Source: Allopusillimonas soli
GTDB taxonomy: Bacteria; Pseudomonadota; Gammaproteobacteria; Burkholderiales; Burkholderiaceae_B
Assembly: GCF_004153445.1 (NCBI RefSeq)
Contig: NZ_SDQC01000001.1
Span: forward strand, 434,001-498,000
Length of the DNA stretch: 64,000 nt
Direction: 5' to 3'
The notes beneath the pieces are model-generated. The model saw only the letters and a list, made by a program, of their open reading frames with translations, was not told where the DNA came from and did not search any database. The stretch's first letter is position 1; each line of letters starts with the position of its first letter. Of the stretch, positions 1 to 64,000 are shown piece by piece. The position numbers and the translations under genes are program-made.

Positions 1-647
1 AACTATTGGCCGACTACCTCAATCGTCACAACTACGACACCTTGCTGGCGCCCGACGCCAGCGACCTGGCTGGGCGCATACAGCGCTACTCGCCCGACCT
101 CATCGTACTCGACCGCATGATGCCCGACGGGGACGGTGCTGAGGCCTGCCGCAAACTGCGCCAGCAAGGGGAAGACATCCCTGTTATTTTACTGACCGCG
201 CGCGACGAAACCGTGGACAGGGTCATCGGCCTTGAAGCAGGCGCCGACGACTACCTGGGCAAGCCCTTCGATCCGCGCGAACTGCTCGCCCGCATCGAGG
301 CTGTATTGCGGCGCAAGCGCGGCGCCTCCGCGCTCAATAAGGACAAGCCCGTGGCTTTTGGACCATTCGTGTTCGATCCGGCCACGCGCCAGCTCTACCG
401 GGGAGAGGAAATCATCAAGCTCACGGGCGGCGAGGTCAATCTGCTCGAAGCGCTGGTCAGCAATCCGGGCAAACCGCTGTCACGCGACCGCCTTCTGGCG
501 CTTGCGCGAGACGACGATGAAGGAGAGCGCAACGACCGCGCCATCGATATCGCCATCCTGCGCCTGCGTCGCGCCATCGAGGACGATCCCAAACAGCCGC
601 GCTGGATCCAGACGGTGTGGGGAGTCGGCTACCGCTTCTCGCCCTGA
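1..647 (+). CDS. OmpR-family response regulator (5' end outside window)
   Basis: DNA-binding response regulator of a two-component system. The reading frame is open to the first base, so the gene begins upstream and the acidic N-terminal pair of the receiver domain is missing here. Visible receiver features are the phosphoacceptor Asp in IVLDRMMPDGDG, the switch Thr in LLTARD and the conserved Lys in YLGKPFD. A winged-helix C-terminal domain ends with WIQTVWGVGYRF, typical of OmpR/PhoB proteins. The histidine kinase starts 6 bp after the stop, so the two form an operon. The pair resembles OmpR/EnvZ or Bordetella RisA/RisS, but I cannot assign the exact orthologue. Confidence 0.93.
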   Translation, partial: LLADYLNRHNYDTLLAPDASDLAGRIQRYSPDLIVLDRMMPDGDGAEACRKLRQQGEDIPVILLTARDETVDRVIGLEAGADDYLGKPFDPRELLARIEAVLRRKRGASALNKDKPVAFGPFVFDPATRQLYRGEEIIKLTGGEVNLLEALVSNPGKPLSRDRLLALARDDDEGERNDRAIDIAILRLRRAIEDDPKQPRWIQTVWGVGYRFSP

Positions 648-653
648 TTCCAC

Positions 654-2036
654 ATGTGGCGTTCCCTGCTGCCCCTGTCTCTGCATTCCCGCATGGTGCT
701 GCTCACGCTGGGCACCATTCTGCTGGTGCAGGCGGCCACTTTTGCGTCGGTGGCGTACTTCCGCAAGAAGTTCACCGAAGAAGTCGCCGTGGAACTCACG
801 GCGACCACGATCCGCACCCTGCGCGCATCGCTGGCCGAAATTCCGTCCCGTGAGCGCGCCGATTTCGTGCAGCGCGCATCGCAGAACGAATGGCGGCTCT
901 GGTCGCGCAATCTGCCCTCCAATGCCAGTGTCGAAGAGCACCGACCCAGGCACCGCCCCCAACGCCCGCCTCCGCAGGCCAACGACATACGCGACAATCT
1001 GCGCGCCTTCGTCAAGGCGCTGAATGCCAGGCTGAACGACGGCACCCGCGTGGCGCTCTCTCGCGGCCCCGAACCCCGACTGTATATTTCACTGCTGCCT
1101 GACATCGATGAGGACGAAGGCAACTATAACCGCGAGTGGCTTGTCATCCCGCTAGACCGGATTGCACCACCCGTGGCCACGCCGGTCATCGTGGTCTGGC
1201 TTACCGGCATGGGCCTGCTGCTCCTGCTTTCGGCCGCCTTCTCCTGGCATATCACACGGCCGCTAACCCGGCTGGCCCAGGCCGCGGACCGACTGGCCGC
1301 TGGGCAGCCAGAGCGGGTCACACCGTCGGGGCCGCGTGAAACGCGGGCCCTGGCCGAACGCTTCAACGCCATGCAGGACACGCTGGCTGAAACCAGCGCC
1401 GTGCAGCGCACCCTGCTGGCCGGGCTTCCCCACGATCTCAAGGGCCCGCTATCCAGAATGTGGCTGCGCATAGAAATGGTGGAGGATGCGCCGTTCCGAG
1501 AAGGCATGCGCAAAGACCTGCAGGACATGCAGCGCATGGTGGACCAGTTCATCGGTTTTGTGCGCGGGTCTGATCCCGGTTCCTACAATTTTGCCCGCAT
1601 GGATCTCAGGGCCTGGCTGAAGGAACAGGTCGATGCCTGGGAAAGCGTCGGCAGTCCGGTTTCCATGCTGCCGTGCGCCGTGCAACCCGTGTGGATACAA
1701 GGGGATCGTTCCGCGCTGGGGCGCCTGCTCGACAATCTGATCACCAATGCCCACAACCACGGAGCCCCGCCTGTGGAAGTGGGCCTGCGAACAAATGGAG
1801 ACATGGCCGTCATCGAAGTGTCCGACCACGGAGAGGGCATCAGCGCCCAACGTCGGGCGGAAGCCTTGCGGCCTTTTTCCCGCCTGGACGATGCGCGCAC
1901 ACGCACCGGCTCCGTGGGCCTGGGCCTTGCGCTGGCGGACGCCATCGTGCGCGCGCACCATGGCGAGATGGCGCTCGACGAAGCCGCCAGCGGCGGCCTC
2001 ATGGTCAGGATTTCGGTTCCCCGGCTCCCTGCTTGA
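654..2036 (+). CDS. EnvZ/RisS-like sensor histidine kinase
   Basis: Membrane sensor kinase, 460 residues, partner of the preceding regulator. TM1 lies near residues 13-33, followed by a periplasmic loop of roughly 140 residues, TM2 near 177-197, a HAMP linker, and an H-box with the phosphorylated His at about 260 in LPHDLKGPLSR. The ATPase domain shows the N-box LLDNLITNAHNHG, DHGEGIS and VGLGLALADAIV. The periplasmic loop carries a Pro/Arg-rich stretch (RPRHRPQRPPP) that may be flexible. The signal sensed cannot be read from sequence. The last 32 bp overlap the end of the convergent cydB-like gene. Confidence 0.92.
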   Translation: MWRSLLPLSLHSRMVLLTLGTILLVQAATFASVAYFRKKFTEEVAVELTATTIRTLRASLAEIPSRERADFVQRASQNEWRLWSRNLPSNASVEEHRPRHRPQRPPPQANDIRDNLRAFVKALNARLNDGTRVALSRGPEPRLYISLLPDIDEDEGNYNREWLVIPLDRIAPPVATPVIVVWLTGMGLLLLLSAAFSWHITRPLTRLAQAADRLAAGQPERVTPSGPRETRALAERFNAMQDTLAETSAVQRTLLAGLPHDLKGPLSRMWLRIEMVEDAPFREGMRKDLQDMQRMVDQFIGFVRGSDPGSYNFARMDLRAWLKEQVDAWESVGSPVSMLPCAVQPVWIQGDRSALGRLLDNLITNAHNHGAPPVEVGLRTNGDMAVIEVSDHGEGISAQRRAEALRPFSRLDDARTRTGSVGLGLALADAIVRAHHGEMALDEAASGGLMVRISVPRLPA

Positions 2037-3090
2037 CCGCGTGGCCAGGATAGGCGGGCGGCTCGGGACGCTTCGATAGGCCGAACATGCGCCAGTACAC
2101 GCGGATATTAAATACCAGGGCGGCCAGCAGCGCGATGACGGCACAGTACAACACCAGCGTCAGCGACGGCACCGAGGCCGCTGCGTCCCATATGGTAATG
2201 TTGTCGAGCACCAAAAAGGGAAAGAAACTGTAGCCCAGTCCGCCCAGCACAATCAGGAAGATGGCCAGGGTCATCGAAAAAGGAAGCGCCGTATTGCGGA
2301 AGCTGCTGTTGATCATTCGCTGCAGACACATTTCGGTGGAAACGAAACAGATCAGCAGACTCGCCCATAATATGGGCACGGCAAGCGGATGCTGGCCATC
2401 GCTCCATTTCAGGAAAACACCTGTGTTGGCGAACGCCAGCATGATGGTCAGGCCCACGGCGCCCGCAGCCATCCAGCGGATGGCGCGGCGGCCCCAGAAT
2501 ACAGCGCGCGCGCGCAGCGCCCCACCCTCGCGCATGATAAGCCAGCCTGCACCCAGCATGCAGTATGCGGCAAATACGCAAATCCCCATGAAAACCATGA
2601 ACCAGATGAAATCTGGCGCATCCTCCAGCGGCATAACGATTTGCCCCAGCAGCATCCCGTGAGCGAGCGCCGTGCATAGAGAACCCGCGGCAAATCCGCC
2701 CATCCAGCGGCTTTGCCGGGGCCGGGGGGCGCGCAGACGCATCTCGAAAGATATCGAGCGCAGCAGCACGCCCAAGGACAGCAGCGCCAAAGGCAGATAC
2801 AGCTGCCCCATGATGGCACCCACCGCCCCCGGAAAAGCGGCCACAAAAAGGCCCAGTCCAAGGAAAAGCCAGAACTCATTGGCATCGCGCCAAGGGCTTA
2901 GCAGTTCGAGCATGCGCCCCCTGAGCTGCAGGGGCGCAAACAGCACGAGACAGCCCACTCCGATATCAAAGCCGTCGAGCACCGCTGCCGCGATAATCAC
3001 CAGATAAAGCAGCCCCATGAGCACCAGCGGCATCCAGAATGCCGGATCGGTGGCCCCATAGCCCAGGGCCTGAGCCAACGCGTCGATCAT
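2005..3090 (-). CDS. cydB: Cytochrome bd-type oxidase subunit II (CydB family)
   Basis: Integral membrane protein of 361 residues with about eight or nine hydrophobic segments. It keeps family hallmarks: LDGFDIGVG in the first helix and PWRDANEFWLFLGLGLFVAAFPG after the second. In canonical oxidases CydB pairs with CydA and holds no catalytic heme of its own, apart from some heme d-containing variants. Its start overlaps the stop of the upstream cydA-like gene by 4 bp, which implies translational coupling. No CydX-like small ORF follows. Since its partner lacks all heme ligands, this pair is probably not a standard quinol oxidase; the symbol reflects family only. Confidence 0.9.
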   Translation of the reverse strand: MIDALAQALGYGATDPAFWMPLVLMGLLYLVIIAAAVLDGFDIGVGCLVLFAPLQLRGRMLELLSPWRDANEFWLFLGLGLFVAAFPGAVGAIMGQLYLPLALLSLGVLLRSISFEMRLRAPRPRQSRWMGGFAAGSLCTALAHGMLLGQIVMPLEDAPDFIWFMVFMGICVFAAYCMLGAGWLIMREGGALRARAVFWGRRAIRWMAAGAVGLTIMLAFANTGVFLKWSDGQHPLAVPILWASLLICFVSTEMCLQRMINSSFRNTALPFSMTLAIFLIVLGGLGYSFFPFLVLDNITIWDAAASVPSLTLVLYCAVIALLAALVFNIRVYWRMFGLSKRPEPPAYPGHAVKQGAGEPKS

Positions 3091-4430
3091 GCCCGCCCCC
3101 TATGACGTGCCACAGGTACGACCCCATAGCGGGCAATATGGCGCACCATGCGCAAGAACCCCGCAATGAACAGGCCATACAGAAGCAGGCTGGCAACCAG
3201 TACGGAGGCCAGTAGAGAGAAATCGGCGGATCCTGCGATTTCAGCCACGGTGATGGTGCCGGTGACCGCATACGGGTAGGCCGCCAGGAGAATGTAGGCA
3301 AGGCCGGCCAATATCAATATCCAGCTCATAAATGACGTGGCGCCAAGCACATGCCGCCATGCGCGGGACAGGACACCCGGATCGTAGGCCGACCGATGGA
3401 TGCGCACCAGCGTGACGCCCGCGACCAGCGCCAGCGCCAGTCCCGTCAGGACGGCGGCGCGAAAGAACCAGAATGTGGCGGCGACCGGAGGGGCCATGCC
3501 TGAAAATTGGTCCAGCCCCCGAGGCCTGCCGTCATCGTCACGTGCCAGCCAGGGCTTGCCGGCCTCGGGCAGCGACCAGGCTGCGCGATTCCGGGCCGAG
3601 CCGGCGTCGGGCCAGCCGAAGAGCACCATATCGGGGGCGTGACCGCTGTGCCAGTACCCGGACACCGCCGCGGCCTTGGCAGGCAAATAGCGGGCAGCCA
3701 CCAGACCATCGCCGGCGGCGCAGAGGCCTTGCAGCACAATGCAGGCACAGGCGACACGCAAGGCCATACGGAACGCGAGCCGCTCGCTGGGCTCGGAGGG
3801 CCTGCGCAGGGACTGCACGGCCACGACGGCAATGACCAGGAAGGCGGCGCACAGCAGGCTGCCCAGGAGATAGAGCCCCGCGTACCACGGAAAAGCGGGG
3901 TTGAAAACCACCTGCAGCCAGTTTTCGACCTGATACCGGCCTTCGGTGAACTGCGCCCCTGCCGGGATGTGCATCCAGGAAACCAGCACGACCAGCCACA
4001 GCACCATCAGGGTGGAACCCACGGCCACCAGGACCACGACAGCCGCGTGTGCACGGGACGACAGCCGTCTTTCACCGAAGAGCATTGCGCCCAGAAAACA
4101 GGTCTTGAACACATATACCGTGGCCAGGCCAGCGGCCAGGAGCGGGCCGGCCACATCGCCGATCTTGCCCAGCAGGCCGGGCCACAGGCTGCCCAGTTGC
4201 ACCATGACCGGTATGCTCGCGGCGAACGCAACGAATGAAGCCAAGGCGAACACCCGCACCCAAAACCGGTAGGCGCCCATCCAGGGCGAAACCGGCGAGG
4301 CCAGCGAACGGACGCGCATGTAGGCCAGCATCCAAGCCAGACCCAGCTCGAGAGCAAGGAACAGCAGCATGAAAGCGAGGCTGGCGAAGAACTGGATCTG
4401 CGATAACCACAAGGTCGACGATTGCGTCAT
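3087..4430 (-). CDS. cydA: Divergent CydA-family protein lacking heme ligands
   Basis: Polytopic membrane protein of 447 residues, alignable by eye to the cyanide-insensitive (CioA) branch of cytochrome bd subunit I. Landmarks are WLSQIQF near residue 8, NPAFPWY near 177, SWMHIPAGAQF near 151 and KAAAVSGYW near 252. Every canonical ligand or proton-path residue is changed: the heme d His19 aligns with Met21, heme b558 ligands His186 and Met393 with Leu186 and Ala326, heme b595 Glu445 with Leu381, and Glu99 and Glu107 with Gly101 and Lys109. The GRQPW motif reads AAYPY. The quinol-loop Lys252 is kept but Glu257 is Ser. Oxygen reduction by the normal mechanism is unlikely; the real role is unknown. 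Coupled to the CydB-like gene by a 4-bp overlap. Confidence 0.85.
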   Translation of the reverse strand: MTQSSTLWLSQIQFFASLAFMLLFLALELGLAWMLAYMRVRSLASPVSPWMGAYRFWVRVFALASFVAFAASIPVMVQLGSLWPGLLGKIGDVAGPLLAAGLATVYVFKTCFLGAMLFGERRLSSRAHAAVVVLVAVGSTLMVLWLVVLVSWMHIPAGAQFTEGRYQVENWLQVVFNPAFPWYAGLYLLGSLLCAAFLVIAVVAVQSLRRPSEPSERLAFRMALRVACACIVLQGLCAAGDGLVAARYLPAKAAAVSGYWHSGHAPDMVLFGWPDAGSARNRAAWSLPEAGKPWLARDDDGRPRGLDQFSGMAPPVAATFWFFRAAVLTGLALALVAGVTLVRIHRSAYDPGVLSRAWRHVLGATSFMSWILILAGLAYILLAAYPYAVTGTITVAEIAGSADFSLLASVLVASLLLYGLFIAGFLRMVRHIARYGVVPVARHRGRA

Positions 4431-4537
4431 GGCCGCTAGTTTAGAGCCAGAAGCGGGTTTGTAAAGTCATACGACGGGCAAAAGTTCGCGAACGTGGCAA
4501 AATGTTTACTTTGCTTGTTTTCGCGTTTCCACCCAGA

Positions 4538-6304
4538 ATGACATCTGCGCCCACCCCACCCCCCGCCTCGAATTTCCTGCGCACCATTATCGACAGCGAC
4601 CTGGCGCAGGGCCGCTACGCCGGCAAGCGCTGGGCCGGCAAACCCGGTCCGGCGGACGTCCATGCCGATGCGCCGGCCGATACGGCCCGCATCCGCACCC
4701 GGTTTCCGCCCGAACCCAACGGCTATCTGCACATCGGCCACGCAAAGAGTATTTGCCTGAATTTCGGCCTGGCTCAGGACTACGGCGGCGCATGCCATCT
4801 GCGCTTTGACGACACCAACCCGGAGAAAGAAGAGGACGAATACGTCCGCGCCATCATAGAGATGGTTCGCTGGTTGGGCTTCGACTGGCGCTTCAATGGC
4901 GAAGACAATTGCTACTTCGCCAGCGACTATTTCGATTTCATGTATGGCTTTGCCGAGGCGCTGGTCCAGGCCGGCCATGCCTACGTCGACGAGCAAAGTC
5001 CCGAGGAAATGCGCGCCAGCCGTGGCACGCTCACGGAGAAGGGTGTCAATTCCTCCTGGCGCAGCCGCCCAGCGGAAGAATCCCTGCTGCGGCTGCGCGA
5101 GATGCGTGATGGCAAGCATCCGGATGGCAGCATGGCCCTGCGCGCACGCATCGACATGGGCTCGCCCAATATCAACCTGCGCGATCCCGTGCTGTACCGC
5201 ATCCGCCATACACCGCACCATCGCACAGGATCCACCTGGTGCATTTATCCCATGTACGCGTGGGCGCATCCAGTGGAGGATGCCCTGGAGGGCATCACCC
5301 ACAGCATCTGCACCCTCGAATTCGAGGATCAGCGGCCCTTCTACGACTGGATACTGGAACGGCTCGCCGAGCTTGGACAACTGGCCCGTCCCCTGCCACA
5401 CCAGCATGAGTTCGCCCGCCTGAATCTCAGCTATGTTGTCACCAGCAAGCGAAAACTGCTGCAACTGGTGCGCGAAGGCCGCGTCAGCGGCTGGGATGAT
5501 CCGCGCATGCCCACGCTCGCCGGCCTGCGGCGGCGCGGATATACGCCCTCCGCCATCCGGCTGTTTTGCGAGAGGCTGGGCGTTTCCAAGGCCGACTCCC
5601 GCATCGACTACAGCATCCTCGAACAGGCACTGCGCGACGATCTGGATCCCGTGGCGCCCCGCGCTGTTGCGGTGCTGGATCCGCTCAAGCTGGTACTCAC
5701 GAACTACCCCGAGGGGCAAACCGAGCTGTGCCATGCGCCCCGTAACCCACATGCACCGGAAGCCGGTTCGCGCGAGTTTCCGCTTTCGCGCGAGCTCTGG
5801 ATAGAACGCGACGACTTCCGCGAGGACCCGCCCAAAAAATATTTCCGCCTGTTCCCGGGCAACACCGTCCGGCTCAAATACGGCTACATCGTGCGCTGCA
5901 CCGGCTTCGTCAAGGATGACAGCGGCCAGGTCACGGAGGTTCATGCCGAATACCTGCCGGACACCAAGAGCGGGACACCGGGCGCCGATTCGGTCAAAGT
6001 CAAGGGCAATATTACCTGGGTCAGCGCGGCGCATGCGGTGCCTGCGGAAGTCCGCTTGTACGACCGCCTGTTCAACGATGCCCATCCCGATGGCGCGGGC
6101 AAGGATTTCCTCGACGCGCTCAATCCCGATTCCTGCCATGTACGACAAGGCTGGCTGGAGCCGGGCACCCGCGCCGAGCCGGAAACCGTCTGGCAATTCG
6201 AGCGCCTGGGCTATTTCGTGGCCGACCGCGAACTCTCTACGCCGGAGAAGCCGATCATCAATCGCGCCATCACGCTCAAAGACTCCTGGGCGCACGTCAA
6301 ATAA
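4538..6304 (+). CDS. glnS: Glutaminyl-tRNA synthetase
   Basis: Charges tRNA-Gln with glutamine in the cytoplasm. The class I signature HIGH is at residues 65-68 in [11 protein letters not shown], and the KMSKS-equivalent loop reads TSKRK at about 302-306 (E. coli has MSKRK). The beta-barrel anticodon-binding region follows and ends with the family sequence [11 protein letters not shown] chose the ATG at 4538 (588 aa); an in-frame ATG at 4502 would add 12 hydrophobic residues unlike the family. minC begins 13 bp after the stop, so glnS probably heads a glnS-minCDE transcript. The 107 bp to the divergent cydA-like gene must hold both promoters, which I could not define. Confidence 0.96.
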
Positions 6305-6317
6305 GGACAGACCTTCA

Positions 6318-7142
6318 GTGAGCGATACATCCACCTCATCCAAAACCCAGCCCGCGCTGGATTTCAAGAGTGCCACCCTGTACGCGGTGCGGGTGGTGCT
6401 CAACAGCAATGACAACAGTGCCTTGCTGGCCGCGCTGGACCAGCGCATGCACGATGCCGGCTCTTTTTTCGAGAACGAGCCTGTTGTCATAGATGCCAGC
6501 CGGCTGGACGGCCCCATAGATTGGCCCGCACTCATCGAATCGCTGCGGAATCACAGCCTGCATCCGGTAGGCGTCGTGGCTGAGGGCGATAACCTTGAGC
6601 ACGCCCGTCAAGCGGGCCTGGCCGCTGTGGACCTGGCCAATCCGGTGCAGCGTCCCACGCCTGCCCCGGCCCCAGAGGCGGAAGTGCCTGTGGTCGCACC
6701 GCCGCAAGAGCCCGAAGTATCCCCGGCCAGCTCGCGCGGGTCGCGGGCAGCCAAGACGGCCAAGAGCCCGGAACCCGACACACCGCCGGCCATGCCCGAG
6801 ATGGCGCCCGCCGCCATGGTCATCAACCGGCCGCTGCGCTCGGGCCAACGTATTTATGCGCGCAATACGGATCTGATTGTCATCGGCGTGGTCAGCCAGG
6901 GTGCTGAAGTTATCGCCGACGGCAATATCCATGTCTATGGACCGTTGCGGGGCAAGGCCATGGCGGGAGCGCGCGGCGACACCGCCGCCCGCATCTTCAC
7001 CACGCAGCTCGATCCCGAGCTCCTGGCGATTGCGGGCGTGTATCGCGTCATTGAAACACGGCTTGAAAAGGGCCAGCAAAACCAGCCTGCCATCGTCAGC
7101 CTGCAAAACGATACACTCAAGATAGACGCATTGGTCAAGTAA
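6318..7142 (+). CDS. minC: Septum site-determining protein MinC
   Basis: Inhibitor of FtsZ assembly that blocks division at the poles together with MinD. The N-terminal domain (about residues 10-110, starting with [13 protein letters not shown]) is followed by a Pro/Ala-rich linker near 115-165 and the beta-helical C-terminal domain, which contains [45 protein letters not shown]. At 274 residues it is longer than E. coli MinC (231), mainly because of the linker. The start is GTG, with AAGGA at 6303-6307 partly inside the glnS stop region; no ATG fits better. minD follows after 112 bp. Confidence 0.94.
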
Positions 7143-7254
7143 CAGATCCTGTATTCTTGACAGCAAAATTTAAATTAGTGCAAGCCGCGCATACAGGGGC
7201 GCGGATTTGCATTACGATTACGTGATTTGAAAACCAACAAGGATATTTATCGTC

Positions 7255-8070
7255 ATGGCGCGAATTGTTGTGGTGACTTCCGGCAAAGGCGGGGTGGGCA
7301 AAACAACCACCAGCGCAAGTTTTTCCGCGGGGCTGGCCATGAAGGGCCACAAAACTGTTGTCATCGACTTTGACGTCGGCCTGCGCAACCTGGACCTCAT
7401 CATGGGTTGTGAACGCCGCGTGGTCTATGATTTCGTCAACGTCATTCAGGGCGAGGCCAGCCTCAACCAGGCGCTCATCCGCGACAAGCAGCTCGAGAAC
7501 CTCTACATCTTGCCGGCTTCACAAACACGCGACAAAGACGCGCTGACGCGCGAGGGCGTGGGCAAGGTGCTCGAGGATCTTGCGGGCATGGATTTCGAAT
7601 ACATCGTGTGCGATTCGCCCGCGGGGATTGAAACCGGTGCCCTGATGGCGGCCTACTTCGCCGATGACGCACTCGTGGTTACCAACCCCGAGGTATCCTC
7701 CGTACGCGATTCCGACCGCATCCTGGGCATTTTGTCGGCCAAGTCCCGGCGCGCCGAGAACAGTGACGAACCCATCAAGGAGCACCTGCTGCTCACGCGC
7801 TATAACGCAAAGCGCGTAGCCGAGGGCGAAATGCTGTCCCTCAAGGATATCGAAGACATCCTGCGCATCAAGCTCATCGGCGTTATTCCAGAGTCGGAAT
7901 CGGTCCTCCAGGCGTCCAACCAGGGCATTCCAGCCATCCACTTGCGCGACAGCGAGGTGGCCATGGCCTATCAGGATGTGGTGGCACGCTATCTTGGTGA
8001 AGAAAAGCCCCTGCGCTTTGTCGATTATGAAAAACCCGGCCTCTTCAAGCGCCTGTTCGGGGGGAAATAA
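7255..8070 (+). CDS. minD: Septum site-determining ATPase MinD
   Basis: Membrane-associated ATPase that recruits MinC and oscillates under MinE control. The deviant Walker A motif GKGGVGKTT is at residues 10-18, and the C-terminal amphipathic membrane-targeting helix is visible in the last residues ([12 protein letters not shown]). Length of 271 aa equals that of E. coli MinD (270). AAGGA at 7239-7243 is the ribosome-binding site. minE starts 2 bp after the stop. Confidence 0.98.
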
Positions 8071-8072
8071 GT

Positions 8073-8339
8073 ATGTCCTTGCTGTCTTTTTTCCGCAGCC
8101 AGAAGAAAACCTCCGCCTCGGTGGCGCGCGACCGTCTGCAGCTCATTCTCATCAACGAGCGCGGCGACGGAACCACGCCCGACTACCTGCCGCGCCTGCA
8201 AAAAGAGCTGGTGGAAGTGATTTCGCGCTACGTCAAGATCAATCCCGACGACATCAAGGTCAACCTTGATCGCCAGGATTCCCTGGAAATCCTTGAGGTG
8301 AAAATCGAAATGCCGCAGGTAGACACGGCCAAGGCCTGA
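8073..8339 (+). CDS. minE: Cell division topological specificity factor MinE
   Basis: Stimulates MinD ATPase and restricts MinCD to the poles. The 88-residue protein has the N-terminal membrane and MinD contact segment ([26 protein letters not shown]) and the C-terminal topological-specificity domain ([14 protein letters not shown]). It is the last gene of the cluster and is followed by a strong intrinsic terminator at 8362. Confidence 0.97.
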
Positions 8340-8361
8340 TCCGCTCCGCTTCCTTTGCGTC

Positions 8362-8392
8362 AAAACGCCTGGCTCAGCCAGGCGTTTTTTTT
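8362..8392 (+). terminator. Rho-independent terminator after minE
   Basis: Perfect stem AAAACGCCTGGC (8362-8373) pairing with GCCAGGCGTTTT (8377-8388), loop TCA, then further T residues to 8392. It ends the glnS-minCDE transcript. Confidence 0.92.
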
Positions 8393-8467
8393 GATCGCGA
8401 CCAGGACACCGTCATTTATGACCATTACAAACCTTATATTCAGCTTATTGTAAGTATTTACAAATAG

Positions 8468-8486
8468 AATGCGAATAATTCTTATT
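8468..8486. promoter_or_regulatory. Fur-box-like operator
   Basis: AATGCGAATAATTCTTATT lies 29 bp upstream of the siderophore receptor start. It matches the palindrome AATGAGAATGATTCTCATT, typical of Fur sites, at 16 of 19 positions by my count. Iron-dependent repression of the receptor and downstream genes is inferred. Confidence 0.75.
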
Positions 8487-8514
8487 TTAATAACATGTTT
8501 TAGGGAATTTCGTC

Positions 8515-10779
8515 TTGTCCTCCTCTTCTCTGCCGTCGCGCACACTGCTGGGGTCTTCCCTGGCGCTGGCGCTGGCAACGCCTGCCGCCTTTCTGCCTGC
8601 CGCCGTTCAAGCTCAAACAGCCGCTAACCCGCCCTCTCCCGCCACACTGAGCCCAGTTCGAGTTCAAGGCAATGCGGAGCACGATTATCAGGTGCAGGAG
8701 GCGTCTCAAGCCAAATTCACGGCACCGCTCGTTGATACGCCCAAGTCCGTTCAGATCATCCCACAGGCCGTTATGCAGGATACCGCCGCAACCTCCCTGG
8801 AGGACGTGCTGCGCAATGCGCCGGGCATCACATTCGGCGCGGGTGAAGGTGGCCAGCCGCTGGCCGATCGGCCATTCATACGCGGCGCCTCATCGGCCAG
8901 CAATATTTTCGTCGACGGTATTCGTGATTCGGGCGGCCAGACACGCGACATGTTCGATGTGGAAAACGTCGAGATCGTGCGCGGCGCCGACTCGGCGCTG
9001 GGCGGACGGGGCACAGGCGGAGGCAGCATCAACCTGAGCACCAAGCATGCGCACCTTCGCGATGCCGCCAGCGCGACCCTGGGCATCGGCACCGACCGCT
9101 ACTTGCGCGCCACCGCCGACGGCAACTGGAAAATGAGCGATACCTCGGCCTTTCGCCTGAATGTGATGGGCGCGCGCGGCGACTTCCCTGGGCGCGACGA
9201 AGTCGACTACAAGAACTTCGGCATTGCCCCCACGCTCTCCTTCGGCCAGGGCACGGACACCCGCGTGTTCGTCAGCTACTATCACTATCAGACGGATGGC
9301 ATGTCGGACTATGGCGTGCCTGTCATCAGGGAAAACGCGAACCGCGACTTCCCTTACCAGACTGACACCGGCATACTGGATGTGGACCGCGACACCTTCT
9401 ACGGCGTTCTGGATCGGGATTATCGCAAGACCCAGGCCGACATCGGCACCATCGAACTGGAACACGACCTTGCCGACAATCTCATGCTGCGTAATGCAAC
9501 ACGCTACGGCGAGACATTGAACGACTATGTGGTGACCAACCCCGGCGACGGCTCCGTGGCCTTTGACGCACCCACCAACCAATATTGGCTGCTGCGCGGC
9601 ACGAAATCGCGCTGGCAACGCAGCACCATGCTTGCCAACGTAACCGAGTTGTCCGGGAAGCTGGAGACCGGCAGCCTGAAGCACAGCTTCACGGCAGGCA
9701 TCGAGCTGTCGCGCGAAACCAACAAGAACGCCAGCTATAAAGTCAATACCATAACCGGGTCGGCATGCCCCTCGGTCTTTGCCGGCAAGCTCGACTGCAC
9801 GCCGCTGTACAACCCCAATCCCAGCGATCCCTGGACCGGATCACTGGAAAAGGGGCCACTGAGCCAGGATACGACATCCACCACCAAGGCAGCCTATCTG
9901 TTTGACAGCATCACCCTGTCGCCGCAATTCCAGCTCAACGCAGGCGTGCGGGTGGATCACTACACCATTTCGGGGGACTACGTCTCACGAGGCGCCTCGG
10001 GACCGCAATCCACCGACAGATCATGGACCATGTACAACTACCAGTTGGGACTGGTCTACAAGCCGGCGCCCAATGGCAGCGTCTATCTGAGCTACGCCAC
10101 GGCTTCCACGCCCCCCAGCATGAGCGGCGGCGACCAGGACAGCCTGTCCGCAGATACCAGCGTGCTGCGGCCTGAAAAGAGCCGGACACTGGAACTGGGC
10201 ACAAAATGGAATGTACTGAATGAACGCCTTAGCCTGACGGCAGCCCTGTTCCAGAACGAGCGGCGCGACGCCCAGATCGAGGTTGAGCCTGATGTGTTCG
10301 CCCAGGCAGGCGAGACGCGGGTGCGGGGCTTTGAGCTGGGTGTCGCAGGCCAGATCACCCCCAAGTGGGGTGTATACGGCGGCTATGCCTACATGGACAG
10401 CGAACTCGTGCATGGCGCCTATGACAGCGTCAATGAGGGCGATCCGTTGGCCAACACGCCCAAGCACAGTTTCAGCCTGTGGAGCACTTATCGTGTCCTC
10501 CCTCAGTTCACCGTGGGCGCAGGCGCCTACTATGTGGGCAAGATGTACGGCGGCTCCGGCACAACGGGATCGGCAGGCGGCGGCGCGAATGGCACCTATA
10601 TACCCTCGCACTGGCGCTTCGACGCCATGGCGGCCTACAGGGTCAGCAAGGCCCTGAGCCTGCAGCTCAATGCGCTTAACCTGACCGACAGGGTTTACTA
10701 TGCGCATAATAACGGCAATCACCATGCGGATTTCGGCCCGGGCCGGCAGTTCATCCTCAGCGCCAGCTTGAGCTACTGA
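8515..10779 (+). CDS. TonB-dependent siderophore receptor (Fiu-like)
   Basis: Outer-membrane transporter for ferric siderophores, 754 residues. A signal peptide ends near AVQAQT (about residue 34). A plug domain follows ([73 protein letters not shown]), then a 22-strand barrel ending in the aromatic C-terminus SASLSY. The plug sequence resembles the catecholate receptor Fiu. The start is TTG at 8515 with TAGGGA upstream; no ATG precedes the signal peptide. Co-location with a PiuC dioxygenase is also seen beside Fiu in enterobacteria, which supports a catecholate ligand without proving it. Confidence 0.93.
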
Positions 10780-10819
10780 CGGCGTCCGCCCTGCATGGCA
10801 TACAGGGGGAATATCCGGC

Positions 10820-11500
10820 ATGATGCTTGCACTACCCGGGCTGCTCGACGCGTCGCAGGTGCGAACGTGCCGGGCCGCCCTGGAACAGGCCCAATGGACG
10901 GACGGCCGCAGCACCGCTGGCCATCTTGCCATGGAGGCAAAGGACAATGAACAACTGCCACTGGATCATCCTTTGGCTGATGAACTGGGACGGCAGATTG
11001 TCACCGCGCTGACCGCAGACCCCTTGTTCATGTCCGCCGCGCTTCCACTGCGCATATTGCCGCCGCGGTTCAACCGGTATCGCGGCGGCGGGCAGTATGG
11101 CGACCATATCGACAATGCCATTTTCCAAGTACCGGGTTCGCCCCAGCGCGTGCGTTCGGATATCTCCACGACCGTGTTTCTGAGCGATCCAGCGGAATAC
11201 GAAGGCGGAGAACTGGTCATTCACGATACTTTCGGCGAAAGACAGGTCAAGCTGCCCGCTGGCCATGCCGTGCTATACCCGGGTACCAGCCTGCATCGTG
11301 TGGCGCCTGTCACCCGCGGGACGCGCTACGCCGCCTTTTGCTGGACACAGAGCCTGGTCAGAAGCGACACGCAGCGTGCCCTGCTCTTCGAACAGGATGT
11401 CGCCATACAACGGCTTACGCGTGCCGGAGCGTCGGCACAAATCCTTTCGCAGCTTACTGGCGTGTACCACAATCTCCTGCGCATGTGGTCCGAATTGTGA
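10820..11500 (+). CDS. Fe(II)/2-oxoglutarate dioxygenase, PiuC/YbiX type
   Basis: PKHD-type hydroxylase of 226 residues. The iron triad is His96-X-Asp98 ([10 protein letters not shown]) and His159 (PGTSLHRV), and Arg169 (GTRYAAF) is suited to bind the 2-oxoglutarate carboxylate. PiuC/YbiX proteins sit beside TonB-dependent iron receptors in many proteobacteria; the substrate is not established from sequence. A second in-frame ATG at 10823 is equally possible. The gene is 40 bp downstream of the receptor and 7 bp upstream of the FMN enzyme, consistent with one Fur-controlled operon. Confidence 0.92.
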
Positions 11501-11507
11501 GCACACC

Positions 11508-12617
11508 ATGAAGTCCGCCACTTCGCCTTCCCCAGCCGTCCCGCCGGGTATCGCCAGCGCCGCCGACTATGAAATCTGGGCGCGCGATCACATGGACGCC
11601 GGCGCATGGAGCTATCTCGACGGCGCCGGCGCGGATGGCATCACAGCCCGCGCCAACCAGGCCGCCTTCGCATCCATCCGCCTGCGCAGCAGGGTGTTGC
11701 GTCCATTGGGCGGCGCCCATACGCGCCTTTCGCTGCACGGGCATATGCATGCGCACCCCATCTTCATTGCGCCGACCGCCTTCCAGGCCCTGGCGCACCC
11801 GGACGCAGAGCACGCCACCGCTATGGCTGCCGCAGCCACCGGCACCGCCATGGTGCTCAGCATGCAGTCAGGCACGGCCATCGAGGCCCTGCAGCGCACC
11901 GCCACGCCGCCACTGCTATGGTTTCAGCTGTACGCGCAAGCCCAGCGCCGGGACACGCTGGCCCTGGCGCATCGGGCGCTCAACGCCGGAGCGCGCGCAT
12001 TGGTATTGACAGTGGATGCGCCTGTCAACGGCGTGCGCAACGCGGAAGTGCGCGCCGGTTTTCGCATGCCCGCCGATATCCGGCCGGTCCATCTGGATGG
12101 GCTTGCGCCCGCACACGCCAAGCCTGCCCCGCTGGGCGGGCAGCCTTTGTTCGATACAGGCATGCTCGACGCCGCACCGACCTGGGATGACATCGCCTGG
12201 CTGCGTGAACAGATCAACGCCCCCTTGTGGCTAAAAGGCATCATGGACCCTGACGATGCCAAGCGTGCAGCCGGACTGGGCCTGGATGGCCTCATTGTGT
12301 CCAATCATGGCGGGAGATGCCTGGATACCTTGCCCGCCACCATAGAAGCCCTCCCCGCCATCGCCTCGGCCGTCGGAAACAGCCTGCCCATCCTGATGGA
12401 CGGCGGCATAAGACGCGGCACCGATATCCTGAAAGCCATTGCGCTGGGCGCACGGGCAGTGCTGATAGGCCGTCCTGTGCTGCACGCGCTGGCGACGGCG
12501 GGCGCGCCCGCCGTCGCCCATCTCATCCAGATGCTGCGCGGCGAACTCGAAGTCGCCATGGCGCTGACCGGCTGCCGCTGCCTCGACGACATCGGCCCGG
12601 ACGTGATTTGGCCTTGA
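11508..12617 (+). CDS. FMN-dependent alpha-hydroxyacid oxidase/dehydrogenase
   Basis: TIM-barrel flavoprotein of the lactate/glycolate oxidase family, 369 residues. Family landmarks are the early Tyr in WSYLDGAG, IAPTAFQALAHPDAE, LTVDAPVNGVRNAEVR, LKGIMDPDDA and the catalytic-His motif SNHGGRCLD, followed by the phosphate site MDGGIRRGTDILKAIALGARAVLIGRP. Most relatives read SNHGGRQLD, so Gln is replaced by Cys next to the catalytic Arg. The product would oxidise a small 2-hydroxy acid to the 2-oxo acid; its link to iron uptake is unexplained. Start ATG is 7 bp after the PiuC stop, and a terminator follows directly. Confidence 0.9.
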   Translation: MKSATSPSPAVPPGIASAADYEIWARDHMDAGAWSYLDGAGADGITARANQAAFASIRLRSRVLRPLGGAHTRLSLHGHMHAHPIFIAPTAFQALAHPDAEHATAMAAAATGTAMVLSMQSGTAIEALQRTATPPLLWFQLYAQAQRRDTLALAHRALNAGARALVLTVDAPVNGVRNAEVRAGFRMPADIRPVHLDGLAPAHAKPAPLGGQPLFDTGMLDAAPTWDDIAWLREQINAPLWLKGIMDPDDAKRAAGLGLDGLIVSNHGGRCLDTLPATIEALPAIASAVGNSLPILMDGGIRRGTDILKAIALGARAVLIGRPVLHALATAGAPAVAHLIQMLRGELEVAMALTGCRCLDDIGPDVIWP

Positions 12618-12624
12618 AGGCAAT

Positions 12625-12656
12625 AAAAAAGCTTCCCCGCCGAGGAAGCTTTTTTT
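12625..12656. terminator. Bidirectional intrinsic terminator
   Basis: Stem AAAAAAGCTTCC (12625-12636) with GGAAGCTTTTTT (12644 onward), 7-nt loop. Poly-A and poly-T flanks let it serve both the iron operon and the convergent lipoprotein gene. Confidence 0.88.
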
Positions 12657-12711
12657 ATCAGAGGACGTGTCCCGTCTTTGCGCGGATCGCCGCCCAGCCC
12701 ACTGGCCTGGC

Positions 12712-12936
12712 CTAGTGCTTGCCTACCTGATCACCAATGACGCCACCGATGGCGGCACCCCCGACCGTGCCGAGCACACCGCCGCCCGTTACCACGGCGC
12801 CAGCCAGGCCGCCGAGACCGGCGCCCGTTACAGTGCTCTTCTGGCGATGGCTCATGTTGTCCCAGGAAGAGCAGCCGGCCATTGCAAACGCCAGAAGACC
12901 TGCCGCGCCAAATTTGCCGAGAGTGACCAGTTTCAT
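12712..12936 (-). CDS. Small glycine-zipper lipoprotein (OsmB-like)
   Basis: 74-residue protein with a lipoprotein signal peptide whose lipobox AMAGCSS places the lipidated Cys at residue 22. The mature part is a Gly/Ala-rich zipper (GAGLGGLAGAVVTGGGVLGTVGGAAIGGVIGD), as in OsmB and related envelope-stress lipoproteins. It probably sits in the outer or inner membrane as a small membrane-inserted lipoprotein. It is transcribed alone toward the terminator at 12625. The specific role is unknown. Confidence 0.85.
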   Translation of the reverse strand: MKLVTLGKFGAAGLLAFAMAGCSSWDNMSHRQKSTVTGAGLGGLAGAVVTGGGVLGTVGGAAIGGVIGDQVGKH

Positions 12937-13040
12937 GTGTTTTCTCCAAATGCAATGCTGTTACATGTATAAGTTACCCGATTTGGCCAGCAGACGCCAA
13001 TACTTCCAGCATCACCTTGTGAGCATGGGAAACAGTTGTT

Positions 13041-13634
13041 TCAATCGGGTTCCCCTGGCCGCTGGGGGATCGCCGCAGGCGGATCCGCGTCGACCGCCGC
13101 CTTGACCAGCGCCAACACATCCCGAAACTGCGGATGGGCCGGCGTACCCAGCCACTCATACATGGCCATTTCCGCACTGATGCTTTCCAGCCGGTGATGC
13201 GCCCAGCGGGCGCAAGCCGCGGCATGGTCGGCCATCCTCCGCGAGCCGATGCAATCGGTGACCAGCACTGGCGCAAGGCCCTGCTGCGCCAGGCCCAGGC
13301 CCGTCTGCAATACGCATATGTGCGCTTCGGCGCCCAACAGCAATATACGGCTGCGACCCCTTGGCAGCTCGGCCAGGAAATGGGCTTCGCGGGTGGCATC
13401 GAAATGTGTCTTGTGAATGACATGATCCACCAGCTTCCCGAGCTGCGGGCAGGTGACGCCTATCTTGTCCGCACAATGCTCAGTGGCGAACACGGGCACG
13501 CCCAGCAGTTGGGCGGCACGCAACAGCCTCTCGGTACGGGACAGCAGGCCCTCGTGATCGTGGACAGCCGGCAGCAATGCCGCCTGCATATCCACCAGCA
13601 ACAACATGGAATCGTGAGTGCTCAGCGTGGGCAT
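13041..13634 (-). CDS. Isochorismatase-family hydrolase
   Basis: Cysteine hydrolase of the isochorismatase/YcaC superfamily, 197 residues from the chosen start. The triad elements are Asp in LLVDMQAALLP and the nucleophilic Cys in GAEAHICVLQTGLGL; a Lys in the central part (VIHKTHFDA) would complete it. The ATG at 13634 has a good GGAGG at 13641-13645, so I prefer it to the ATG six codons earlier. The substrate is not predictable: members hydrolyse isochorismate, nicotinamide, ureas or unknown amides. It is followed by the lipoprotein gene on the same strand but 104 bp away. Confidence 0.88.
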   Translation of the reverse strand: MPTLSTHDSMLLLVDMQAALLPAVHDHEGLLSRTERLLRAAQLLGVPVFATEHCADKIGVTCPQLGKLVDHVIHKTHFDATREAHFLAELPRGRSRILLLGAEAHICVLQTGLGLAQQGLAPVLVTDCIGSRRMADHAAACARWAHHRLESISAEMAMYEWLGTPAHPQFRDVLALVKAAVDADPPAAIPQRPGEPD

Positions 13635-13687
13635 GGGGCCTCCTTGCGACAATGGCCGTGCAGGCGCCTACGATAACCGAATCGGAA

Positions 13688-15361
13688 CTATTTCAGCGCC
13701 TTGTAGCGAATGCGGCGTGGTTGGGCGCCCTCCTCACCCAATCGGCGCTTCTTGTCGGCCTCGTACTCCTGATAGTTGCCGTCGAAGAACACGACCTGGG
13801 AATCGCCCTCGAACGCCAGGATATGCGTGGCAATGCGGTCGAGAAACCAGCGGTCATGGCTGATGACCATGACGCTGCCGGCAAACTCGAGCAAAGCATC
13901 CTCCAGCGCACGCAGGGTTTCGACGTCCAGATCGTTAGACGGCTCATCCAGCAGAAGCAGGTTGCCACCCGCGATCAGGGTCTTGGCCAGATGCAGACGG
14001 CCGCGCTCGCCGCCGGAAAGCTTACCGACCAATTTGTTCTGGTCCGCGCCCCTGAAATTGAAGCGCCCCAGATAAGCACGGGACGACATCTCGAAGCGGC
14101 CGACGGTAATCAGATCCGCGCCGTCCGCAATGGCGTCGAATACGCTCTTGTCGTCGGGCAGCGACTCGCGCGACTGATCCACATAGGCCAGCTTCACAGT
14201 CTGGCCCAGCTTCAATGCGCCCGAATCGGGTTGTTCCTTGCCCGCAATCATGCGAAAGAGTGTCGATTTGCCCGCTCCATTAGGCCCGATGATGCCCACA
14301 ATGGCGCCCGGCGGCACCTTGAAGCTTAGGTTGTCGATAAGCAGTCTGTCGCCGTATGCCTTGCTGACCCCATCGAACTCCACCACCTCGTTGCCCAGCC
14401 TGTCCGCAACGGGAATAAAGATTTCCTGGGTTTCGTTGCGCTTCTGGTATTCGTGCGACGACAATTCCTCGAAACGGGACAAACGCGCCTTGGCCTTGGC
14501 CTGGCGCCCCTTGGGATTCTGCCTTACCCATTCCAGCTCCTTTCTGATCGTGCGCTGGCGGGCCGATTCGGCCGCCTCCTCTTGCTTCAGGCGATTGTCC
14601 TTCTGCTCAAGCCAGGAGCTGTAGTTCCCCTTCCAGGGTATGCCGTGTCCGCGATCCAGCTCCAGTATCCATTCGGCGGCATTGTCCAGGAAATACCGAT
14701 CGTGCGTGACGCCCACCACCGTGCCCGGGAATTTACGCAGAAACTGCTCCAGCCATTCGACACTTTCCGCGTCCAAGTGGTTGGTGGGTTCGTCCAGCAG
14801 CAGCATGTCGGGCTTGGACAGCAGCAGGCGGCACAACGCAACACGGCGCTTCTCGCCGCCGGACAGATTGCCGATGATGGCATCCCAAGAAGGCAGGCGC
14901 AGCGCGTCGGCGGCGATTTCCATTTGATGGTCGATATCGTCGGCGCCACTCGAAGCCGCGGCCGCAATGACAGCCTCGAGTTCGGCCTGCTCGGCCGCCA
15001 GCTTGTCGAAATCGGCGTCCGGCTCGGCGTAGGCAGCGTAGACCTCATCGAGCCGCTTGCGCGCAGAGAATACATCGCCCAAGCCCTCCTCCACCGCCTG
15101 ACGCACGGTATGGGCGGGATCGAGCACGGGTTCCTGGGGCAAATAGCCGATCTTGATGTCGGCCATCGGGATGGCCTCGCCTTCAATCTCGCTATCGACA
15201 CCCGCCATGATTCTGAGCAGTGTGGACTTGCCCGATCCGTTCAGGCCCAGCACACCGATCTTGGCGCCTGGGAAGAATGACAGGGATATATCGCGCAGGA
15301 TCTGCCGCTTGGGCGGCACGATTTTGCCGACGCGATTCATGGTGTATACGTATTGGGCCAT
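13688..15361 (-). CDS. ettA: Energy-dependent translational throttle protein EttA (ABC-F)
   Basis: Ribosome-associated ABC-F ATPase of 557 residues that gates the first elongation step according to the ATP/ADP ratio. It aligns end to end with E. coli EttA from MAQYVYTMNRVGK. Two Walker A motifs (GLNGSGKSTLL, GPNGAGKSTLF), two signatures (NLSGGEKRR, KLSGGERGR) and the interdomain P-site-tRNA-interacting linker (KELEWVRQNPKGRQAKAKARLSRFEEL region) are present. The start at 15361 reproduces the E. coli N-terminus; upstream in-frame codons would add ten unrelated residues. Confidence 0.96.
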   Translation of the reverse strand: MAQYVYTMNRVGKIVPPKRQILRDISLSFFPGAKIGVLGLNGSGKSTLLRIMAGVDSEIEGEAIPMADIKIGYLPQEPVLDPAHTVRQAVEEGLGDVFSARKRLDEVYAAYAEPDADFDKLAAEQAELEAVIAAAASSGADDIDHQMEIAADALRLPSWDAIIGNLSGGEKRRVALCRLLLSKPDMLLLDEPTNHLDAESVEWLEQFLRKFPGTVVGVTHDRYFLDNAAEWILELDRGHGIPWKGNYSSWLEQKDNRLKQEEAAESARQRTIRKELEWVRQNPKGRQAKAKARLSRFEELSSHEYQKRNETQEIFIPVADRLGNEVVEFDGVSKAYGDRLLIDNLSFKVPPGAIVGIIGPNGAGKSTLFRMIAGKEQPDSGALKLGQTVKLAYVDQSRESLPDDKSVFDAIADGADLITVGRFEMSSRAYLGRFNFRGADQNKLVGKLSGGERGRLHLAKTLIAGGNLLLLDEPSNDLDVETLRALEDALLEFAGSVMVISHDRWFLDRIATHILAFEGDSQVVFFDGNYQEYEADKKRRLGEEGAQPRRIRYKALK

Positions 15362-15511
15362 GGCAAAACAAATGAGAAATCGTTGAAACAAAGCCCCGAT
15401 TGTAGGCCGGGCAGAAAAATAAAGGGCGGTGAAAGCATTGAAACAAAGGGTTCCGGCGCCGGGATGGGTGACTTAAAATACCTGTTTGTCCAGATTCACC
15501 GGACGGGCCTC

Positions 15512-16033
15512 ATGACCAATACACCTATCGCTCCGCTTGTTTTCACAGCCGATGAGCTCGATCTGCTCGGACAGACGGCGGATGCGCTTAGCGCCTACAT
15601 GGGCAAGCCCGTGCTTGCCGAAGTCATGGACGCGCGGGAAACAGGCTTCGAATGGGTGATATTCGCGGTGCCGCTAGACGTGGGCGAGGACGCAAACGAC
15701 CTGGTCACAGTGCAAATCGGGGGCCAAGGCGCGCGGCTGCTGGGCAGCAAGGGCGGCATGGAAATCCTGGACGGCGATGTCTACGCCTGCGAATATCTGT
15801 GGGCCATACAGCTGACCGACCTGGACGGGCTTCGATTCATCAAGCTGGATCAGACCGGCGATGAAATTGCCTGGGCCGAAACACTGCAGGAGGTCCTGCC
15901 CTTTGCCATGGAAGACGATGAAATCATCTCGGCGGAAGACGACGAAGATGAGGACGAGGATGGCGATGAGGGCGAAGGCAGCGATGGAGCGCCTGCGCGC
16001 GACGTGCCCGGGAGCCATGGTCCGGCAGCCTGA
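15512..16033 (+). CDS. Hypothetical protein with acidic C-terminal tail
   Basis: 173-residue protein that I do not recognise. The first 130 residues look like a compact alpha/beta fold without motifs (FTADELDLLGQTADALSAYMGKPVLAEVMD, FEWVIFAVPLDV). After about residue 132 there is a highly acidic low-complexity segment in which nearly every residue is Asp or Glu, then a Gly/Ala-rich end. I chose the ATG at 15512; longer in-frame versions add an unlikely N-terminus. It is divergent from ettA (150 bp between starts) and convergent with the glycosyltransferase. Presumably cytoplasmic. Confidence 0.7.
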   Translation: MTNTPIAPLVFTADELDLLGQTADALSAYMGKPVLAEVMDARETGFEWVIFAVPLDVGEDANDLVTVQIGGQGARLLGSKGGMEILDGDVYACEYLWAIQLTDLDGLRFIKLDQTGDEIAWAETLQEVLPFAMEDDEIISAEDDEDEDEDGDEGEGSDGAPARDVPGSHGPAA

Positions 16034-16060
16034 ACCGTAGCGCTGGCCGGAGGCTTGAGG

Positions 16061-16993
16061 TCAGTCCGATGTGCGGATGCGATCACGAATATACAGCAGA
16101 GCGCCCAGCGGCCACATCAGGCCGACCAGCAGGCGCGGCCCGATGCCCCTGAGCCGCCGTCCACGCGGCCGGGCCTGCCGCCCGTGCCGCATAAGCAGCG
16201 AAAAGCGGGTGTAGCGCGCACCGGCCATCAGAAACGCTTGCGGACGATACCGAAACCACGGCAAGCACTCCATCACCGTATCCTGCGCCAGCAACCAAAG
16301 CCCGAGCGCATGCTGCTGCCCGTCCCGGCCTTGACGCGAAATGGAATCGGCACTGTCGTAATACACCCTGAACACCTGATTGACAAAGCGAGTCAGATAG
16401 CCGGCACGCGCAATGGCGCGCCAGACAAGGCTCTCGGGCACAAATCCCGCGATCTCCTCCGGAAAGGGAAAGCGGCGCAACACGTCCGTGCGCAGGCATC
16501 CGAATTTCTCGCCCCGCACATGGTATTTGAATGTCATGTCCAGCGACGTGGCATCGAATACATCGGCGGGAAACATATCGCCCACAATGCTTCCGTCGGG
16601 ACGCGCGCACAGGCCCGTAATAGCCACATAGCGGTCGCGCTCATTCGGCGGAATTTCTCCCCAGGCCGTGGCCATGCTGTACAATGCATTGGCATCCAGG
16701 CTGTCGTCGCTGTCCAGCGCCACCACAAGCTCGCCGCTTGCCTTTCTCACGCCGCGGTTGAACGCCGTTTTCTTGTGCTGATTGTTTTGCCACATGTAGT
16801 GGATGGGAAAACTGGCTTCCTGCTGCCAGCCCATGACCATGGCGCGCGTGTTGTCCGTAGAGCCGTCATCCACGATGACCCATTCGAAATCCTGGAAGGA
16901 TTGCTCGCGCAGCGAATGATAGACGCGCTCCAGCGTATGCGCCCGATTATAAGTGGGCGTAACAATGCAAAATAAATGACGCCAGCCAGCCAT
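16061..16993 (-). CDS. Family 2 glycosyltransferase
   Basis: GT-A fold glycosyltransferase of 310 residues. The N-terminus reads FCIVTPTYNRAHTLERVYHSLREQ, followed by VIVDDGSTDNT and the metal-binding DXD-like VALDSDDSLD. This matches GT2 enzymes that add sugars from nucleotide donors to surface glycans or lipids. Start chosen at 16993 because the fold begins there; the longer open frame to 17059 is unlike the family. No other polysaccharide genes are adjacent, so the acceptor is unknown. Confidence 0.88.
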   Translation of the reverse strand: MAGWRHLFCIVTPTYNRAHTLERVYHSLREQSFQDFEWVIVDDGSTDNTRAMVMGWQQEASFPIHYMWQNNQHKKTAFNRGVRKASGELVVALDSDDSLDANALYSMATAWGEIPPNERDRYVAITGLCARPDGSIVGDMFPADVFDATSLDMTFKYHVRGEKFGCLRTDVLRRFPFPEEIAGFVPESLVWRAIARAGYLTRFVNQVFRVYYDSADSISRQGRDGQQHALGLWLLAQDTVMECLPWFRYRPQAFLMAGARYTRFSLLMRHGRQARPRGRRLRGIGPRLLVGLMWPLGALLYIRDRIRTSD

Positions 16994-17060
16994 AGACAAC
17001 TTCGCCTTGGTTATGCCATACCCGCAGTTCTTATAATTCACGCCTTGATGATAGGCCAAA

Positions 17061-17094
17061 AAAAAACCGCAACCCTTGAAGGCTGCGGTTTTTT
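17061..17094 (-). terminator. Rho-independent terminator downstream of the 42-aa ORF
   Basis: Stem AAAAACCGCA (17062-17071) with TGCGGTTTTT (17084-17093), plus an inner CC/GG pair. On the minus strand it is followed by a long run of T residues (A run 17058-17067 on the plus strand). It lies 90 bp beyond the stop of the small ORF. Confidence 0.85.
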
Positions 17095-17183
17095 GCCAAC
17101 ATTACATCAGGATACAGACGCTACCGGGTTAACCCGGCATGATCTTTGCAAAACTGACATGAATGCCGGCCATCAGTCGCCGC

Positions 17184-17312
17184 TCAGGCGCGCTTGACCT
17201 TTTCGAGCATCTTGAACACGCCCTTGGGTTGGCGCACAAAAAGGCGCTTGAATGCCTTGCCCAGGCAGCGGCGCTCAAGAGTATTGCGACGCGTGCGTTT
17301 GATTTCTGCCAT
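17184..17312 (-). CDS. Small, very basic 42-residue protein
   Basis: Short ORF beginning MAEIKRTRRNTLERRC and ending MLEKVKRA: 15 Lys/Arg against 3 Glu in 42 residues, with one Cys. The start has a good Shine-Dalgarno (GGAG, 6 nt before the ATG on the minus strand), a TAAAAT -10-like element at 17384-17389 upstream, and an intrinsic terminator downstream, so it looks like an autonomous gene. I do not recognise a family. The composition suggests nucleic-acid or ribosome binding, but that is inference. It is divergent from the uvrA unit. Confidence 0.65.
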   Translation of the reverse strand: MAEIKRTRRNTLERRCLGKAFKRLFVRQPKGVFKMLEKVKRA

Positions 17313-17655
17313 GATGATCTCCGATCTGATATGCCCAGGGCGATGCCAGAACCAGCAGCGCCGCAAAATCCGGTAAACATATGATTTTATCCTGAATTTG
17401 CCGCCGATGCACAATCCTGCGCCAAGCGCGCCGCAGCGCTCCCGAATATCGGCCGCAGCCGCTCGAGCCGGAACAGCGCAATGGCGCTGGGGTGATGCCG
17501 CCGAAGCGTTTATGATGGGTGCTGGAGAACGCGTGTCGGTTTTCCTGCGGACACGGAAAAACAGCAGACAAAACACCTGTTTATGTATACAGTTTAAACT
17601 GTAGCCGTTTCCGCCGTCCCAACGGGCCTCTGGCCCAGAGTCTGCCAACGCACCC
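17313..17655. other. Intergenic region between the small basic ORF and uvrA
   Basis: 343 bp with no supported gene. It holds a TAAAAT -10-like element on the minus strand (17384-17389) for the small ORF and the LexA box at 17577-17592 for uvrA. The middle part (about 17400-17570) is GC-rich with no feature I can name. Confidence 0.7.
17577..17592. promoter_or_regulatory. LexA (SOS) box upstream of uvrA
   Basis: CTGTTTATGTATACAG is a full match to the gamma/beta-proteobacterial LexA pattern CTGT-N8-ACAG with an AT-rich core. It lies 63 bp before the uvrA start, where LexA would block the promoter. SOS induction is inferred from established LexA biology. Confidence 0.85.
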
Positions 17656-20600
17656 ATGACTTCACAAATCCGCATCTTTGGCGCCCGCCAGAACAATCTC
17701 AAGAATCTCGATGTTGCCGTCAACACTGGTGAGCTGCTTGTCATCACCGGCGTATCCGGGTCGGGCAAAAGCTCGCTGGCCTTCGATACGCTGTACGCCG
17801 AAGGCCAGCGCCGCTACGTCGAGACATTTTCCCCGTATGCCCGCCAGTTCCTCGACCGCATGGACAAGCCGCAGGTCGAGCGCATCGAAGGCATTCTGCC
17901 CGCCATTGCCATAGACCAGGTCAATCCTGTGCGCAACTCCCGCAGCACCGTGGGCACCATGACTGAGCTGAACGACCATCTCAAGCTGCTGTTCGCCCGC
18001 TTGGGCCGCCTGTACTGCCAATGCTGCGGACAACCCGTATTGCGCGACAACGCGGAATCCATACGCCAACAGTTGGCCGTGCGCACCCAGGCCGAAGATC
18101 CCCGTCTCGTCGTCACCTTCCCCATCGTCATCCCGGCCAACTACACCGAGGAGGAAGTCCGAGGCTTTCTCGAGCAGCAGGGCTACACCCGCATACACCA
18201 CGAGGAAACACGCCTGCACACGCCGTCGTCCCGAAGCAAGGGCAAAAAAGGCAAGGCTGCCGCCACCAAGCCGGAGAAGCTGCGTGTGCTGCACGTCATA
18301 CAGGACCGCTTCCGCTTCGGTTCCGCGGAAACCGGACGCGTCATGGAAGCGCTCGATACCGCGCTCAAGCAGGGCGATGGGCATGTTGCCATCCATGTCA
18401 TACCGGACGACGCCAGCCATGCAAATGGCGGCGCGCCCCTGGATGCTGCCAAGGCCCCGGAGAGCCCTCCGCCTGCGGAGGCCGCCGGCGCCAATGGCCT
18501 CGTATGGCGGTTCAGCAGCCGCCTGCACTGCGCGCAATGCGATATCGAATACGCCACGCCGCTGCCCAGCACTTTCTCCTTCAACTCGCCGCTCGGAGCA
18601 TGCGAATCCTGCCGCGGCTTCGGCCGCGTGATGGGCATAGATTATGGCCTCGTGGTGCCCGACACCACCAAGACGCTGCGCGGCGGGGCTCTGCGGCCGT
18701 GGCAGACTGCCAGCTACAAGGAATGCCAAACCGAAATGGAGCAGTATGCGCCCAAGGCGGGCGTGCGCCTCGATGTCCCCTGGCAGGACCTCACCGACGA
18801 CGAACGGCGCTGGGTCATTGACGGCGCGCCCGACTGGAAGGGCGGCCCCCAGGCCTGGAAGCACCAATGGTATGGCGCCCAGCGCTTCTTCGATTGGCTG
18901 GAATCGCGCGCCTACAAAATGCATGTGCGCGTGTTGCTCTCCAAGTACCGCAGCTATACACCCTGCCCCGCGTGTGGGGGAGCCCGGCTCAAACCCGACG
19001 CCACGCTGTGGCGCATCGGCGATGAAACAGCCGCCGCCGGCGACGGCAGCTATCCGCGCTTCATGCCCGTGCATGCCACCTGGACGCGCGCGCAGCTCGA
19101 TGCCATGCCGGGGCTGGGCATCCACGATCTCATGCGCCTGCCCATAGAGCGGGTTCGCGATTACTTCCAGCAGATCAGCTTCGGCCAGCAGATGGACGCT
19201 GCACTCGATCTGCTTCTCACCGAGGTTCGCACGCGGTTGAAGTTCCTGTGCGACGTCGGGCTGGGCTACCTCTCACTAGACCGGCAAAGCCGCACGCTCT
19301 CCGGTGGCGAAGTCCAGCGCATCAATCTCACCACGGCCCTCGGCACATCCCTGGTCAATACCTTGTTCGTGCTGGACGAGCCGTCCATAGGCCTACACCC
19401 CCGCGACATGCACCGCGTCGTCGAAGTCATGCACCGCCTGCGGGCCAACGGCAACACCCTGGTAGTGGTCGAACACGACCCGCAGGTCATGATCGCCGCG
19501 GACCGCATCATGGACATCGGGCCGGGTCCGGGCGAGCGCGGCGGACACATTGTGTTCGATGGCACACCCGAACAACTGCGCCATGCCGAAACCCTTACAG
19601 GCAACTACCTGGGTGGCCGCCTGCGCGTCGAGGCGCCGCGCCCCATGCCGGTGGCCAGCGGCACGCCGCGCCTGCTACTCGAGGGCGTCCGTGCCAACAA
19701 CCTGAAGAACATCTCGGTTTCCATCCCTCTTGGGCGACTGGTCTGCATCACCGGCGTCTCGGGATCGGGCAAATCCACGCTCGTGCAGGATGTCCTGTAT
19801 CCAGCCATGCTCAAGCATCAAGGCAAGCCAACGGAGGCGCCTGGGCCCTTTGACCGCCTGCTGGGCGCCGAGCAGCTGGCCGGGGTCGTCATGGTCGACC
19901 AAACCCCAATAGGCAAGACGGCGCGATCCAATCCGGCCAGCTATGTGGGCGCCTTCGATCCCATCCGCAAGCTGTTCGCCAACGCACCCACCGCCAAGGA
20001 ACGGGGCTATACAGCGGGCACGTTCAGCTTCAACACGGGTGACGGCCGTTGTCCCACCTGCGGCGGCACTGGTTTTGAACACGTCGAGATGCAGTTTCTG
20101 TCCGACGTCTATTTGCGATGCCCCGACTGCGATGGCAAACGGTTCCGCCCCGAAATCCTCGAGGTGCGCGTTGAGCACATGGGGCGCAGCGCATCCATAG
20201 CCGACGTGCTGGAAATGACCATTACCGAAGCGCTCGCGTTTTTTCAGGGGCTGCGCGATGTGCAGTGGGCGCTGTCGCCGCTGGCCGACGTGGGCCTGGA
20301 ATACGTGCGCCTGGGCCAACCTGTGCCCACGCTGTCGGGCGGCGAAGCGCAGCGCCTCAAGCTGGCCGGCCACCTTGCCGAAGCGGCGCGCAGCGGCATC
20401 TCGTCTGCCCGCGTTGCAAAGAAGGGCAGCCTCTTTCTTTTCGATGAACCCACCACTGGCCTGCATTTCGACGACGTCGCCAAGCTCATGCGAGCCTTCC
20501 GCAAACTGCTTGCGGCCGGGCATTCGCTGCTTATCATCGAGCACAATCTCGACGTGATACGCGCCGCCGACTGGTTGATCGACCTTGGGCCCGAAGGCGG

Positions 20601-23517
20601 CGACATGGGCGGCGAGCTGGTGGGCGCGGGCACGCCCGAAACGCTGGCGCGCAACCCCGATTCCCATACCGGCCGCGCGCTGGCCGACTACACCAGCAGC
20701 ATTGTCTACGAAGACAAATCGCAACAGGCGCGAAAGCTCGCCGAACCGGCTGTGGCATACGGCGACGACACGGGCAAGCCGCTGCAGAGCATTCTGCGCC
20801 GCCGCCGCGCGGGCAAGAACAGCATCGACATCCTGAATGCCCGCGAACACAATCTCAAGGGCGTCAATGTCAGCATTCCGCGCGACACCTTCACGGTGAT
20901 CACCGGTGTATCGGGATCGGGCAAATCCACACTGGCCTTCGACATTCTGTTCAACGAGGGACAGCGCCGCTACCTGGAGTCGCTCAACGCCTATGCCCGT
21001 GCCATTGTGCAGCCGGCAGGCAAGCCGGACGTGGATGCCATCTATGGCATACCGCCCACGGTGGCCATCGAACAGCGCACCAGCCGCGGCGGACGCAAGT
21101 CCACGGTCGCCACCATGACGGAAATCCACCACTTTCTGCGCCTGTTGTACGTCAAGCTGGGCACGCAGATGTGCCCCACCTGCAATATCGCCGTACAGCC
21201 ACAAACGGCCGACCAGATCGTGGCCCAGATTCTTTCCGAATACCGTGGCCGTCACATCGGCATTCTCGCGCCGCTGGTCACCGCCCGCAAAGGGTATTAC
21301 ACCGATCTGGCCAAATGGGCCGGCGGCAAGGGCTATACGCATCTGCGCGTCGATGGCGCATTCATTCCGGTATCGCCCTGGCCTCGGCTTGACCGCTATC
21401 GCGAGCATACGCTCGAACTGCCTGTTGCCGACCTGCTTGTGGATCCGCGGGAAGAAGCCGCGCTGCGCAACGCCGTACGCACCGCGCTTGAGCATGGCCA
21501 AGGCACGCTGACGCTGCTCGCCGACCTGACCGACGGCGCATCGCCTTCTCTGAACGACAGGCGTGCCGCCGGGCTGGCCCATGTCCCGCAACAGCGCCAA
21601 TTCTCCGTGCGGCGCGCCTGCCCGAGCTGCGGCACCAGCTTTCCCGAGCCCGATCCGCGCATGTTCTCCTACAACTCCAAACACGGCTGGTGCGCAAGCT
21701 GCTTCGGCACCGGCCTGCAACTGGCCGGTTTCGATGCGGAACAGACGGGTGAGGAAATCACCTGGAACGCCTGGTACGAAGGCAGCACCGAACCTTGCCG
21801 CGCCTGCAATGGCGAGCGCCTGAATCCGGTGTCGCGCGCCTTCCGCTGGCGCGACCGATCCATTGCGCAGTTCGCCGCCATGCCCGTGTCCGAAGCGCAA
21901 TCCTTCTTCACCGGGCTCATCAGCCGCGGGCGCGAGGCGGATATAGCGCGTGACATTCTCTCCGAAATACGGGGCAGGCTGAACTTCATGCAGGAAGTGG
22001 GGCTGGGCTATCTGGCCCTGGACCGCGCAGCGCCCACGCTGTCGGGTGGCGAAGCGCAGCGCATACGCCTGGCCGCGCAACTGGGCTCCAACCTGCAGGG
22101 CGTATGCTACGTGCTGGACGAACCCACCATCGGCCTGCATGCGCGCGACAACCAGATATTGCTCAATGCGCTGGCCAGGCTCGAAGGAAACGGCAATACG
22201 CTGGTCGTGGTGGAACACGACGAAGACACCATACGCCGTGCCTCGCACATCATTGACATCGGTCCTGGCGCCGGGGTGCGCGGAGGCATGGTGGTGGCGC
22301 AAGGCACGGCGCAGGAAATCATGGATAATGCCGCATCGGTCACAGGCCGCTATCTGCGCGAGCCCCTGCCACATCCGCTGCGCGCGCGGCGCCCGATCGA
22401 TGCCGGCGTTCCCATGATCACCGTGCACAATGCGCATATGCATAATTTGCGCAATGTACAGGCCAGCGTGCCCATCGGACGGCTCAGCGTCGTCACGGGC
22501 GTATCGGGTTCAGGCAAGTCCACGCTGGCGCGAGAAGTGCTGCTCGATAACCTCGCCCTCGCGGTATCCGCCGGAAGGGCGCCGGCCTGGCGTGGATGCA
22601 CAGGCATCGAAGGCTGGAAGCAGATCGACCGCGTGCTCGAGGTGGACCAGACCCCTATCGGCAAGACGCCGCGATCGTGTCCCGCCACCTATGTCGGATT
22701 CTGGGACGACGTGCGCAAGCTCTTCGCCGGCACCCGCGAGGCGCGGCTGCGGGGATGGGCGGCAGCCCGCTTCTCCTTCAACACCGGCGACGGGCGATGC
22801 CCTGTTTGCGAAGGCCAAGGCATGCGCACACTGGAAATGAGCTTCCTGCCTGACGTGAAAGTGCCTTGCGATGCCTGCAATGGCGAGCGTTTCAGCCGCG
22901 ATACACTGAATGTCGCCTGGCGCGGGAAAAGTGCCGGCGAAGTGCTGAAAATGGAAGTCGATGACGCCGTTTCGTTCTTCTCCGCCCACTCGAAGATACT
23001 GCGCCCGCTGCAGCTGATGCAGGATGTGGGCCTGGGATACTTGACGCTGGGCCAGCCCTCTCCGACGCTGTCGGGTGGCGAAGCGCAGCGCATCAAGCTG
23101 GTCACTGAACTGGCCAAGGCGCGGCTCACCGATGGCGTCATCAAGACCGGCAGGGCCTCGCGCATTCCCCACACGCTGTATGTGCTGGACGAACCCACGG
23201 TAGGCCTGTCCAGCGCCGATGTCGAAAAGCTGATCCATGTGCTGCACCGCCTGGTCGACGCTGGCAACACCGTCGTCGTGATCGAGCATAATCTGGATAT
23301 CATTGCCGAAGCCGACTGGGTGCTGGACCTGGGCCCCGAAGGTGGCACGGGCGGCGGCAGGCTTGTTGCGCAGGGTTCGCCCGAAAGCATCATGGCCAAC
23401 CCTCAATCCCACACCGGCGCGGCGCTCGCACAGTTCATGCGCGGCCATGCCTGCACCGGCCAGGCGGGAAGCCACGCCGCCGCCCCTCTCGGCGAGGATG
23501 ATCATGCCTCAGCCTGA
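17656..23517 (+). CDS. uvrA: Tandem-duplicated excinuclease ABC subunit A
   Basis: Protein of 1953 residues, about twice the usual UvrA (940). UvrA recognises DNA damage as a dimer and loads UvrB. Here two complete copies are fused: four Walker A motifs GVSGSGKS at roughly residues 33, 700, 1084 and 1615, and four LSGGE signatures near 545, 892, 1460 and 1804. Each half has an insertion zinc finger (CAQC...CESC near 291-320; CPSC...CASC in the second half) and a C-terminal CxxC-type finger after FNTGDGRCP. The junction is near residue 1030-1065. The halves are diverged, not recent copies. An intramolecular pseudo-dimer is a reasonable inference. A LexA box precedes it and pabB overlaps its end by 14 bp. 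Confidence 0.94.
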   Translation: MTSQIRIFGARQNNLKNLDVAVNTGELLVITGVSGSGKSSLAFDTLYAEGQRRYVETFSPYARQFLDRMDKPQVERIEGILPAIAIDQVNPVRNSRSTVGTMTELNDHLKLLFARLGRLYCQCCGQPVLRDNAESIRQQLAVRTQAEDPRLVVTFPIVIPANYTEEEVRGFLEQQGYTRIHHEETRLHTPSSRSKGKKGKAAATKPEKLRVLHVIQDRFRFGSAETGRVMEALDTALKQGDGHVAIHVIPDDASHANGGAPLDAAKAPESPPPAEAAGANGLVWRFSSRLHCAQCDIEYATPLPSTFSFNSPLGACESCRGFGRVMGIDYGLVVPDTTKTLRGGALRPWQTASYKECQTEMEQYAPKAGVRLDVPWQDLTDDERRWVIDGAPDWKGGPQAWKHQWYGAQRFFDWLESRAYKMHVRVLLSKYRSYTPCPACGGARLKPDATLWRIGDETAAAGDGSYPRFMPVHATWTRAQLDAMPGLGIHDLMRLPIERVRDYFQQISFGQQMDAALDLLLTEVRTRLKFLCDVGLGYLSLDRQSRTLSGGEVQRINLTTALGTSLVNTLFVLDEPSIGLHPRDMHRVVEVMHRLRANGNTLVVVEHDPQVMIAADRIMDIGPGPGERGGHIVFDGTPEQLRHAETLTGNYLGGRLRVEAPRPMPVASGTPRLLLEGVRANNLKNISVSIPLGRLVCITGVSGSGKSTLVQDVLYPAMLKHQGKPTEAPGPFDRLLGAEQLAGVVMVDQTPIGKTARSNPASYVGAFDPIRKLFANAPTAKERGYTAGTFSFNTGDGRCPTCGGTGFEHVEMQFLSDVYLRCPDCDGKRFRPEILEVRVEHMGRSASIADVLEMTITEALAFFQGLRDVQWALSPLADVGLEYVRLGQPVPTLSGGEAQRLKLAGHLAEAARSGISSARVAKKGSLFLFDEPTTGLHFDDVAKLMRAFRKLLAAGHSLLIIEHNLDVIRAADWLIDLGPEGGDMGGELVGAGTPETLARNPDSHTGRALADYTSSIVYEDKSQQARKLAEPAVAYGDDTGKPLQSILRRRRAGKNSIDILNAREHNLKGVNVSIPRDTFTVITGVSGSGKSTLAFDILFNEGQRRYLESLNAYARAIVQPAGKPDVDAIYGIPPTVAIEQRTSRGGRKSTVATMTEIHHFLRLLYVKLGTQMCPTCNIAVQPQTADQIVAQILSEYRGRHIGILAPLVTARKGYYTDLAKWAGGKGYTHLRVDGAFIPVSPWPRLDRYREHTLELPVADLLVDPREEAALRNAVRTALEHGQGTLTLLADLTDGASPSLNDRRAAGLAHVPQQRQFSVRRACPSCGTSFPEPDPRMFSYNSKHGWCASCFGTGLQLAGFDAEQTGEEITWNAWYEGSTEPCRACNGERLNPVSRAFRWRDRSIAQFAAMPVSEAQSFFTGLISRGREADIARDILSEIRGRLNFMQEVGLGYLALDRAAPTLSGGEAQRIRLAAQLGSNLQGVCYVLDEPTIGLHARDNQILLNALARLEGNGNTLVVVEHDEDTIRRASHIIDIGPGAGVRGGMVVAQGTAQEIMDNAASVTGRYLREPLPHPLRARRPIDAGVPMITVHNAHMHNLRNVQASVPIGRLSVVTGVSGSGKSTLAREVLLDNLALAVSAGRAPAWRGCTGIEGWKQIDRVLEVDQTPIGKTPRSCPATYVGFWDDVRKLFAGTREARLRGWAAARFSFNTGDGRCPVCEGQGMRTLEMSFLPDVKVPCDACNGERFSRDTLNVAWRGKSAGEVLKMEVDDAVSFFSAHSKILRPLQLMQDVGLGYLTLGQPSPTLSGGEAQRIKLVTELAKARLTDGVIKTGRASRIPHTLYVLDEPTVGLSSADVEKLIHVLHRLVDAGNTVVVIEHNLDIIAEADWVLDLGPEGGTGGGRLVAQGSPESIMANPQSHTGAALAQFMRGHACTGQAGSHAAAPLGEDDHASA

Positions 23518-24667
23518 GGTCCTGTGCCGGTTCGAGAACCGGCTCTCGGGCACTGCGCTGGCATTGTCCGGATTGCGCACGCGTATCGAGGCGCGCTCAT
23601 CCGATGAACTGAGCCTGGCCTTTGCGCGCATCGACCAAGCGCGCCAGGAGGGCCACTGGGTTGCGCTGCTGCTCGACTACGAGCTGGGTGACTGGCTTGA
23701 GCCGGCCGCCGCAGGTTCTCCACGCGTGCATCCGCCGGCGAATCATCCGCCGCTGACCGCTTTGGTCTTTGCTCAGGCACACCATGAGGCCGTCTGGCCG
23801 GCCCTCGGCGCACCGCCGGCCCTGACCGCGTCCGCGCGTATCGGCCGCCAACACTACATGGCGCATGTGCAGGCACTGCGCAACGCCATTACGCGCGGTG
23901 AGATCTACCAAGCCAACTACACCTTTCCCATAGATGTAATCAGCGACATGGCGCCCCGCGATCTCTATCGCAGCATCTCCGGCAGGCATCCCACGGCCTT
24001 TGGCGCTTATATTCAAGATGGCGAGCGGCACGTACTGTCGTTTTCACCCGAGCTGTTCTTCAAGCGGCGCGCGGGCACCATCACGGTCAGGCCCATGAAA
24101 GGCACTGCACCGCGCCGGCCCGATCCCGAGGAAGACCAGCGCGAGGGCCGTGCGCTGCTGCAAAGCATTAAAAATCGCGCGGAAAACGTCATGATCGTCG
24201 ATCTGCTGCGCAACGACCTTGGTCGGCTGGCGGTACCCGGCTCCGTCGAGGTGCAGTCCCTATGCGAACTGGAGTGCTATCCGTCGGTGTGGACACTGAC
24301 ATCGACCGTGACGGCGCATGCACCCGCAGCCAGCCTGGAGACGCTGCTTCGCGCACTGTTTCCTTGCGGGTCCATCACCGGCGCCCCCAAGATAGCGGCC
24401 ATGCGCAAGATACGCCTCCACGAGGCATCGCCACGGGGCATCTATTGCGGCAGCCTGGGGTGGCTGGCGCCGAACGGCGACTGCACTTTCAACGTTGCCA
24501 TACGCACCATCGAAATGCACAAGCCTGGCCATGGCGTAATGGGCGTGGGCGGCGGCATTGTCCATGACTCCGATCCTGCGCTGGAATGGGAAGAATGCTT
24601 ATGGAAAGCGCGGATACTGAACACCGCAGCAGCCACGACGGAGGAAAAGTCGATTACCATGGTGTAG
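23504..24667 (+). CDS. pabB: Aminodeoxychorismate synthase component I
   Basis: Chorismate-utilising enzyme making 4-amino-4-deoxychorismate for p-aminobenzoate and folate, 387 residues. Conserved features are GEIYQANYTFP, the PIKGT-equivalent RPMKGTAPR with the nucleophilic Lys typical of PabB rather than anthranilate synthase (which has PIAGT), IVDLLRNDLGR and GSITGAPKIAAM. The ATG at 23504 has GAGG 6 nt upstream and lies inside the uvrA end; another ATG is two codons earlier. No glutamine amidotransferase subunit (pabA) is adjacent. pabC follows after 19 bp. Confidence 0.92.
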   Translation: MPQPEVLCRFENRLSGTALALSGLRTRIEARSSDELSLAFARIDQARQEGHWVALLLDYELGDWLEPAAAGSPRVHPPANHPPLTALVFAQAHHEAVWPALGAPPALTASARIGRQHYMAHVQALRNAITRGEIYQANYTFPIDVISDMAPRDLYRSISGRHPTAFGAYIQDGERHVLSFSPELFFKRRAGTITVRPMKGTAPRRPDPEEDQREGRALLQSIKNRAENVMIVDLLRNDLGRLAVPGSVEVQSLCELECYPSVWTLTSTVTAHAPAASLETLLRALFPCGSITGAPKIAAMRKIRLHEASPRGIYCGSLGWLAPNGDCTFNVAIRTIEMHKPGHGVMGVGGGIVHDSDPALEWEECLWKARILNTAAATTEEKSITMV

Positions 24668-24686
24668 AACAGGCAGGGATGCAGAC

Positions 24687-25391
24687 ATGACTCAGAACCA
24701 GCACAGCGCACCAGACCCGGATATCGACATCGCCCTCATCGAAACCATGCGCGTGGATCCGGGGCCAGCCATTCCGCTGCTTGCCGGCCATCGAAGCCGT
24801 CTGCAGACATCATGCCAGGCATTGGGCTACCCTTGGCCCGGCGAACAACTCTTTGCCGAACTTGGACGCCATGCCGCGGCACTTGATCCGGGCAAATCGC
24901 ATCGCATCCGCTTGCTGCTTGATCGCAGCGGCCGATTCACATTCACTTCCGGTCCACTGACGCCCACGCCCGAACCCGTCCAGATCCGCCTTGCTCCCCA
25001 GATGCTGGAAGCGCCTGTCTTCTGGCTGGCCCATAAAACAACGCATCGTCCGTGGTATGAGCTGGCGCAATCGTGGCTGGCCATGCATCCCGAGGTGTTC
25101 GATCTCGTGTTCTGCAACGAGCGGGAAGAACTCAGCGAAGGTAGCCGCTGCAACGTATATATTCAAGACGACCAGGGAGTCTGGCTGACGCCCCACACCG
25201 ACAGCGGCCTGCTGCCCGGCGTGATGCGCCAGGCCCTGATTGAGCGCGGCGACGTGCGCGAAGCGCGCATCAGCCGCGCCGATTTCCTGCAAGCACCGGC
25301 ATGGCGCGTCTCGAACGCCCTGCGGGGCTGGCTTGACGCACGCCTTCGTCTGGGCGCCATCAAGGCGCCGGGAAACAAAGAGCAGCAATAG
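24687..25391 (+). CDS. pabC: Class IV aminotransferase, probable aminodeoxychorismate lyase
   Basis: PLP enzyme of fold type IV, 234 residues. The PLP-binding Lys is probably in LAHKTTHRPWYE, and the cofactor region EELSEGSRCNVYI and product-side GLLPGVMRQALIERG are typical. Directly following pabB, it most likely cleaves aminodeoxychorismate to p-aminobenzoate and pyruvate. In many bacteria the two are fused as PabBC; here they are separate. Substrate assignment rests on context, since class IV members are similar to one another. Confidence 0.85.
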   Translation: MTQNQHSAPDPDIDIALIETMRVDPGPAIPLLAGHRSRLQTSCQALGYPWPGEQLFAELGRHAAALDPGKSHRIRLLLDRSGRFTFTSGPLTPTPEPVQIRLAPQMLEAPVFWLAHKTTHRPWYELAQSWLAMHPEVFDLVFCNEREELSEGSRCNVYIQDDQGVWLTPHTDSGLLPGVMRQALIERGDVREARISRADFLQAPAWRVSNALRGWLDARLRLGAIKAPGNKEQQ

Positions 25392-25407
25392 GCACCGGCT
25401 CGTCCAG

Positions 25408-26589
25408 CTAGCCGGCGGCCTTAAGCACTTCGCGCGCGATGATCAATTTCTGTACCTCGGTGGCGCCCTCATAGATGCGCAGCGCGCGAATGTCCCGATA
25501 CAAGCGCTCCACCGGCGTGTTGCTGCGCACGCCCTGCCCGCCAAACATCTGCAGCACGCGATCTATGACCCACTGCGCCGATTCGGTCGATGCCATCTTG
25601 GCCATGGCGGTGGGCGCGGTCGACGGCTTTCTCAGCACGTCACGGGTCCAGGCGGCCCGATAGGTCAGCAAGGCGCTTTGATCTATTTCCGTGGCAATGT
25701 CTCCGAACGCAGCCTGGGTCAATTGAAAGTCGGCCAGGGTCTGTCCAAACATCTTGCGCTCACGCGCATGGGCAAGACCCTCGGCCAGCGCACGCCGCGC
25801 AAAACCCAGAGCAGCCGCGGCAACCGAACAGCGAAAGATGTCCAGCGTGCGCATGGCCAGCTTGAAGCCTTGATTCAGCTCTCCGATCATCTGGCTGGCC
25901 GGAATCCGGCAATCGCTGAAACGCAGCGTGGCAAGCGGATGCGGCGACATCACGTCCAACGTTTCCTCGATGTCGAAGCCCGGTGTGCCCGCCTCGATCA
26001 CAAAAGCGCTGATACCCCGGGAGCCTGCTTCGGGATCGGTGCGGACAAACACACAGTAGTAGTCGGCAAGGCCGCCATTCGAGATCCAGGTCTTGCGCCC
26101 ATTCAGAATGTAGTCGTCGCCGTCCCGCACCGCGGCGCAGGAAAGCGCAGCCACGTCCGACCCTGCTTCGGGCTCCGACAAGGCAAATGCGGCAATAGCC
26201 TTGCCGCTGGCGGTCGGGGGCAGGTATTGCCGCTTCTGCGCATCGGTGCCCGCCAAGGTCAGCGCGCCTGAGCCCAGCCCTTGCATGGCGAAGGAAAAAT
26301 CGGCCAGCGCGTGATAACGGCCCAGGGTTTCACGCAATATGCACAACGAACGCGAGTCTATATCCGGCAGTTTGCCGCCCAGGACACCCTGCTCGCCCGC
26401 CGGCACACAATAGCCCAGCCACCCCGCCTCGCCCAGTTCCCCGACCAATTTGCGGCAGGTGGCATTCAGATCGGAAAAATCCATGCCCTCCAGATCCGCC
26501 TGGCTACACCAGACGTCAAGATCGCGCGCCAGACGGCGATGCGCATCGTCGAAGAAAGGCCAGTCCAGCCAGCTCGTGTCGTGATACAT
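25408..26589 (-). CDS. Acyl-CoA dehydrogenase
   Basis: FAD-dependent acyl-CoA dehydrogenase of 393 residues. Motifs: FALSEPEAGSDVAALSC (substrate and FAD region), ILNGRKTWISNGG, and the C-terminal MFGGQGVRSNTPVERLYRDIRALRIYEGATEVQKLIIARE, with the catalytic-type Glu in IYEGATE. Start has AAAGGAGAC upstream. It is a stand-alone gene with AT-rich DNA before it (26590-26680). Chain-length or branched-chain specificity cannot be read. Confidence 0.93.
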   Translation of the reverse strand: MYHDTSWLDWPFFDDAHRRLARDLDVWCSQADLEGMDFSDLNATCRKLVGELGEAGWLGYCVPAGEQGVLGGKLPDIDSRSLCILRETLGRYHALADFSFAMQGLGSGALTLAGTDAQKRQYLPPTASGKAIAAFALSEPEAGSDVAALSCAAVRDGDDYILNGRKTWISNGGLADYYCVFVRTDPEAGSRGISAFVIEAGTPGFDIEETLDVMSPHPLATLRFSDCRIPASQMIGELNQGFKLAMRTLDIFRCSVAAAALGFARRALAEGLAHARERKMFGQTLADFQLTQAAFGDIATEIDQSALLTYRAAWTRDVLRKPSTAPTAMAKMASTESAQWVIDRVLQMFGGQGVRSNTPVERLYRDIRALRIYEGATEVQKLIIAREVLKAAG

Positions 26590-26680
26590 GAATTGTGTCT
26601 CCTTTCCGCTGCTTCAACGATTCTGAACAAAAATAATACTTTAAACCTAAATTATTTTATCCGCAGCCCTTGCGCGGACG

Positions 26681-27595
26681 TCACGCGGAGAATTTTCCAT
26701 GAAGCAGCCACTGCATCGCATCATGCGCCGCGGCCATGCCCATGGAGGCGGTGACCGTGACCAGCGAGCCATAGCCCGCACAGGATAGGCCTTGCAGTAT
26801 CGCCGCCTCGGGCGCGTGGGCAGCCAGCTGACCCGGTTCGTCACGGGGCGTTGGCGTATCGCCGACGGCCTTGAGCGCCGTGCGAGCCTGCAGCCATACA
26901 TCGGGCAATTGCGCGGGCTGGTCGAACCACAGCGCGCGTACCCCCATGCGCGGCACGCGGCGACGCGCCTTGCCGCCACCCTGGCCCCCTCTGGGAAAAC
27001 CATGCCGCCGGCGCAGCGTATTGCGCAGCTTGGCCAGAAGCGCATCGTTCACGGCCTGCGAAAGGTCACCTGCCGTAAGCGCCAGCGGATTCGTCTTTCC
27101 GCCCGCGCCGCCGCACACCACGATGGGCAGCGTGCGCTGCCGCGCTTCCAGTATCATTGCAATCTTTGCCTGGGCTTGGTCCGTGCAATCAATGACGACA
27201 TCAAGCGGTCCCGTAAAAAGCGAGCCGACATTGTCAGGGCTGACGAAATCGTCGACCAGCGTGAGCGCGCACGCTGGGTTGATGCCCCGTATGCGCTGCG
27301 CCATGGCCATGATCTTCGCCTGGCCCAACGTATCGCCAAGCGCATGCAATTGCCGATTGATATTGGATTCGGCGATATGGTCCAGATCCACCAGCACCAG
27401 CCCGCCCACGCCCGACCTTGCCAGCGCCTCCGCACACCATGAGCCCACGCCCCCTATGCCGGCCACCAGCACCCTTGCCTGTCCAAGGCGCGCGGCGCCC
27501 GCCTGCCCAAAGATGCGCTCCACACCGCCAAAGCGGCGCGCCGCATCGATGCTATTGACATGGGGAGGGTTGCTGGAACCGGGCAGGCTGTTCAT
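26681..27595 (-). CDS. tcdA: tRNA threonylcarbamoyladenosine dehydratase (TcdA/CsdL)
   Basis: E1-like ThiF-family ATPase of 304 residues that cyclises t6A37 in tRNA to ct6A. It starts with RRFGGVERIFGQAGAARLGQARVLVAGIGGVGSWCAEALARSGVGGLVLVDLDHIAESNINRQ, a near-standard TcdA N-terminus with the nucleotide-binding GIGGVGS. The middle IDCTDQAQAKIAM and C-terminal GYGSLVTVTASMGMAAA also fit. I chose the ATG at 27595, where family similarity begins; the longer open frame is an artefact. Confidence 0.92.
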   Translation of the reverse strand: MNSLPGSSNPPHVNSIDAARRFGGVERIFGQAGAARLGQARVLVAGIGGVGSWCAEALARSGVGGLVLVDLDHIAESNINRQLHALGDTLGQAKIMAMAQRIRGINPACALTLVDDFVSPDNVGSLFTGPLDVVIDCTDQAQAKIAMILEARQRTLPIVVCGGAGGKTNPLALTAGDLSQAVNDALLAKLRNTLRRRHGFPRGGQGGGKARRRVPRMGVRALWFDQPAQLPDVWLQARTALKAVGDTPTPRDEPGQLAAHAPEAAILQGLSCAGYGSLVTVTASMGMAAAHDAMQWLLHGKFSA

Positions 27596-27861
27596 GGCGT
27601 TGGGGTTGATTTCTGGTTGCGTCAAGCGCTTTATTGTCCCATGCCTTGCGCCGGCCGGCACCGGCGCAAGGCGGTTCATCGCTGCCCCGGCACGCCTGAA
27701 AGGCAGACAAGACCTGCCGCAAGGACGACGCCCGCACCCGAAAAACAACATCGGTCGCGAGGAATCTTCATCCAGGCGCTTGTGTCCGGATACTTGTATC
27801 CTAAAATAGTGCCAGGCCGCGCACTCACGCGGCACCTGAGGCTTCAGAATACAACGCTGAC

Positions 27862-28509
27862 GTGAACACCGCTTATTCCCCCGCTGCCCAATCCCTGCCT
27901 TCCCCAGCCAGTTTCCGGCTGCTGACCGAAGCCGAACGCAAAGCCTCCCTCCAGGCGGCGCTGGCACATTGGAAACCCGATCAGGATGTCTGGGTATACG
28001 GATACGGCTCTCTCATCTGGCGTCCTGAATTCGACTTCACCGAAAAGCGCATCGCCCTGCTGCATGGCTACCATCGCGCCCTGTGCCTGTGGTCGCGTGT
28101 CAACCGGGGCACACCAGACCAGCCTGGGCTGGTCTTCGGCCTGGACGTGGGGGGATCCTGCCGGGGCATGGCCTTCCGGATTCCTGCCGCAAGCGTACCG
28201 GCTGACATGGAGGCCTTGTGGCGGCGCGAGATGCCCAGCGGCGCCTATATCCCGAAATGGATCAATTGCCGCACGGACCAAGGCGCCATCAGCGCGCTGG
28301 CCTTCACCATGAACCGCAACACCGATGCCTATGTGCGCGGCCTGTCCAACGAACATCTGCTTCATATCGTGCGCAACGCACATGGAAGCTACGGGCCCTG
28401 CGTCGAGTATGTGCTCGAGACCGCCGATGCGCTCAAGCGTTCGAATATCCATGACAAACGGCTGCAGGCGCTCGTGGGACAACTGGCGCGGCCCGCACCC
28501 AGCGCCTGA
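27862..28509 (+). CDS. ChaC-family gamma-glutamylcyclotransferase
   Basis: 215-residue ChaC-like protein, which degrades glutathione to 5-oxoproline and Cys-Gly. The signature VYGYGSLIWRPEFDFTEKR is near residue 44, followed by HGYHRALCLWSRVNRGTPDQPGLVFGLD. The start is GTG at 27862 with a weak ribosome site. 266 bp of DNA separates it from the divergent tcdA. A gamma-glutamyltransferase lies 3.3 kb downstream, but the two are not in one operon. Confidence 0.92.
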   Translation: MNTAYSPAAQSLPSPASFRLLTEAERKASLQAALAHWKPDQDVWVYGYGSLIWRPEFDFTEKRIALLHGYHRALCLWSRVNRGTPDQPGLVFGLDVGGSCRGMAFRIPAASVPADMEALWRREMPSGAYIPKWINCRTDQGAISALAFTMNRNTDAYVRGLSNEHLLHIVRNAHGSYGPCVEYVLETADALKRSNIHDKRLQALVGQLARPAPSA

Positions 28510-28599
28510 ACCGCCCCAGCAAGACACTGGGCACCAACGGGCGGGCCGCCCCCGCCATCCAGTACACTATACATTCAGCCCTACAGAAAGCGTCGCATC

Positions 28600-29229
28600 A
28601 TGTCTGTTGCCGATATCCGCCAGAAATATGACAAATTCGAGTTGCTCGAATCCGCCGTGGCCGACACACCGCTGGACCAGTTCGCCCAATGGATGGACGA
28701 AGCCATCAAGGCCGAGGTGCCCGAGCCCACAGCGATGACGCTGGCCACGGCTACACCCGATGGCCAGCCTTCCGCCCGCATTGTCCTGCTCAAGGGCTTC
28801 GACATGCGCGGCTTCGTCTTCTTTACCAACTACACATCCCGCAAGGGCCAGGAACTGGCTGCCAATCCGCATGCCAGTCTGCTGTTCTTCTGGCCGGCGC
28901 TGGAGCGCCAAGTACGCATCGAAGGCGGCATTTCCAAGATAGCGCCCGAAGAGTCGGACGCCTACTTCCGCAGCCGCCCGCTGGGTTCGCGTATCGGCGC
29001 CTGGGTATCGCCCCAAAGCCAGCCCATCACGCGCGACGAGCTTGAATCCCGGCGTGCTGCGCTGACGGAATCGCTGGGCGAAGACCCTGCCCGGCCGGAG
29101 CATTGGGGCGGCTACCGCATCGCACCCGACCGCATCGAATTCTGGCAAGGCAGGCCCTCCCGCCTGCATGACCGGCTTGTGTACGAGCGCGCCGAAACCG
29201 GCTGGATCCTGCGGCGTCTGGCACCCTGA
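28600..29229 (+). CDS. pdxH: Pyridoxamine/pyridoxine 5'-phosphate oxidase
   Basis: FMN enzyme making pyridoxal 5'-phosphate, 209 residues. The full family pattern is present: [73 protein letters not shown] and the C-terminal signature [18 protein letters not shown] flavin reductase gene follows after 25 bp. Confidence 0.97.
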
Positions 29230-29254
29230 GCGCCCCCGGAAAGCCGACCACTCG

Positions 29255-29779
29255 ATGCCCGCACAGCCACACAACTTCGATTCGACCTACTTTCGCGCCG
29301 CACTGGGCCGCTTTGCAACGGGTGTCACCGTCATAACATGCGAATCAGCCCATCCAGCCACGCCCGTGGGCCTGACCATCAGCTCATTCAACTCCGTATC
29401 GCTGGATCCGCCCATGGTGTTGTGGTCGCTGACACGCAAAGCGTCGAGCCTCGCGCACTTCCAGCGCGCCGAGCGCTACGTCATACATGTGCTGGCCGCC
29501 AGCCAGCTGCATCTGGCCAGGCAATTCGCCTCCGGGCCGCAGTCCCTGCGTTTCCGCGATCTGCGCCTCAAGCGGGCGCCCGGCGGCACCCTCATGCTGG
29601 ATGATCCTGAATGCGCAGCCTGGTTCGAATGCTACAACCTCACGCGGCATGAGGCTGGCGATCACCTGGTCTTCATCGGCCAAGTCGAACGCTGCGGACG
29701 CAGCTTCAACCAGCCGCTGGTTTACCATGCCGGTGATTTCGACCTGACTCCATCCACCGAGCCGCTGTCCAACAACTGA
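29255..29779 (+). CDS. Flavin reductase-like FMN-binding protein
   Basis: 174-residue member of the DIM6/NtaB flavin reductase family, with FRAALGRFATGVTVITCES at the N-terminus and GLTISSFNSVSLDPPMVLWSL, typical of the FMN-binding split barrel. Such proteins supply reduced flavin to partner monooxygenases or act as small oxidoreductases. The ATG at 29255 begins the conserved domain. It sits between pdxH and an FAD oxidoreductase, all on one strand, but no partner monooxygenase is present. Confidence 0.88.
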   Translation: MPAQPHNFDSTYFRAALGRFATGVTVITCESAHPATPVGLTISSFNSVSLDPPMVLWSLTRKASSLAHFQRAERYVIHVLAASQLHLARQFASGPQSLRFRDLRLKRAPGGTLMLDDPECAAWFECYNLTRHEAGDHLVFIGQVERCGRSFNQPLVYHAGDFDLTPSTEPLSNN

Positions 29780-29812
29780 CGGGCGACACCTTCCTTTTCT
29801 CAATAAACAAGC

Positions 29813-30928
29813 ATGAGTGCAGATATAGACACCATCGTCCTGGGCGCCGGCGTCATCGGGCTTGCCGTTGCACGGGAACTCGCCTTGGCCGGACGCGAAG
29901 TGCTGGTGGTCGAACAGGCCGAAGCCATCGGCACGGGCACCAGCTCGCGCAATTCCGAGGTGATACATGCGGGCATCTATTACCCCCAGCACAGCCTGAA
30001 GGCGCGTCTTTGCGTACAGGGCAAACACATGTTGTATGACTATTGCGGCGCACGCGGCATCCCCTGCAGGCGTCTGGGCAAGCTGATCGTGGCGTCCACG
30101 CCCGCGCAGAGTGCGGGGCTGGACGCAATCGCCCGGTGCGCGCGGCATAACGGCGTGAATGATCTCTATCGCATCAGCGGCGAAGAAGCCCGCAGCCTAG
30201 AACCGGAGCTGGTTTGCGACGCAGCATTGGTATCGCCGTCGACGGGCATCATCGACAGCCATGCGCTCATGCTGGCGCTGCAGGGCGACGCGGAGAACGC
30301 AGGCGCGCAATGCGTCTTTCACACCCGCTTCAGCGCCGGCCGCGTGCTGCCTGAAGGCGGCTTCGAATTGACCTTTTCCGGCGATGAGGCCATGATGCTC
30401 ACCGCCCGCCAGGTCGTCAATGCCACAGGACTATCAGCACCCGACAGCGCGCGCAGGCTGGCCGGGCATCCCGCGAACGCGATACCCGACGCCTACTTCT
30501 GCAAAGGCAGCTATTTCACACTCACCGGTCGTGCTCCTTTCGAACACCTCATTTACCCCATGCCCAACGAAGCCGGCCTGGGCGTGCATCTTACGCTGGA
30601 CCTGGGCGGCCAGGCAAAATTCGGGCCAGATACACAATGGGTGGAGGGCGAAGACTACACCCTGGACGCAGGCCGCGGCGAACGCTTCTACGACGCCGTA
30701 CGCAGCTATTGGCCCGGCCTGCCGGACGGCGCGCTGCAGCCTGGCTATACCGGCATACGCCCGAAAATCGTCGGTGCCGGATCACCCGCGGCCGACTTCG
30801 TCATCGCCGGCCCCGCTGCGCATGGCATACCGGGCCTGCTCAACCTTTTCGGCATAGAATCACCCGGCCTGACCGCATGCCTGGCCATTGCCCAGGCTGC
30901 CCGCGAGGCGCTGGAACACACTGCCTGA
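29813..30928 (+). CDS. FAD-dependent oxidoreductase, L-2-hydroxyglutarate oxidase-like
   Basis: DAO-family flavoprotein of 371 residues. The N-terminal FAD-binding [25 protein letters not shown] and the motif [25 protein letters not shown] match L-2-hydroxyglutarate dehydrogenase/oxidase (LhgO/L2HGDH). The C-terminal [18 protein letters not shown] and [15 protein letters not shown] also fit. It would oxidise L-2-hydroxyglutarate or a similar hydroxyacid. purU starts 16 bp after the stop, suggesting co-transcription. Confidence 0.87.
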
Positions 30929-30944
30929 CCGGATTCCCCTGCAC

Positions 30945-31793
30945 ATGAATGACTACATACTGACCCTTTCCTGCCCTGATCGCATTGGCATCGTTCATCA
31001 CGTGACGGGATGGCTGCTCGGCCTGCAGGGCAATATCGTCGATGCGCAGCAGTTCGGCGATCTCGCAACGCAGCGATTCTTTCTGCGGGTTCATTTTTCG
31101 CTGCCCCAGGACGTGGCTTCCGCCGAACTTGAGCAACGCTTCGTGGCGGTGGCCGACCGCTTTGATATGCAGGCGAGCATTCATGACGCGCGGCGCAAGG
31201 CCCGGCTGCTCATTCTCGTGAGCAGACAGGGACATTGCCTGAACGACCTGCTGTTTCGCACGCACAGCGGCCAGCTGCCTGTGGAAATAGCGGGTGTGGT
31301 ATCCAATCACCAGGATTTTCGCGGCATGGTGGAAGGCTATGGCATTCCCTTTCACCATATTCCCGTCGACGCGGCATCCAAGCATGCGCAGGAGCGGCGA
31401 GTTCTGGATCTGGTGGAACAAGCGCAGGTGGATCTTGTGGTGCTGGCGCGCTATATGCAGATTCTGTCCGATTCGCTGTGCGTCGCGCTTTCAGGCAGAG
31501 CCATCAACATACACCACAGCTTTCTGCCCAGCTTCAAAGGCGCACGCCCCTATCACCAGGCGCATGAGCGGGGCGTGAAAATCATCGGCGCCACCGCGCA
31601 CTACGTGACGGCAGACCTGGACGAAGGCCCCATCATTGAACAGGACATCCGACGGGTAGGCCATGAAATGAGCCCATCGGATCTGGTGCGCGTGGGCAGC
31701 GACATCGAATCTCTCGTGCTTGCCCGCGCTGTGCGCTGGCATGTCGAACATCGCATACTGCTCAACGGGCAGCGCACCGTGGTATTCCGCTAG
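30945..31793 (+). CDS. purU: Formyltetrahydrofolate deformylase
   Basis: Hydrolyses 10-formyl-tetrahydrofolate to formate and tetrahydrofolate, 282 residues. An N-terminal ACT-like domain (YILTLSCPDRIGIVHHVTGWL) precedes the formyltransferase fold with active-site INIHHSFLPSFKGA and HYVTADLDEGPIIEQD. The ATG at 30945 reproduces the family N-terminus. It produces formate for which a dehydrogenase is encoded 9 kb away, but no direct regulatory link is visible. Confidence 0.95.
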   Translation: MNDYILTLSCPDRIGIVHHVTGWLLGLQGNIVDAQQFGDLATQRFFLRVHFSLPQDVASAELEQRFVAVADRFDMQASIHDARRKARLLILVSRQGHCLNDLLFRTHSGQLPVEIAGVVSNHQDFRGMVEGYGIPFHHIPVDAASKHAQERRVLDLVEQAQVDLVVLARYMQILSDSLCVALSGRAINIHHSFLPSFKGARPYHQAHERGVKIIGATAHYVTADLDEGPIIEQDIRRVGHEMSPSDLVRVGSDIESLVLARAVRWHVEHRILLNGQRTVVFR

Positions 31794-31811
31794 ACGCCTG
31801 CGTACAGGCGT
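31794..31811. other. Hairpin between convergent purU and ggt
   Basis: ACGCCTG-CGTA-CAGGCGT begins at the first base after the purU stop. It forms a 7-bp stem with a 4-nt loop but lacks a T run, so any terminator role is uncertain. Confidence 0.4.
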
Positions 31812-31818
31812 CGCACAA

Positions 31819-33708
31819 TCATCCGCCGATAGCCAGGCCTTCGCGCCGGGGATCGGCGCCGCCTTCCAGCCCCTGCGGCGTAATGGCAATACCCTGCAGC
31901 CCGCTGGGAAAGTCCATCTCTCGCACACTATGACCCATTGCCTCCAAGGGCCTGCGCAGCGTTTGCAGCACCGTGCCTTTCTCGAGCTCCGTTTCACGGT
32001 TGCGGCTGCCGAAATTGGGCAGATCGATGGCCTGCTGCACGTTCATGCCCCAGTCCAGCACGCCCAGCAATGCCTTGGCGACATAGTTGATGATGGACGA
32101 TCCTCCGGGCGAGCCGATCGCCAGCACCGGCGCATCCTGGCGAAACACAATCATGGGCGACATGGAACTGCGCGGGCGCTTGCCGGGCTCGACCCGGTTC
32201 GCCACCAGCCTGCCTTGATCATCGGTATCGCTCAAGGAAAAGTCCGTAAGCTGGTTGTTCAGCAGAAAACCATCGACGAATATCTTGCTGCCGAATGCGG
32301 TTTCTATGGATGTGGTCATGGACACCACGCCGCCGTGTGCATCCACCGCCACAATATGGCTGGTGGACGGCAATTCGGGAGAGGCGTCCTGGCCACGCAC
32401 CGCCTTTAAACCCGCGGGATCGCCGGGCCGGGCATGCCCCATGGCCTGATGCGCATCAATCAGGCCTGCGCGCAGACGCAGATAACGCGGGTCCAGCATG
32501 GCTTGAACAGGCACATCGACAAAATCGGGATCAGCAACATACAGGCTTCTGTCGGCGAAGGCCAGGCGCCCCGCCTCTGCAAACAAATGCACCGACTCAA
32601 GGGAAAGCGGCCGCAGCGATGCAATCGATGTGTGCGACAGGATACCCAGCATCTGCATTACCGCCAGTGGCCCTGAACTGGGCGGCGGCATGCCGCACAA
32701 GCGATAGCCCTCGTAAGGCATGCACAAGGGTTCGCGGACCCTGGCGCGATATCCGGCGAGATCGGACAGCGTCATGTCACCCGCCACAGGATGCGATGCG
32801 ATGGCCCGCACCATGTCGCGCGCGATGCGCCCCTGGTAGAAGGCCTTGGGTCCCTGCGCCGCGATGGCACGCAGGGTACCGGCCAACGCGGGGTTGCGAA
32901 GCACATGCCCCACAGGCCACGGCTGGCCTTCGGCGTCATAGAAATAGGCTGCCGCAGCCGGCTGCTGACGCAACCACGTATTGCTGGCCAGCAGCGCATG
33001 CAGGCGCGGCGAGACAGCAAAGCCCTCTTGGGCCAGCTTGATCGCGGGCTGGAACAGCGCGGCCCAGTCAAGCCTGCCGTGGGCCTGATGTGCCAGCGCC
33101 AATGCGTGCACAACGCCCGGCACGCCGACAGACAGACCGCTGTTGACGGCCGCCTGGAATGGAATGGCCTTGCCATCCCGCATAAAGCGGTTGCCGCGCG
33201 CCGCAGCCGGCGCCGTTTCGCGCCCATCGTAGGCCTGGAGCGCGTGCGTTTGAGCGTCATACACCATGACGAATGCGCCGCCGCCAATGCCGGACGATTG
33301 CGGCTCGACCAGGTTGAGCACCATCTGCATGGCGATGGCGGCATCGATGGCACTTCCGCCATTGGCCAGTATCCGGGCGCCCGCCCGAGAGGCCAGGGGA
33401 TTGGCGCTGCTGGCCATATAATGCGGCGCGCGAACAACCGGATGTTCGATACGCCCCGTGGCCGCTTCCGGATTCGCATACCTGGCCCGAATCTGGTCCG
33501 CCGAAGGCACGGGCGCCACCCGCGTCCCAGGCTGCGGCGACGCGGGGCAGGCGCTGGCCTGGCCTTCGAAGTGCGGCGCCCCAGGCCCGGCGCAGGCGGC
33601 CAACGCAAGCGAAAGTGCTAGGCCGGCGCTCGCGCAGGCACGGCGCCAGGCGGCGCCTGACCACCACCGCGCGGTACGATATATCCATGACGCATGGTGC
33701 TGCTTCAT
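31819..33708 (-). CDS. ggt: Gamma-glutamyltransferase (probable lipoprotein)
   Basis: Ntn-hydrolase precursor of 629 residues that transfers or hydrolyses gamma-glutamyl groups of glutathione. The autoprocessing Thr is Thr449 in PSTSHIVAVDAHGGVVSMTTSIETAFGSK, and SSMSPMIVF, GSPGGSSIINYV and GIGGGAFVMVYD are canonical. The N-terminus has an unusually long basic region and then SLALAACAGP, a lipobox with Cys39, so a periplasmic membrane-anchored form is likely. Its ATG overlaps the stop of the upstream LysR gene (ATGA), implying coupling. No adjacent thiol metabolism operon. Confidence 0.94.
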   Translation of the reverse strand: MKQHHASWIYRTARWWSGAAWRRACASAGLALSLALAACAGPGAPHFEGQASACPASPQPGTRVAPVPSADQIRARYANPEAATGRIEHPVVRAPHYMASSANPLASRAGARILANGGSAIDAAIAMQMVLNLVEPQSSGIGGGAFVMVYDAQTHALQAYDGRETAPAAARGNRFMRDGKAIPFQAAVNSGLSVGVPGVVHALALAHQAHGRLDWAALFQPAIKLAQEGFAVSPRLHALLASNTWLRQQPAAAAYFYDAEGQPWPVGHVLRNPALAGTLRAIAAQGPKAFYQGRIARDMVRAIASHPVAGDMTLSDLAGYRARVREPLCMPYEGYRLCGMPPPSSGPLAVMQMLGILSHTSIASLRPLSLESVHLFAEAGRLAFADRSLYVADPDFVDVPVQAMLDPRYLRLRAGLIDAHQAMGHARPGDPAGLKAVRGQDASPELPSTSHIVAVDAHGGVVSMTTSIETAFGSKIFVDGFLLNNQLTDFSLSDTDDQGRLVANRVEPGKRPRSSMSPMIVFRQDAPVLAIGSPGGSSIINYVAKALLGVLDWGMNVQQAIDLPNFGSRNRETELEKGTVLQTLRRPLEAMGHSVREMDFPSGLQGIAITPQGLEGGADPRREGLAIGG

Positions 33709-34634
33709 GATGGCTTCTCTTTTTCGTTAGTTACTTGCCTCAACCACGTCTCGAAGGCGAGCAGCGCATCTGGCCGCTCGGTATCGGTGGGATAACCGAA
33801 ATAGTAGGCTTCGGGAACGCGCAGCACGCCAGGATGCGGGATGGCCAGCCGCCCTGCCGCCAGATCGGGTTCCGCAATAAATTGGGGGACCAGGCCCACC
33901 CCCAGCCCGGACTTGACTGCGGCCAGCACCATAGTGAAAAGCTCGTAGCGGGGCCCCGCGCTGATGGACGGCGCATAGGCCAGCCCTTGCGCCTCGTACC
34001 AATAGCGCCACGCATCGGGCCTGGAAATCATATGCAGGTGTGTCAGTCCGGCCAGCGCCGTGGCTGGGCCGGCATCGGTATGCTTGCTCACGCCCGGCGC
34101 GGCGTCCAGCAGCTCGGGCAGGCATACCGGAACCAATTGTCCTTCGTCGAACAGCTTGAGGCCAGCGGTTTGGGGCCAGAGCTGGGTCGCATGATAGATG
34201 GCGGCATCGAACGGATGGTCCTTGAACTGGAATGGCAGGGTGCGCGCCGACAGGCTGACTGCGATATCCGGATGCTGCCGATGAAATGCAGCCAGCCGAG
34301 GCAGCAGCCAGGTCGCGGCAAGCGTGGGCAAGACGGCCACGTGCAGGCTGCGGCCCATGCCCGAACGTGTCATCAGCCCGAACGTGTCTTTCTCCAATTG
34401 CTCCAGATGGTGACGCACACGCGCCGCATACTCGGCGCCCGCATCCGTCAGCGCTACCCGGCGCCGCACTCGGGTGAGCAACTGCACGCCCAGACGCTGC
34501 TCCAGCCCCGTGACCTGGCGGTACACTGCACTGTGCGTGAGTGACAGCTCCTCGGCTGCGCGCGAGAATGACCCCAGGCGAGCCGTGGCTTCAAATGCCT
34601 GCAATGCGCCCAGATTGGGTACGCCGTTTCTCAT
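33705..34634 (-). CDS. LysR-family transcriptional regulator (GcvA-like)
   Basis: 309-residue LTTR. The N-terminal HTH (NLGALQAFEATARLGSFSRAAEELSLTHSAVYRQVTGLEQRLGVQLL) and the effector-binding domain (FHRQHPDIAVSLSARTLPFQF) resemble the GcvA branch. The ATG at 34634 precedes the HTH directly. It overlaps ggt by 4 bp downstream and is divergent from the ThDP enzyme gene, with a perfect palindrome in between. It may control both directions; the effector is unknown. Confidence 0.93.
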   Translation of the reverse strand: MRNGVPNLGALQAFEATARLGSFSRAAEELSLTHSAVYRQVTGLEQRLGVQLLTRVRRRVALTDAGAEYAARVRHHLEQLEKDTFGLMTRSGMGRSLHVAVLPTLAATWLLPRLAAFHRQHPDIAVSLSARTLPFQFKDHPFDAAIYHATQLWPQTAGLKLFDEGQLVPVCLPELLDAAPGVSKHTDAGPATALAGLTHLHMISRPDAWRYWYEAQGLAYAPSISAGPRYELFTMVLAAVKSGLGVGLVPQFIAEPDLAAGRLAIPHPGVLRVPEAYYFGYPTDTERPDALLAFETWLRQVTNEKEKPS

Positions 34635-34707
34635 GAAGACTCCAGGACTGCGGCATAAACAGCCGTATTCTTGCATAATAGGCAAGACATTGTGCAATTT
34701 TATCAAT

Positions 34708-34727
34708 TGCGTTGTGCGCACAACGCA
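34708..34727. promoter_or_regulatory. Perfect 20-bp palindrome, probable LysR operator
   Basis: Half-site TGCGTTGTGC followed by its exact reverse complement, 17 bp before the ThDP enzyme start and 73 bp before the LysR start. TTGTGC also occurs further upstream (about 34690). Position suggests a binding site of the divergent LysR protein, though some other dimeric factor is possible. Confidence 0.6.
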
Positions 34728-34744
34728 CATATCCTTTTCCATCT

Positions 34745-36451
34745 ATGAACGCCGAACCTAATCAAATTCCCGCCCCCGCCCGCATGGGCGGCCATCTGCT
34801 TGTTGATCAGCTTGTTGCCCATGGCGTCAGACACGTGTTCTGCGTGCCCGGCGAGAGCTATCTGGCCGTGCTTGACGGCCTGCACGACGCCAACATCCAG
34901 GTCACCGTATGCCGCCAGGAGGGCGGCGCAGCCATGATGGCCGACGCGCACGGCAAGCTCACCGGAGAACCCGGCATTGTCATGGTCACGCGCGGGCCAG
35001 GCGCATCGAACGCCCTGGCCGGCATCCACATATCTCATCAGGACTCCACGCCGCTCATTATGTTCGTGGGGCAGATCGAGCGCGGCATGCGCGAGCGCGA
35101 CGCATTCCAGGAAATGGATTACCGCGCCGTGTTCGGCACTCAGGCCAAATGGGTGACCGAAATCGATCAGGTCGAGCGCATTCCGGAAATCATTTCGCGC
35201 GCATTTCACGTGGCAACGTCCGGCCGCCCGGGCCCCGTGGTCATCGCCCTGCCGGAGGACATGCTGGTCGAGTATGCACAGGTTGCCGATGCACCGCATT
35301 ACCAGGTTGTGGAAAATGCGCCCACCGCGACGCAGGTACAGTCGCTGGGCGAACGTCTTGCCAAGGCGCGCAGGCCCATTGCCATCCTGGGAGGCAGCCG
35401 CTGGGATCAGGATGCCGTCGACCGGTTTGCGGATTTCGCGCAGCGCTTTCACCTGCCGGTCGGCGTGCAGTTTCGCCGTCAGATGCTGTTTCCCACTACG
35501 CACCCCTGTTTTGTTGGCGATGTCGGCTTGGGTGGCAACCCCGAACTCATGCAATACATCCGCGATGCCGATCTGATTCTGCTTGTGGGCGGACGCATGT
35601 CGGAAATCGCCAGTCAGAGCTATACGCTCATGAATATCCCGGTACCCAGCCAGGCACTGGTGCACGTACATCCCGATTCCGAAGAACTGAACCGCGTCTA
35701 CCGGGCCACGCTGGCCATCAATACTTCGCCGATCGCTTTCACGCAATCGCTTGCTGCGCTGCAGGCGCCCGCTCAGCCCGCATGGGCCGCGCAGGCCGAT
35801 CATATGCGGGCAAGCTATCTGGCCTGGACCGACTCGCTCAAAATAGAAAACCCCGGCAGCCTGCAGATGGGCCAGGTCATGGCCTATCTGAAATCCGTCC
35901 TGCCTCCGGATGCCATCATGACAAATGGCGCCGGCAATTATGCGACATGGCTGCACCGATTCCATCCCTTCCAGCGTTTCGGCACCCAGCTGGCGCCCAC
36001 CTCGGGCTCCATGGGGTACGGCCTGCCCGCCGCGGTTGGGGCCAAGCGCATACAGCCTGACAAAACCGTCGTGTGTTTCGCGGGCGACGGCTGTTTCATG
36101 ATGCATGGCCAGGAGTTCGCGACCGCTGTTCAGTACGGCCTGCCCATTGTCGCGATTATTTTCGACAATGGTATGTTTGCCACAATACGTATGCACCAGG
36201 AGCGTCACTATCCTGGCCGTATTTCCGCCACAAGCCTGCAGAACCCGGACTTCGCCGCCTACGCCAAGGCCTTCGGCGGACATGGCGAGCGCGTGGAGAC
36301 AACGGAACAGTTCGCCCCTGCGTTCGAACGCGCGCTGGCCAGCGGCAAGCCGGCCATCCTGCACTGCATCCTGGACCCGGAAGCCATCACGCCGACAACC
36401 ACCATACAAAAAATACGCCAGCAGGCGCTGCGCGACCAGGCCAAGTCCTGA
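34745..36451 (+). CDS. Thiamine-diphosphate-dependent enzyme, acetolactate synthase-like
   Basis: 568-residue ThDP enzyme of the acetolactate synthase / benzoylformate decarboxylase superfamily. The catalytic Glu is Glu37 in [14 protein letters not shown]. The C-terminal ThDP motif begins with [32 protein letters not shown], and [14 protein letters not shown] precedes it. The ATG at 34745 starts the fold. No ilvN regulatory subunit is present, so it is likely a catabolic decarboxylase or ligase rather than the biosynthetic AHAS. gcdH follows after 49 bp, which hints at a role in dicarboxylic or aromatic acid catabolism. Confidence 0.88.
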
Positions 36452-36500
36452 CGCCGGCCCAGGCCGCCACCTTATTCATTGCCATTATCGGAGTCTCCAC

Positions 36501-37694
36501 ATGTCTTCCTCTCCCTCCTTTCATTGGGACGACCCGCTGCTTCTGAACAGCCAGCTCACCGACGAAGAGCGCATGGTGCGCGATGCCGCCCACGCCTATG
36601 CCCAGGACAAGCTCGCGACACGCGTCCTGGAAGCATTCCGCAACGAGAAAACAGACCCTGCCATCTTTGCCGAAATGGGCGAACTGGGTCTGCTGGGCGC
36701 CACCATTCCTGAAGAATACGGCGGCGCAGGCCTGAATTATGCGTGCTACGGCCTGATTGCCCGCGAGGTCGAGCGTATCGATTCCGGCTATCGGTCCATG
36801 ATGAGCGTACAGTCTTCCCTCGTCATGGTGCCCATCAACGAGTTCGGCAGCGAGGCGCAGAAGCAGAAGTACTTGCCCAAGCTGGCCCGCGGAGAATGGA
36901 TAGGCTGCTTCGGCCTGACCGAACCCAACCACGGCTCCGACCCTGGCAGCATGGAAACCCGCGCCGTCAAAGATGGCAGCGGCTACAAGCTAACAGGCAG
37001 CAAGATGTGGATCACCAATTCGCCCATTGCCGACGTCTTCGTCGTGTGGGCGAAGGTGGTTGGCGGCGAGGACGACGGCAAAATTCGCGGTTTTATCCTG
37101 GAAAAGGGCATGAAAGGCCTGAGCGCTCCTGCCATTCATGGCAAGGTCGGCTTGCGTGCCTCCATTACCGGCGAAATTGTCATGGATGAAGTGCCCGTGG
37201 ACGCGGAACAGATGCTGCCCGATGTCAAAGGCTTGCGCGGCCCCTTCACCTGCCTGAACTCCGCCCGTTTCGGCATAGCCTGGGGCGCGCTGGGTGCGGC
37301 CGAGGCCTGCTGGCACACCGCCCGCCAGTACACCATGGACCGCAAGCAGTTTGGACGCCCGCTCGCCGCCAATCAACTCATTCAGAAAAAACTGGCCGAC
37401 ATGCAGACCGAGATCACGCTTGGGCTGCAGGGCTGCCTGCGCCTTGCGCGCATGAAGGATGAGGGCAGCGCGGCAGTCGAGATCACCTCCATCATGAAGC
37501 GCAACTCCTGCGGCAAGGCGCTGGACGTTGCCCGCATGGCTCGCGACATGCTGGGGGGCAATGGCATTTCGGATGAATTCGGCGTTGCCCGCCATCTGGT
37601 GAATCTGGAAGTGGTCAACACCTACGAAGGCACCCATGACGTGCACGCGCTCATTCTGGGCCGCGCGCAGACAGGCTTGCAGGCCTTCTTCTGA
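36501..37694 (+). CDS. gcdH: Glutaryl-CoA dehydrogenase
   Basis: FAD enzyme converting glutaryl-CoA to crotonyl-CoA and CO2 in lysine, tryptophan and aromatic catabolism, 397 residues. It carries the GCDH pattern: [82 protein letters not shown], and the C-terminal [21 protein letters not shown] with the catalytic Glu. It is in line with the ThDP enzyme gene. Its last 44 bp overlap the convergent mobA. Confidence 0.95.
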
Positions 37695-38367
37695 ACAGCG
37701 CCTCGGCACGCTGGAGATCGACCGGCGTGTTGATATTGAAAAACGCATCGGAGTCCGCGCTGAATGGCACGGCAAGCGCTTCGATGCGGTCCAGCCACAG
37801 CTGCACCTTGCGATCGCCGCGCAGCAGGTAATCGCGTACATCACCGGCCAGATCCGTGCGTGCCACAAGGCACAACGGATGCGCACGCCCGCCGTGCATG
37901 ACATAGGCGGCGCGCACGCCCGCCCGCCTGGCCGCGGCAGCCAGAATGGCAACCAGATCCACCGGCACATTCACCACATCCACAGGCAGCGCGGCCAGCC
38001 ATGGCGTCTGCGCGCAAGCCAAGGCGCGCGCCACGCCCGCCAAAGGACCGACATCCTCGCCCAGGGCGGGATCGTCGCGGATAACCGTACCATGAAGCCC
38101 ATAACGATCCGTCTCGCGATTCGCGCTGATCAGCATGGTTTGGACATATGGCCGCAGGACGCGACAGGCCCCGGCCACCAGCGGCTCTCCGGCCAGCATC
38201 AGCAGCCCCTTCTCGCGCCGTGAGACCGGCATTGTCTCGGCTTGCGCAAAAGCGCCGCGGACCGCGGGCTGCGATGAATCCGGTGCGGGCACAGACACGC
38301 CACCGCCCTGCATGCGCCGGGCCAATCCGCCGGCCAGCACCACGCCAGTGAGCAGGCTGCGATCCAT
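37651..38367 (-). CDS. mobA: Molybdenum cofactor guanylyltransferase
   Basis: Attaches GMP to molybdopterin to make the MGD cofactor needed by formate dehydrogenase, 238 residues. The nucleotide loop [13 protein letters not shown] is followed, after an insertion of about 28 residues rich in Pro, Ser and Ala, by the expected [23 protein letters not shown] supplies the metal-binding Asp. Family members usually go directly from the glycine loop to DKGL. The start codon shares a base with the moaA stop (TAATG). The 3' end runs 44 bp into gcdH on the other strand. Confidence 0.92.
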
Positions 38368-39461
38368 TACCCGCCTATATAGCTCATTTCGATCTTGCGA
38401 TGAGCGCTGGATTCCCGTCCACGAATTTCGGAGTAATGGTCATCGCGGCCCGACCAGATATTGGCGATGCGCGCCGCCAGCGCACCGGTATCGGCACCGC
38501 TGCGTACCAGCGCGCGAAGGTCATGGCCTCGGTCGGCAAAGAGACAGAGAAAAATACTGCCCTCCGGCGACAGCCGCGCCCGCGTGCAATCGCCGCAGAA
38601 CGGCTGCGACACACTGGTAATCAAACCGATTTCGCCGCCCCCGTCAACATAGCGCCAGCGCGCCGCCACCTCCCCGCGATAGTCCGCCTTGACGGCCTCC
38701 AGGGGAAAATGCGCCCGCAGCAGCCGAAGTATTTCCGCACCGGACAGCACTTCGGCCATGTTCCAGCCATTCGTCGTTCCCACATCCATGAACTCGATAA
38801 ACCGCAGGACATGGCCTGTGTGGCGGAAGTGGCGCGCCATGGGCACGATCTGGTCGTCGTTCACACCCTTGCGAACAACCATGTTCACCTTGACGGGTGA
38901 CAGCCCCACTCGCGCCGCTTCGTCAATGCCGCGCAACACCGTCTTGACGCTGATGCGGCTGTCGCTCATGCGCTCGAACAAATGCTCGTCCAATGCATCC
39001 AGGCTGACCGTGACCCGCGTCAGCCCCGCATCCCGCAACGCGGCCGCCTTCTTCTCGAGCAATGTACCGTTGGTGGTAAGCGTCAGATCGATGGCTTCAC
39101 CATCCGGCGTACGCAGCATCGCAAGCATGCCGACCAGGCGTTCCAGATTCTTGCGCATCAAGGGCTCGCCACCCGTAAGCCGGATCTTGCGCACGCCCAG
39201 TTGGATGGCCGCCTGCGCAACGCGCGTGATCTCCTCGAAGGTCAGCAGCGAGGCATGCGGCAGGAAGGTATAGTTTCCATCGAACACTTCCCGCGGCATA
39301 CAGTAGGCGCAGCGGAAATTGCATCGATCGGTGACCGATATGCGCAGGTCACGCAAGGGCCGGCCGCGCCTATCCAATGGCGGAACGCCAGCATGCGAGC
39401 CGGGCGACAGCGCGTCCTGCGCAATTTCGCCGTTGGGCGCAAGAAAAATGACTTTGCTCAT
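38367..39461 (-). CDS. moaA: GTP 3',8-cyclase MoaA
   Basis: Radical SAM enzyme, first step of molybdopterin synthesis, 364 residues. The SAM cluster ligands are Cys47, Cys51 and Cys54 in RCNFRCAYC. The second 4Fe-4S site is marked by [19 protein letters not shown], and the essential C-terminal Gly-Gly is present (SYIGG). The ATG at 39461 gives a normal N-terminus; upstream codons add a Cys-rich segment foreign to the family. It is coupled to mobA, and the pair supports the neighbouring Mo-dependent formate dehydrogenase. Confidence 0.96.
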
Positions 39462-39542
39462 AACCTCATGATAATCGCTGCACGTTGATTTTGCCGGGCT
39501 GCGGCAACACGCCACACACTGTCCCTCATTGCCCGCCTCTGG

Positions 39543-40652
39543 TCAGGCGCCCGCCAGCGCGGCGGCATAATCGGGCCCGAAAGCCTCTTCCAGCGTCTGC
39601 ACCTTGCCCATCAAGGCGGCATCATAGCCCACCAGCTGCGATACATAGGCCTGGTATTGCTCGCCATTCATCAGATCCAGCAAGCGCCGCATCTGCGGTT
39701 TGCTCAGCGTATCGCGATGGGCGGCAAAGAAATACCGCTCCTCCACCAACGGAATGAAGGCAAGCCCGCATCGCCATGCCGCGGTCTCCACGCCTATGCC
39801 CACGTCCGCCATGCCGCTTGCAATATGCGCGGCAATGGCCATATGCGTGAACTCACTGCTGTCGAATCCCTGCACGCGGCTCGTGTCGATGTCCAACTGG
39901 CGCAGCATGTAGTCGACCAGATACCGTGTGCTGGATCCGATCTGGCGATTCACGAAACGAACATTGGGATTCACCAGATCGGCCACCGATCTGATCTTCT
40001 TGGGATTGTCCGGCTTGACGAACATGCCCGTGTTACGCACAGCCAAGTGAATGAGCACATGGCGCGCCGGATCCAGCCATTGGCTGTAACGCTCGAGTAT
40101 GGGCAGTTCGAACTCGCCGACAGGCACCTGAAAGCCGGCGAGGTCGCACTCGTCGCGGTCCAGTGAAGCAAGGGCCTCAATGGCCGTGCGGTAGCGCAAC
40201 TCCAGCGGCGACATATCCAGGCCGTTGGCCAGTTGCATCAGGCCCTCCACCGCAAAGCCATGGCTGGCATGCAGGCGCAGCCTGGGCTGGCTCTCCGGAT
40301 ACAGCCGCTGCAACTCCTCCTGCAACTCCGATGCCATGCTCTCCAGTGTTGGCATGAGCCGCGCATCCACGCGCCGGTTGGCCCAGATCAGGTGCTGCCC
40401 GAAGGTCGTCAACTTGGAACCTTGCCTTCGCGATGTTTCGATGAGCGGCGCCTCGAAAGCTTTTTCCGCATTGCGCAGAATACCCCAGCCATGCCGGTAG
40501 GACAGGCCACAGGCCTTACAGGCGCCGGCAATATGACCGGTCGCATCCACGGCTGCCAGCAGACGCAAAACCTCGCTGAGCGGCAGCAGGACCCCAGAAG
40601 GTTTCTCCAGCACCCACTCAGAACTAAGACGGGCCTTGAAGCGGTAAGTCAT
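39543..40652 (-). CDS. ModE-like HTH plus periplasmic-binding-protein-like regulator
   Basis: 369-residue regulator. The N-terminal HTH (about residues 22-95: LLPLSEVLRLLAAVDATGHIAGACKACGLSYRHGWGILRNAEKAF) is ModE-like. The C-terminal two-thirds is a binding-protein-like sensor domain (LRLHASHGFAVEGLMQLANG, DLAGFQVPVGEFE, VRFVNRQIGSSTRYLVDYML, DVGIGVETAAWRCGLAFIPLVEERYFF). This architecture accompanies formate dehydrogenase and molybdate genes and resembles regulators annotated near fds operons. It is divergent from fdsG and likely binds the 224-bp region between. The effector could be formate, molybdate or a cofactor intermediate. Confidence 0.85.
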   Translation of the reverse strand: MTYRFKARLSSEWVLEKPSGVLLPLSEVLRLLAAVDATGHIAGACKACGLSYRHGWGILRNAEKAFEAPLIETSRRQGSKLTTFGQHLIWANRRVDARLMPTLESMASELQEELQRLYPESQPRLRLHASHGFAVEGLMQLANGLDMSPLELRYRTAIEALASLDRDECDLAGFQVPVGEFELPILERYSQWLDPARHVLIHLAVRNTGMFVKPDNPKKIRSVADLVNPNVRFVNRQIGSSTRYLVDYMLRQLDIDTSRVQGFDSSEFTHMAIAAHIASGMADVGIGVETAAWRCGLAFIPLVEERYFFAAHRDTLSKPQMRRLLDLMNGEQYQAYVSQLVGYDAALMGKVQTLEEAFGPDYAAALAGA

Positions 40653-40667
40653 GTGTCTCCTCTGCCT

Positions 40668-40718
40668 TTATATGTTTCATATTGCATATAAGAATTGCCT
40701 GCCTGCCAAGTTTATATG
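40668..40718. promoter_or_regulatory. TTATATG motif cluster in the fds control region
   Basis: TTATATG at 40668-40674, its reverse complement CATATAA at 40685-40691 and a third TTATATG at 40712-40718. The first two form an inverted repeat with a 10-bp spacer, just upstream of the regulator gene. Likely a binding site of the divergent regulator. Confidence 0.55.
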
Positions 40719-40780
40719 TCAATTTTTTCTTATTGAAGCCAAGTGTTTTAGGGGTTAGATTACCTCAACCGCATAAAAAA

Positions 40781-40815
40781 GGTAATGCTCGCAATACAAG
40801 TAAATATGCATTACC
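40781..40815. promoter_or_regulatory. Inverted repeat GGTAATGC-N19-GCATTACC upstream of fdsG
   Basis: Exact 8-bp inverted repeat (40781-40788 and 40808-40815), 62 bp before the fdsG start. A third partial copy, ATTACC, lies at about 40769. It probably marks an operator or activator site for the formate dehydrogenase operon. Confidence 0.55.
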
Positions 40816-40876
40816 AAACATATTAGAGACGATGAGAGCTGTGAAACATGCTCGCATCCAGCAGGAGGAAAACGCC

Positions 40877-41383
40877 ATGCATACGCCCACGGATTCCAGC
40901 GAATTCACGCCATCCGACGAAACCGCGCAGCAGATCGCGCGCCAGGTACTAGCCCGCTTCCAGGGCCAAAAAGGCAATCTCTTGCCGGTATTGCACGCCA
41001 TCCAGCATGTACTGGGCTGTATACCGGCCAGCGCCGTTCCGGTGCTGGCCGAAGGCCTCAGGCTGTCGCGCGCCGAAATACATGGTGTCATCAGCTTCTA
41101 TCCTCATTTCCGCGAGAAGGCGCCGGCACCCATCGTGCTGGAGATATGCCGGGCGGAGTCCTGCCAGGCCATGGGCAGTGATGCGTTGGCGCAACATGTC
41201 CGTGAGCGCCTCGGCTGCGATTTTCATGGCGAATCGCAGGACCGCAGTGTCAGCCTGGAACCTGTTTATTGCCTTGGCTTATGCGCCCAATCGCCAGCCG
41301 TAATGATCAACGGAAGGCCTCACGCACGGATCACACCGCAGAAATTGGATACCTTGCTCAAGGCGGAGGGGTGGGCGGCATGA
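40877..41383 (+). CDS. fdsG: NAD-dependent formate dehydrogenase gamma subunit
   Basis: 168-residue NuoE-like subunit with a thioredoxin-like 2Fe-2S fold. Ligands are in EICRAESCQ and PVYCLGLCAQSPAVMING. It is part of the soluble FdsGBA complex that oxidises formate with NAD. AGGAGGAA at 40863-40870 gives a strong ribosome site for the ATG at 40877. The stop overlaps the fdsB start as ATGA, and the gene heads the operon. Confidence 0.95.
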   Translation: MHTPTDSSEFTPSDETAQQIARQVLARFQGQKGNLLPVLHAIQHVLGCIPASAVPVLAEGLRLSRAEIHGVISFYPHFREKAPAPIVLEICRAESCQAMGSDALAQHVRERLGCDFHGESQDRSVSLEPVYCLGLCAQSPAVMINGRPHARITPQKLDTLLKAEGWAA

Positions 41384-42951
41384 ATACTCCTGCTCGCATA
41401 TTCGTTCCCCGCGATACCGCAGCCATTGCGGTAGGCGCCGATGAGGTCGCAAAAGCAATCGATCTGGAGGCGCGACAGCGCGGCCTGGACATTCATATCG
41501 TGCGCAACGGCTCGCGCGGCATGCTCTGGCTGGAACCGCTGGTAGAGGTGGAAACACCGCAAGGCCGCGTCGCATATGGGCCGGTGGAACCTGCCGACGT
41601 ACCCACCCTGTTCGACGCGGACTGGCTGCAGGGTGGCCACCATCCGCTCGGACACGGTCCAACCGACGACATCCCCTGGCTCAGGAAGCAGGAGCGTCTG
41701 ACTTTCGCGCGCGTCGGTATCACCGACCCGCTGTCCATCGACGACTACATCGCGCATGGTGGCTTTGCGGGACTGGAGAAAGCGCTGGCGATGACACCGG
41801 CGGGCGTCGTGGATGCGGTGACCGAGTCCGGCTTGCGGGGACGCGGTGGCGCGGCCTTCCCCACGGGTATTAAGTGGAAGACGGTCCTGTCCGCCTCGGC
41901 GGACCAGAAATACATCGTCTGCAATGCCGATGAAGGAGACTCGGGCACATTCTCCGATCGCATGCTCATGGAGGGAGATCCCTATGCGCTGATCGAAGGG
42001 ATGATTATTGCCGGTATCGCAGTACAAGCCACTTATGGCTACATCTATGTGCGTTCCGAGTATCCCTGTGCCATCACCGTCCTGGAGGACGCCATCGCTC
42101 GCGCACGCGAGACGGGCTGGCTGGGCCAGGATGTGAACGGAAGCGGGCGGGCCTTCGACCTGGAAGTGCGCGTCGGCGCCGGCGCCTATATATGCGGGGA
42201 AGAAACCTCGCTGCTCGAAAGCCTTGAGGGCAGGCGCGGCCTGGTGCGCGCCAAGCCGCCGCTGCCGGCGCTCAAGGGCCTGTTCGGACAGCCCACCGTT
42301 GTCAATAACGTGATTTCGCTGGCATCCGTGCCCATCGTGCTGGCGCGCGGGGCAGCGTGGTATCGAGACTACGGCATGGGCCGTTCTCGCGGCACCCTGC
42401 CCTTCCAGCTTGCCGGCAATCTCAAGCAGGGCGGCCTGGTGGAGAAGGCCTTCGGACTGACGCTGCGCGAACTGCTGTATGACTTTGGCGGCGGCAGCGC
42501 AAGCGGACGTCCGCTGCGCGCCGTGCAGGTGGGGGGGCCGCTGGGCGCGTATCTGCCTGAGTCCCAATGGGACGTGCCGCTGGACTATGAGGCCTACGTT
42601 GGGATTTCCGCCATGATTGGACACGGCGGCCTGGTTGCCTTCGATGACACGGTCGACATGGCGAAGATGGCCGAATACGCAATGGCGTTCTGCGCCGTCG
42701 AGTCCTGCGGCAAATGCACACCATGCCGCATCGGTGCGGTACGCGGCACCGAGGTGATCGAGAAAATCCGCAACAACGACCAGCGCGAGGCGCAGGTGGT
42801 GCTGCTGCGCGACCTGTGCGACACCATGCTGTCCGGATCTCTATGTGCGCTTGGCGGCATGACACCCTATCCCGTGCTGTCCGCCCTGGAACATTTCCCC
42901 GAAGATTTTGGCCTGCCTGCCGCCACAACGGCGGGCACGCCGGTGGCCTGA
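41380..42951 (+). CDS. fdsB: NAD-dependent formate dehydrogenase beta subunit
   Basis: 523-residue NuoF-like diaphorase subunit carrying FMN, NAD and a 4Fe-4S cluster. After an N-terminal thioredoxin-like region, the FMN site GLRGRGGAAFPTGIKWKT and NAD site GAGAYICGEETSLLESLEG follow. The cluster motif is ESCGKCTPCRIGAVRG. It passes electrons from FdsA to NAD. The start overlaps fdsG by 4 bp and fdsA begins 11 bp after the stop. Confidence 0.97.
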   Translation: MNTPARIFVPRDTAAIAVGADEVAKAIDLEARQRGLDIHIVRNGSRGMLWLEPLVEVETPQGRVAYGPVEPADVPTLFDADWLQGGHHPLGHGPTDDIPWLRKQERLTFARVGITDPLSIDDYIAHGGFAGLEKALAMTPAGVVDAVTESGLRGRGGAAFPTGIKWKTVLSASADQKYIVCNADEGDSGTFSDRMLMEGDPYALIEGMIIAGIAVQATYGYIYVRSEYPCAITVLEDAIARARETGWLGQDVNGSGRAFDLEVRVGAGAYICGEETSLLESLEGRRGLVRAKPPLPALKGLFGQPTVVNNVISLASVPIVLARGAAWYRDYGMGRSRGTLPFQLAGNLKQGGLVEKAFGLTLRELLYDFGGGSASGRPLRAVQVGGPLGAYLPESQWDVPLDYEAYVGISAMIGHGGLVAFDDTVDMAKMAEYAMAFCAVESCGKCTPCRIGAVRGTEVIEKIRNNDQREAQVVLLRDLCDTMLSGSLCALGGMTPYPVLSALEHFPEDFGLPAATTAGTPVA

Positions 42952-42962
42952 AGGAGCCCGAC

Positions 42963-45908
42963 ATGCTCGAAACCGTACTCAAGCGCGATCGCGACTTTGG
43001 CACGCCCGCATCCACGAGCACCCAGTTGGTGACGCTTACCATAGACGGTGAGGAAATCACGGTGCCGGCCGGTACATCCGTCCTGCGCGCTGCGGCCGAA
43101 GCGGGCATCAATATACCCAAGCTGTGTGCATCGGACAATCTGGACGCCTTCGGCTCCTGCCGTCTTTGCCTTGTGCAGATAGAAGGCAAGCGCGGCTACC
43201 CGGCTTCCTGCACCACGCCTGTGGAAGCCGGCATGGTGGTTCACACCGAGACCGCCAAGCTGCATGATCTTCGCCGCAATGTGATGGAACTGTACATCTC
43301 CGATCACCCGCTCGACTGCCTGACCTGTCCCGCCAATGGCGATTGCGAGCTCCAGGATATGGCAGGCGTGGTCGGCCTGCGCAATGTGCGCTACGGCTAC
43401 GAAGGCGCCAACCATCTGGACGACGCCACCGATGCATCCAATCCCTATTTCGATTATGACCCGTCCAAATGCATCGTCTGTAGCCGCTGTGTGCGCGCAT
43501 GCGACGAGGTGCAGGGCACGTTTGCGCTGACGGTGGACGGGCGCGGCTTCGCCTCGCGCATCACCGCCGGCCAGAACGACGGCTTCCTGGGCAGCGAGTG
43601 CGTGTCCTGCGGCGCCTGCGTGCAAGCCTGCCCCACGTCGTCGCTGATTGAAAAATCTGTTGTTGAAATGGGCCAGGCGGAACACGCGGTCATCACAACC
43701 TGCGCCTATTGCGGCGTGGGCTGCGGCTTCAAGGTCGAAATGAAAGGACAGGAAGTGGTGCGCATGGTGCCGTGGAAGGACGGCAAGGCCAACCGCGGGC
43801 ACTCATGCGTAAAGGGCCGTTTTGCCTGGGGCTACGCAACGCATAAGGACCGCATGCTCAAGCCCATGATACGCAAACATATTTCCGAGCCATGGCGCGA
43901 GGTGAGCTGGGACGAAGCCATACAGTATGCCGCATCGGAAATCCGACGCATCCAGGCCAAGCACGGGCGCGACGCGGTGGGCGGCATTACGTCCTCGCGC
44001 TGCACCAATGAGGAAACCTACCTCGTCCAGAAGCTCGTGCGCGCGGCATTCGGCACCAACAACGTGGATACCTGCGCCCGCGTATGCCATTCGCCCACCG
44101 GCTATGGCCTGAAGACGACAATCGGCGAGTCTGCGGGCACCCAGACATTCGATTCGGTCATGCACACGGACGTGGTCATTCTGATGGGCGCGAATCCGAG
44201 CGCGGCGCATCCCGTGTTCGCTTCGCGCCTCAAGCGGCGCCTGCGTGAAGGCGCCCGGCTCATCGTCATCGACCCGCGCCGCATCGAGCTGGTCAAAACC
44301 GCTCACATCAACGCGGCCTATCATCTTCCCGTGCGGCCCGGTGCCAATACAGCGCTGCTGACAGCCATGGCCCATGTGATTGCCACCGAAGGCCTGATAG
44401 ACGAGGCATTCGTCGCGGAGCGCTGCGAAACGCCAGCATTCGAGCAGTGGCGCGACTTCGTCTCGCTGCAGGAAAACTCACCCGAGGCCATGGAAGCCGA
44501 AACCGGCGTGCCCGCGGCCGACCTTCGCGGCGCCGCAAGGCTTTATGCCACCGGCGGCAACGGCTCCATTTACTACGGCCTGGGCGTCACCGAGCACAGC
44601 CAGGGTTCCACCACGGTCATGGCCATCGCCAACCTGGCCATGGCAACCGGCAACATCGGCAAGGAAGGCACTGGCGTCAATCCGCTGCGCGGCCAGAACA
44701 ACGTACAGGGCTCCTGCGACATGGGCTCCTTCCCGCATGAACTGCCCGGCTACCGCCATATCTCCGACCCCGTTGTGCGCGGCGAATTCGAGCGCGACTG
44801 GGGCGTGACCCTGCAGGCGGAGCCAGGCCTGCGCCTGCCGAACATGTTCGACGCCGCCGTGTCCGGATCCTTCAAGGGCCTGTACTGCCAAGGCGAGGAT
44901 ATCGTGCAGTCCGACCCCAATACGCAGCATGTGGCAGCCGCGCTCACGGCCATGGAATGCGTCATCGTGCAGGACATATTCCTGAATGAAACCGCAAAGT
45001 ATGCGCATGTGTTTCTGCCCGGTTCCTCGTTCCTGGAGAAGGATGGCACCTTCATCAACGCCGAGCGCCGCATCTCGCGCGTGCGCAAGGTCATGGAGCC
45101 CATGGGCGGCCTGGCCGACTGGGAGGCCACCTGCGCGCTGTCCAACGCCCTGGGCTATCCCATGCACTACAGCCACCCTTCCGAAATCATGGACGAGATT
45201 GCACGTCTCACACCAACGTTCGCGGGCGTGTCGTTCCGCCGCATCGAAGAGCTGGGTGGCAGCGTGCAGTGGCCATGCAATGATGCAGCGCCTGAAGGCA
45301 CGCCCATCATGCATGTGGGCGAGTTCGTGCGTGGCAAAGGCAGGTTCATGATCACGAAGTATGTGCCCAGCGACGAGCGCAGCACCCGTAAATTTCCATT
45401 GCTGCTCACCACCGGCCGCATCCTGTCCCAGTACAACGTGGGCGCCCAGACCCGGCGCACGCCAAATGTCGTGTGGCATGACGAGGATATGCTGGAGATA
45501 CATCCCCATGACGCCGAAGACCGGGGCATTCGCGCCGGCGACATGGTCGCGGTTCAGAGCCGCGCGGGTGAGACCGTGCTGCGTGCCGATGTGACGGACC
45601 GGGTGCAGCCTGGCGTCGTCTATACCACCTTCCATTTCCCCGAATCCGGCGCCAACGTGGTCACGACCGACAGCACGGACTGGGCCACCGACTGCCCGGA
45701 GTACAAGGTCACGGCCATTCAGGCGCGACGCGTCACCGAGCCTTCGCAATGGCAGGCGCGCTGGGCGCGTTTCAGCGACGCCCAGCTGGAGCTGCTGCGC
45801 AAGCGCAAGCGGGAGGGCGAGGATCACGGTGCCGCACCCGGGCCCGAGAAGCCGGCCGTCACGCCGCGAACCGAGCCGGCGTCGCCCGTCACCAGTACGC
45901 ATGATTGA
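42963..45908 (+). CDS. fdsA: NAD-dependent formate dehydrogenase alpha (molybdenum) subunit
   Basis: Catalytic bis-MGD subunit of 981 residues. From the N-terminus: a 2Fe-2S ferredoxin domain (CASDNLDAFGSCRLCLVQIEG), a His-Cys 4Fe-4S motif (HPLDCLTCPANGDCELQ), two 4Fe-4S clusters (CIVCSRCVRACDE, CVSCGACVQACP), then the molybdopterin domain with its own cluster (CAYCGVGCGFK). The Mo ligand is Cys375 in DTCARVCHSPTGYG, so it is a Cys, not a selenocysteine, enzyme. An MGD-binding C-terminal domain follows. Requires MoaA, MobA and FdhD, all encoded here. Confidence 0.97.
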   Translation: MLETVLKRDRDFGTPASTSTQLVTLTIDGEEITVPAGTSVLRAAAEAGINIPKLCASDNLDAFGSCRLCLVQIEGKRGYPASCTTPVEAGMVVHTETAKLHDLRRNVMELYISDHPLDCLTCPANGDCELQDMAGVVGLRNVRYGYEGANHLDDATDASNPYFDYDPSKCIVCSRCVRACDEVQGTFALTVDGRGFASRITAGQNDGFLGSECVSCGACVQACPTSSLIEKSVVEMGQAEHAVITTCAYCGVGCGFKVEMKGQEVVRMVPWKDGKANRGHSCVKGRFAWGYATHKDRMLKPMIRKHISEPWREVSWDEAIQYAASEIRRIQAKHGRDAVGGITSSRCTNEETYLVQKLVRAAFGTNNVDTCARVCHSPTGYGLKTTIGESAGTQTFDSVMHTDVVILMGANPSAAHPVFASRLKRRLREGARLIVIDPRRIELVKTAHINAAYHLPVRPGANTALLTAMAHVIATEGLIDEAFVAERCETPAFEQWRDFVSLQENSPEAMEAETGVPAADLRGAARLYATGGNGSIYYGLGVTEHSQGSTTVMAIANLAMATGNIGKEGTGVNPLRGQNNVQGSCDMGSFPHELPGYRHISDPVVRGEFERDWGVTLQAEPGLRLPNMFDAAVSGSFKGLYCQGEDIVQSDPNTQHVAAALTAMECVIVQDIFLNETAKYAHVFLPGSSFLEKDGTFINAERRISRVRKVMEPMGGLADWEATCALSNALGYPMHYSHPSEIMDEIARLTPTFAGVSFRRIEELGGSVQWPCNDAAPEGTPIMHVGEFVRGKGRFMITKYVPSDERSTRKFPLLLTTGRILSQYNVGAQTRRTPNVVWHDEDMLEIHPHDAEDRGIRAGDMVAVQSRAGETVLRADVTDRVQPGVVYTTFHFPESGANVVTTDSTDWATDCPEYKVTAIQARRVTEPSQWQARWARFSDAQLELLRKRKREGEDHGAAPGPEKPAVTPRTEPASPVTSTHD

Positions 45909-45918
45909 TGGAACAGGC

Positions 45919-46785
45919 ATGAAACGGGAGCAAATAATCGTGCCGGCATGGCGCAACAGCGATGCCCCGGAGGCAGCCAGTTCACGGCAGACACTGGTCA
46001 TGCGATGCGATGCATCCGGCCTTTCGCAATGCGAGCCCGATGTACTGGCGCAGGAAGTGCCCGTGGCGCTGGCGTTCAACGACATCAGCCATGCCACCTT
46101 GCTGGCATCGCCATCGGATCTCGAGGACTTTGCCTATGGCTTTTCCTACACCGAGGGCATCATCCGAGGGCCCGAAGACATCTATGAAATCAATGTGTCC
46201 AGCCAGCCTGTCGGTATCGTGCTCAATGTGCGCATTGCCAGTGCCTGCATGCAGCAGCTGAAACTGAGGCGGCGCAATATGGCTGGCAGGACGGGATGCG
46301 GTCTCTGCGGTGTTGAAAGCCTCGATGCGGTCGAGCGCGAACTGATGCCCGTGCCGGGGCAATCGGCGCGCTATGACGCCCACGCCCTTTCCGCCGCCGT
46401 GACGCAGCTACGCGAACGCCAGCCTCTGCATCAAGCCACCGGCGCCACGCATGCGGCTGGCTGGGCCGCGCTCGACGGTCACATCGACGCGGTGCGCGAG
46501 GACGTCGGCCGACACAACGCGCTCGACAAGTTGATTGGCGCGCGACTGCGCCAGGGCCTGTCGTTTTCGGACGGGTTTGCCGCCATATCCAGCCGTGCCA
46601 GCTTCGAGATGGTGCAGAAATCGGCTGCCGCCGGCATCGGTGCCCTGATTGCGGTTTCCGCGCCGACGGCCTACGCCGTGGACCTGGCGGACCGCCTGAA
46701 CCTACTGCTCGCGGGATTCGCCCGCGGCGACCGTTACACAATCTACAGCCATGCCGAGTATCTGCATGATGGGAGCCCAGCATGA
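45919..46785 (+). CDS. fdhD: Formate dehydrogenase accessory sulfurtransferase FdhD
   Basis: Sulfurates the bis-MGD cofactor before insertion into formate dehydrogenase, 288 residues. The reactive Cys loop GCGLCGVESL and the conserved AREDVGRHNALDKLIG-like VREDVGRHNALDKLIG and SSRASFEMVQKSAAAGI are present. An alternative ATG at 45901 would overlap the fdsA end by 8 bp; I chose 45919. The stop overlaps fdsD as ATGA. Position between fdsA and fdsD is as in other fds operons. Confidence 0.95.
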   Translation: MKREQIIVPAWRNSDAPEAASSRQTLVMRCDASGLSQCEPDVLAQEVPVALAFNDISHATLLASPSDLEDFAYGFSYTEGIIRGPEDIYEINVSSQPVGIVLNVRIASACMQQLKLRRRNMAGRTGCGLCGVESLDAVERELMPVPGQSARYDAHALSAAVTQLRERQPLHQATGATHAAGWAALDGHIDAVREDVGRHNALDKLIGARLRQGLSFSDGFAAISSRASFEMVQKSAAAGIGALIAVSAPTAYAVDLADRLNLLLAGFARGDRYTIYSHAEYLHDGSPA

Positions 46786-47027
46786 ATATCGAACACCTCA
46801 TACGCCTGGCCAATCGCATTGGCGACTTTTTCGAAGCGTTTCCCGACCGTGCCGAGGGCGAGGAAGGCATCGTCAACCATATACAGAAATTCTGGGAGCC
46901 GCGCATGCGACGGGCCATGCTTGACTTCCTGGAATCCAGGCCGGACGGACAGTCCGGCAATGCCGGCCTGAACGAGATTGTCTTGCAGGCCATTCTAGCC
47001 AACAAGGAGCGGCTCAGGCCCTCCTGA
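46782..47027 (+). CDS. fdsD: Formate dehydrogenase delta subunit
   Basis: 81-residue small protein (MNIEHLIRLANRIGDFFEAFPDR ... HIQKFWEPRMRRAMLDFL) that matches FdsD. It is required for activity or assembly of FdsGBA-type enzymes, acting with FdhD on cofactor insertion according to family knowledge. ATGA overlap with fdhD. After the stop 107 bp precede the transporter; I see no terminator there, so read-through is possible. Confidence 0.92.
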   Translation: MNIEHLIRLANRIGDFFEAFPDRAEGEEGIVNHIQKFWEPRMRRAMLDFLESRPDGQSGNAGLNEIVLQAILANKERLRPS

Positions 47028-47134
47028 CACTCACACATCACTCTGCGTTTCAACCCAGCATCGACCCGCTTTGTGCAGCGTCCCCTCTCACATATTCAGA
47101 CTCACCCGTCGCCGACAGGCGGCAAGGAGACAAA

Positions 47135-48563
47135 ATGAGTACAGAACATGGCTTTTTCAGCAAGGAACGTATCGTCGCCCCACCCGGCTTCAACAGGTGG
47201 ATGATTCCGCCGGCAGCCCTGGCCGTCCACCTGTGCATAGGGCAGGCCTATGCGTTCTCAGTATTCAACAATCCCATGACGCGACTTGTGGGCATTACCC
47301 AGTCCGCGCCTGAGGACTGGAGCCTGCCTACCCTGGGCTGGATCTTCAGCCTGGCCATACTCTTCCTGGGGCTGTCTGCGGCCTTCGCCGGCAAAATGGC
47401 TGGAGGATGTCGGTCCCCGCAAGGCCATGTTCGCGGCGGCGTGCTGCTTCGGGGGCGGCTTCCTGGTGGCTTCGGTCGGCATATCGTGGCATCAGATCTG
47501 GCTGGTCTACCTGGGATACGGGGTCCTGGGCGGCATAGGGTTGGGCATAGGCTACGTATCGCCCGTGTCGACACTCATCAAATGGTTTCCGGACAGGCGC
47601 GGCATGGCCACCGGCATGGCCATCATGGGATTCGGCGGCGGCGCATTCATCGCATCCCCCATGTCTGTGGCGCTCATGAAGCACTTTTCCAGCCCCACAT
47701 CCGTAGGTGTCGCGCAGACTTTCGTGGTCATGGGCATTCTGTATTTCATTTCCATGTCCATAGGTGCGCTCGCCATACGCATCCCGGCGAAGGACTGGAA
47801 GCCCGAAGGCTGGACGCCTCCCGTCACGCAGAATGCGATGATATCGCGCAATCATGTGCATATCGACCAGGCCCTGAAGACGCCGCAGTTCTGGCTGCTG
47901 TGGTGGGCACTGTGCCTGAACGTGACGGCGGGCATCGGCGTGCTTGGCCAAGCTTCGGTGATGATCCAGGAAAGCTTCAAGGGCGCAGTGACGCCGGCTG
48001 CCGCCGCCGGTTTCGTCGGCCTGCTATCGCTGGCCAACATGCTGGGGCGATTCTTCTGGGCATCGGTATCCGACTTCCTGGGTCGCAAGAACACCTACTA
48101 CACCTTTTTCGTCCTGGGCGCCGTGCTCTACTTCATGGTTCCCGGCATGGGATCGGCGGGCAATGTGGCGCTGTTCGTGCTCTTCTATGCCGTCATCATT
48201 TCCATGTACGGTGGCGGATTCTCCACCATTCCCGCCTATCTGGCCGATCTCTTCGGCACCCGCTACGTGGGAGGCATCCACGGCCGCATCCTCACCGCAT
48301 GGGCCGCCGCCGGTATCTTCGGACCGGTGCTGGTGAACTATATCCGCCAATACCAAGTCGACAGCGGCGTGCCGCCGTCCCAAGCCTATACCACCACCAT
48401 GTACATCATGGCCGGCCTGTTGGTTGTCGGCTTCATCTGCAACATGCTTGTCAAGCCGGTGTCCGCACACCACCACATGAGCGCCGATCAGGGCGATGAC
48501 GCCGCAATCGGCGATCCAACGAAACTCACGCCCGCCATGGCGGGCTCACTCGGCAACAAGTAA
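47135..48563 (+). pseudogene. Oxalate/formate-type MFS transporter, frameshifted
   Basis: Two overlapping frames together encode one 12-TM MFS protein of the oxalate/formate antiporter family, about 475 residues. The first frame (47135 to about 47395) runs MSTEHGFFSKERIVAPPGFNRWMIPPAALAVHLCIGQAYAFSVFNNP to AAFAGK. The second (from about 47394) continues WLEDVGPRKAMFAAACCFGGG through WFPDRRGMATGMAIMGFGGGAFI to the end at 48563. Removing one A from the AAAA run at 47393-47396 restores a normal MFS sequence. It could be a sequencing error, a true disruption or slippage. Downstream of fds genes, it plausibly moves formate or a related acid. Confidence 0.85.
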
Positions 48564-48572
48564 GGAGTCGCC

Positions 48573-48692
48573 ATGAGCACAAAATCGACAACTCCCACCG
48601 CCCTGGTCGTCGTCTTCTGGCTGTATGTCGGCATTCCGCTGGTAATCGGCATCTGGGAGACGCTATTGAAGGCGGGCGCGCTATTCAAGTAA
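48573..48692 (+). CDS. 39-residue single-span membrane protein, MFS small subunit-like
   Basis: Begins MSTKSTTPTALVVVFWLYVG and ends with LLKAGALFK: one hydrophobic helix (about residues 11-30). GGAG at 48563-48567 region gives a good ribosome site, and the start is 9 bp after the transporter stop. Similar mini-proteins accompany oxalate/formate-family MFS genes and are annotated as transporter small subunits. Terminator follows 9 bp later, confirming it as last gene of the operon. Its intact state argues that the transporter unit was recently functional. Confidence 0.8.
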   Translation: MSTKSTTPTALVVVFWLYVGIPLVIGIWETLLKAGALFK

Positions 48693-48701
48693 CTCCACAG
48701 A

Positions 48702-48738
48702 CGCAAAAAAGGCCGCAACGCATGCGGCCTTTTTTGCG
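48702..48738. terminator. Strong bidirectional intrinsic terminator
   Basis: 16-bp perfect stem CGCAAAAAAGGCCGCA (48702-48717) with TGCGGCCTTTTTTGCG (48723-48738) and a 5-nt loop. It separates the formate island from the convergent GST gene. Confidence 0.92.
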
Positions 48739-48782
48739 AACTCCGGCCTGCCGGGAAGCAGGCCGGACGCCCCGGACACACA

Positions 48783-49388
48783 TTAACCCGGGGCGGTTGC
48801 CTTCATTGAGGGCCGCGCCGAAAACCCGGCATACCACTCGCCCAGCCCGCCATGCGCCGCACGCCACTCGTAGTCGGCATAGCGGAAATCCAGGTAGCCC
48901 AGCGCGCAAGCCAAGGCGATGGTGCCGATATCCACGCGATCGGCAAGTGTTTCGACATGCTGTTCGAAATGCTGCAGGCCGTTGGCGATTTTCTTCATCT
49001 GTCCATCGATCCAGGCCTGCCACTGGAATTCGCCCGGCCGCGTCGCCTTTTCGTATCGCGCCAGCAAGGCTGCATCCAGCATGCCGTCGGCCAGCGCCTG
49101 TTCGGCAAGCACTTGCCAGCGCAACGCGCCCTCGCGTGGAAACAGGCTGCCACGCCCCAGGTCGTCGAGATACTCGCAGACCACGCGGCTGTCGAACAAG
49201 GCCAGGCCCTCGTCGGTCAGCAAGGTGGGAACCTTGCCCAGCGGATTTGCCTGGGCCACGTTCATGTCCATGGTCACAGGACTGGCCGCGCTGTCAAGCT
49301 TCTGGATACGGTCGGCGAGGCCCAGCTCGTGCGCGGCCACCATGCATTTGCGCACATAGGGGGAAGATGGCGAATAATAGATTTTCAT
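48783..49388 (-). CDS. Glutathione S-transferase family protein (YibF-like)
   Basis: 201-residue GST: N-terminal thioredoxin fold with MKIYYSPSSPYVRKCMVAAHELGL, the GSH-binding NPLGKVPTLLTDEG and FDSRVVCEYLDD, then an all-helical C-terminal domain. Ser is the likely catalytic-type residue in SPSSPYVRK. Substrate unknown. It lies 2 bp after the universal stress gene on the same strand, so the two probably form an operon. Confidence 0.92.
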   Translation of the reverse strand: MKIYYSPSSPYVRKCMVAAHELGLADRIQKLDSAASPVTMDMNVAQANPLGKVPTLLTDEGLALFDSRVVCEYLDDLGRGSLFPREGALRWQVLAEQALADGMLDAALLARYEKATRPGEFQWQAWIDGQMKKIANGLQHFEQHVETLADRVDIGTIALACALGYLDFRYADYEWRAAHGGLGEWYAGFSARPSMKATAPG

Positions 49389-49390
49389 GC

Positions 49391-49852
49391 CTATGCCGGC
49401 TCCTTCACGCGATAGACCAGCACTGCCGTCTTGGCCAGGCTAAGCACCTTGATGGTGACGCTGCCCAGCAGCAAACGGGACAGGCCGCTGCGTCCATGAC
49501 TTCCGATGAAGATGAGATCGCATCCTTCTTCCTCGGCGGCCTGCACCAGCCCGTCTGCCACATTGAAGTTGGACACGGACTTGCCTTTGGCCTTAACACC
49601 GGCCGTTTCAGCCCGATCGAGTACCGCTTTCAGATATTTCTGAGCCTGCTCCTGCGCGGTCTTGTCGTAGTCTTCATCGGTAATGGCGTAGGCGGCTGCC
49701 ATGCCATCAAAACCCACCGTGGCCGCAAACGGCTGAGTCACGTAAAGCGCCACGACTTCAGCTCCGGTTTCGCGCGCAAAACATACGCCCTTGTTGGCCG
49801 CCTGGGCCGACAGCGCGGAGCCGTCGGTTGGAATAAGAATTTTCTTGAACAT
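49391..49852 (-). CDS. Universal stress protein family (UspA-like)
   Basis: 153-residue Usp domain protein starting MFKKILIPTDGSALSAQAA. The ATP-binding signature GSHGRSGLSRLLLGSVT follows the G-x2-G-x9-G-S/T pattern, so it is likely an ATP-binding Usp. The ATG at 49852 begins the conserved strand; the frame extends further but without similarity. It precedes the GST gene. Confidence 0.93.
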   Translation of the reverse strand: MFKKILIPTDGSALSAQAANKGVCFARETGAEVVALYVTQPFAATVGFDGMAAAYAITDEDYDKTAQEQAQKYLKAVLDRAETAGVKAKGKSVSNFNVADGLVQAAEEEGCDLIFIGSHGRSGLSRLLLGSVTIKVLSLAKTAVLVYRVKEPA

Positions 49853-49957
49853 GGTGGTAGCCCCCATAGAATGCACTGCCTCCGTAGCTTAACGTCATAT
49901 GGACAAAATAATACTGGTGAATACTCGGGTGCGCGGACCGGGCGTTTTATGCCCGTC

Positions 49958-50299
49958 TCAGACGCCGGCCGCTGCCTGGTACAGATGGGTACAGCGCGTG
50001 CCCGTGCGGCAGAATGCCAGAACGGGGCCGGGCAACTCCTTGAGCAGCACAGCGAACCGCGCAACATCGTCGGCCGTCATCCCCCCGCTGACCACCGGCT
50101 GGTATTCAATTTGCAGGCCGGCCGCCCGGGCTGCCGCCATGACATCCGCCGACAGCGGCTGCTCGGGGCCACCTTCCATATCGGGCCGATTGATAATGAC
50201 GCTCTTGAACCCGGCGTCGGCGACGGCCTGCATGTCGTCGGGAAAAAGCTGCGGGGCGACCGCGAAATCGTCACTGAGCGCGTTGATCTGAACCGGCAT
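49958..50299 (-). CDS. DUF442/BLH-type phosphatase (TIGR01244 family)
   Basis: 113-residue dual-specificity-phosphatase-like domain, as found N-terminal in Blh proteins linked to sulfide metabolism and biofilm control. The catalytic Cx5R loop is CRTGTRC, and SVIINRPDMEGGPEQP is typical of the family. No beta-lactamase-like partner domain is fused or adjacent. The actual substrate is unknown. Divergent from the GNAT gene at 50364. Confidence 0.85.
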   Translation of the reverse strand: MPVQINALSDDFAVAPQLFPDDMQAVADAGFKSVIINRPDMEGGPEQPLSADVMAAARAAGLQIEYQPVVSGGMTADDVARFAVLLKELPGPVLAFCRTGTRCTHLYQAAAGV

Positions 50300-50363
50300 G
50301 GATGGCTCCTGGTGTTTAATAAGAGAAGCGCGAAAATATCGCTATATTCAACAAGGAAATAGT

Positions 50364-50966
50364 ATGACCACCTCTCCTGACGTGCAAGTCCGGGATGCGG
50401 CCGGCAAAAGCGGTGCAGCGGGCCGTCTCGCAATCCGCGACGCCACACCGGGCGACATGGACGCGGTGCAGCGCATTTACGCGCATCATGTCGAGAACGG
50501 AACAGCCACTTTCGAGGAAGCCGCACCATCCGTGCAGGAGATGCGCGCCCGCTTGAATCACATCACCAGCCAGGGCCTTCCTTATCTGGTGGCTGAGCAG
50601 GACGGCGTCATAGCGGGCTACTGCTATGCCGGCCAGTACCGCCAGCGCATTGCCTACCGCTATACGCTGGAGAACTCCATTTATCTGGACCCCGACCAGG
50701 CGGGCAAGGGCGTGGGCAAGGCGCTGCTCGCCGCCCTGATACGACGTTGCGAGCAAGGCCCATGGCGGCAGATGGTCGCCGTCATCGCAGGCCAGGACAA
50801 CAAGGCGTCGGTCGCCCTGCATCGCAGTGCCGGCTTCTCGCATGTGGGCATCCAGCCCGCCACCGGCTACAAGTTTGGCCAATGGATAGACGTTGTGTTC
50901 ATGCAGCGCGCACTCGGCGACGGCGCAGGCACGCAACCCGAGCCCTGGATGCCGCCACAGGCCTGA
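50364..50966 (+). CDS. GNAT acetyltransferase, phosphinothricin acetyltransferase-like
   Basis: 200-residue GNAT protein. The core reads IRDATPGDMDAVQRIYAHHVENGTATFEEAAPS, GYCYAGQYRQRIAYRYTLENSIYLDPDQAGKGVGKALLAALI (acetyl-CoA pyrophosphate loop GKGVGKAL) and GFSHVGIQPATGYKFGQWIDVVFMQR, as in Pat/MnaT enzymes that acetylate phosphinothricin or methionine sulfone-like amines. AAGGAA upstream of the ATG. The NsrR-controlled promoter begins just after its stop. Confidence 0.9.
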   Translation: MTTSPDVQVRDAAGKSGAAGRLAIRDATPGDMDAVQRIYAHHVENGTATFEEAAPSVQEMRARLNHITSQGLPYLVAEQDGVIAGYCYAGQYRQRIAYRYTLENSIYLDPDQAGKGVGKALLAALIRRCEQGPWRQMVAVIAGQDNKASVALHRSAGFSHVGIQPATGYKFGQWIDVVFMQRALGDGAGTQPEPWMPPQA

Positions 50967-50975
50967 CGCCGCATC

Positions 50976-51013
50976 TTGACTGCCAATAAGATTACTTTAA
51001 AATATATCTTATT
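50976..51013 (+). promoter_or_regulatory. NsrR operator over a sigma70 promoter
   Basis: TTGACT (-35, 50976-50981), 16-bp spacer, TAAAAT (-10, 50998-51003). A 29-bp inverted repeat covers the -10: AATAAGAT at 50985-50992 and ATCTTATT at 51006-51013. The inner 23 bp (50988-51010) follows the 11-1-11 NsrR pattern with outer AAGAT/ATCTT arms and TTT/AAA core. NO-sensing repression of the following three genes is inferred. Confidence 0.82.
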
Positions 51014-51046
51014 GCGCGGTTGCGCCCCATCCAGATACCCACGTCC

Positions 51047-51451
51047 ATGTCCCGAGAAGAACTCTGTACCGAAGCGGAAATCACCACCCTTGTTCATCAG
51101 TTTTATGCGCGGGTGCGCGAGGACGCGCTGATAGGCCCTGTTTTCGACGCCCATGTTCACGACTGGGACTCGCACCTGGCCACCATGGTCCGCTTCTGGT
51201 CTTCGGTATTGCGGGGCAGCGGCACCTATCGCGGCACGCCCATGCCAAAACATGTCGCCCTGCCTGGCCTGAACCCTGACATGTTCCAACGCTGGCTGGC
51301 GCTGTTCCACGAAACCACCGAAACGCTGCCTAATCGTCCTTTCGCCGAGTCCGCCGAGACTGCTGCGCAGCGCATTGCCCGCAGCCTCTGGTATGGCTAC
51401 CAGATGAGCCGCGACCCCGAGCGCATGCCTTCGGAGCTTTTCAATGGCTGA
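51047..51451 (+). CDS. Group III truncated hemoglobin
   Basis: 134-residue globin. Features are the B-helix Tyr region VHQFYARVREDALIGPVFDAHV, the MVRFWSSVLRGSGTYRGTP segment typical of group III and the proximal His in PKHVALPGL. Such proteins bind oxygen and NO and often belong to NO-response regulons. The ATG at 51047 is preferred over a TTG at 51020. It overlaps nnrS by 8 bp. Confidence 0.92.
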   Translation: MSREELCTEAEITTLVHQFYARVREDALIGPVFDAHVHDWDSHLATMVRFWSSVLRGSGTYRGTPMPKHVALPGLNPDMFQRWLALFHETTETLPNRPFAESAETAAQRIARSLWYGYQMSRDPERMPSELFNG

Positions 51452-52703
51452 TACCGGCATGCCGGGTGGCCTGGCCTCGGCCGGTTCCAGGCCCGCCATG
51501 GCGGCCTTTCTGAGCCTGGGGTTCCGGCCGCTCTATATGGCGGGATGCGCCTGGGCGCTGATCTCCATTGCGGTTTGGATATTCGCGCCCAGCCTGGTGC
51601 GCCCGCCCATGTGGGGGCTGGCCTGGCACGCGCACGAAATGCTGTGGGGTTTCATCGCCACCATCGCTGTCGGCTTTCTGTTCACGGCCAGCAACGCATG
51701 GACCGGCATCAACCCGCTCAAGGGCGGCTGGCTGGGGATGCTGTGCCTGCTTTGGCTGCTCGCGCGCGCCGGCTATCTGGTCGGCGGCGAGCTGGCCTTC
51801 TGGCTGGCCATGGCTTGTGAAACCGCATTTTTCATGCTGGCCAGCCTCTGTGTGCTGCGCGTCGTGGTCAAGAAGCACAGCACGAGAAACTACGGCCTGC
51901 CCATGTTGCTGGCGGGACTGTGCGCCGCCAATGTGCTGTATCTGCTGGCCGCGCGCCAGGGCAACTATGTATCGCTCATGCACTATTTCGAGCAAGGGCT
52001 ATTGTGCATGGCCGTCATCGCGCTGCTTATCGCGCGCCGCGTCATCCCGTTTTTCTCCATGCGCATGGTGCCCGGCCTGCAGATCCCCATGCTGGCCGGC
52101 AGCGGCAAGGCGCAGATGGTTCTTGGCGTGGCCGCCATTGCCGCCAGCCTGGCCGGCCTGCGCTGGCCCGCCGCGCTCGCGCTCGCCGCAACCGGCATCA
52201 TTGCGCTTTGGCAATTGGCGCGCTGGAAGCCTTTGTCGGTCTTGCACAAGCCCATGCTCTGGATTCTCTACCTGGGCTATGTCTCGCTGGCCGTGGGGCT
52301 CATCTGGGCCGCCGTCTACACGGCCGGCCTTACGTCCGGGCCACTGTCCAGGGCGGCCACGCACGTACATATCATCGGCGTCGGCGGATTTTCAGTGCTC
52401 ATCATCGGCATGGTTACGCGCACCGCATTGGGGCATCTTGGCCGGCCGCTGGCGCTGGACCGCAGCATGCTGGCCAGCTACTACCTGATGATCGCCGCCG
52501 CCGTGCTGCGATTGGCAGCGCTGTGGCCTTCCACCGCAAGCCTGGGTGTGCTGCATGCCGCGGCACTTTGCTGGATGGCCAGCATGGCCCTGTACCTATG
52601 GCGCTTCGTGCCCATGCTGATACGCCCGCGTCCCGATGCACAGTTGCATCGCCCTGCTGTTGCCACGCAGCGGGTAGCGCCCGTAGTCAGGCCAGGCGCC
52701 TGA
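51444..52703 (+). CDS. nnrS: NnrS family membrane protein
   Basis: 419-residue polytopic heme- and copper-containing family, about 12 TM segments, that protects against nitrosative stress in known members. Motifs: FLSLGFRPLYMAG at the N-terminus, WHAHEMLWGF, RRVIPFFSMR and THVHIIGVGGFSVLIIGMVTRTALGH. Overlap with the hemoglobin gene and 21 bp to nsrR make a compact operon. Confidence 0.93.
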   Translation: MADTGMPGGLASAGSRPAMAAFLSLGFRPLYMAGCAWALISIAVWIFAPSLVRPPMWGLAWHAHEMLWGFIATIAVGFLFTASNAWTGINPLKGGWLGMLCLLWLLARAGYLVGGELAFWLAMACETAFFMLASLCVLRVVVKKHSTRNYGLPMLLAGLCAANVLYLLAARQGNYVSLMHYFEQGLLCMAVIALLIARRVIPFFSMRMVPGLQIPMLAGSGKAQMVLGVAAIAASLAGLRWPAALALAATGIIALWQLARWKPLSVLHKPMLWILYLGYVSLAVGLIWAAVYTAGLTSGPLSRAATHVHIIGVGGFSVLIIGMVTRTALGHLGRPLALDRSMLASYYLMIAAAVLRLAALWPSTASLGVLHAAALCWMASMALYLWRFVPMLIRPRPDAQLHRPAVATQRVAPVVRPGA

Positions 52704-52724
52704 GGCCGACCCGGCTCGTCCGTT

Positions 52725-53183
52725 ATGCGGCTAACCACACTCACCGACTACGCGCTGCGCCTGCTCATGTATGTGGGCAGGCATCCTGATCGTCTGTGTA
52801 CGATTTCCGAGATCGCCCAGGCCTACGAAATCTCCGAACCCCATCTCATGAAAATCACGCATCTGCTCGCGCAGCGGGGCTGGCTTGAGACTGTACGGGG
52901 AAAACATGGCGGCATGCGTCTGGCCCTGGCGCCAAAGAAAATCAATCTGGGCGCCGTTGTGCGCGACACCGAAAACGACCTGCACCTGGTGGAATGCATG
53001 GGCGATGCCAACCGGTGCACGCTGCAAGGCCATTGCGCACTGACAGGCATCTTCCAGGAAGCGTTGGATGCCTTCATGGCACGACTGGATAACCATACCC
53101 TGGCCGACATACTGCCCGCGCCGTCCACGGGCGCCGACATGATGGCGCCCGTGGAGCATGTCGTGAAGTTTGCTGGAGGTTGA
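52725..53183 (+). CDS. nsrR: Nitric-oxide-sensing repressor NsrR (Rrf2 family)
   Basis: 152-residue Rrf2 regulator. Winged HTH near residues 1-65 (MRLTTLTDYALRLLMYVGRHP ... KHGGMRLALAP) and Fe-S cluster ligands Cys91, Cys98 and Cys104 (LVECMGDANRCTLQGHCALTG). This spacing is that of NsrR rather than IscR or RirA. It probably represses its own operon through the site at 50985-51013 and derepresses when NO attacks the cluster. Convergent with serA. Confidence 0.93.
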   Translation: MRLTTLTDYALRLLMYVGRHPDRLCTISEIAQAYEISEPHLMKITHLLAQRGWLETVRGKHGGMRLALAPKKINLGAVVRDTENDLHLVECMGDANRCTLQGHCALTGIFQEALDAFMARLDNHTLADILPAPSTGADMMAPVEHVVKFAGG

Positions 53184-53204
53184 CGCCTGATTCCGCTGTG
53201 GCCG

Positions 53205-54404
53205 CTACACGCGGTCGCAGCGTACTGTAATGGGATGCTCGCGCAGCAGCGACATGATTTTGTCGTCTACCTTGCCCTCGACATCGGAAATCGCATAGCC
53301 AATCTGGCCGCGCGTCTGCAGCTGCTGGCTGACGATGTTCAGCCCTTGTTCCGCCATGAGATTGCTCAGCGTGCCGATCGCACCGGGCAGGTTGCGATGG
53401 ACATGCAGAATGCGCGCCTCGCCGGCCGGCTCCTGATAGGAAATCTCGGGGAAATTGACCGCCCCCTTGCTGGTGCCGGTCTGCAGGAAGCGCGACAGCT
53501 TCTCGGCAACCTCGCGCCCGATGTTTTCCTGGGATTCCTGTGTGCTGCCGCCAATGTGCGGCGTAAGAATGACATTGCGCATGCCGATCAGCGGGCTTTG
53601 CAGCGGCTCGTTGCGACTCTTGGGCTCCGAGGGAAAGACGTCCAGCGCCGCGCCGGAAAGATGGCCGGACTTGAGCGCCGCATGCAGGGCCTCGATGTCC
53701 ACCACCGTGCCGCGTGAGGCATTGATAAGGATGGCGCCCTTCTTCATGGCGCGAATGGCCGCCTCGTTCATGATATTTTCGGTGGCTTTGCCGCCCGGCA
53801 CATGCAGCGTGACGACGTCCGACTGTCCCAGGAGCTTTTCCAGGGATGTGGTGGCGCGCGCATTGCCCAGCGGCAGCTTTGCCTCGACATCGTGGAAGAT
53901 GACACGCATGCCGGCGGTTTCGGCCAGCGTGCCCACCTGCGAACCGATGTTGCCGTAGCCGATGATACCCAGTGTCTTGCCGCGCGCCTCGAAGGCGCCG
54001 TCGGCCGTCTTGTCCCAGAAGCCCTGGTGCACGCGGTCGTTCTTCTCGGGAATGCGGCGCAATAACAGAATGGCCTCGCCCAGCACTAGCTCGGCCACCG
54101 AACGGGTGTTGGAAAACGGCGCATTGAATACAGGAACGCCACGCATCATGGCTGCGTCGAGATCGACCTGATTGGTGCCGATGCAGAAGCAGCCCACCAA
54201 CTGCAGGTCCTGCGCCTGGGCAATGATATCGGCATCCAGCTGCGTACGAGACCGTATGCCCAGCACATGCGCGCCTCGCACCGCCTCCCGCAGCTCGTCG
54301 TGAGGGAGTGCCGAGACGTGCGTGACGACATCATCGAAACCAGCGGCGTTAAAGACCTCCTTGGCGCTTGGATGGATGTTTTCAAAGAGAACGATGCGAG
54401 TCAT
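53205..54404 (-). CDS. serA: D-3-phosphoglycerate dehydrogenase
   Basis: First enzyme of serine synthesis, 399 residues. NAD-binding GKTLGIIGYGNIGSQVGTLAE, catalytic-region NASRGTVVD and TPHIGGSTQESQENIG, and a C-terminal ACT domain (ARILHVHRNLPGAIGTLSNLMAEQGLNIVSQQLQTRGQIGY) that mediates serine feedback in E. coli-type enzymes. Same layout as E. coli SerA (410 aa). Stands alone; 285 bp to the divergent argC. Confidence 0.96.
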   Translation of the reverse strand: MTRIVLFENIHPSAKEVFNAAGFDDVVTHVSALPHDELREAVRGAHVLGIRSRTQLDADIIAQAQDLQLVGCFCIGTNQVDLDAAMMRGVPVFNAPFSNTRSVAELVLGEAILLLRRIPEKNDRVHQGFWDKTADGAFEARGKTLGIIGYGNIGSQVGTLAETAGMRVIFHDVEAKLPLGNARATTSLEKLLGQSDVVTLHVPGGKATENIMNEAAIRAMKKGAILINASRGTVVDIEALHAALKSGHLSGAALDVFPSEPKSRNEPLQSPLIGMRNVILTPHIGGSTQESQENIGREVAEKLSRFLQTGTSKGAVNFPEISYQEPAGEARILHVHRNLPGAIGTLSNLMAEQGLNIVSQQLQTRGQIGYAISDVEGKVDDKIMSLLREHPITVRCDRV

Positions 54405-54584
54405 TGAATTTCCGGGAATTGCTGAAAAATGAGGGGAAACGATTATTGTGGACTATTTTGGGACTGAATGCAGGGACAACCCCGCTGAGGCAATGGGAAA
54501 GTTCGATGTGCCATACGGACAACAAAGGGACAACAAAGCGCTAATTGTCGGGCGCGCATTGCCGGGCAGCCCGATCTGCCGGGG

Positions 54585-54590
54585 TACAAT
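54585..54590 (+). promoter_or_regulatory. Possible -10 element for argC
   Basis: TACAAT preceded by GGGG, about 100 bp before the argC start. No good -35 at normal spacing (TTGCCG is 20 bp upstream), so this is tentative. Confidence 0.35.
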
Positions 54591-54618
54591 AATCGCTTTA
54601 CAGGCGACGTTGGCGCGA

Positions 54619-54656
54619 CTTGGCCTAACGCGGCTCGGCCTAACGCGGCCCGGCCT
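54619..54656. repeat. Short tandem repeat in the argC leader
   Basis: Two and a half copies of a 15-bp unit CTYGGCCTAACGCGG (54619-54633, 54634-54648, partial to 54656), one mismatch between copies. It lies in the probable 5' untranslated region of argC, 34 bp before the start. Confidence 0.75.
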
Positions 54657-54689
54657 CTACACAATGGGATGCAAAGCGGGGAAGCAGAC

Positions 54690-55616
54690 ATGGCAATCAA
54701 GGTATTCATCGATGGGGCAGCCGGCACGACAGGGCTGCAAATTCGCGACCGCATGGCCGCGGAAACCCAATTCGAGGTCGTGCAGCTGGAGGGTGAGGAC
54801 CGCAAGTCACCCGAGGCACGCGCCCGTGCGCTGAATTCCGCCGACTTCGCCATCCTGTGCCTGCCCGACGCCGCCGCGCGCGAGGCCGTGCAAATGATAG
54901 ACAGCGACGTGCGTGTCATCGACGCAAGCTCCGCGCATCGCACCTCGAAAGAGTGGGTCTACGGCTTGCCGGAACTTTCGGCTGAACAAGCCGAAGCCAT
55001 CCGCGGCGCCAAGCTGGTATCCAATCCTGGCTGTTATCCCACCGGCGCCATTCTGCTCATGCGCCCCCTGGTCGATGCCGGCATCCTGCCTCCATCCTTC
55101 CCCGCACCCGTGGTGGCCGTTTCAGGATACTCCGGCGCAGGCAACAGCCTGATCAAAGAGTACGAGGACGCCAGGGCGAGCGGTGCCGACATCGCGCCCC
55201 TGCGTGGCTATGCGCTCACCATGGGCCACAAGCATCTGCCTGAAATGCAGGCCTATTCGGGGCTGGCCTCCGCGCCAAACTTCATGCCCATGGTCGGCGC
55301 CTATGCGCAAGGCATTCTGCTGTACATCCCTTTTCATGCCTCCGCACTGGCGCGCCCGGCAAGCAAGGACGACCTGCACGCTGTGCTTTCGCGCCACTAC
55401 CAGGACAGCCCTTTCATCAGCGTACAGCCGCTGATCGAGGCCGGATCCACAGAGTATCTGCGCCCCGACGCGCTGAACAACACCAACAAGGTCCACTTGT
55501 ACGTGCTGTCCAATGCGGACGAATCCCAATTCACGCTGGCTGCGGTCTATGACAACCTCGGCAAGGGCGCTTCGGGCGCAGCCCTGCAGAATCTCAAGCT
55601 CATGGCCGGCGTATAG
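54690..55616 (+). CDS. argC: N-acetyl-gamma-glutamyl-phosphate reductase, short type
   Basis: Arginine biosynthesis enzyme of 308 residues, the shorter ArgC type. N-terminal KVFIDGAAGTTGLQIRDRM binds NADP, the active Cys is in VSNPGCYPTGAILLM, and a His lies in TMGHKHLPEMQ. The ATG at 54690 removes seven unlikely residues from the longer frame. No other arg genes are adjacent. A hairpin follows the stop. Confidence 0.94.
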   Translation: MAIKVFIDGAAGTTGLQIRDRMAAETQFEVVQLEGEDRKSPEARARALNSADFAILCLPDAAAREAVQMIDSDVRVIDASSAHRTSKEWVYGLPELSAEQAEAIRGAKLVSNPGCYPTGAILLMRPLVDAGILPPSFPAPVVAVSGYSGAGNSLIKEYEDARASGADIAPLRGYALTMGHKHLPEMQAYSGLASAPNFMPMVGAYAQGILLYIPFHASALARPASKDDLHAVLSRHYQDSPFISVQPLIEAGSTEYLRPDALNNTNKVHLYVLSNADESQFTLAAVYDNLGKGASGAALQNLKLMAGV

Positions 55617-55620
55617 CGCA

Positions 55621-55654
55621 GAACCGCGGTTGCGGGCTCACGCAAGCGCGGTTC
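55621..55654. other. Strong hairpin between convergent argC and MFS gene
   Basis: GAACCGCG and TTGCG pair with CGCAA and CGCGGTTC around a 6-nt loop, with one G-G mismatch. No T run on either strand. Possibly a transcript-end or stabilising structure. Confidence 0.55.
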
Positions 55655-55676
55655 GAACCATGCCGCAAGCCGCCCT

Positions 55677-56966
55677 TCAAGCCACCTGCGGTGTAGCGTG
55701 CCGTCCCCGATCGATGCCCAGCACCATCACGGCGGCCACGATACATAGCATCCCGGCAATGAAAAAAGCGGGCAGGTAGCTCGACAGTACCGTACGCGAG
55801 AGTCCTGCGCCATAGGCAGCAGTCGCTGCACCTATCTGGTGACTGGCAAAAACCCATCCGAACACCAGGCCCGCCTTCTCCGCGCCAAACCGATGCGCAA
55901 TGAGCTTGACTGTGGGCGGCACTGTCGCGATCCAGTCCAGGCCGTAGAACACGGCAAATAACGACAAGCCATAAAAAGTGAAATCCGAGAACGGCAGCAG
56001 CGCCAGTGAAATGCCGCGCAGGCCGTAGTACCAGAACAGCAGCCAGCGATTGTCGTAGCGATCGGAAAGCCAGCCCGAGCCGACCGTGCCAATGAAATCA
56101 AACAACCCCATCATGGCCAACACGCCCGCTGCCGCCACGGGCGCTATGCCGTAGTCACCGCAAAGCGCGACAAAGTGCGTTTGTATCAAGCCATTGGTAC
56201 TGGCACCGCAAATAAAAAACGATCCGGCCAGTATCCAGAACGCCGGCACCCCCGCCGCCTCCTTCAACACCCGTATCGGAGAAAGCATATGGTCTCTCAA
56301 GCTCATGCCATCGCTCGCGGGCGGCGCAACGGCCGCCTCGCCATACACAGGCAGGCCGAGATCGGCGGGACGATCGCGCATCAGAAGAATGGCCACAACC
56401 GCAGCCACCAACAGCACAGCGCACACAAACATGACGGTGGCGCGCCAGCCATGGCGCTCCGTCAGCTCCGCCATGAGAGGCAGAAACAGCAGTTGACCAG
56501 TGGCCGAACTGGCGGCGAGCAAGCCCATGACCAGCCCGCGCCGATGCACAAACCATCGCGCAGCCACTGTTGCCGCAAGCACCATGGCCACAAGGCCGGT
56601 GCCCACACCGATTACGATGCCCCACAACAACAACAGTTGCCATAGCTGCGTCATGAACATGGAACCGAGGTAGCCTGCAGAGATCAACAGCATTGCCGTG
56701 CCAACAATGGCCCGCAAGCCGAAGCGATTGATGAATGCGGCCGCAAACGGTCCCAATGCGCCGAAGAGAATCAACCTGATGGCCAATGCGAAAGAGACCT
56801 CGGCAGCACTCCAGCCGAATTCTTTCTGCAGTGGTACGATCAATACACCCGGTGCGCCCACTGCGGCTGCCGCAACCAACATGGTCAGAAATGTGGCGGC
56901 AACCATCACCCATCCGTAATGAATATTGCGACGCGACAGCATGGCGGCTAATGCGCTTGAAATCAT
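55677..56966 (-). CDS. MFS transporter
   Basis: 429-residue major facilitator with 12 predicted TM segments. It starts with RRNIHYGWVMVAATFLTMLVAAAAVGAPGVLIVPLQKEFGW, a pattern of the oxalate/monocarboxylate-like MFS branch. DRYDNRW lies in a cytoplasmic loop after TM8. Divergent from a TetR gene with an operator-like repeat between, so probably controlled by it. Substrate unknown; efflux or organic acid uptake are both possible. Confidence 0.9.
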   Translation of the reverse strand: MISSALAAMLSRRNIHYGWVMVAATFLTMLVAAAAVGAPGVLIVPLQKEFGWSAAEVSFALAIRLILFGALGPFAAAFINRFGLRAIVGTAMLLISAGYLGSMFMTQLWQLLLLWGIVIGVGTGLVAMVLAATVAARWFVHRRGLVMGLLAASSATGQLLFLPLMAELTERHGWRATVMFVCAVLLVAAVVAILLMRDRPADLGLPVYGEAAVAPPASDGMSLRDHMLSPIRVLKEAAGVPAFWILAGSFFICGASTNGLIQTHFVALCGDYGIAPVAAAGVLAMMGLFDFIGTVGSGWLSDRYDNRWLLFWYYGLRGISLALLPFSDFTFYGLSLFAVFYGLDWIATVPPTVKLIAHRFGAEKAGLVFGWVFASHQIGAATAAYGAGLSRTVLSSYLPAFFIAGMLCIVAAVMVLGIDRGRHATPQVA

Positions 56967-57009
56967 GAAACGGCTCCGGGCGGTATCGGATTTTTTAGAT
57001 GATGATTGA

Positions 57010-57031
57010 CATCAATATTATCATATTGATG
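57010..57031. promoter_or_regulatory. TetR-type operator between MFS and TetR genes
   Basis: Exact 9-bp inverted repeat CATCAATAT-N4-ATATTGATG. A TTGACA box (57006-57011) overlaps its left edge, and a smaller ATGATG-AC-CATCAT repeat follows at 57029-57042. Probable site for the TetR protein encoded at 57080. Confidence 0.7.
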
Positions 57032-57079
57032 ATGACCATCATATGATTAACAAACAACACGTTGTCAGCGGGAATCACT

Positions 57080-57658
57080 ATGCGTGTCACCAAAGAACAA
57101 TTCGCCGAGAATCGGGAACATATTCTGGTTGCCGCCGGAGAGCTGTTCCGCGAGAAGGGCTTCGACGGCATCAGTATTGCGGAGGTCATGAAGGCAGCCG
57201 GCCTGACTCATGGCGGCTTCTATCGCCACTTCGAGTCCAAGGAAGACCTTTTGTCCAAGGCCTGCGAGGCCGTGCTCGAGGGCGGCGCGCAGCGCTGGGC
57301 GCAGACCGCGCAGGCTGAACCTGACAAGGCGTTGGACATCATTGCCCAGCGCTATCTGTCGGAAGCCCATCTCGAAAGCCCCGGCAAGGGCTGCATCTAT
57401 GCCACCATGGCCAGTGACGCCGCACGCCAGTCGGACGCGATCCGCACCGCATTCGGCAATGGCCTGCAGGCCATGCTTGGCGTCCTTGCGCGCATTGTGC
57501 CGTGCCGCTCGCGCGCCGCCCGCCGCAAGCGGGCCATCGTCACCATGTCCCAGTTGGTAGGGGCCATGGTGCTGGCGCGCGCGGTGAACGATCCCGTGCT
57601 CGCCAGGGAGATTCTTTCGGCAAGCGCCAATGATATCAAGACCCGCGAAAGCGACTGA
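57080..57658 (+). CDS. TetR-family transcriptional regulator
   Basis: 192-residue repressor. N-terminal HTH: FAENREHILVAAGELFREKGFDGISIAEVMKAAGLTHGGFYRHFESKEDLL. The ligand domain contains GKGCIYATMASDAARQ, as in AcrR/NemR-like groups. The ATG at 57080 is preferred to 57062. Likely regulates itself and the divergent MFS gene. Ligand unknown. Confidence 0.93.
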   Translation: MRVTKEQFAENREHILVAAGELFREKGFDGISIAEVMKAAGLTHGGFYRHFESKEDLLSKACEAVLEGGAQRWAQTAQAEPDKALDIIAQRYLSEAHLESPGKGCIYATMASDAARQSDAIRTAFGNGLQAMLGVLARIVPCRSRAARRKRAIVTMSQLVGAMVLARAVNDPVLAREILSASANDIKTRESD

Positions 57659-57710
57659 CCAGCGCGCGCCATGCGCATCGGGTCAATGGCTGTGAATGCG
57701 AGGGAGGACT

Positions 57711-58361
57711 ATGAGCGACGAACCCTTACGGCGAATCAGCACGCTGACCCTGGCGCACTACGATGCGAATGCGGACAGCTTCCAGGCCGGTACACGCGAT
57801 CATGACGTCAGCCAGAATATTGCCGCCCTGCTGCGCCATATCGAGGCAGCGCCTCCCTATACCCTGCTGGATGTGGGCTGCGGCCCCGGCCGAGATCTGA
57901 AAACGTTCACTGCCATGGGACATCGCGCCATCGGCCTGGATGGCGCGGCGCGGTTTGTGAAAATGGCCCGCCGGGAATCCGGTTGCGAAGTGTGGCAGCA
58001 GGACCTCTTCCATCCCGATTTACCGCCAGGCTTCTTCGACGGCATCTTTGCCAACGCAGTGCTTTTTCATGTGCCCACCCGGATCCTGCCCAAAGTCCTC
58101 AAGGCCTTGCGCGCCTCACTAAAGCCCGGCGGCGTGCTCTTCTCCTCCAACCCACGAGGGAATAACCACGAGGGCTGGCATGGCTCGCGCTACGGCGCGT
58201 ATCATGATCTGGCTGGATGGCGGGCCTTGATGCGCCACGCGGGCTTTGAGGAACTGGAGCACTACTACCGCCCCGAAGGCCTGCCCAGGGAACAGCAGCC
58301 CTGGCTGGCCAGCGTGTGGCGGCGCACGCTCAGCCCGCCTGTGCCGGCAGATCGGGAATGA
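57711..58361 (+). CDS. Class I SAM-dependent methyltransferase
   Basis: 216-residue methyltransferase. SAM-binding motif I is LLDVGCGPGRDLKTFTAMGH, with acidic motif II in IGLDGAARFVKMA. The later part FDGIFANAVLFHVPTRILPKVLKALRASLKPGGVLFSSNP is typical of ubiquinone/menaquinone-type small-molecule methyltransferases. GGAGG before the ATG at 57711. Substrate unknown. The last 32 bp overlap the convergent GNAT gene. Confidence 0.9.
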   Translation: MSDEPLRRISTLTLAHYDANADSFQAGTRDHDVSQNIAALLRHIEAAPPYTLLDVGCGPGRDLKTFTAMGHRAIGLDGAARFVKMARRESGCEVWQQDLFHPDLPPGFFDGIFANAVLFHVPTRILPKVLKALRASLKPGGVLFSSNPRGNNHEGWHGSRYGAYHDLAGWRALMRHAGFEELEHYYRPEGLPREQQPWLASVWRRTLSPPVPADRE

Positions 58362-58764
58362 GGCGACGGCCCAAGCTCACAGCCTCGTCCTGCGCGTAGC
58401 CAAGGCTTTCATAAAAGGCGATGACCTGCGTGTTGGTGTTGCGAACCAACAGATTGATCTTGGGGCAGCCGCGCTCGATCAACAGCCGTTCGGCTTCACG
58501 CATCAGCGCCTTGCCATGGGACTGACCGCGGAATGCCGGATCCACCGCCAGGTAATACACCCAGCCGCGATGGCCATCGAAGCCCACCATGGCGGTCGCC
58601 ATGACGCGCCCCGCTTCCGTGCCGACGAGAAACAGCTCCGGCTGCTCGGTCAGTTTGCGCTCAATATCGCGATGCGGATTATTCCACGGGCGGATAAGCC
58701 CGCACGCATTCCACAGCGCGACAACGGACGCTTCGTCCCTGGATTGATATGGTCTGATTTCCAT
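58330..58764 (-). CDS. GNAT acetyltransferase, YpeA-like
   Basis: 144-residue N-acetyltransferase. It has MEIRPYQSRDEASVVALWNACGLIRPWNNPHRDI and the acetyl-CoA site VYYLAVDPAFRGQSHGKALMREAERLLIERGCPKINLLVRNTN, followed by VIAFYESLGYAQDEAVSLGRRL. This pattern matches E. coli YpeA. The ATG at 58764 is chosen because the fold starts there. The substrate is unknown. Confidence 0.9.
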   Translation of the reverse strand: MEIRPYQSRDEASVVALWNACGLIRPWNNPHRDIERKLTEQPELFLVGTEAGRVMATAMVGFDGHRGWVYYLAVDPAFRGQSHGKALMREAERLLIERGCPKINLLVRNTNTQVIAFYESLGYAQDEAVSLGRRLIPDLPAQAG

Positions 58765-58947
58765 GATACGGAGGCCTTCCAATGTGCAGGCGAAATATCT
58801 TATCCGTGTTTCGCGCCGCCGGCAAAATACGGCGATCATGTCTTTTGTCTGCGTTCGATGCTACACTCGGCTCGTTCCTCGCAGACCTTGCCATGAGCCA
58901 CGCTCTGGCACGACGAATGCGCAAATCAAGACCACAAGGGGACGCCC

Positions 58948-59169
58948 ATGTACCATATATTTCAAATTCTCGGCGCCATACTTACCGGCGCTGCACTTGG
59001 CACCATACTCGGCCCTCGTGTCCCGGCTCGTTTCATCGGCGGCATTATCGCCATAGCGCTGGGGCTCATCACTATCTTCACCGGCCAATGGCTCACCCTG
59101 GCTGTCGGCGCCGCCGTGCTGTTCGTTGCGCAGATCCTTCCGGGCGGCAACGCTTCATCCAAAGCCTGA
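58948..59169 (+). CDS. Small two-helix membrane protein
   Basis: 73 residues with two hydrophobic Gly/Ala-rich helices (about 5-22 and 29-64, the latter probably a hairpin), and RVPARF between them. A good Shine-Dalgarno AAGGGGAC precedes the ATG. No family recognised. It lies 52 bp upstream of the peroxiredoxin gene on the same strand and may be co-transcribed. Confidence 0.65.
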   Translation: MYHIFQILGAILTGAALGTILGPRVPARFIGGIIAIALGLITIFTGQWLTLAVGAAVLFVAQILPGGNASSKA

Positions 59170-59221
59170 TCGCGCAGAAACCAGCCAGAGCCTGACACGC
59201 CGCAAGCAATCAGGAGTCATC

Positions 59222-59761
59222 ATGTTCAGGAAACTGTGGAAGCCCATTTTGTTGACTGTGGGGCTCGCGTTGCACATGGTGCCAGTCCAGGCTCTCGAAG
59301 TGGGCGACATGGCACCCGACTTTCAGTTGCCAGGCACCGACGGCAAAGTGCACAGACTCGCCGATTATCGGGGCAAGCAGGCCGTTGTGCTGGCCTGGTT
59401 TCCCAAAGCCTACACCTCAGGCTGCACCATCGAATGCAAATCCCTCGCCGAAAATGGGCATCGGATTCAGGAGTTCGATGTCACCTACTTCATGGCCAGT
59501 GTCGACCCGCTCGAAGCCAACACAGGCTTCGCCGCCGAGAACAACGCAGACTTTCCGCTGCTGAGCGACGAGGATAAATCCGTGGCCAAGGCTTATGGCG
59601 TGCTGGGCATGCTGGGTGTCGCCAAGCGGCATACGTTCTACATAGACCGGGACGGCCGCATCCTGAAGATCGACACGCATATCAATCCGGCCACCTCGGC
59701 CGAAGACATGATAGCCAACCTTGTCAAGCTAGGCGTGCCGCGCCGCCCCGGCGCCCGGTAG
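59222..59761 (+). CDS. Periplasmic peroxiredoxin, BCP/AhpC-TSA type
   Basis: 179-residue thiol peroxidase. A signal peptide (KPILLTVGLALHMVPVQA, cleavage before LEVGD) directs export. The catalytic segment is WFPKAYTSGCTIECKSL, giving a peroxidatic Cys and a second Cys four residues later as in BCP-type enzymes. ATG at 59222 chosen because the signal peptide begins there. Reduces hydroperoxides; its reductant is unknown. Confidence 0.9.
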   Translation: MFRKLWKPILLTVGLALHMVPVQALEVGDMAPDFQLPGTDGKVHRLADYRGKQAVVLAWFPKAYTSGCTIECKSLAENGHRIQEFDVTYFMASVDPLEANTGFAAENNADFPLLSDEDKSVAKAYGVLGMLGVAKRHTFYIDRDGRILKIDTHINPATSAEDMIANLVKLGVPRRPGAR

Positions 59762-59855
59762 ACGCCCTGGCGCGAAAAGCGACTCCATCTCGCTGCGCAG
59801 CCGATACGCCGAGGTCGACGTATCCATATCCACATCATTCTTCAGGCGCCGCTTA

Positions 59856-59885
59856 CCATGGCAGGCGGCCAGACGCCTGCCATGG
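59856..59885. other. Perfect 12-bp hairpin between peroxiredoxin and pirin genes
   Basis: CCATGGCAGGCG-GCCAGA-CGCCTGCCATGG, starting 95 bp after the peroxiredoxin stop and ending 5 bp before the pirin stop codon on the other strand. It has no T run. Likely a transcript-end structure for convergent genes. Confidence 0.65.
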
Positions 59886-59890
59886 CCGGG

Positions 59891-60595
59891 TCAGCCTGCC
59901 ACGTCCACCAGGACGAGCTCGGCATCTTCGACAGCCGTGACCGTGATGCTGTCCACATCCCGAATGGCCGCGCCGTCGCGCGCGTTGAGTTCGACGCCAT
60001 CCACCATGACCCGCCCGGTAGCCGGCACCAGGTAGCCATAGCGGCCACTATCTGCAAAGCGATAGGTGGCACTCTCGCCCGCCTTCAGCGTGGCGCCCAG
60101 CACGCGGCCATTGGCCTGAATGGGCAATGCATCATCGTCACCGTCGATGCCGCTCGCCAGCGCGATGAACTGGCCGGATCGATCAGCCTTTGGAAATGGC
60201 TTGGCTCCCCAGGCCGGAGGATTGCCGCGCCGGTCGGGCATGATCCATATCTGGAATATCCGGGTCGGCACCTGCTCCAGGTTGTATTCGGAATGGCGTA
60301 TGCCCGTACCCGCGCTCATGACCTGCACGTCGCCGGCCTCGGTGCGGCCGTGGTTGCCTTGATCGTCGCGGTGCGAAATCGCGCCTTCCCGCACATACGT
60401 GATGATTTCCATGTCGGCGTGCGGATGAGGCGGAAAGCCGGTACCCGGAGCAATGGTATCGTCATTCCAGACACGCAGGCCGCCCCATTGCACGCGATCT
60501 TCGTCGAAGTAGGATGCGAAGGAAAAGTGATGCCTGGCGTTCAGCCAGCCATGATTGGCCGCACCAAGACTGTCAAACGGACGGCGTTCGATCAT
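59891..60595 (-). CDS. Pirin family protein (YhhW-like)
   Basis: 234-residue bicupin. Metal ligands are in the N-terminal cupin: FPPHPHADMEIITYV and GTGIRHSEYN (three His and one Glu). E. coli YhhW has quercetinase activity; other pirins are redox or transcription cofactors, so the role is open. AAGGAGA precedes the ATG at 60595 on the minus strand. Upstream DNA is AT-rich and contains a repeated motif array 170 bp away. Confidence 0.92.
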   Translation of the reverse strand: MIERRPFDSLGAANHGWLNARHHFSFASYFDEDRVQWGGLRVWNDDTIAPGTGFPPHPHADMEIITYVREGAISHRDDQGNHGRTEAGDVQVMSAGTGIRHSEYNLEQVPTRIFQIWIMPDRRGNPPAWGAKPFPKADRSGQFIALASGIDGDDDALPIQANGRVLGATLKAGESATYRFADSGRYGYLVPATGRVMVDGVELNARDGAAIRDVDSITVTAVEDAELVLVDVAG

Positions 60596-60937
60596 GTCGA
60601 TCTCCTTGAAAACTGGATTCAATGCTTGCAGTCTAGGCGCATTTTTATATAAATAAAATAGAAACAATCGAATAGCAAAGTTTCCATTTTTGATGGTTAA
60701 TGCGGCTTGAACCCTAAACGCATCCGACCCACCCGGCATGGCGCTTTCATGCATGCCCGCCGTCAAATAGGGTATTGATGGCCAAAATTACCCTATTTAA
60801 TGATGGCATTACCCTATTTCGTGCTCCCCGGCCCCAGCACGGACAAATCCGCGAAGGCACTGATCCAGGAATAAAGCGACTTGGACCGCAAAGCGCTGCC
60901 GCCAAGCGTTGACCGTGGGCTTTATGGCGATCGTAAG
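60596..60937. other. Intergenic region upstream of pirin, no gene seen
   Basis: 342 bp. The part next to pirin (60640-60690) is AT-rich and should hold its promoter. A motif array lies at 60765-60819. The rest to the ychF stop shows nothing I can name. No ORF with a credible ribosome site. Confidence 0.7.
60765..60819. promoter_or_regulatory. Three-copy TACCCTATTT motif array
   Basis: AAATAGGGTA at 60765-60774 (inverse orientation), then TACCCTATTT at 60789-60798 and 60810-60819. The last two are direct repeats 21 bp apart, each preceded by TGATGGC. Two helical turns of spacing suggests binding of a regulator on one face. No regulator gene is adjacent. Confidence 0.6.
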
Positions 60938-62029
60938 TCAGACGTTGAACAAGAAGTTCAGCACATCCCCGTCTTTCACCACATACTCCTTGCCCTCGGC
61001 CCGCATCTTGCCGGCCTCCTTGGCGCCATGCTCGCCTCTGCAGGCGATGTAGTCGTCATAGGAGATGGTTTGCGCACGGATGAAGCCGCGCTCGAAGTCG
61101 GTGTGGATGACGCCGGCTGCCTTGGGGGCGGTGTCGCCGATGCGGATGGTCCAGGCGCGCACTTCCTTGACACCCGCAGTGAAGTAGGTGTGCAGGCCCA
61201 ATAATGCATATGCAGCGCGGATGACACGGTTCAGGCCTGGCTCGTCCATGCCGATGTCTTCCAGGAAGACACGCTTGTCTTCGTCATCGAGTTCCGCAAT
61301 ATCGGCCTCGACGGCGGCGCACACGGCCACCACGGGCGCATGCTCGGCTTGCGCATACTTGCGGACGGCGTCCAGATGTGGATTGTTTTCGAAACCATCT
61401 TCGCGCACATTCGCCACGTACATACAGCGCTTGGCGGTGATGAAACAAAACTGCCTGATGAGCGCGAGCTCGTCCTCATCCAGGTCAAGCGAACGGACGG
61501 GCCGTGCCTCGTTGAGCACAGGAATGATTTTCTCCAGCATGGCGACCAGCTTGATGCCTTCCTTGTCGCCTGCTCGCGCGGTTTTCTGGTGGCGCTGCAA
61601 AGCCTTTTCGGCAGTGGCCAGGTCGGCCAGGGCCAGCTCGGTGTTGATGACTTCGATGTCGGACACGGGATCGACCCTACCCGCGACGTGCACCACATTT
61701 TCATCCTCGAAGCAACGCACCACATGCACGATGGCGTCGGTTTCCCGTATGTTGGCCAGAAACTGGTTGCCCAGCCCCTCGCCCTTGGATGCGCCCGCCA
61801 CCAGGCCTGCAATGTCCACGAATTCCACTACGGCCGGCAGGATGCGTTCGGGTTTGACGATCTCGGCCAGGGCGGCAAGGCGCGCATCGGGTACTTCCAC
61901 CACGCCCACATTGGGCTCGATGGTGCAGAAGGGATAGTTCTCGGCCGAAATGCCAGCCTTGGTCAAGGCATTGAACAGCGTTGATTTTCCGACGTTGGGC
62001 AGGCCAACGATGCCGCATTGCAGAGCCAT
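60938..62029 (-). CDS. ychF: Redox-regulated ATPase YchF (Obg-like)
   Basis: 363-residue Obg-family P-loop protein that hydrolyses [21 protein letters not shown] is the P-loop, with [14 protein letters not shown] and [40 protein letters not shown] typical of YchF, and a C-terminal TGS domain ending [17 protein letters not shown]. The ATG at 62029 gives the standard N-terminus. It is commonly next to pth, and here a CPBP-family gene separates them. Confidence 0.96.
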
Positions 62030-62094
62030 GAGTGTCCTGAATAAAGAAGAATGAATAAAGGGTCTATTGTAGTAGGTAGCGCACGGCCGGCGGC

Positions 62095-63048
62095 CTACAT
62101 GGCCTGGGTGGCGATATCGGTGAACTGCAGCAGCAGCCATACCACCAGCAACGGACCTCCGTTGAATGCGCCATGCAGCAACATGGAAGCGCCTATGCCG
62201 CGCCGCACGCGCATCCATCCCAGCACCAAGCCAGTCACCCATTGCGGCAGCACCAGCAGCGGCAACAACCACCAGGGCGTTTGATGCAGGTTGAAGTTGT
62301 ACAGATGCACGGCGGCAAACGCCAACGACGCCAGGTGGAACATCAGCGGAAAAAGCCGCAGATAGGCACGCCGGTACCGCCAGGGCGTGGGCTGCAGTCC
62401 CCAAAGCCAATCGGGTCCGAGGCGTCGTCGCTTGCCGCCAGGCAGGCCGCTTGCCTCGGGCATTTCCCTCGTCATGTACGCCGATGTAGCGCCTGCAGCC
62501 GCGCCAGCCGGCGCCGCCGTATCATCGCCAGCGACAACGGCCTCCTTCTCAGCCGGTGACGCATGAGGGAATGCAGGCCGCCGCATCGGCGCCTTGCGGC
62601 CAATGAGCATGGGCCGCCAGCACAACAGCAGCAGCGCGGCCAGCGCAAACACCGCTGGCCATTTTGGGCCCGAAAGCATGATGCCAATGGCCGCAGGCAG
62701 CACCCACCATGCATTCACCGGGCGCCGCAGCCAGTAGCGAAAGACCAGCTCTTCCACGATAGGCGCCCAGAGCAAGGCCTGTAGCCACGGCATATTGTTG
62801 ATGTCAATACGATGCGTCGCCCCTCCTAGGCCTGCCGCGGACACCGCAATAGGCCCGAGGAAAACAAGGTTCACCAGCCACAGCAAGCCAGCCCATTGCA
62901 CGATGCGACGCAGGGGTACGCCGGGGAACCAATCGCGCCAGGCGCCGCGCGCTGGTCCCCGGCAAGGCAGCCTTGGCGCCACTTGCGGCTTGCGGACAAA
63001 GCGCAGGAAGTCGCGCCACTCGGCGCGCAGGCCCCGCTTGTCAGACAC
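62095..63048 (-). CDS. CPBP-family intramembrane protease-like protein
   Basis: 317-residue membrane protein. CPBP/CaaX-protease motifs are present: EExxxR in [23 protein letters not shown], and [10 protein letters not shown] hydrophilic insert of about 75 residues between TM segments ([20 protein letters not shown] to WRYRRAY) is longer than usual. The start overlaps the pth stop by 8 bp, so the two are coupled. Protease activity is a family inference. Confidence 0.85.
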
Positions 63049-63640
63049 GGTTGGCCTCGTGCAGTTGGTTGGTGGCTTGGGGAAAGTCGCCGCGCAACAG
63101 CGCGGGTGTAATGGCGCGGCAGCGGTCGATCACTGACTCGATGCCTTTCAGCTCGTCGGCACGGGGACGTTCCAGCACAAAGGCGATGACCGGCTCGGCC
63201 AGGCCCAGCGTGCGAGGGTGGCCGATACCGATGCGCAAGCGCCAGAAATCGGAACTGGAGAAAGCCGATTGGATGTCGCGCAGGCCGTTATGCCCGGCAT
63301 GGCCGCCACCGCGCTTGAGTTTGACGCTGCCTGGCATGAGGTCCAGCTCGTCGTGCAGCACAAGCACCTGGTCGGGCGCCAGCTTGTAATAGCGCATGAG
63401 CGCCCCCGCCGCCTGGCCGGAACGATTCATGAATGTGGTGGGCTTGGCGATAATGACATTCTCGCCTTCGAACCTGGCCTTGGCCACCTGGGCGAAGAAT
63501 CCTTTTTCCATGGAAAAGCTGGCGCCCAGGTCGTCGGCCAGATGGTCGGCAAGCCAGAAGCCAGCATTGTGCCGAGTGGTTTCGTATTGCGGGCCCGGGT
63601 TGCCCAAGCCTATGATGAGACGGATCGCTGACGTTGTCAT
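63041..63640 (-). CDS. pth: Peptidyl-tRNA hydrolase
   Basis: 199-residue esterase that recycles stalled peptidyl-tRNA. Catalytic residues: Asn and His in [22 protein letters not shown], Asp in [29 protein letters not shown], and Asn in [11 protein letters not shown]. Same length and order as E. coli Pth. Lies downstream of rplY as in many bacteria, but a terminator-like hairpin separates them. Confidence 0.97.
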
Positions 63641-63658
63641 GGGGGAAGTCTACACAAT

Positions 63659-63694
63659 AAAAACCCCTGTGGGCCAAGCTGGCCGCACAGGGGT
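63659..63694 (-). terminator. Intrinsic terminator downstream of rplY
   Basis: CCCCTGTG (63664-63671) pairs with CACAGGGG (63686-63693), with inner GGCC/GGCC pairing, and on the minus strand is followed by a T run (A run 63659-63663 on the plus strand). It lies between rplY and pth, so partial termination is possible. Confidence 0.8.
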
Positions 63695-63740
63695 CGCAAA
63701 GCACAGCGAAGTGCGGAAGCCGCTTCCGCGACGATTCGCC

Positions 63741-64000
63741 TTACTCGGTCGTACCTTCGTCCGCGGGCGCTTCGCCATCGGCTTCGCCATCGTCGCCACC
63801 GCCACCAGGCTTGGACAGCGCCGCAGCCAGGACCAGCTTGCTTTCCGCGCCGCCATGCGCGACGTGCGCAATATGCTTGACACCTTCGGGCAGCGTGATG
63901 TCTTCAAGGAAGACGTTGCCGCCGGATTCCAGGTTGGCAAGGTCGACCTCGATGAACTTCGGCAGGTCGGAGGGCAGGCAGGTGACCTCCAGCTCGGTAA
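63741..64000 (-). CDS. rplY: 50S ribosomal protein L25 / Ctc (5' part outside window)
   Basis: C-terminal part of the long, CTC-type L25 that binds 5S rRNA. Visible sequence includes CLPSDLPKFIEVDLANLESGGNVFLEDITLPEGVKHIAHVAHG and an acidic Gly-rich tail ending DEGTTE. The N-terminal L25 domain and start codon are beyond the window edge. It is normally followed by pth, as here. Confidence 0.93.
   Translation of the reverse strand, partial: TELEVTCLPSDLPKFIEVDLANLESGGNVFLEDITLPEGVKHIAHVAHGGAESKLVLAAALSKPGGGGDDGEADGEAPADEGTTE

What the first reader, a model, noticed from the sequence alone, without database searches (positions are those of the whole stretch)
3087..4430. CydA-family protein that has lost all heme-ligand positions
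The protein aligns with CioA-type cytochrome bd subunit I through NPAFPWY, SWMHIPAG, FLGAMLFG and KAAAVSGYW. Yet His19, His186, Met393 and Glu445 (the ligands of hemes d, b558 and b595) are Met21, Leu186, Ala326 and Leu381, and the proton-path Glu99 and Glu107 are Gly101 and Lys109. The partner CydB-like protein keeps its usual motifs and the two are translationally coupled, so the pair appears maintained rather than decaying. A non-oxidase membrane complex, perhaps a quinone-binding or regulatory one, would be new. Heme-ligand-poor CydA relatives such as archaeal CydA' are known, but I cannot place this one.
Basis: partly seen in the sequence, partly recalled or inferred. Interest (0 to 1): 0.8.

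Follow-up and report, generated by a model that had tools for sequence, protein, structure and literature searches.

The report
Heme-ligand-free cytochrome bd look-alike complex
Many genera of one bacterial family keep, at one fixed spot in their genomes, a protein pair that looks like the oxygen-consuming enzyme cytochrome bd but lacks the residues that hold its hemes, so it is probably not an oxidase and must do something else.

Summary
The CydA-like protein (3087-4430, minus) is a full-length PF01654 protein that lacks every axial heme-ligand residue. A joint alignment and an independent profile-profile alignment give the same register. It is not a one-off decay: 91 of 151 genomes, in 31 of 43 genera, of its family (Alcaligenaceae-like) have a close match. 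Glutaminyl-tRNA synthetase lies divergently beside it in 76 of 76 distinct loci with enough flank. Its partner, a CydB, overlaps it by an ATGA in 105 of 113 rows. The clade is monophyletic (100/100) and under purifying selection. The CioA-type and CydA proteins aligned from inside and outside the family keep all ligands. A basal member still has His19, Met393 and Glu445 but already lacks His186, Glu99 and Glu107 (Lys instead). Constraint is inverted: CydB is more conserved than CydA, the reverse of CioAB. Three genomes listed as 99% complete have it as their only CydA-like protein. Best reading: a heme-free, non-oxidase descendant of CioAB; what it does is inferred. It very probably includes Bordetella 'cydAB3', described as a high-affinity oxidase (PMC11257404). 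Structure prediction could not be run.

The parts
3087..4430 (-). CydA-like subunit without heme ligands (447 aa)
   Evidence: PF01654 275 bits; alignments
2005..3090 (-). CydB-like partner (361 aa), the more conserved subunit of the pair
   Evidence: PF02322 174.6 bits; conservation; dN/dS
3087..3090 (-). ATGA stop/start overlap of the two genes, a sign of translational coupling
   Evidence: the same -3 offset in 105 of 113 clade rows, near-duplicates included
4368..4370 (-). codon of Met21, at the position of E. coli His19 (heme ligand)
4104..4106 (-). codon of Lys109, at the position of E. coli Glu107 (proton donor); Lys in 83 and Arg in 3 of 86 clade members
4128..4130 (-). codon of Gly101, at the position of E. 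coli Glu99
3873..3875 (-). codon of Leu186, at the position of E. coli His186 (heme b558 ligand)
3453..3455 (-). codon of Ala326, at the position of E. coli Met393 (heme b558 ligand)
3288..3290 (-). codon of Leu381, at the position of E. coli Glu445 (heme b595 ligand)
3459..3461 (-). codon of Arg324, at the position of E. coli Arg391, invariant in the clade (86 of 86)
4502..6304 (+). glnS (glutaminyl-tRNA synthetase; named from its sequence), divergent neighbour and synteny marker, not part of the complex; start codon not settled
   Evidence: divergent within 400 bp upstream in 76 of 76 distinct clade loci with enough flank

Best explanation
The pair is a pseudo-oxidase: a CydA-CydB membrane heterodimer that descends from a CioAB-type cytochrome bd early in this bacterial family, lost its heme sites step by step, and was kept for a job that is not O2 reduction. 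Shown here: loss of the axial ligands and of both catalytic glutamates, inheritance at one fixed locus, purifying selection, and more constraint on CydB than on CydA. Inferred: the complex carries no heme and cannot reduce O2. Also inferred: its working part has moved to CydB and the CydA-CydB interface, where the old proton wire is now a cluster of fixed charges (CydA Arg55, Arg59, Lys109; CydB Asp69, Glu116, with Arg68 and Arg120), probably a salt-bridge and ligand-binding site. My preferred mechanism, held loosely, is a non-redox membrane module that binds a quinone or lipid and stabilises or regulates another respiratory or envelope component.
For: Ligand loss in two alignments and across the clade: 75 of 85 members lack all four ligands, the other 10 keep only the Met393-position Met. 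Glu107 is Lys in 83 and Arg in 3 of 86, so the replacement is itself conserved. Monophyly 100/100 in a 56-row tree. All ligands are kept in 24 of 24 loci aligned from other families of the order, 11 of 11 canonical loci, and 10 of 10 comparators. glnS is adjacent in 76 of 76 distinct loci and minD lies in the stretch in 75 of 76. Median dN/dS over 46 pairs each: CydA-like 0.121, CydB-like 0.052, glnS 0.061; 13 canonical CydA-type pairs 0.024-0.094. Mean identity CydB-like 0.609 versus CydA-like 0.503, B above A in 3108 of 3240 pairs; in ten CioAB pairs 0.562 versus 0.621, B above A in 4 of 45. In three genomes listed as 99% complete it is the only PF01654 match; they hold 4-7 PF00115 matches (may include nitric oxide reductases) and no CydD match over its cut-off. 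H-channel residues Lys53A, Lys57A, Asp105B, Asp58B and Glu107A are named in PMC13189123 (passages); here they are Arg55, Arg59, Glu116B, Asp69B and Lys109.
Against: Met at the His19 position in 39 of 86 could in principle ligate a heme. CydA-like evolves faster than canonical CydA: in one genus 0.098-0.126 against 0.057-0.094, so part of the change may be relaxed constraint. Nothing identifies a ligand or partner: the nearest neighbours (glnS, min genes, a two-component pair) have no evident link. In Bordetella, deletion of cydAB3 (probably this pair) gave no growth phenotype in standard laboratory culture and no persistence phenotype in mice, and its transcripts were detectable but low (PMC11257404, passages and section 18).
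Confidence: 0.62

Rival explanations
1. The CydA-like protein is a regulatory or assembly partner of a canonical terminal oxidase, forming mixed complexes with CydAB or helping a heme-copper oxidase to assemble.
For: The window's genome also has a canonical CydA, and all 6 genomes searched have several PF00115 matches. Pseudo-enzymes often regulate their relatives (general knowledge).
Against: Three genomes listed as 99% complete have the pair but no other PF01654 match, so canonical bd is not needed. No oxidase or assembly gene among the recurrent neighbours that I read.
Confidence: 0.2
2. It is a channel or transporter: the former proton path, now rich in Arg/Lys, carries a proton, an anion or a small molecule across the membrane without redox chemistry.
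For: Near-invariant Lys109 inside a hydropathy-predicted helix, Arg55/Arg59, CydB Asp69/Glu116, and CydB Arg68, Arg205 and Glu253 that are nearly fixed in the clade but not the canonical majority. PMC13189123 places the matching E. coli residues in a path from the cytoplasm (passage).
Against: Lys to Arg and Glu to Lys changes would fix charges rather than pass protons. No structure to show a pore. A ClcA-like gene lies near some loci (read from sequence) but is not co-transcribed by any evidence here.
Confidence: 0.15
3. It still binds at least one heme through other residues (for example Met21, Cys111, His128) and works as a redox protein or weak oxidase.
For: Cys111 is in 82 of 86 and His128 in 84 of 86 members; Arg391 and Lys252 of the quinol site are largely kept. 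The basal member L078 keeps His19, Met393 and Glu445.
Against: The His19 position is Leu in 41 of 86. His128 is shared with the canonical enzymes, where it is not one of the named heme ligands. Apart from Cys111, His128 and His431 (75 of 86) no His or Cys column is conserved in more than half of the clade (columns at 30% or more were listed).
Confidence: 0.12
4. A decaying relic with no function.
For: Loss of catalytic residues; faster evolution than canonical CydA; premature stop or frameshift in cydB3 in half of the B. pertussis strains compared (PMC11257404, passages); one copy with an internal TAG (G119).
Against: dN/dS far below 1 with CydB-like at the level of glnS; no internal stop in the clade rows listed at E <= 2e-83; ATGA overlap and synteny kept; a new residue (Lys109) nearly fixed.
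Confidence: 0.05

Closest known systems
CioAB-type cytochrome bd oxidase (PF01654 + PF02322)
   Same: Same two-gene layout and protein families, about 30-36% identity to CydA-like, kept structural motifs; nearest relatives in the tree
   Different: No axial heme ligands, no Glu99/Glu107/Glu257/Arg448; CydB more conserved than CydA; different locus: glnS in none of the 10 canonical loci with long flanks
Bordetella cydAB3 (BB4012-4011; BP3224-3225), described as a high-affinity bd oxidase
   Same: Very probably the same orthologous pair. Of the three PF01654 loci in G140, from the probable Bordetella genus, one is in this clade. The published 2373-bp deletion (PMC11257404) implies, if the genes overlap by ATGA, a cydA3 of about 446-447 codons, the length of the clade proteins there
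   Different: Published as an oxidase by predicted homology. I had no named Bordetella record, so the identity is inferred; that the 5,287,950-base contig of G140 (listing family) equals B. petrii's genome length is recalled
CydAA' (OR-N families) of archaea and nitrite oxidisers
   Same: Superfamily members that differ in heme- and quinol-site content (PMC10839748, passage)
   Different: CydAA' is proposed to pair two CydA-type subunits; here the partner is a CydB and the tree places the clade beside CioA. OR-N sequences were not in the tree

Membership tests
Cytochrome bd superfamily (PF01654/PF02322) | Full-length match of both subunits to the family profiles | tested here: met
   275.1 bits over 1-417 of 418 and 174.6 bits over 1-302 of 302
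Catalytic cytochrome bd oxidase | Axial ligands His19, His186, Met393, Glu445 | tested here: not met
   Met21, Leu186, Ala326, Leu381 in two alignments
Catalytic cytochrome bd oxidase | Glu99 and Glu107 at the O2/proton site | tested here: not met
   Gly101, Lys109; 0 of 86 clade members keep either
Catalytic cytochrome bd oxidase | Quinol site (Lys252, Glu257, Arg391) | tested here: inconclusive
   Lys252 kept (69 Lys, 16 Arg of 86) and Arg391 in 86 of 86, but Glu257 in 0 of 86
Catalytic cytochrome bd oxidase | Bound hemes and quinol:O2 activity | not testable with these tools
   Needs purified protein
CydAA' (OR-N) | Two CydA-type subunits and no CydB | tested here: not met
   Partner is PF02322 CydB, ATGA-coupled in 105 of 113 rows
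CydAA' (OR-N) | Place in the OR-N part of the superfamily tree | not tested
   No OR-N sequence was fetched
Pseudogene | Neutral evolution, disrupted frames | tested here: not met
   Median dN/dS 0.121 and 0.052; frame open in the window

The most novel reading that the evidence does not exclude
A heme-free branch of the cytochrome bd superfamily that keeps CydB: an old pseudo-oxidase conserved across a bacterial family, in which the working subunit has switched from CydA to CydB and the proton wire has become a buried charged binding or gating site. It includes Bordetella CydAB3, at present counted as a respiratory oxidase.
Probability: 0.5. Interest if true: 0.78.

Novelty: new variant of a known kind. 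Interest (0 to 1): 0.64.

Why it matters
A PF01654/PF02322 pair is readily taken for a high-affinity oxidase, as was done for Bordetella cydAB3 from predicted homology. In this family that reading would be wrong for one of the copies. A heme-free CydAB would show that the fold, and CydB in particular, has a function of its own apart from catalysis, and the basal members that still hold some ligands make the order of loss testable.

Tried and rejected
Tested and dropped. (1) Shifted register hiding the ligands: excluded by HHalign. (2) An FNR-like box upstream: 0 of 89 upstream stretches of 160 bp at up to one mismatch. (3) A CydX-like small subunit: no PF08173 match in 5 of 6 genomes including the window's; the one match, in G008, lies beside its canonical bd locus. 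(4) Clade members outside the family: none scored like the clade among 300 genomes of the order (family 641-681 bits, the 62 others listed at E <= 1e-90 at most 437). In 398 genomes of the phylum at E <= 1e-128 the only match besides the window's was G407, whose locus L132 has all ligands. These are samples, residues were read only in the 24 best loci, and the thresholds could miss a very divergent member. (5) Papers describing such a family: none seen in the rows listed by the searches (only top rows are listed); the main classification paper (Murali 2021) is not held and could mention it.

Counts and rows dropped. The figure of 91 of 151 genomes and 31 of 43 genera is for matches at E <= 2e-83 (recounted); it includes L078's and L101's genomes and one gene split over two contigs. 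It leaves out L124's genome and a few weaker or partial matches of clade kin. Not every one of the 91 was fetched and read. The 86-member clade set excludes the three divergent members L078, L101 and L124, reported apart; exact duplicates were removed; L054 lacked flank. One search used chosen same-genus pairs, filtered on identity and dS, and pairs within a genus are not independent; its comparators L156-L165 were checked afterwards and keep all ligands. The tree's bootstrap had not quite settled.

Full report
What is there. The window holds two overlapping minus-strand genes: a CydA-like protein of 447 aa (3087-4430) and a CydB-like protein of 361 aa (2005-3090), joined by an ATGA overlap. 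Both match their Pfam families over practically the full profile. NCBIfam gives only matches below its curated cut-offs. The genome has one other CydA and one other CydB, adjacent on another contig; that CydA has all ligands.

Ligand check. In a MAFFT alignment with E. coli CydA and in an independent HHalign comparison of a clade profile with a canonical profile, the heme positions read Met21 (His19), Leu186 (His186), Ala326 (Met393) and Leu381 (Glu445); Glu99 and Glu107 read Gly101 and Lys109. His186, Met393 and Glu99 are named as ligand positions in PMC5322542 (passages); the numbers His19 and Glu445 are recalled, the residue types being given in PMC8951039 (passages).

A clade, not an accident. 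A search of 151 genomes of the same family gave matches at E <= 2e-83 in 91 genomes of 31 genera out of 43. I aligned 86 distinct close members plus three divergent ones. In the 86, Glu107 is Lys in 83 and Arg in 3; His19, His186 and Glu445 are never kept; the His19 position is Leu or Met in 80; Arg391 is invariant. In all 76 distinct loci with enough flank, the three divergent members included, glnS lies divergently within 400 bp, and minD is in the stretch in 75; glnS is in none of the 10 canonical loci with long flanks. So the pair has stayed at one place, as vertical inheritance predicts. Shared contig lengths tie the window's genus to Pusillimonas sp. TS35 and genus g2 to Alcaligenes. A 56-row tree makes the clade one branch with 100/100 support; the root is a midpoint and the bootstrap had not quite settled.

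How it arose. CioA-type proteins elsewhere in the order keep every ligand: 24 of 24 loci read, the top-scoring of 62 matches outside the family. The same holds for the five CioA-type loci from inside the family. Within the clade, L078 keeps His19, Met393, Trp441, Glu445 and Arg448 but has lost Glu99, Glu107 (Lys), His186 and Glu257; of the four ligands L101 keeps only His19 and L124 only Glu445. These three fall outside the branch of the other 31 clade rows (91/90), though L124 and L101 are long branches whose places are unsure. This suggests that His186 and the catalytic glutamates went first and the other ligands later, more than once.

Maintained. Median dN/dS over 46 same-genus pairs is 0.121 for CydA-like, 0.052 for CydB-like and 0.061 for glnS; 13 canonical CydA-type pairs lie at 0.024-0.094 (ligands checked). 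In genus g6, where both can be compared, CydA-like is at 0.098-0.126 and canonical CydA at 0.057-0.094, so CydA-like is constrained but less so than canonical CydA. The start of CydB lies 3 bases before the end of CydA in 105 of 113 rows, which include near-duplicate loci.

Constraint has moved to CydB. Over 81 members, CydB-like is more conserved than CydA-like (mean identity 0.609 versus 0.503; B above A in 3108 of 3240 pairs). In ten CioAB pairs it is the other way round (0.562 versus 0.621; B above A in 4 of 45). Some CydB residues are nearly fixed in the clade but not the canonical majority: Arg59, Arg68, Arg205, Asn222, Trp242, Glu253; Arg258 and Asp296 are nearly fixed too but occur in about 3 of the 10 canonical proteins. 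Glu253 lies inside a hydropathy-predicted helix.

The old proton path. PMC13189123 lists Lys53 and Lys57 of CydA, Asp105 and Asp58 of CydB and Glu107 of CydA in the proton wire (passage; it also lists Glu74, which is already Ser or Ala in the canonical relatives). Here they are Arg55, Arg59, Glu116, Asp69 and Lys109, while Ser140 is kept in 21 of 86 and Glu99 in none. Polar residues are kept at the subunit interface but changed towards fixed charges; near the hemes they are gone. I infer a salt-bridge or binding site, not a proton supply.

Independence from canonical bd. In G006, G042 and G127 (each listed as 99% complete) the clade protein is the only PF01654 match. These genomes have 4-7 PF00115 matches and no CydD match over the curated cut-off; G052 and the window's genome also fall short of it, the latter at 395 bits against 435.

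Published trace. PMC11257404 (passages; section 18 in full) lists B. bronchiseptica cydAB3 (BB4012-4011) as a high-affinity bd oxidase. Its deletion alone had no growth phenotype in standard culture and no single oxidase was needed for persistence in mice. No strain living on it alone could be made. Its transcripts were detectable but low, and cydB3 is disrupted in half of the 14 B. pertussis-complex strains. One lead the other way: a strain lacking five loci, cyd3 among them, grew poorly in 5% CO2, so a role there is not excluded. PMC12914433 (passage) calls bp3224-3225 a second bd oxidase not expressed in the laboratory; PMC1891110 (passage) pairs BP3224 with BB4011. If the genes overlap by ATGA, the deletion length implies a cydA3 of about 446-447 codons; four clade members of genus g15 (L048, L052, L055, L059) have 447, and one of the three PF01654 loci of G140 is in the clade. 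I therefore think cydAB3 belongs here, but I had no named record to prove it.

Verdict. The pair is most likely a conserved heme-free pseudo-oxidase. That it is not a normal cytochrome bd is strongly supported by sequence; what it does instead is inference. A non-redox, CydB-centred quinone- or lipid-binding module is my preferred guess, with an oxidase-regulating partner and a channel as the main rivals.

Noticed in passing
G000 contig C10:601538-605032 (outside the window): Two tandem CydD-profile matches (395 and 339 bits, below the cut-off of 435) in open frames both given as 1225 aa, possibly a fused CydDC-like transporter.
   Followed up: no
window 6-2036: OmpR-type response regulator and HAMP sensor kinase, convergent with the pair; the kinase is found convergent downstream in 47 of 76 clade loci. 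Its stimulus is unknown.
   Followed up: partly
window 8515-10779: Translation reads like a TonB-dependent siderophore receptor next to minE; by reading only, not scanned.
   Followed up: no
B. pertussis BP3224 (literature): The gene carries a C/G homopolymer tract, 9 in B. pertussis versus 6 in B. bronchiseptica BB4011 (PMC1891110, passage); cydB3 is disrupted in several strains (PMC11257404, passage).
   Followed up: no
L124:4992-6479: Most divergent member (about 33% identity), keeps Glu445; its CydB has changed motif residues that most others keep (Asp39, Asp69, Asn71); perhaps a second shift of function or early decay.
   Followed up: partly
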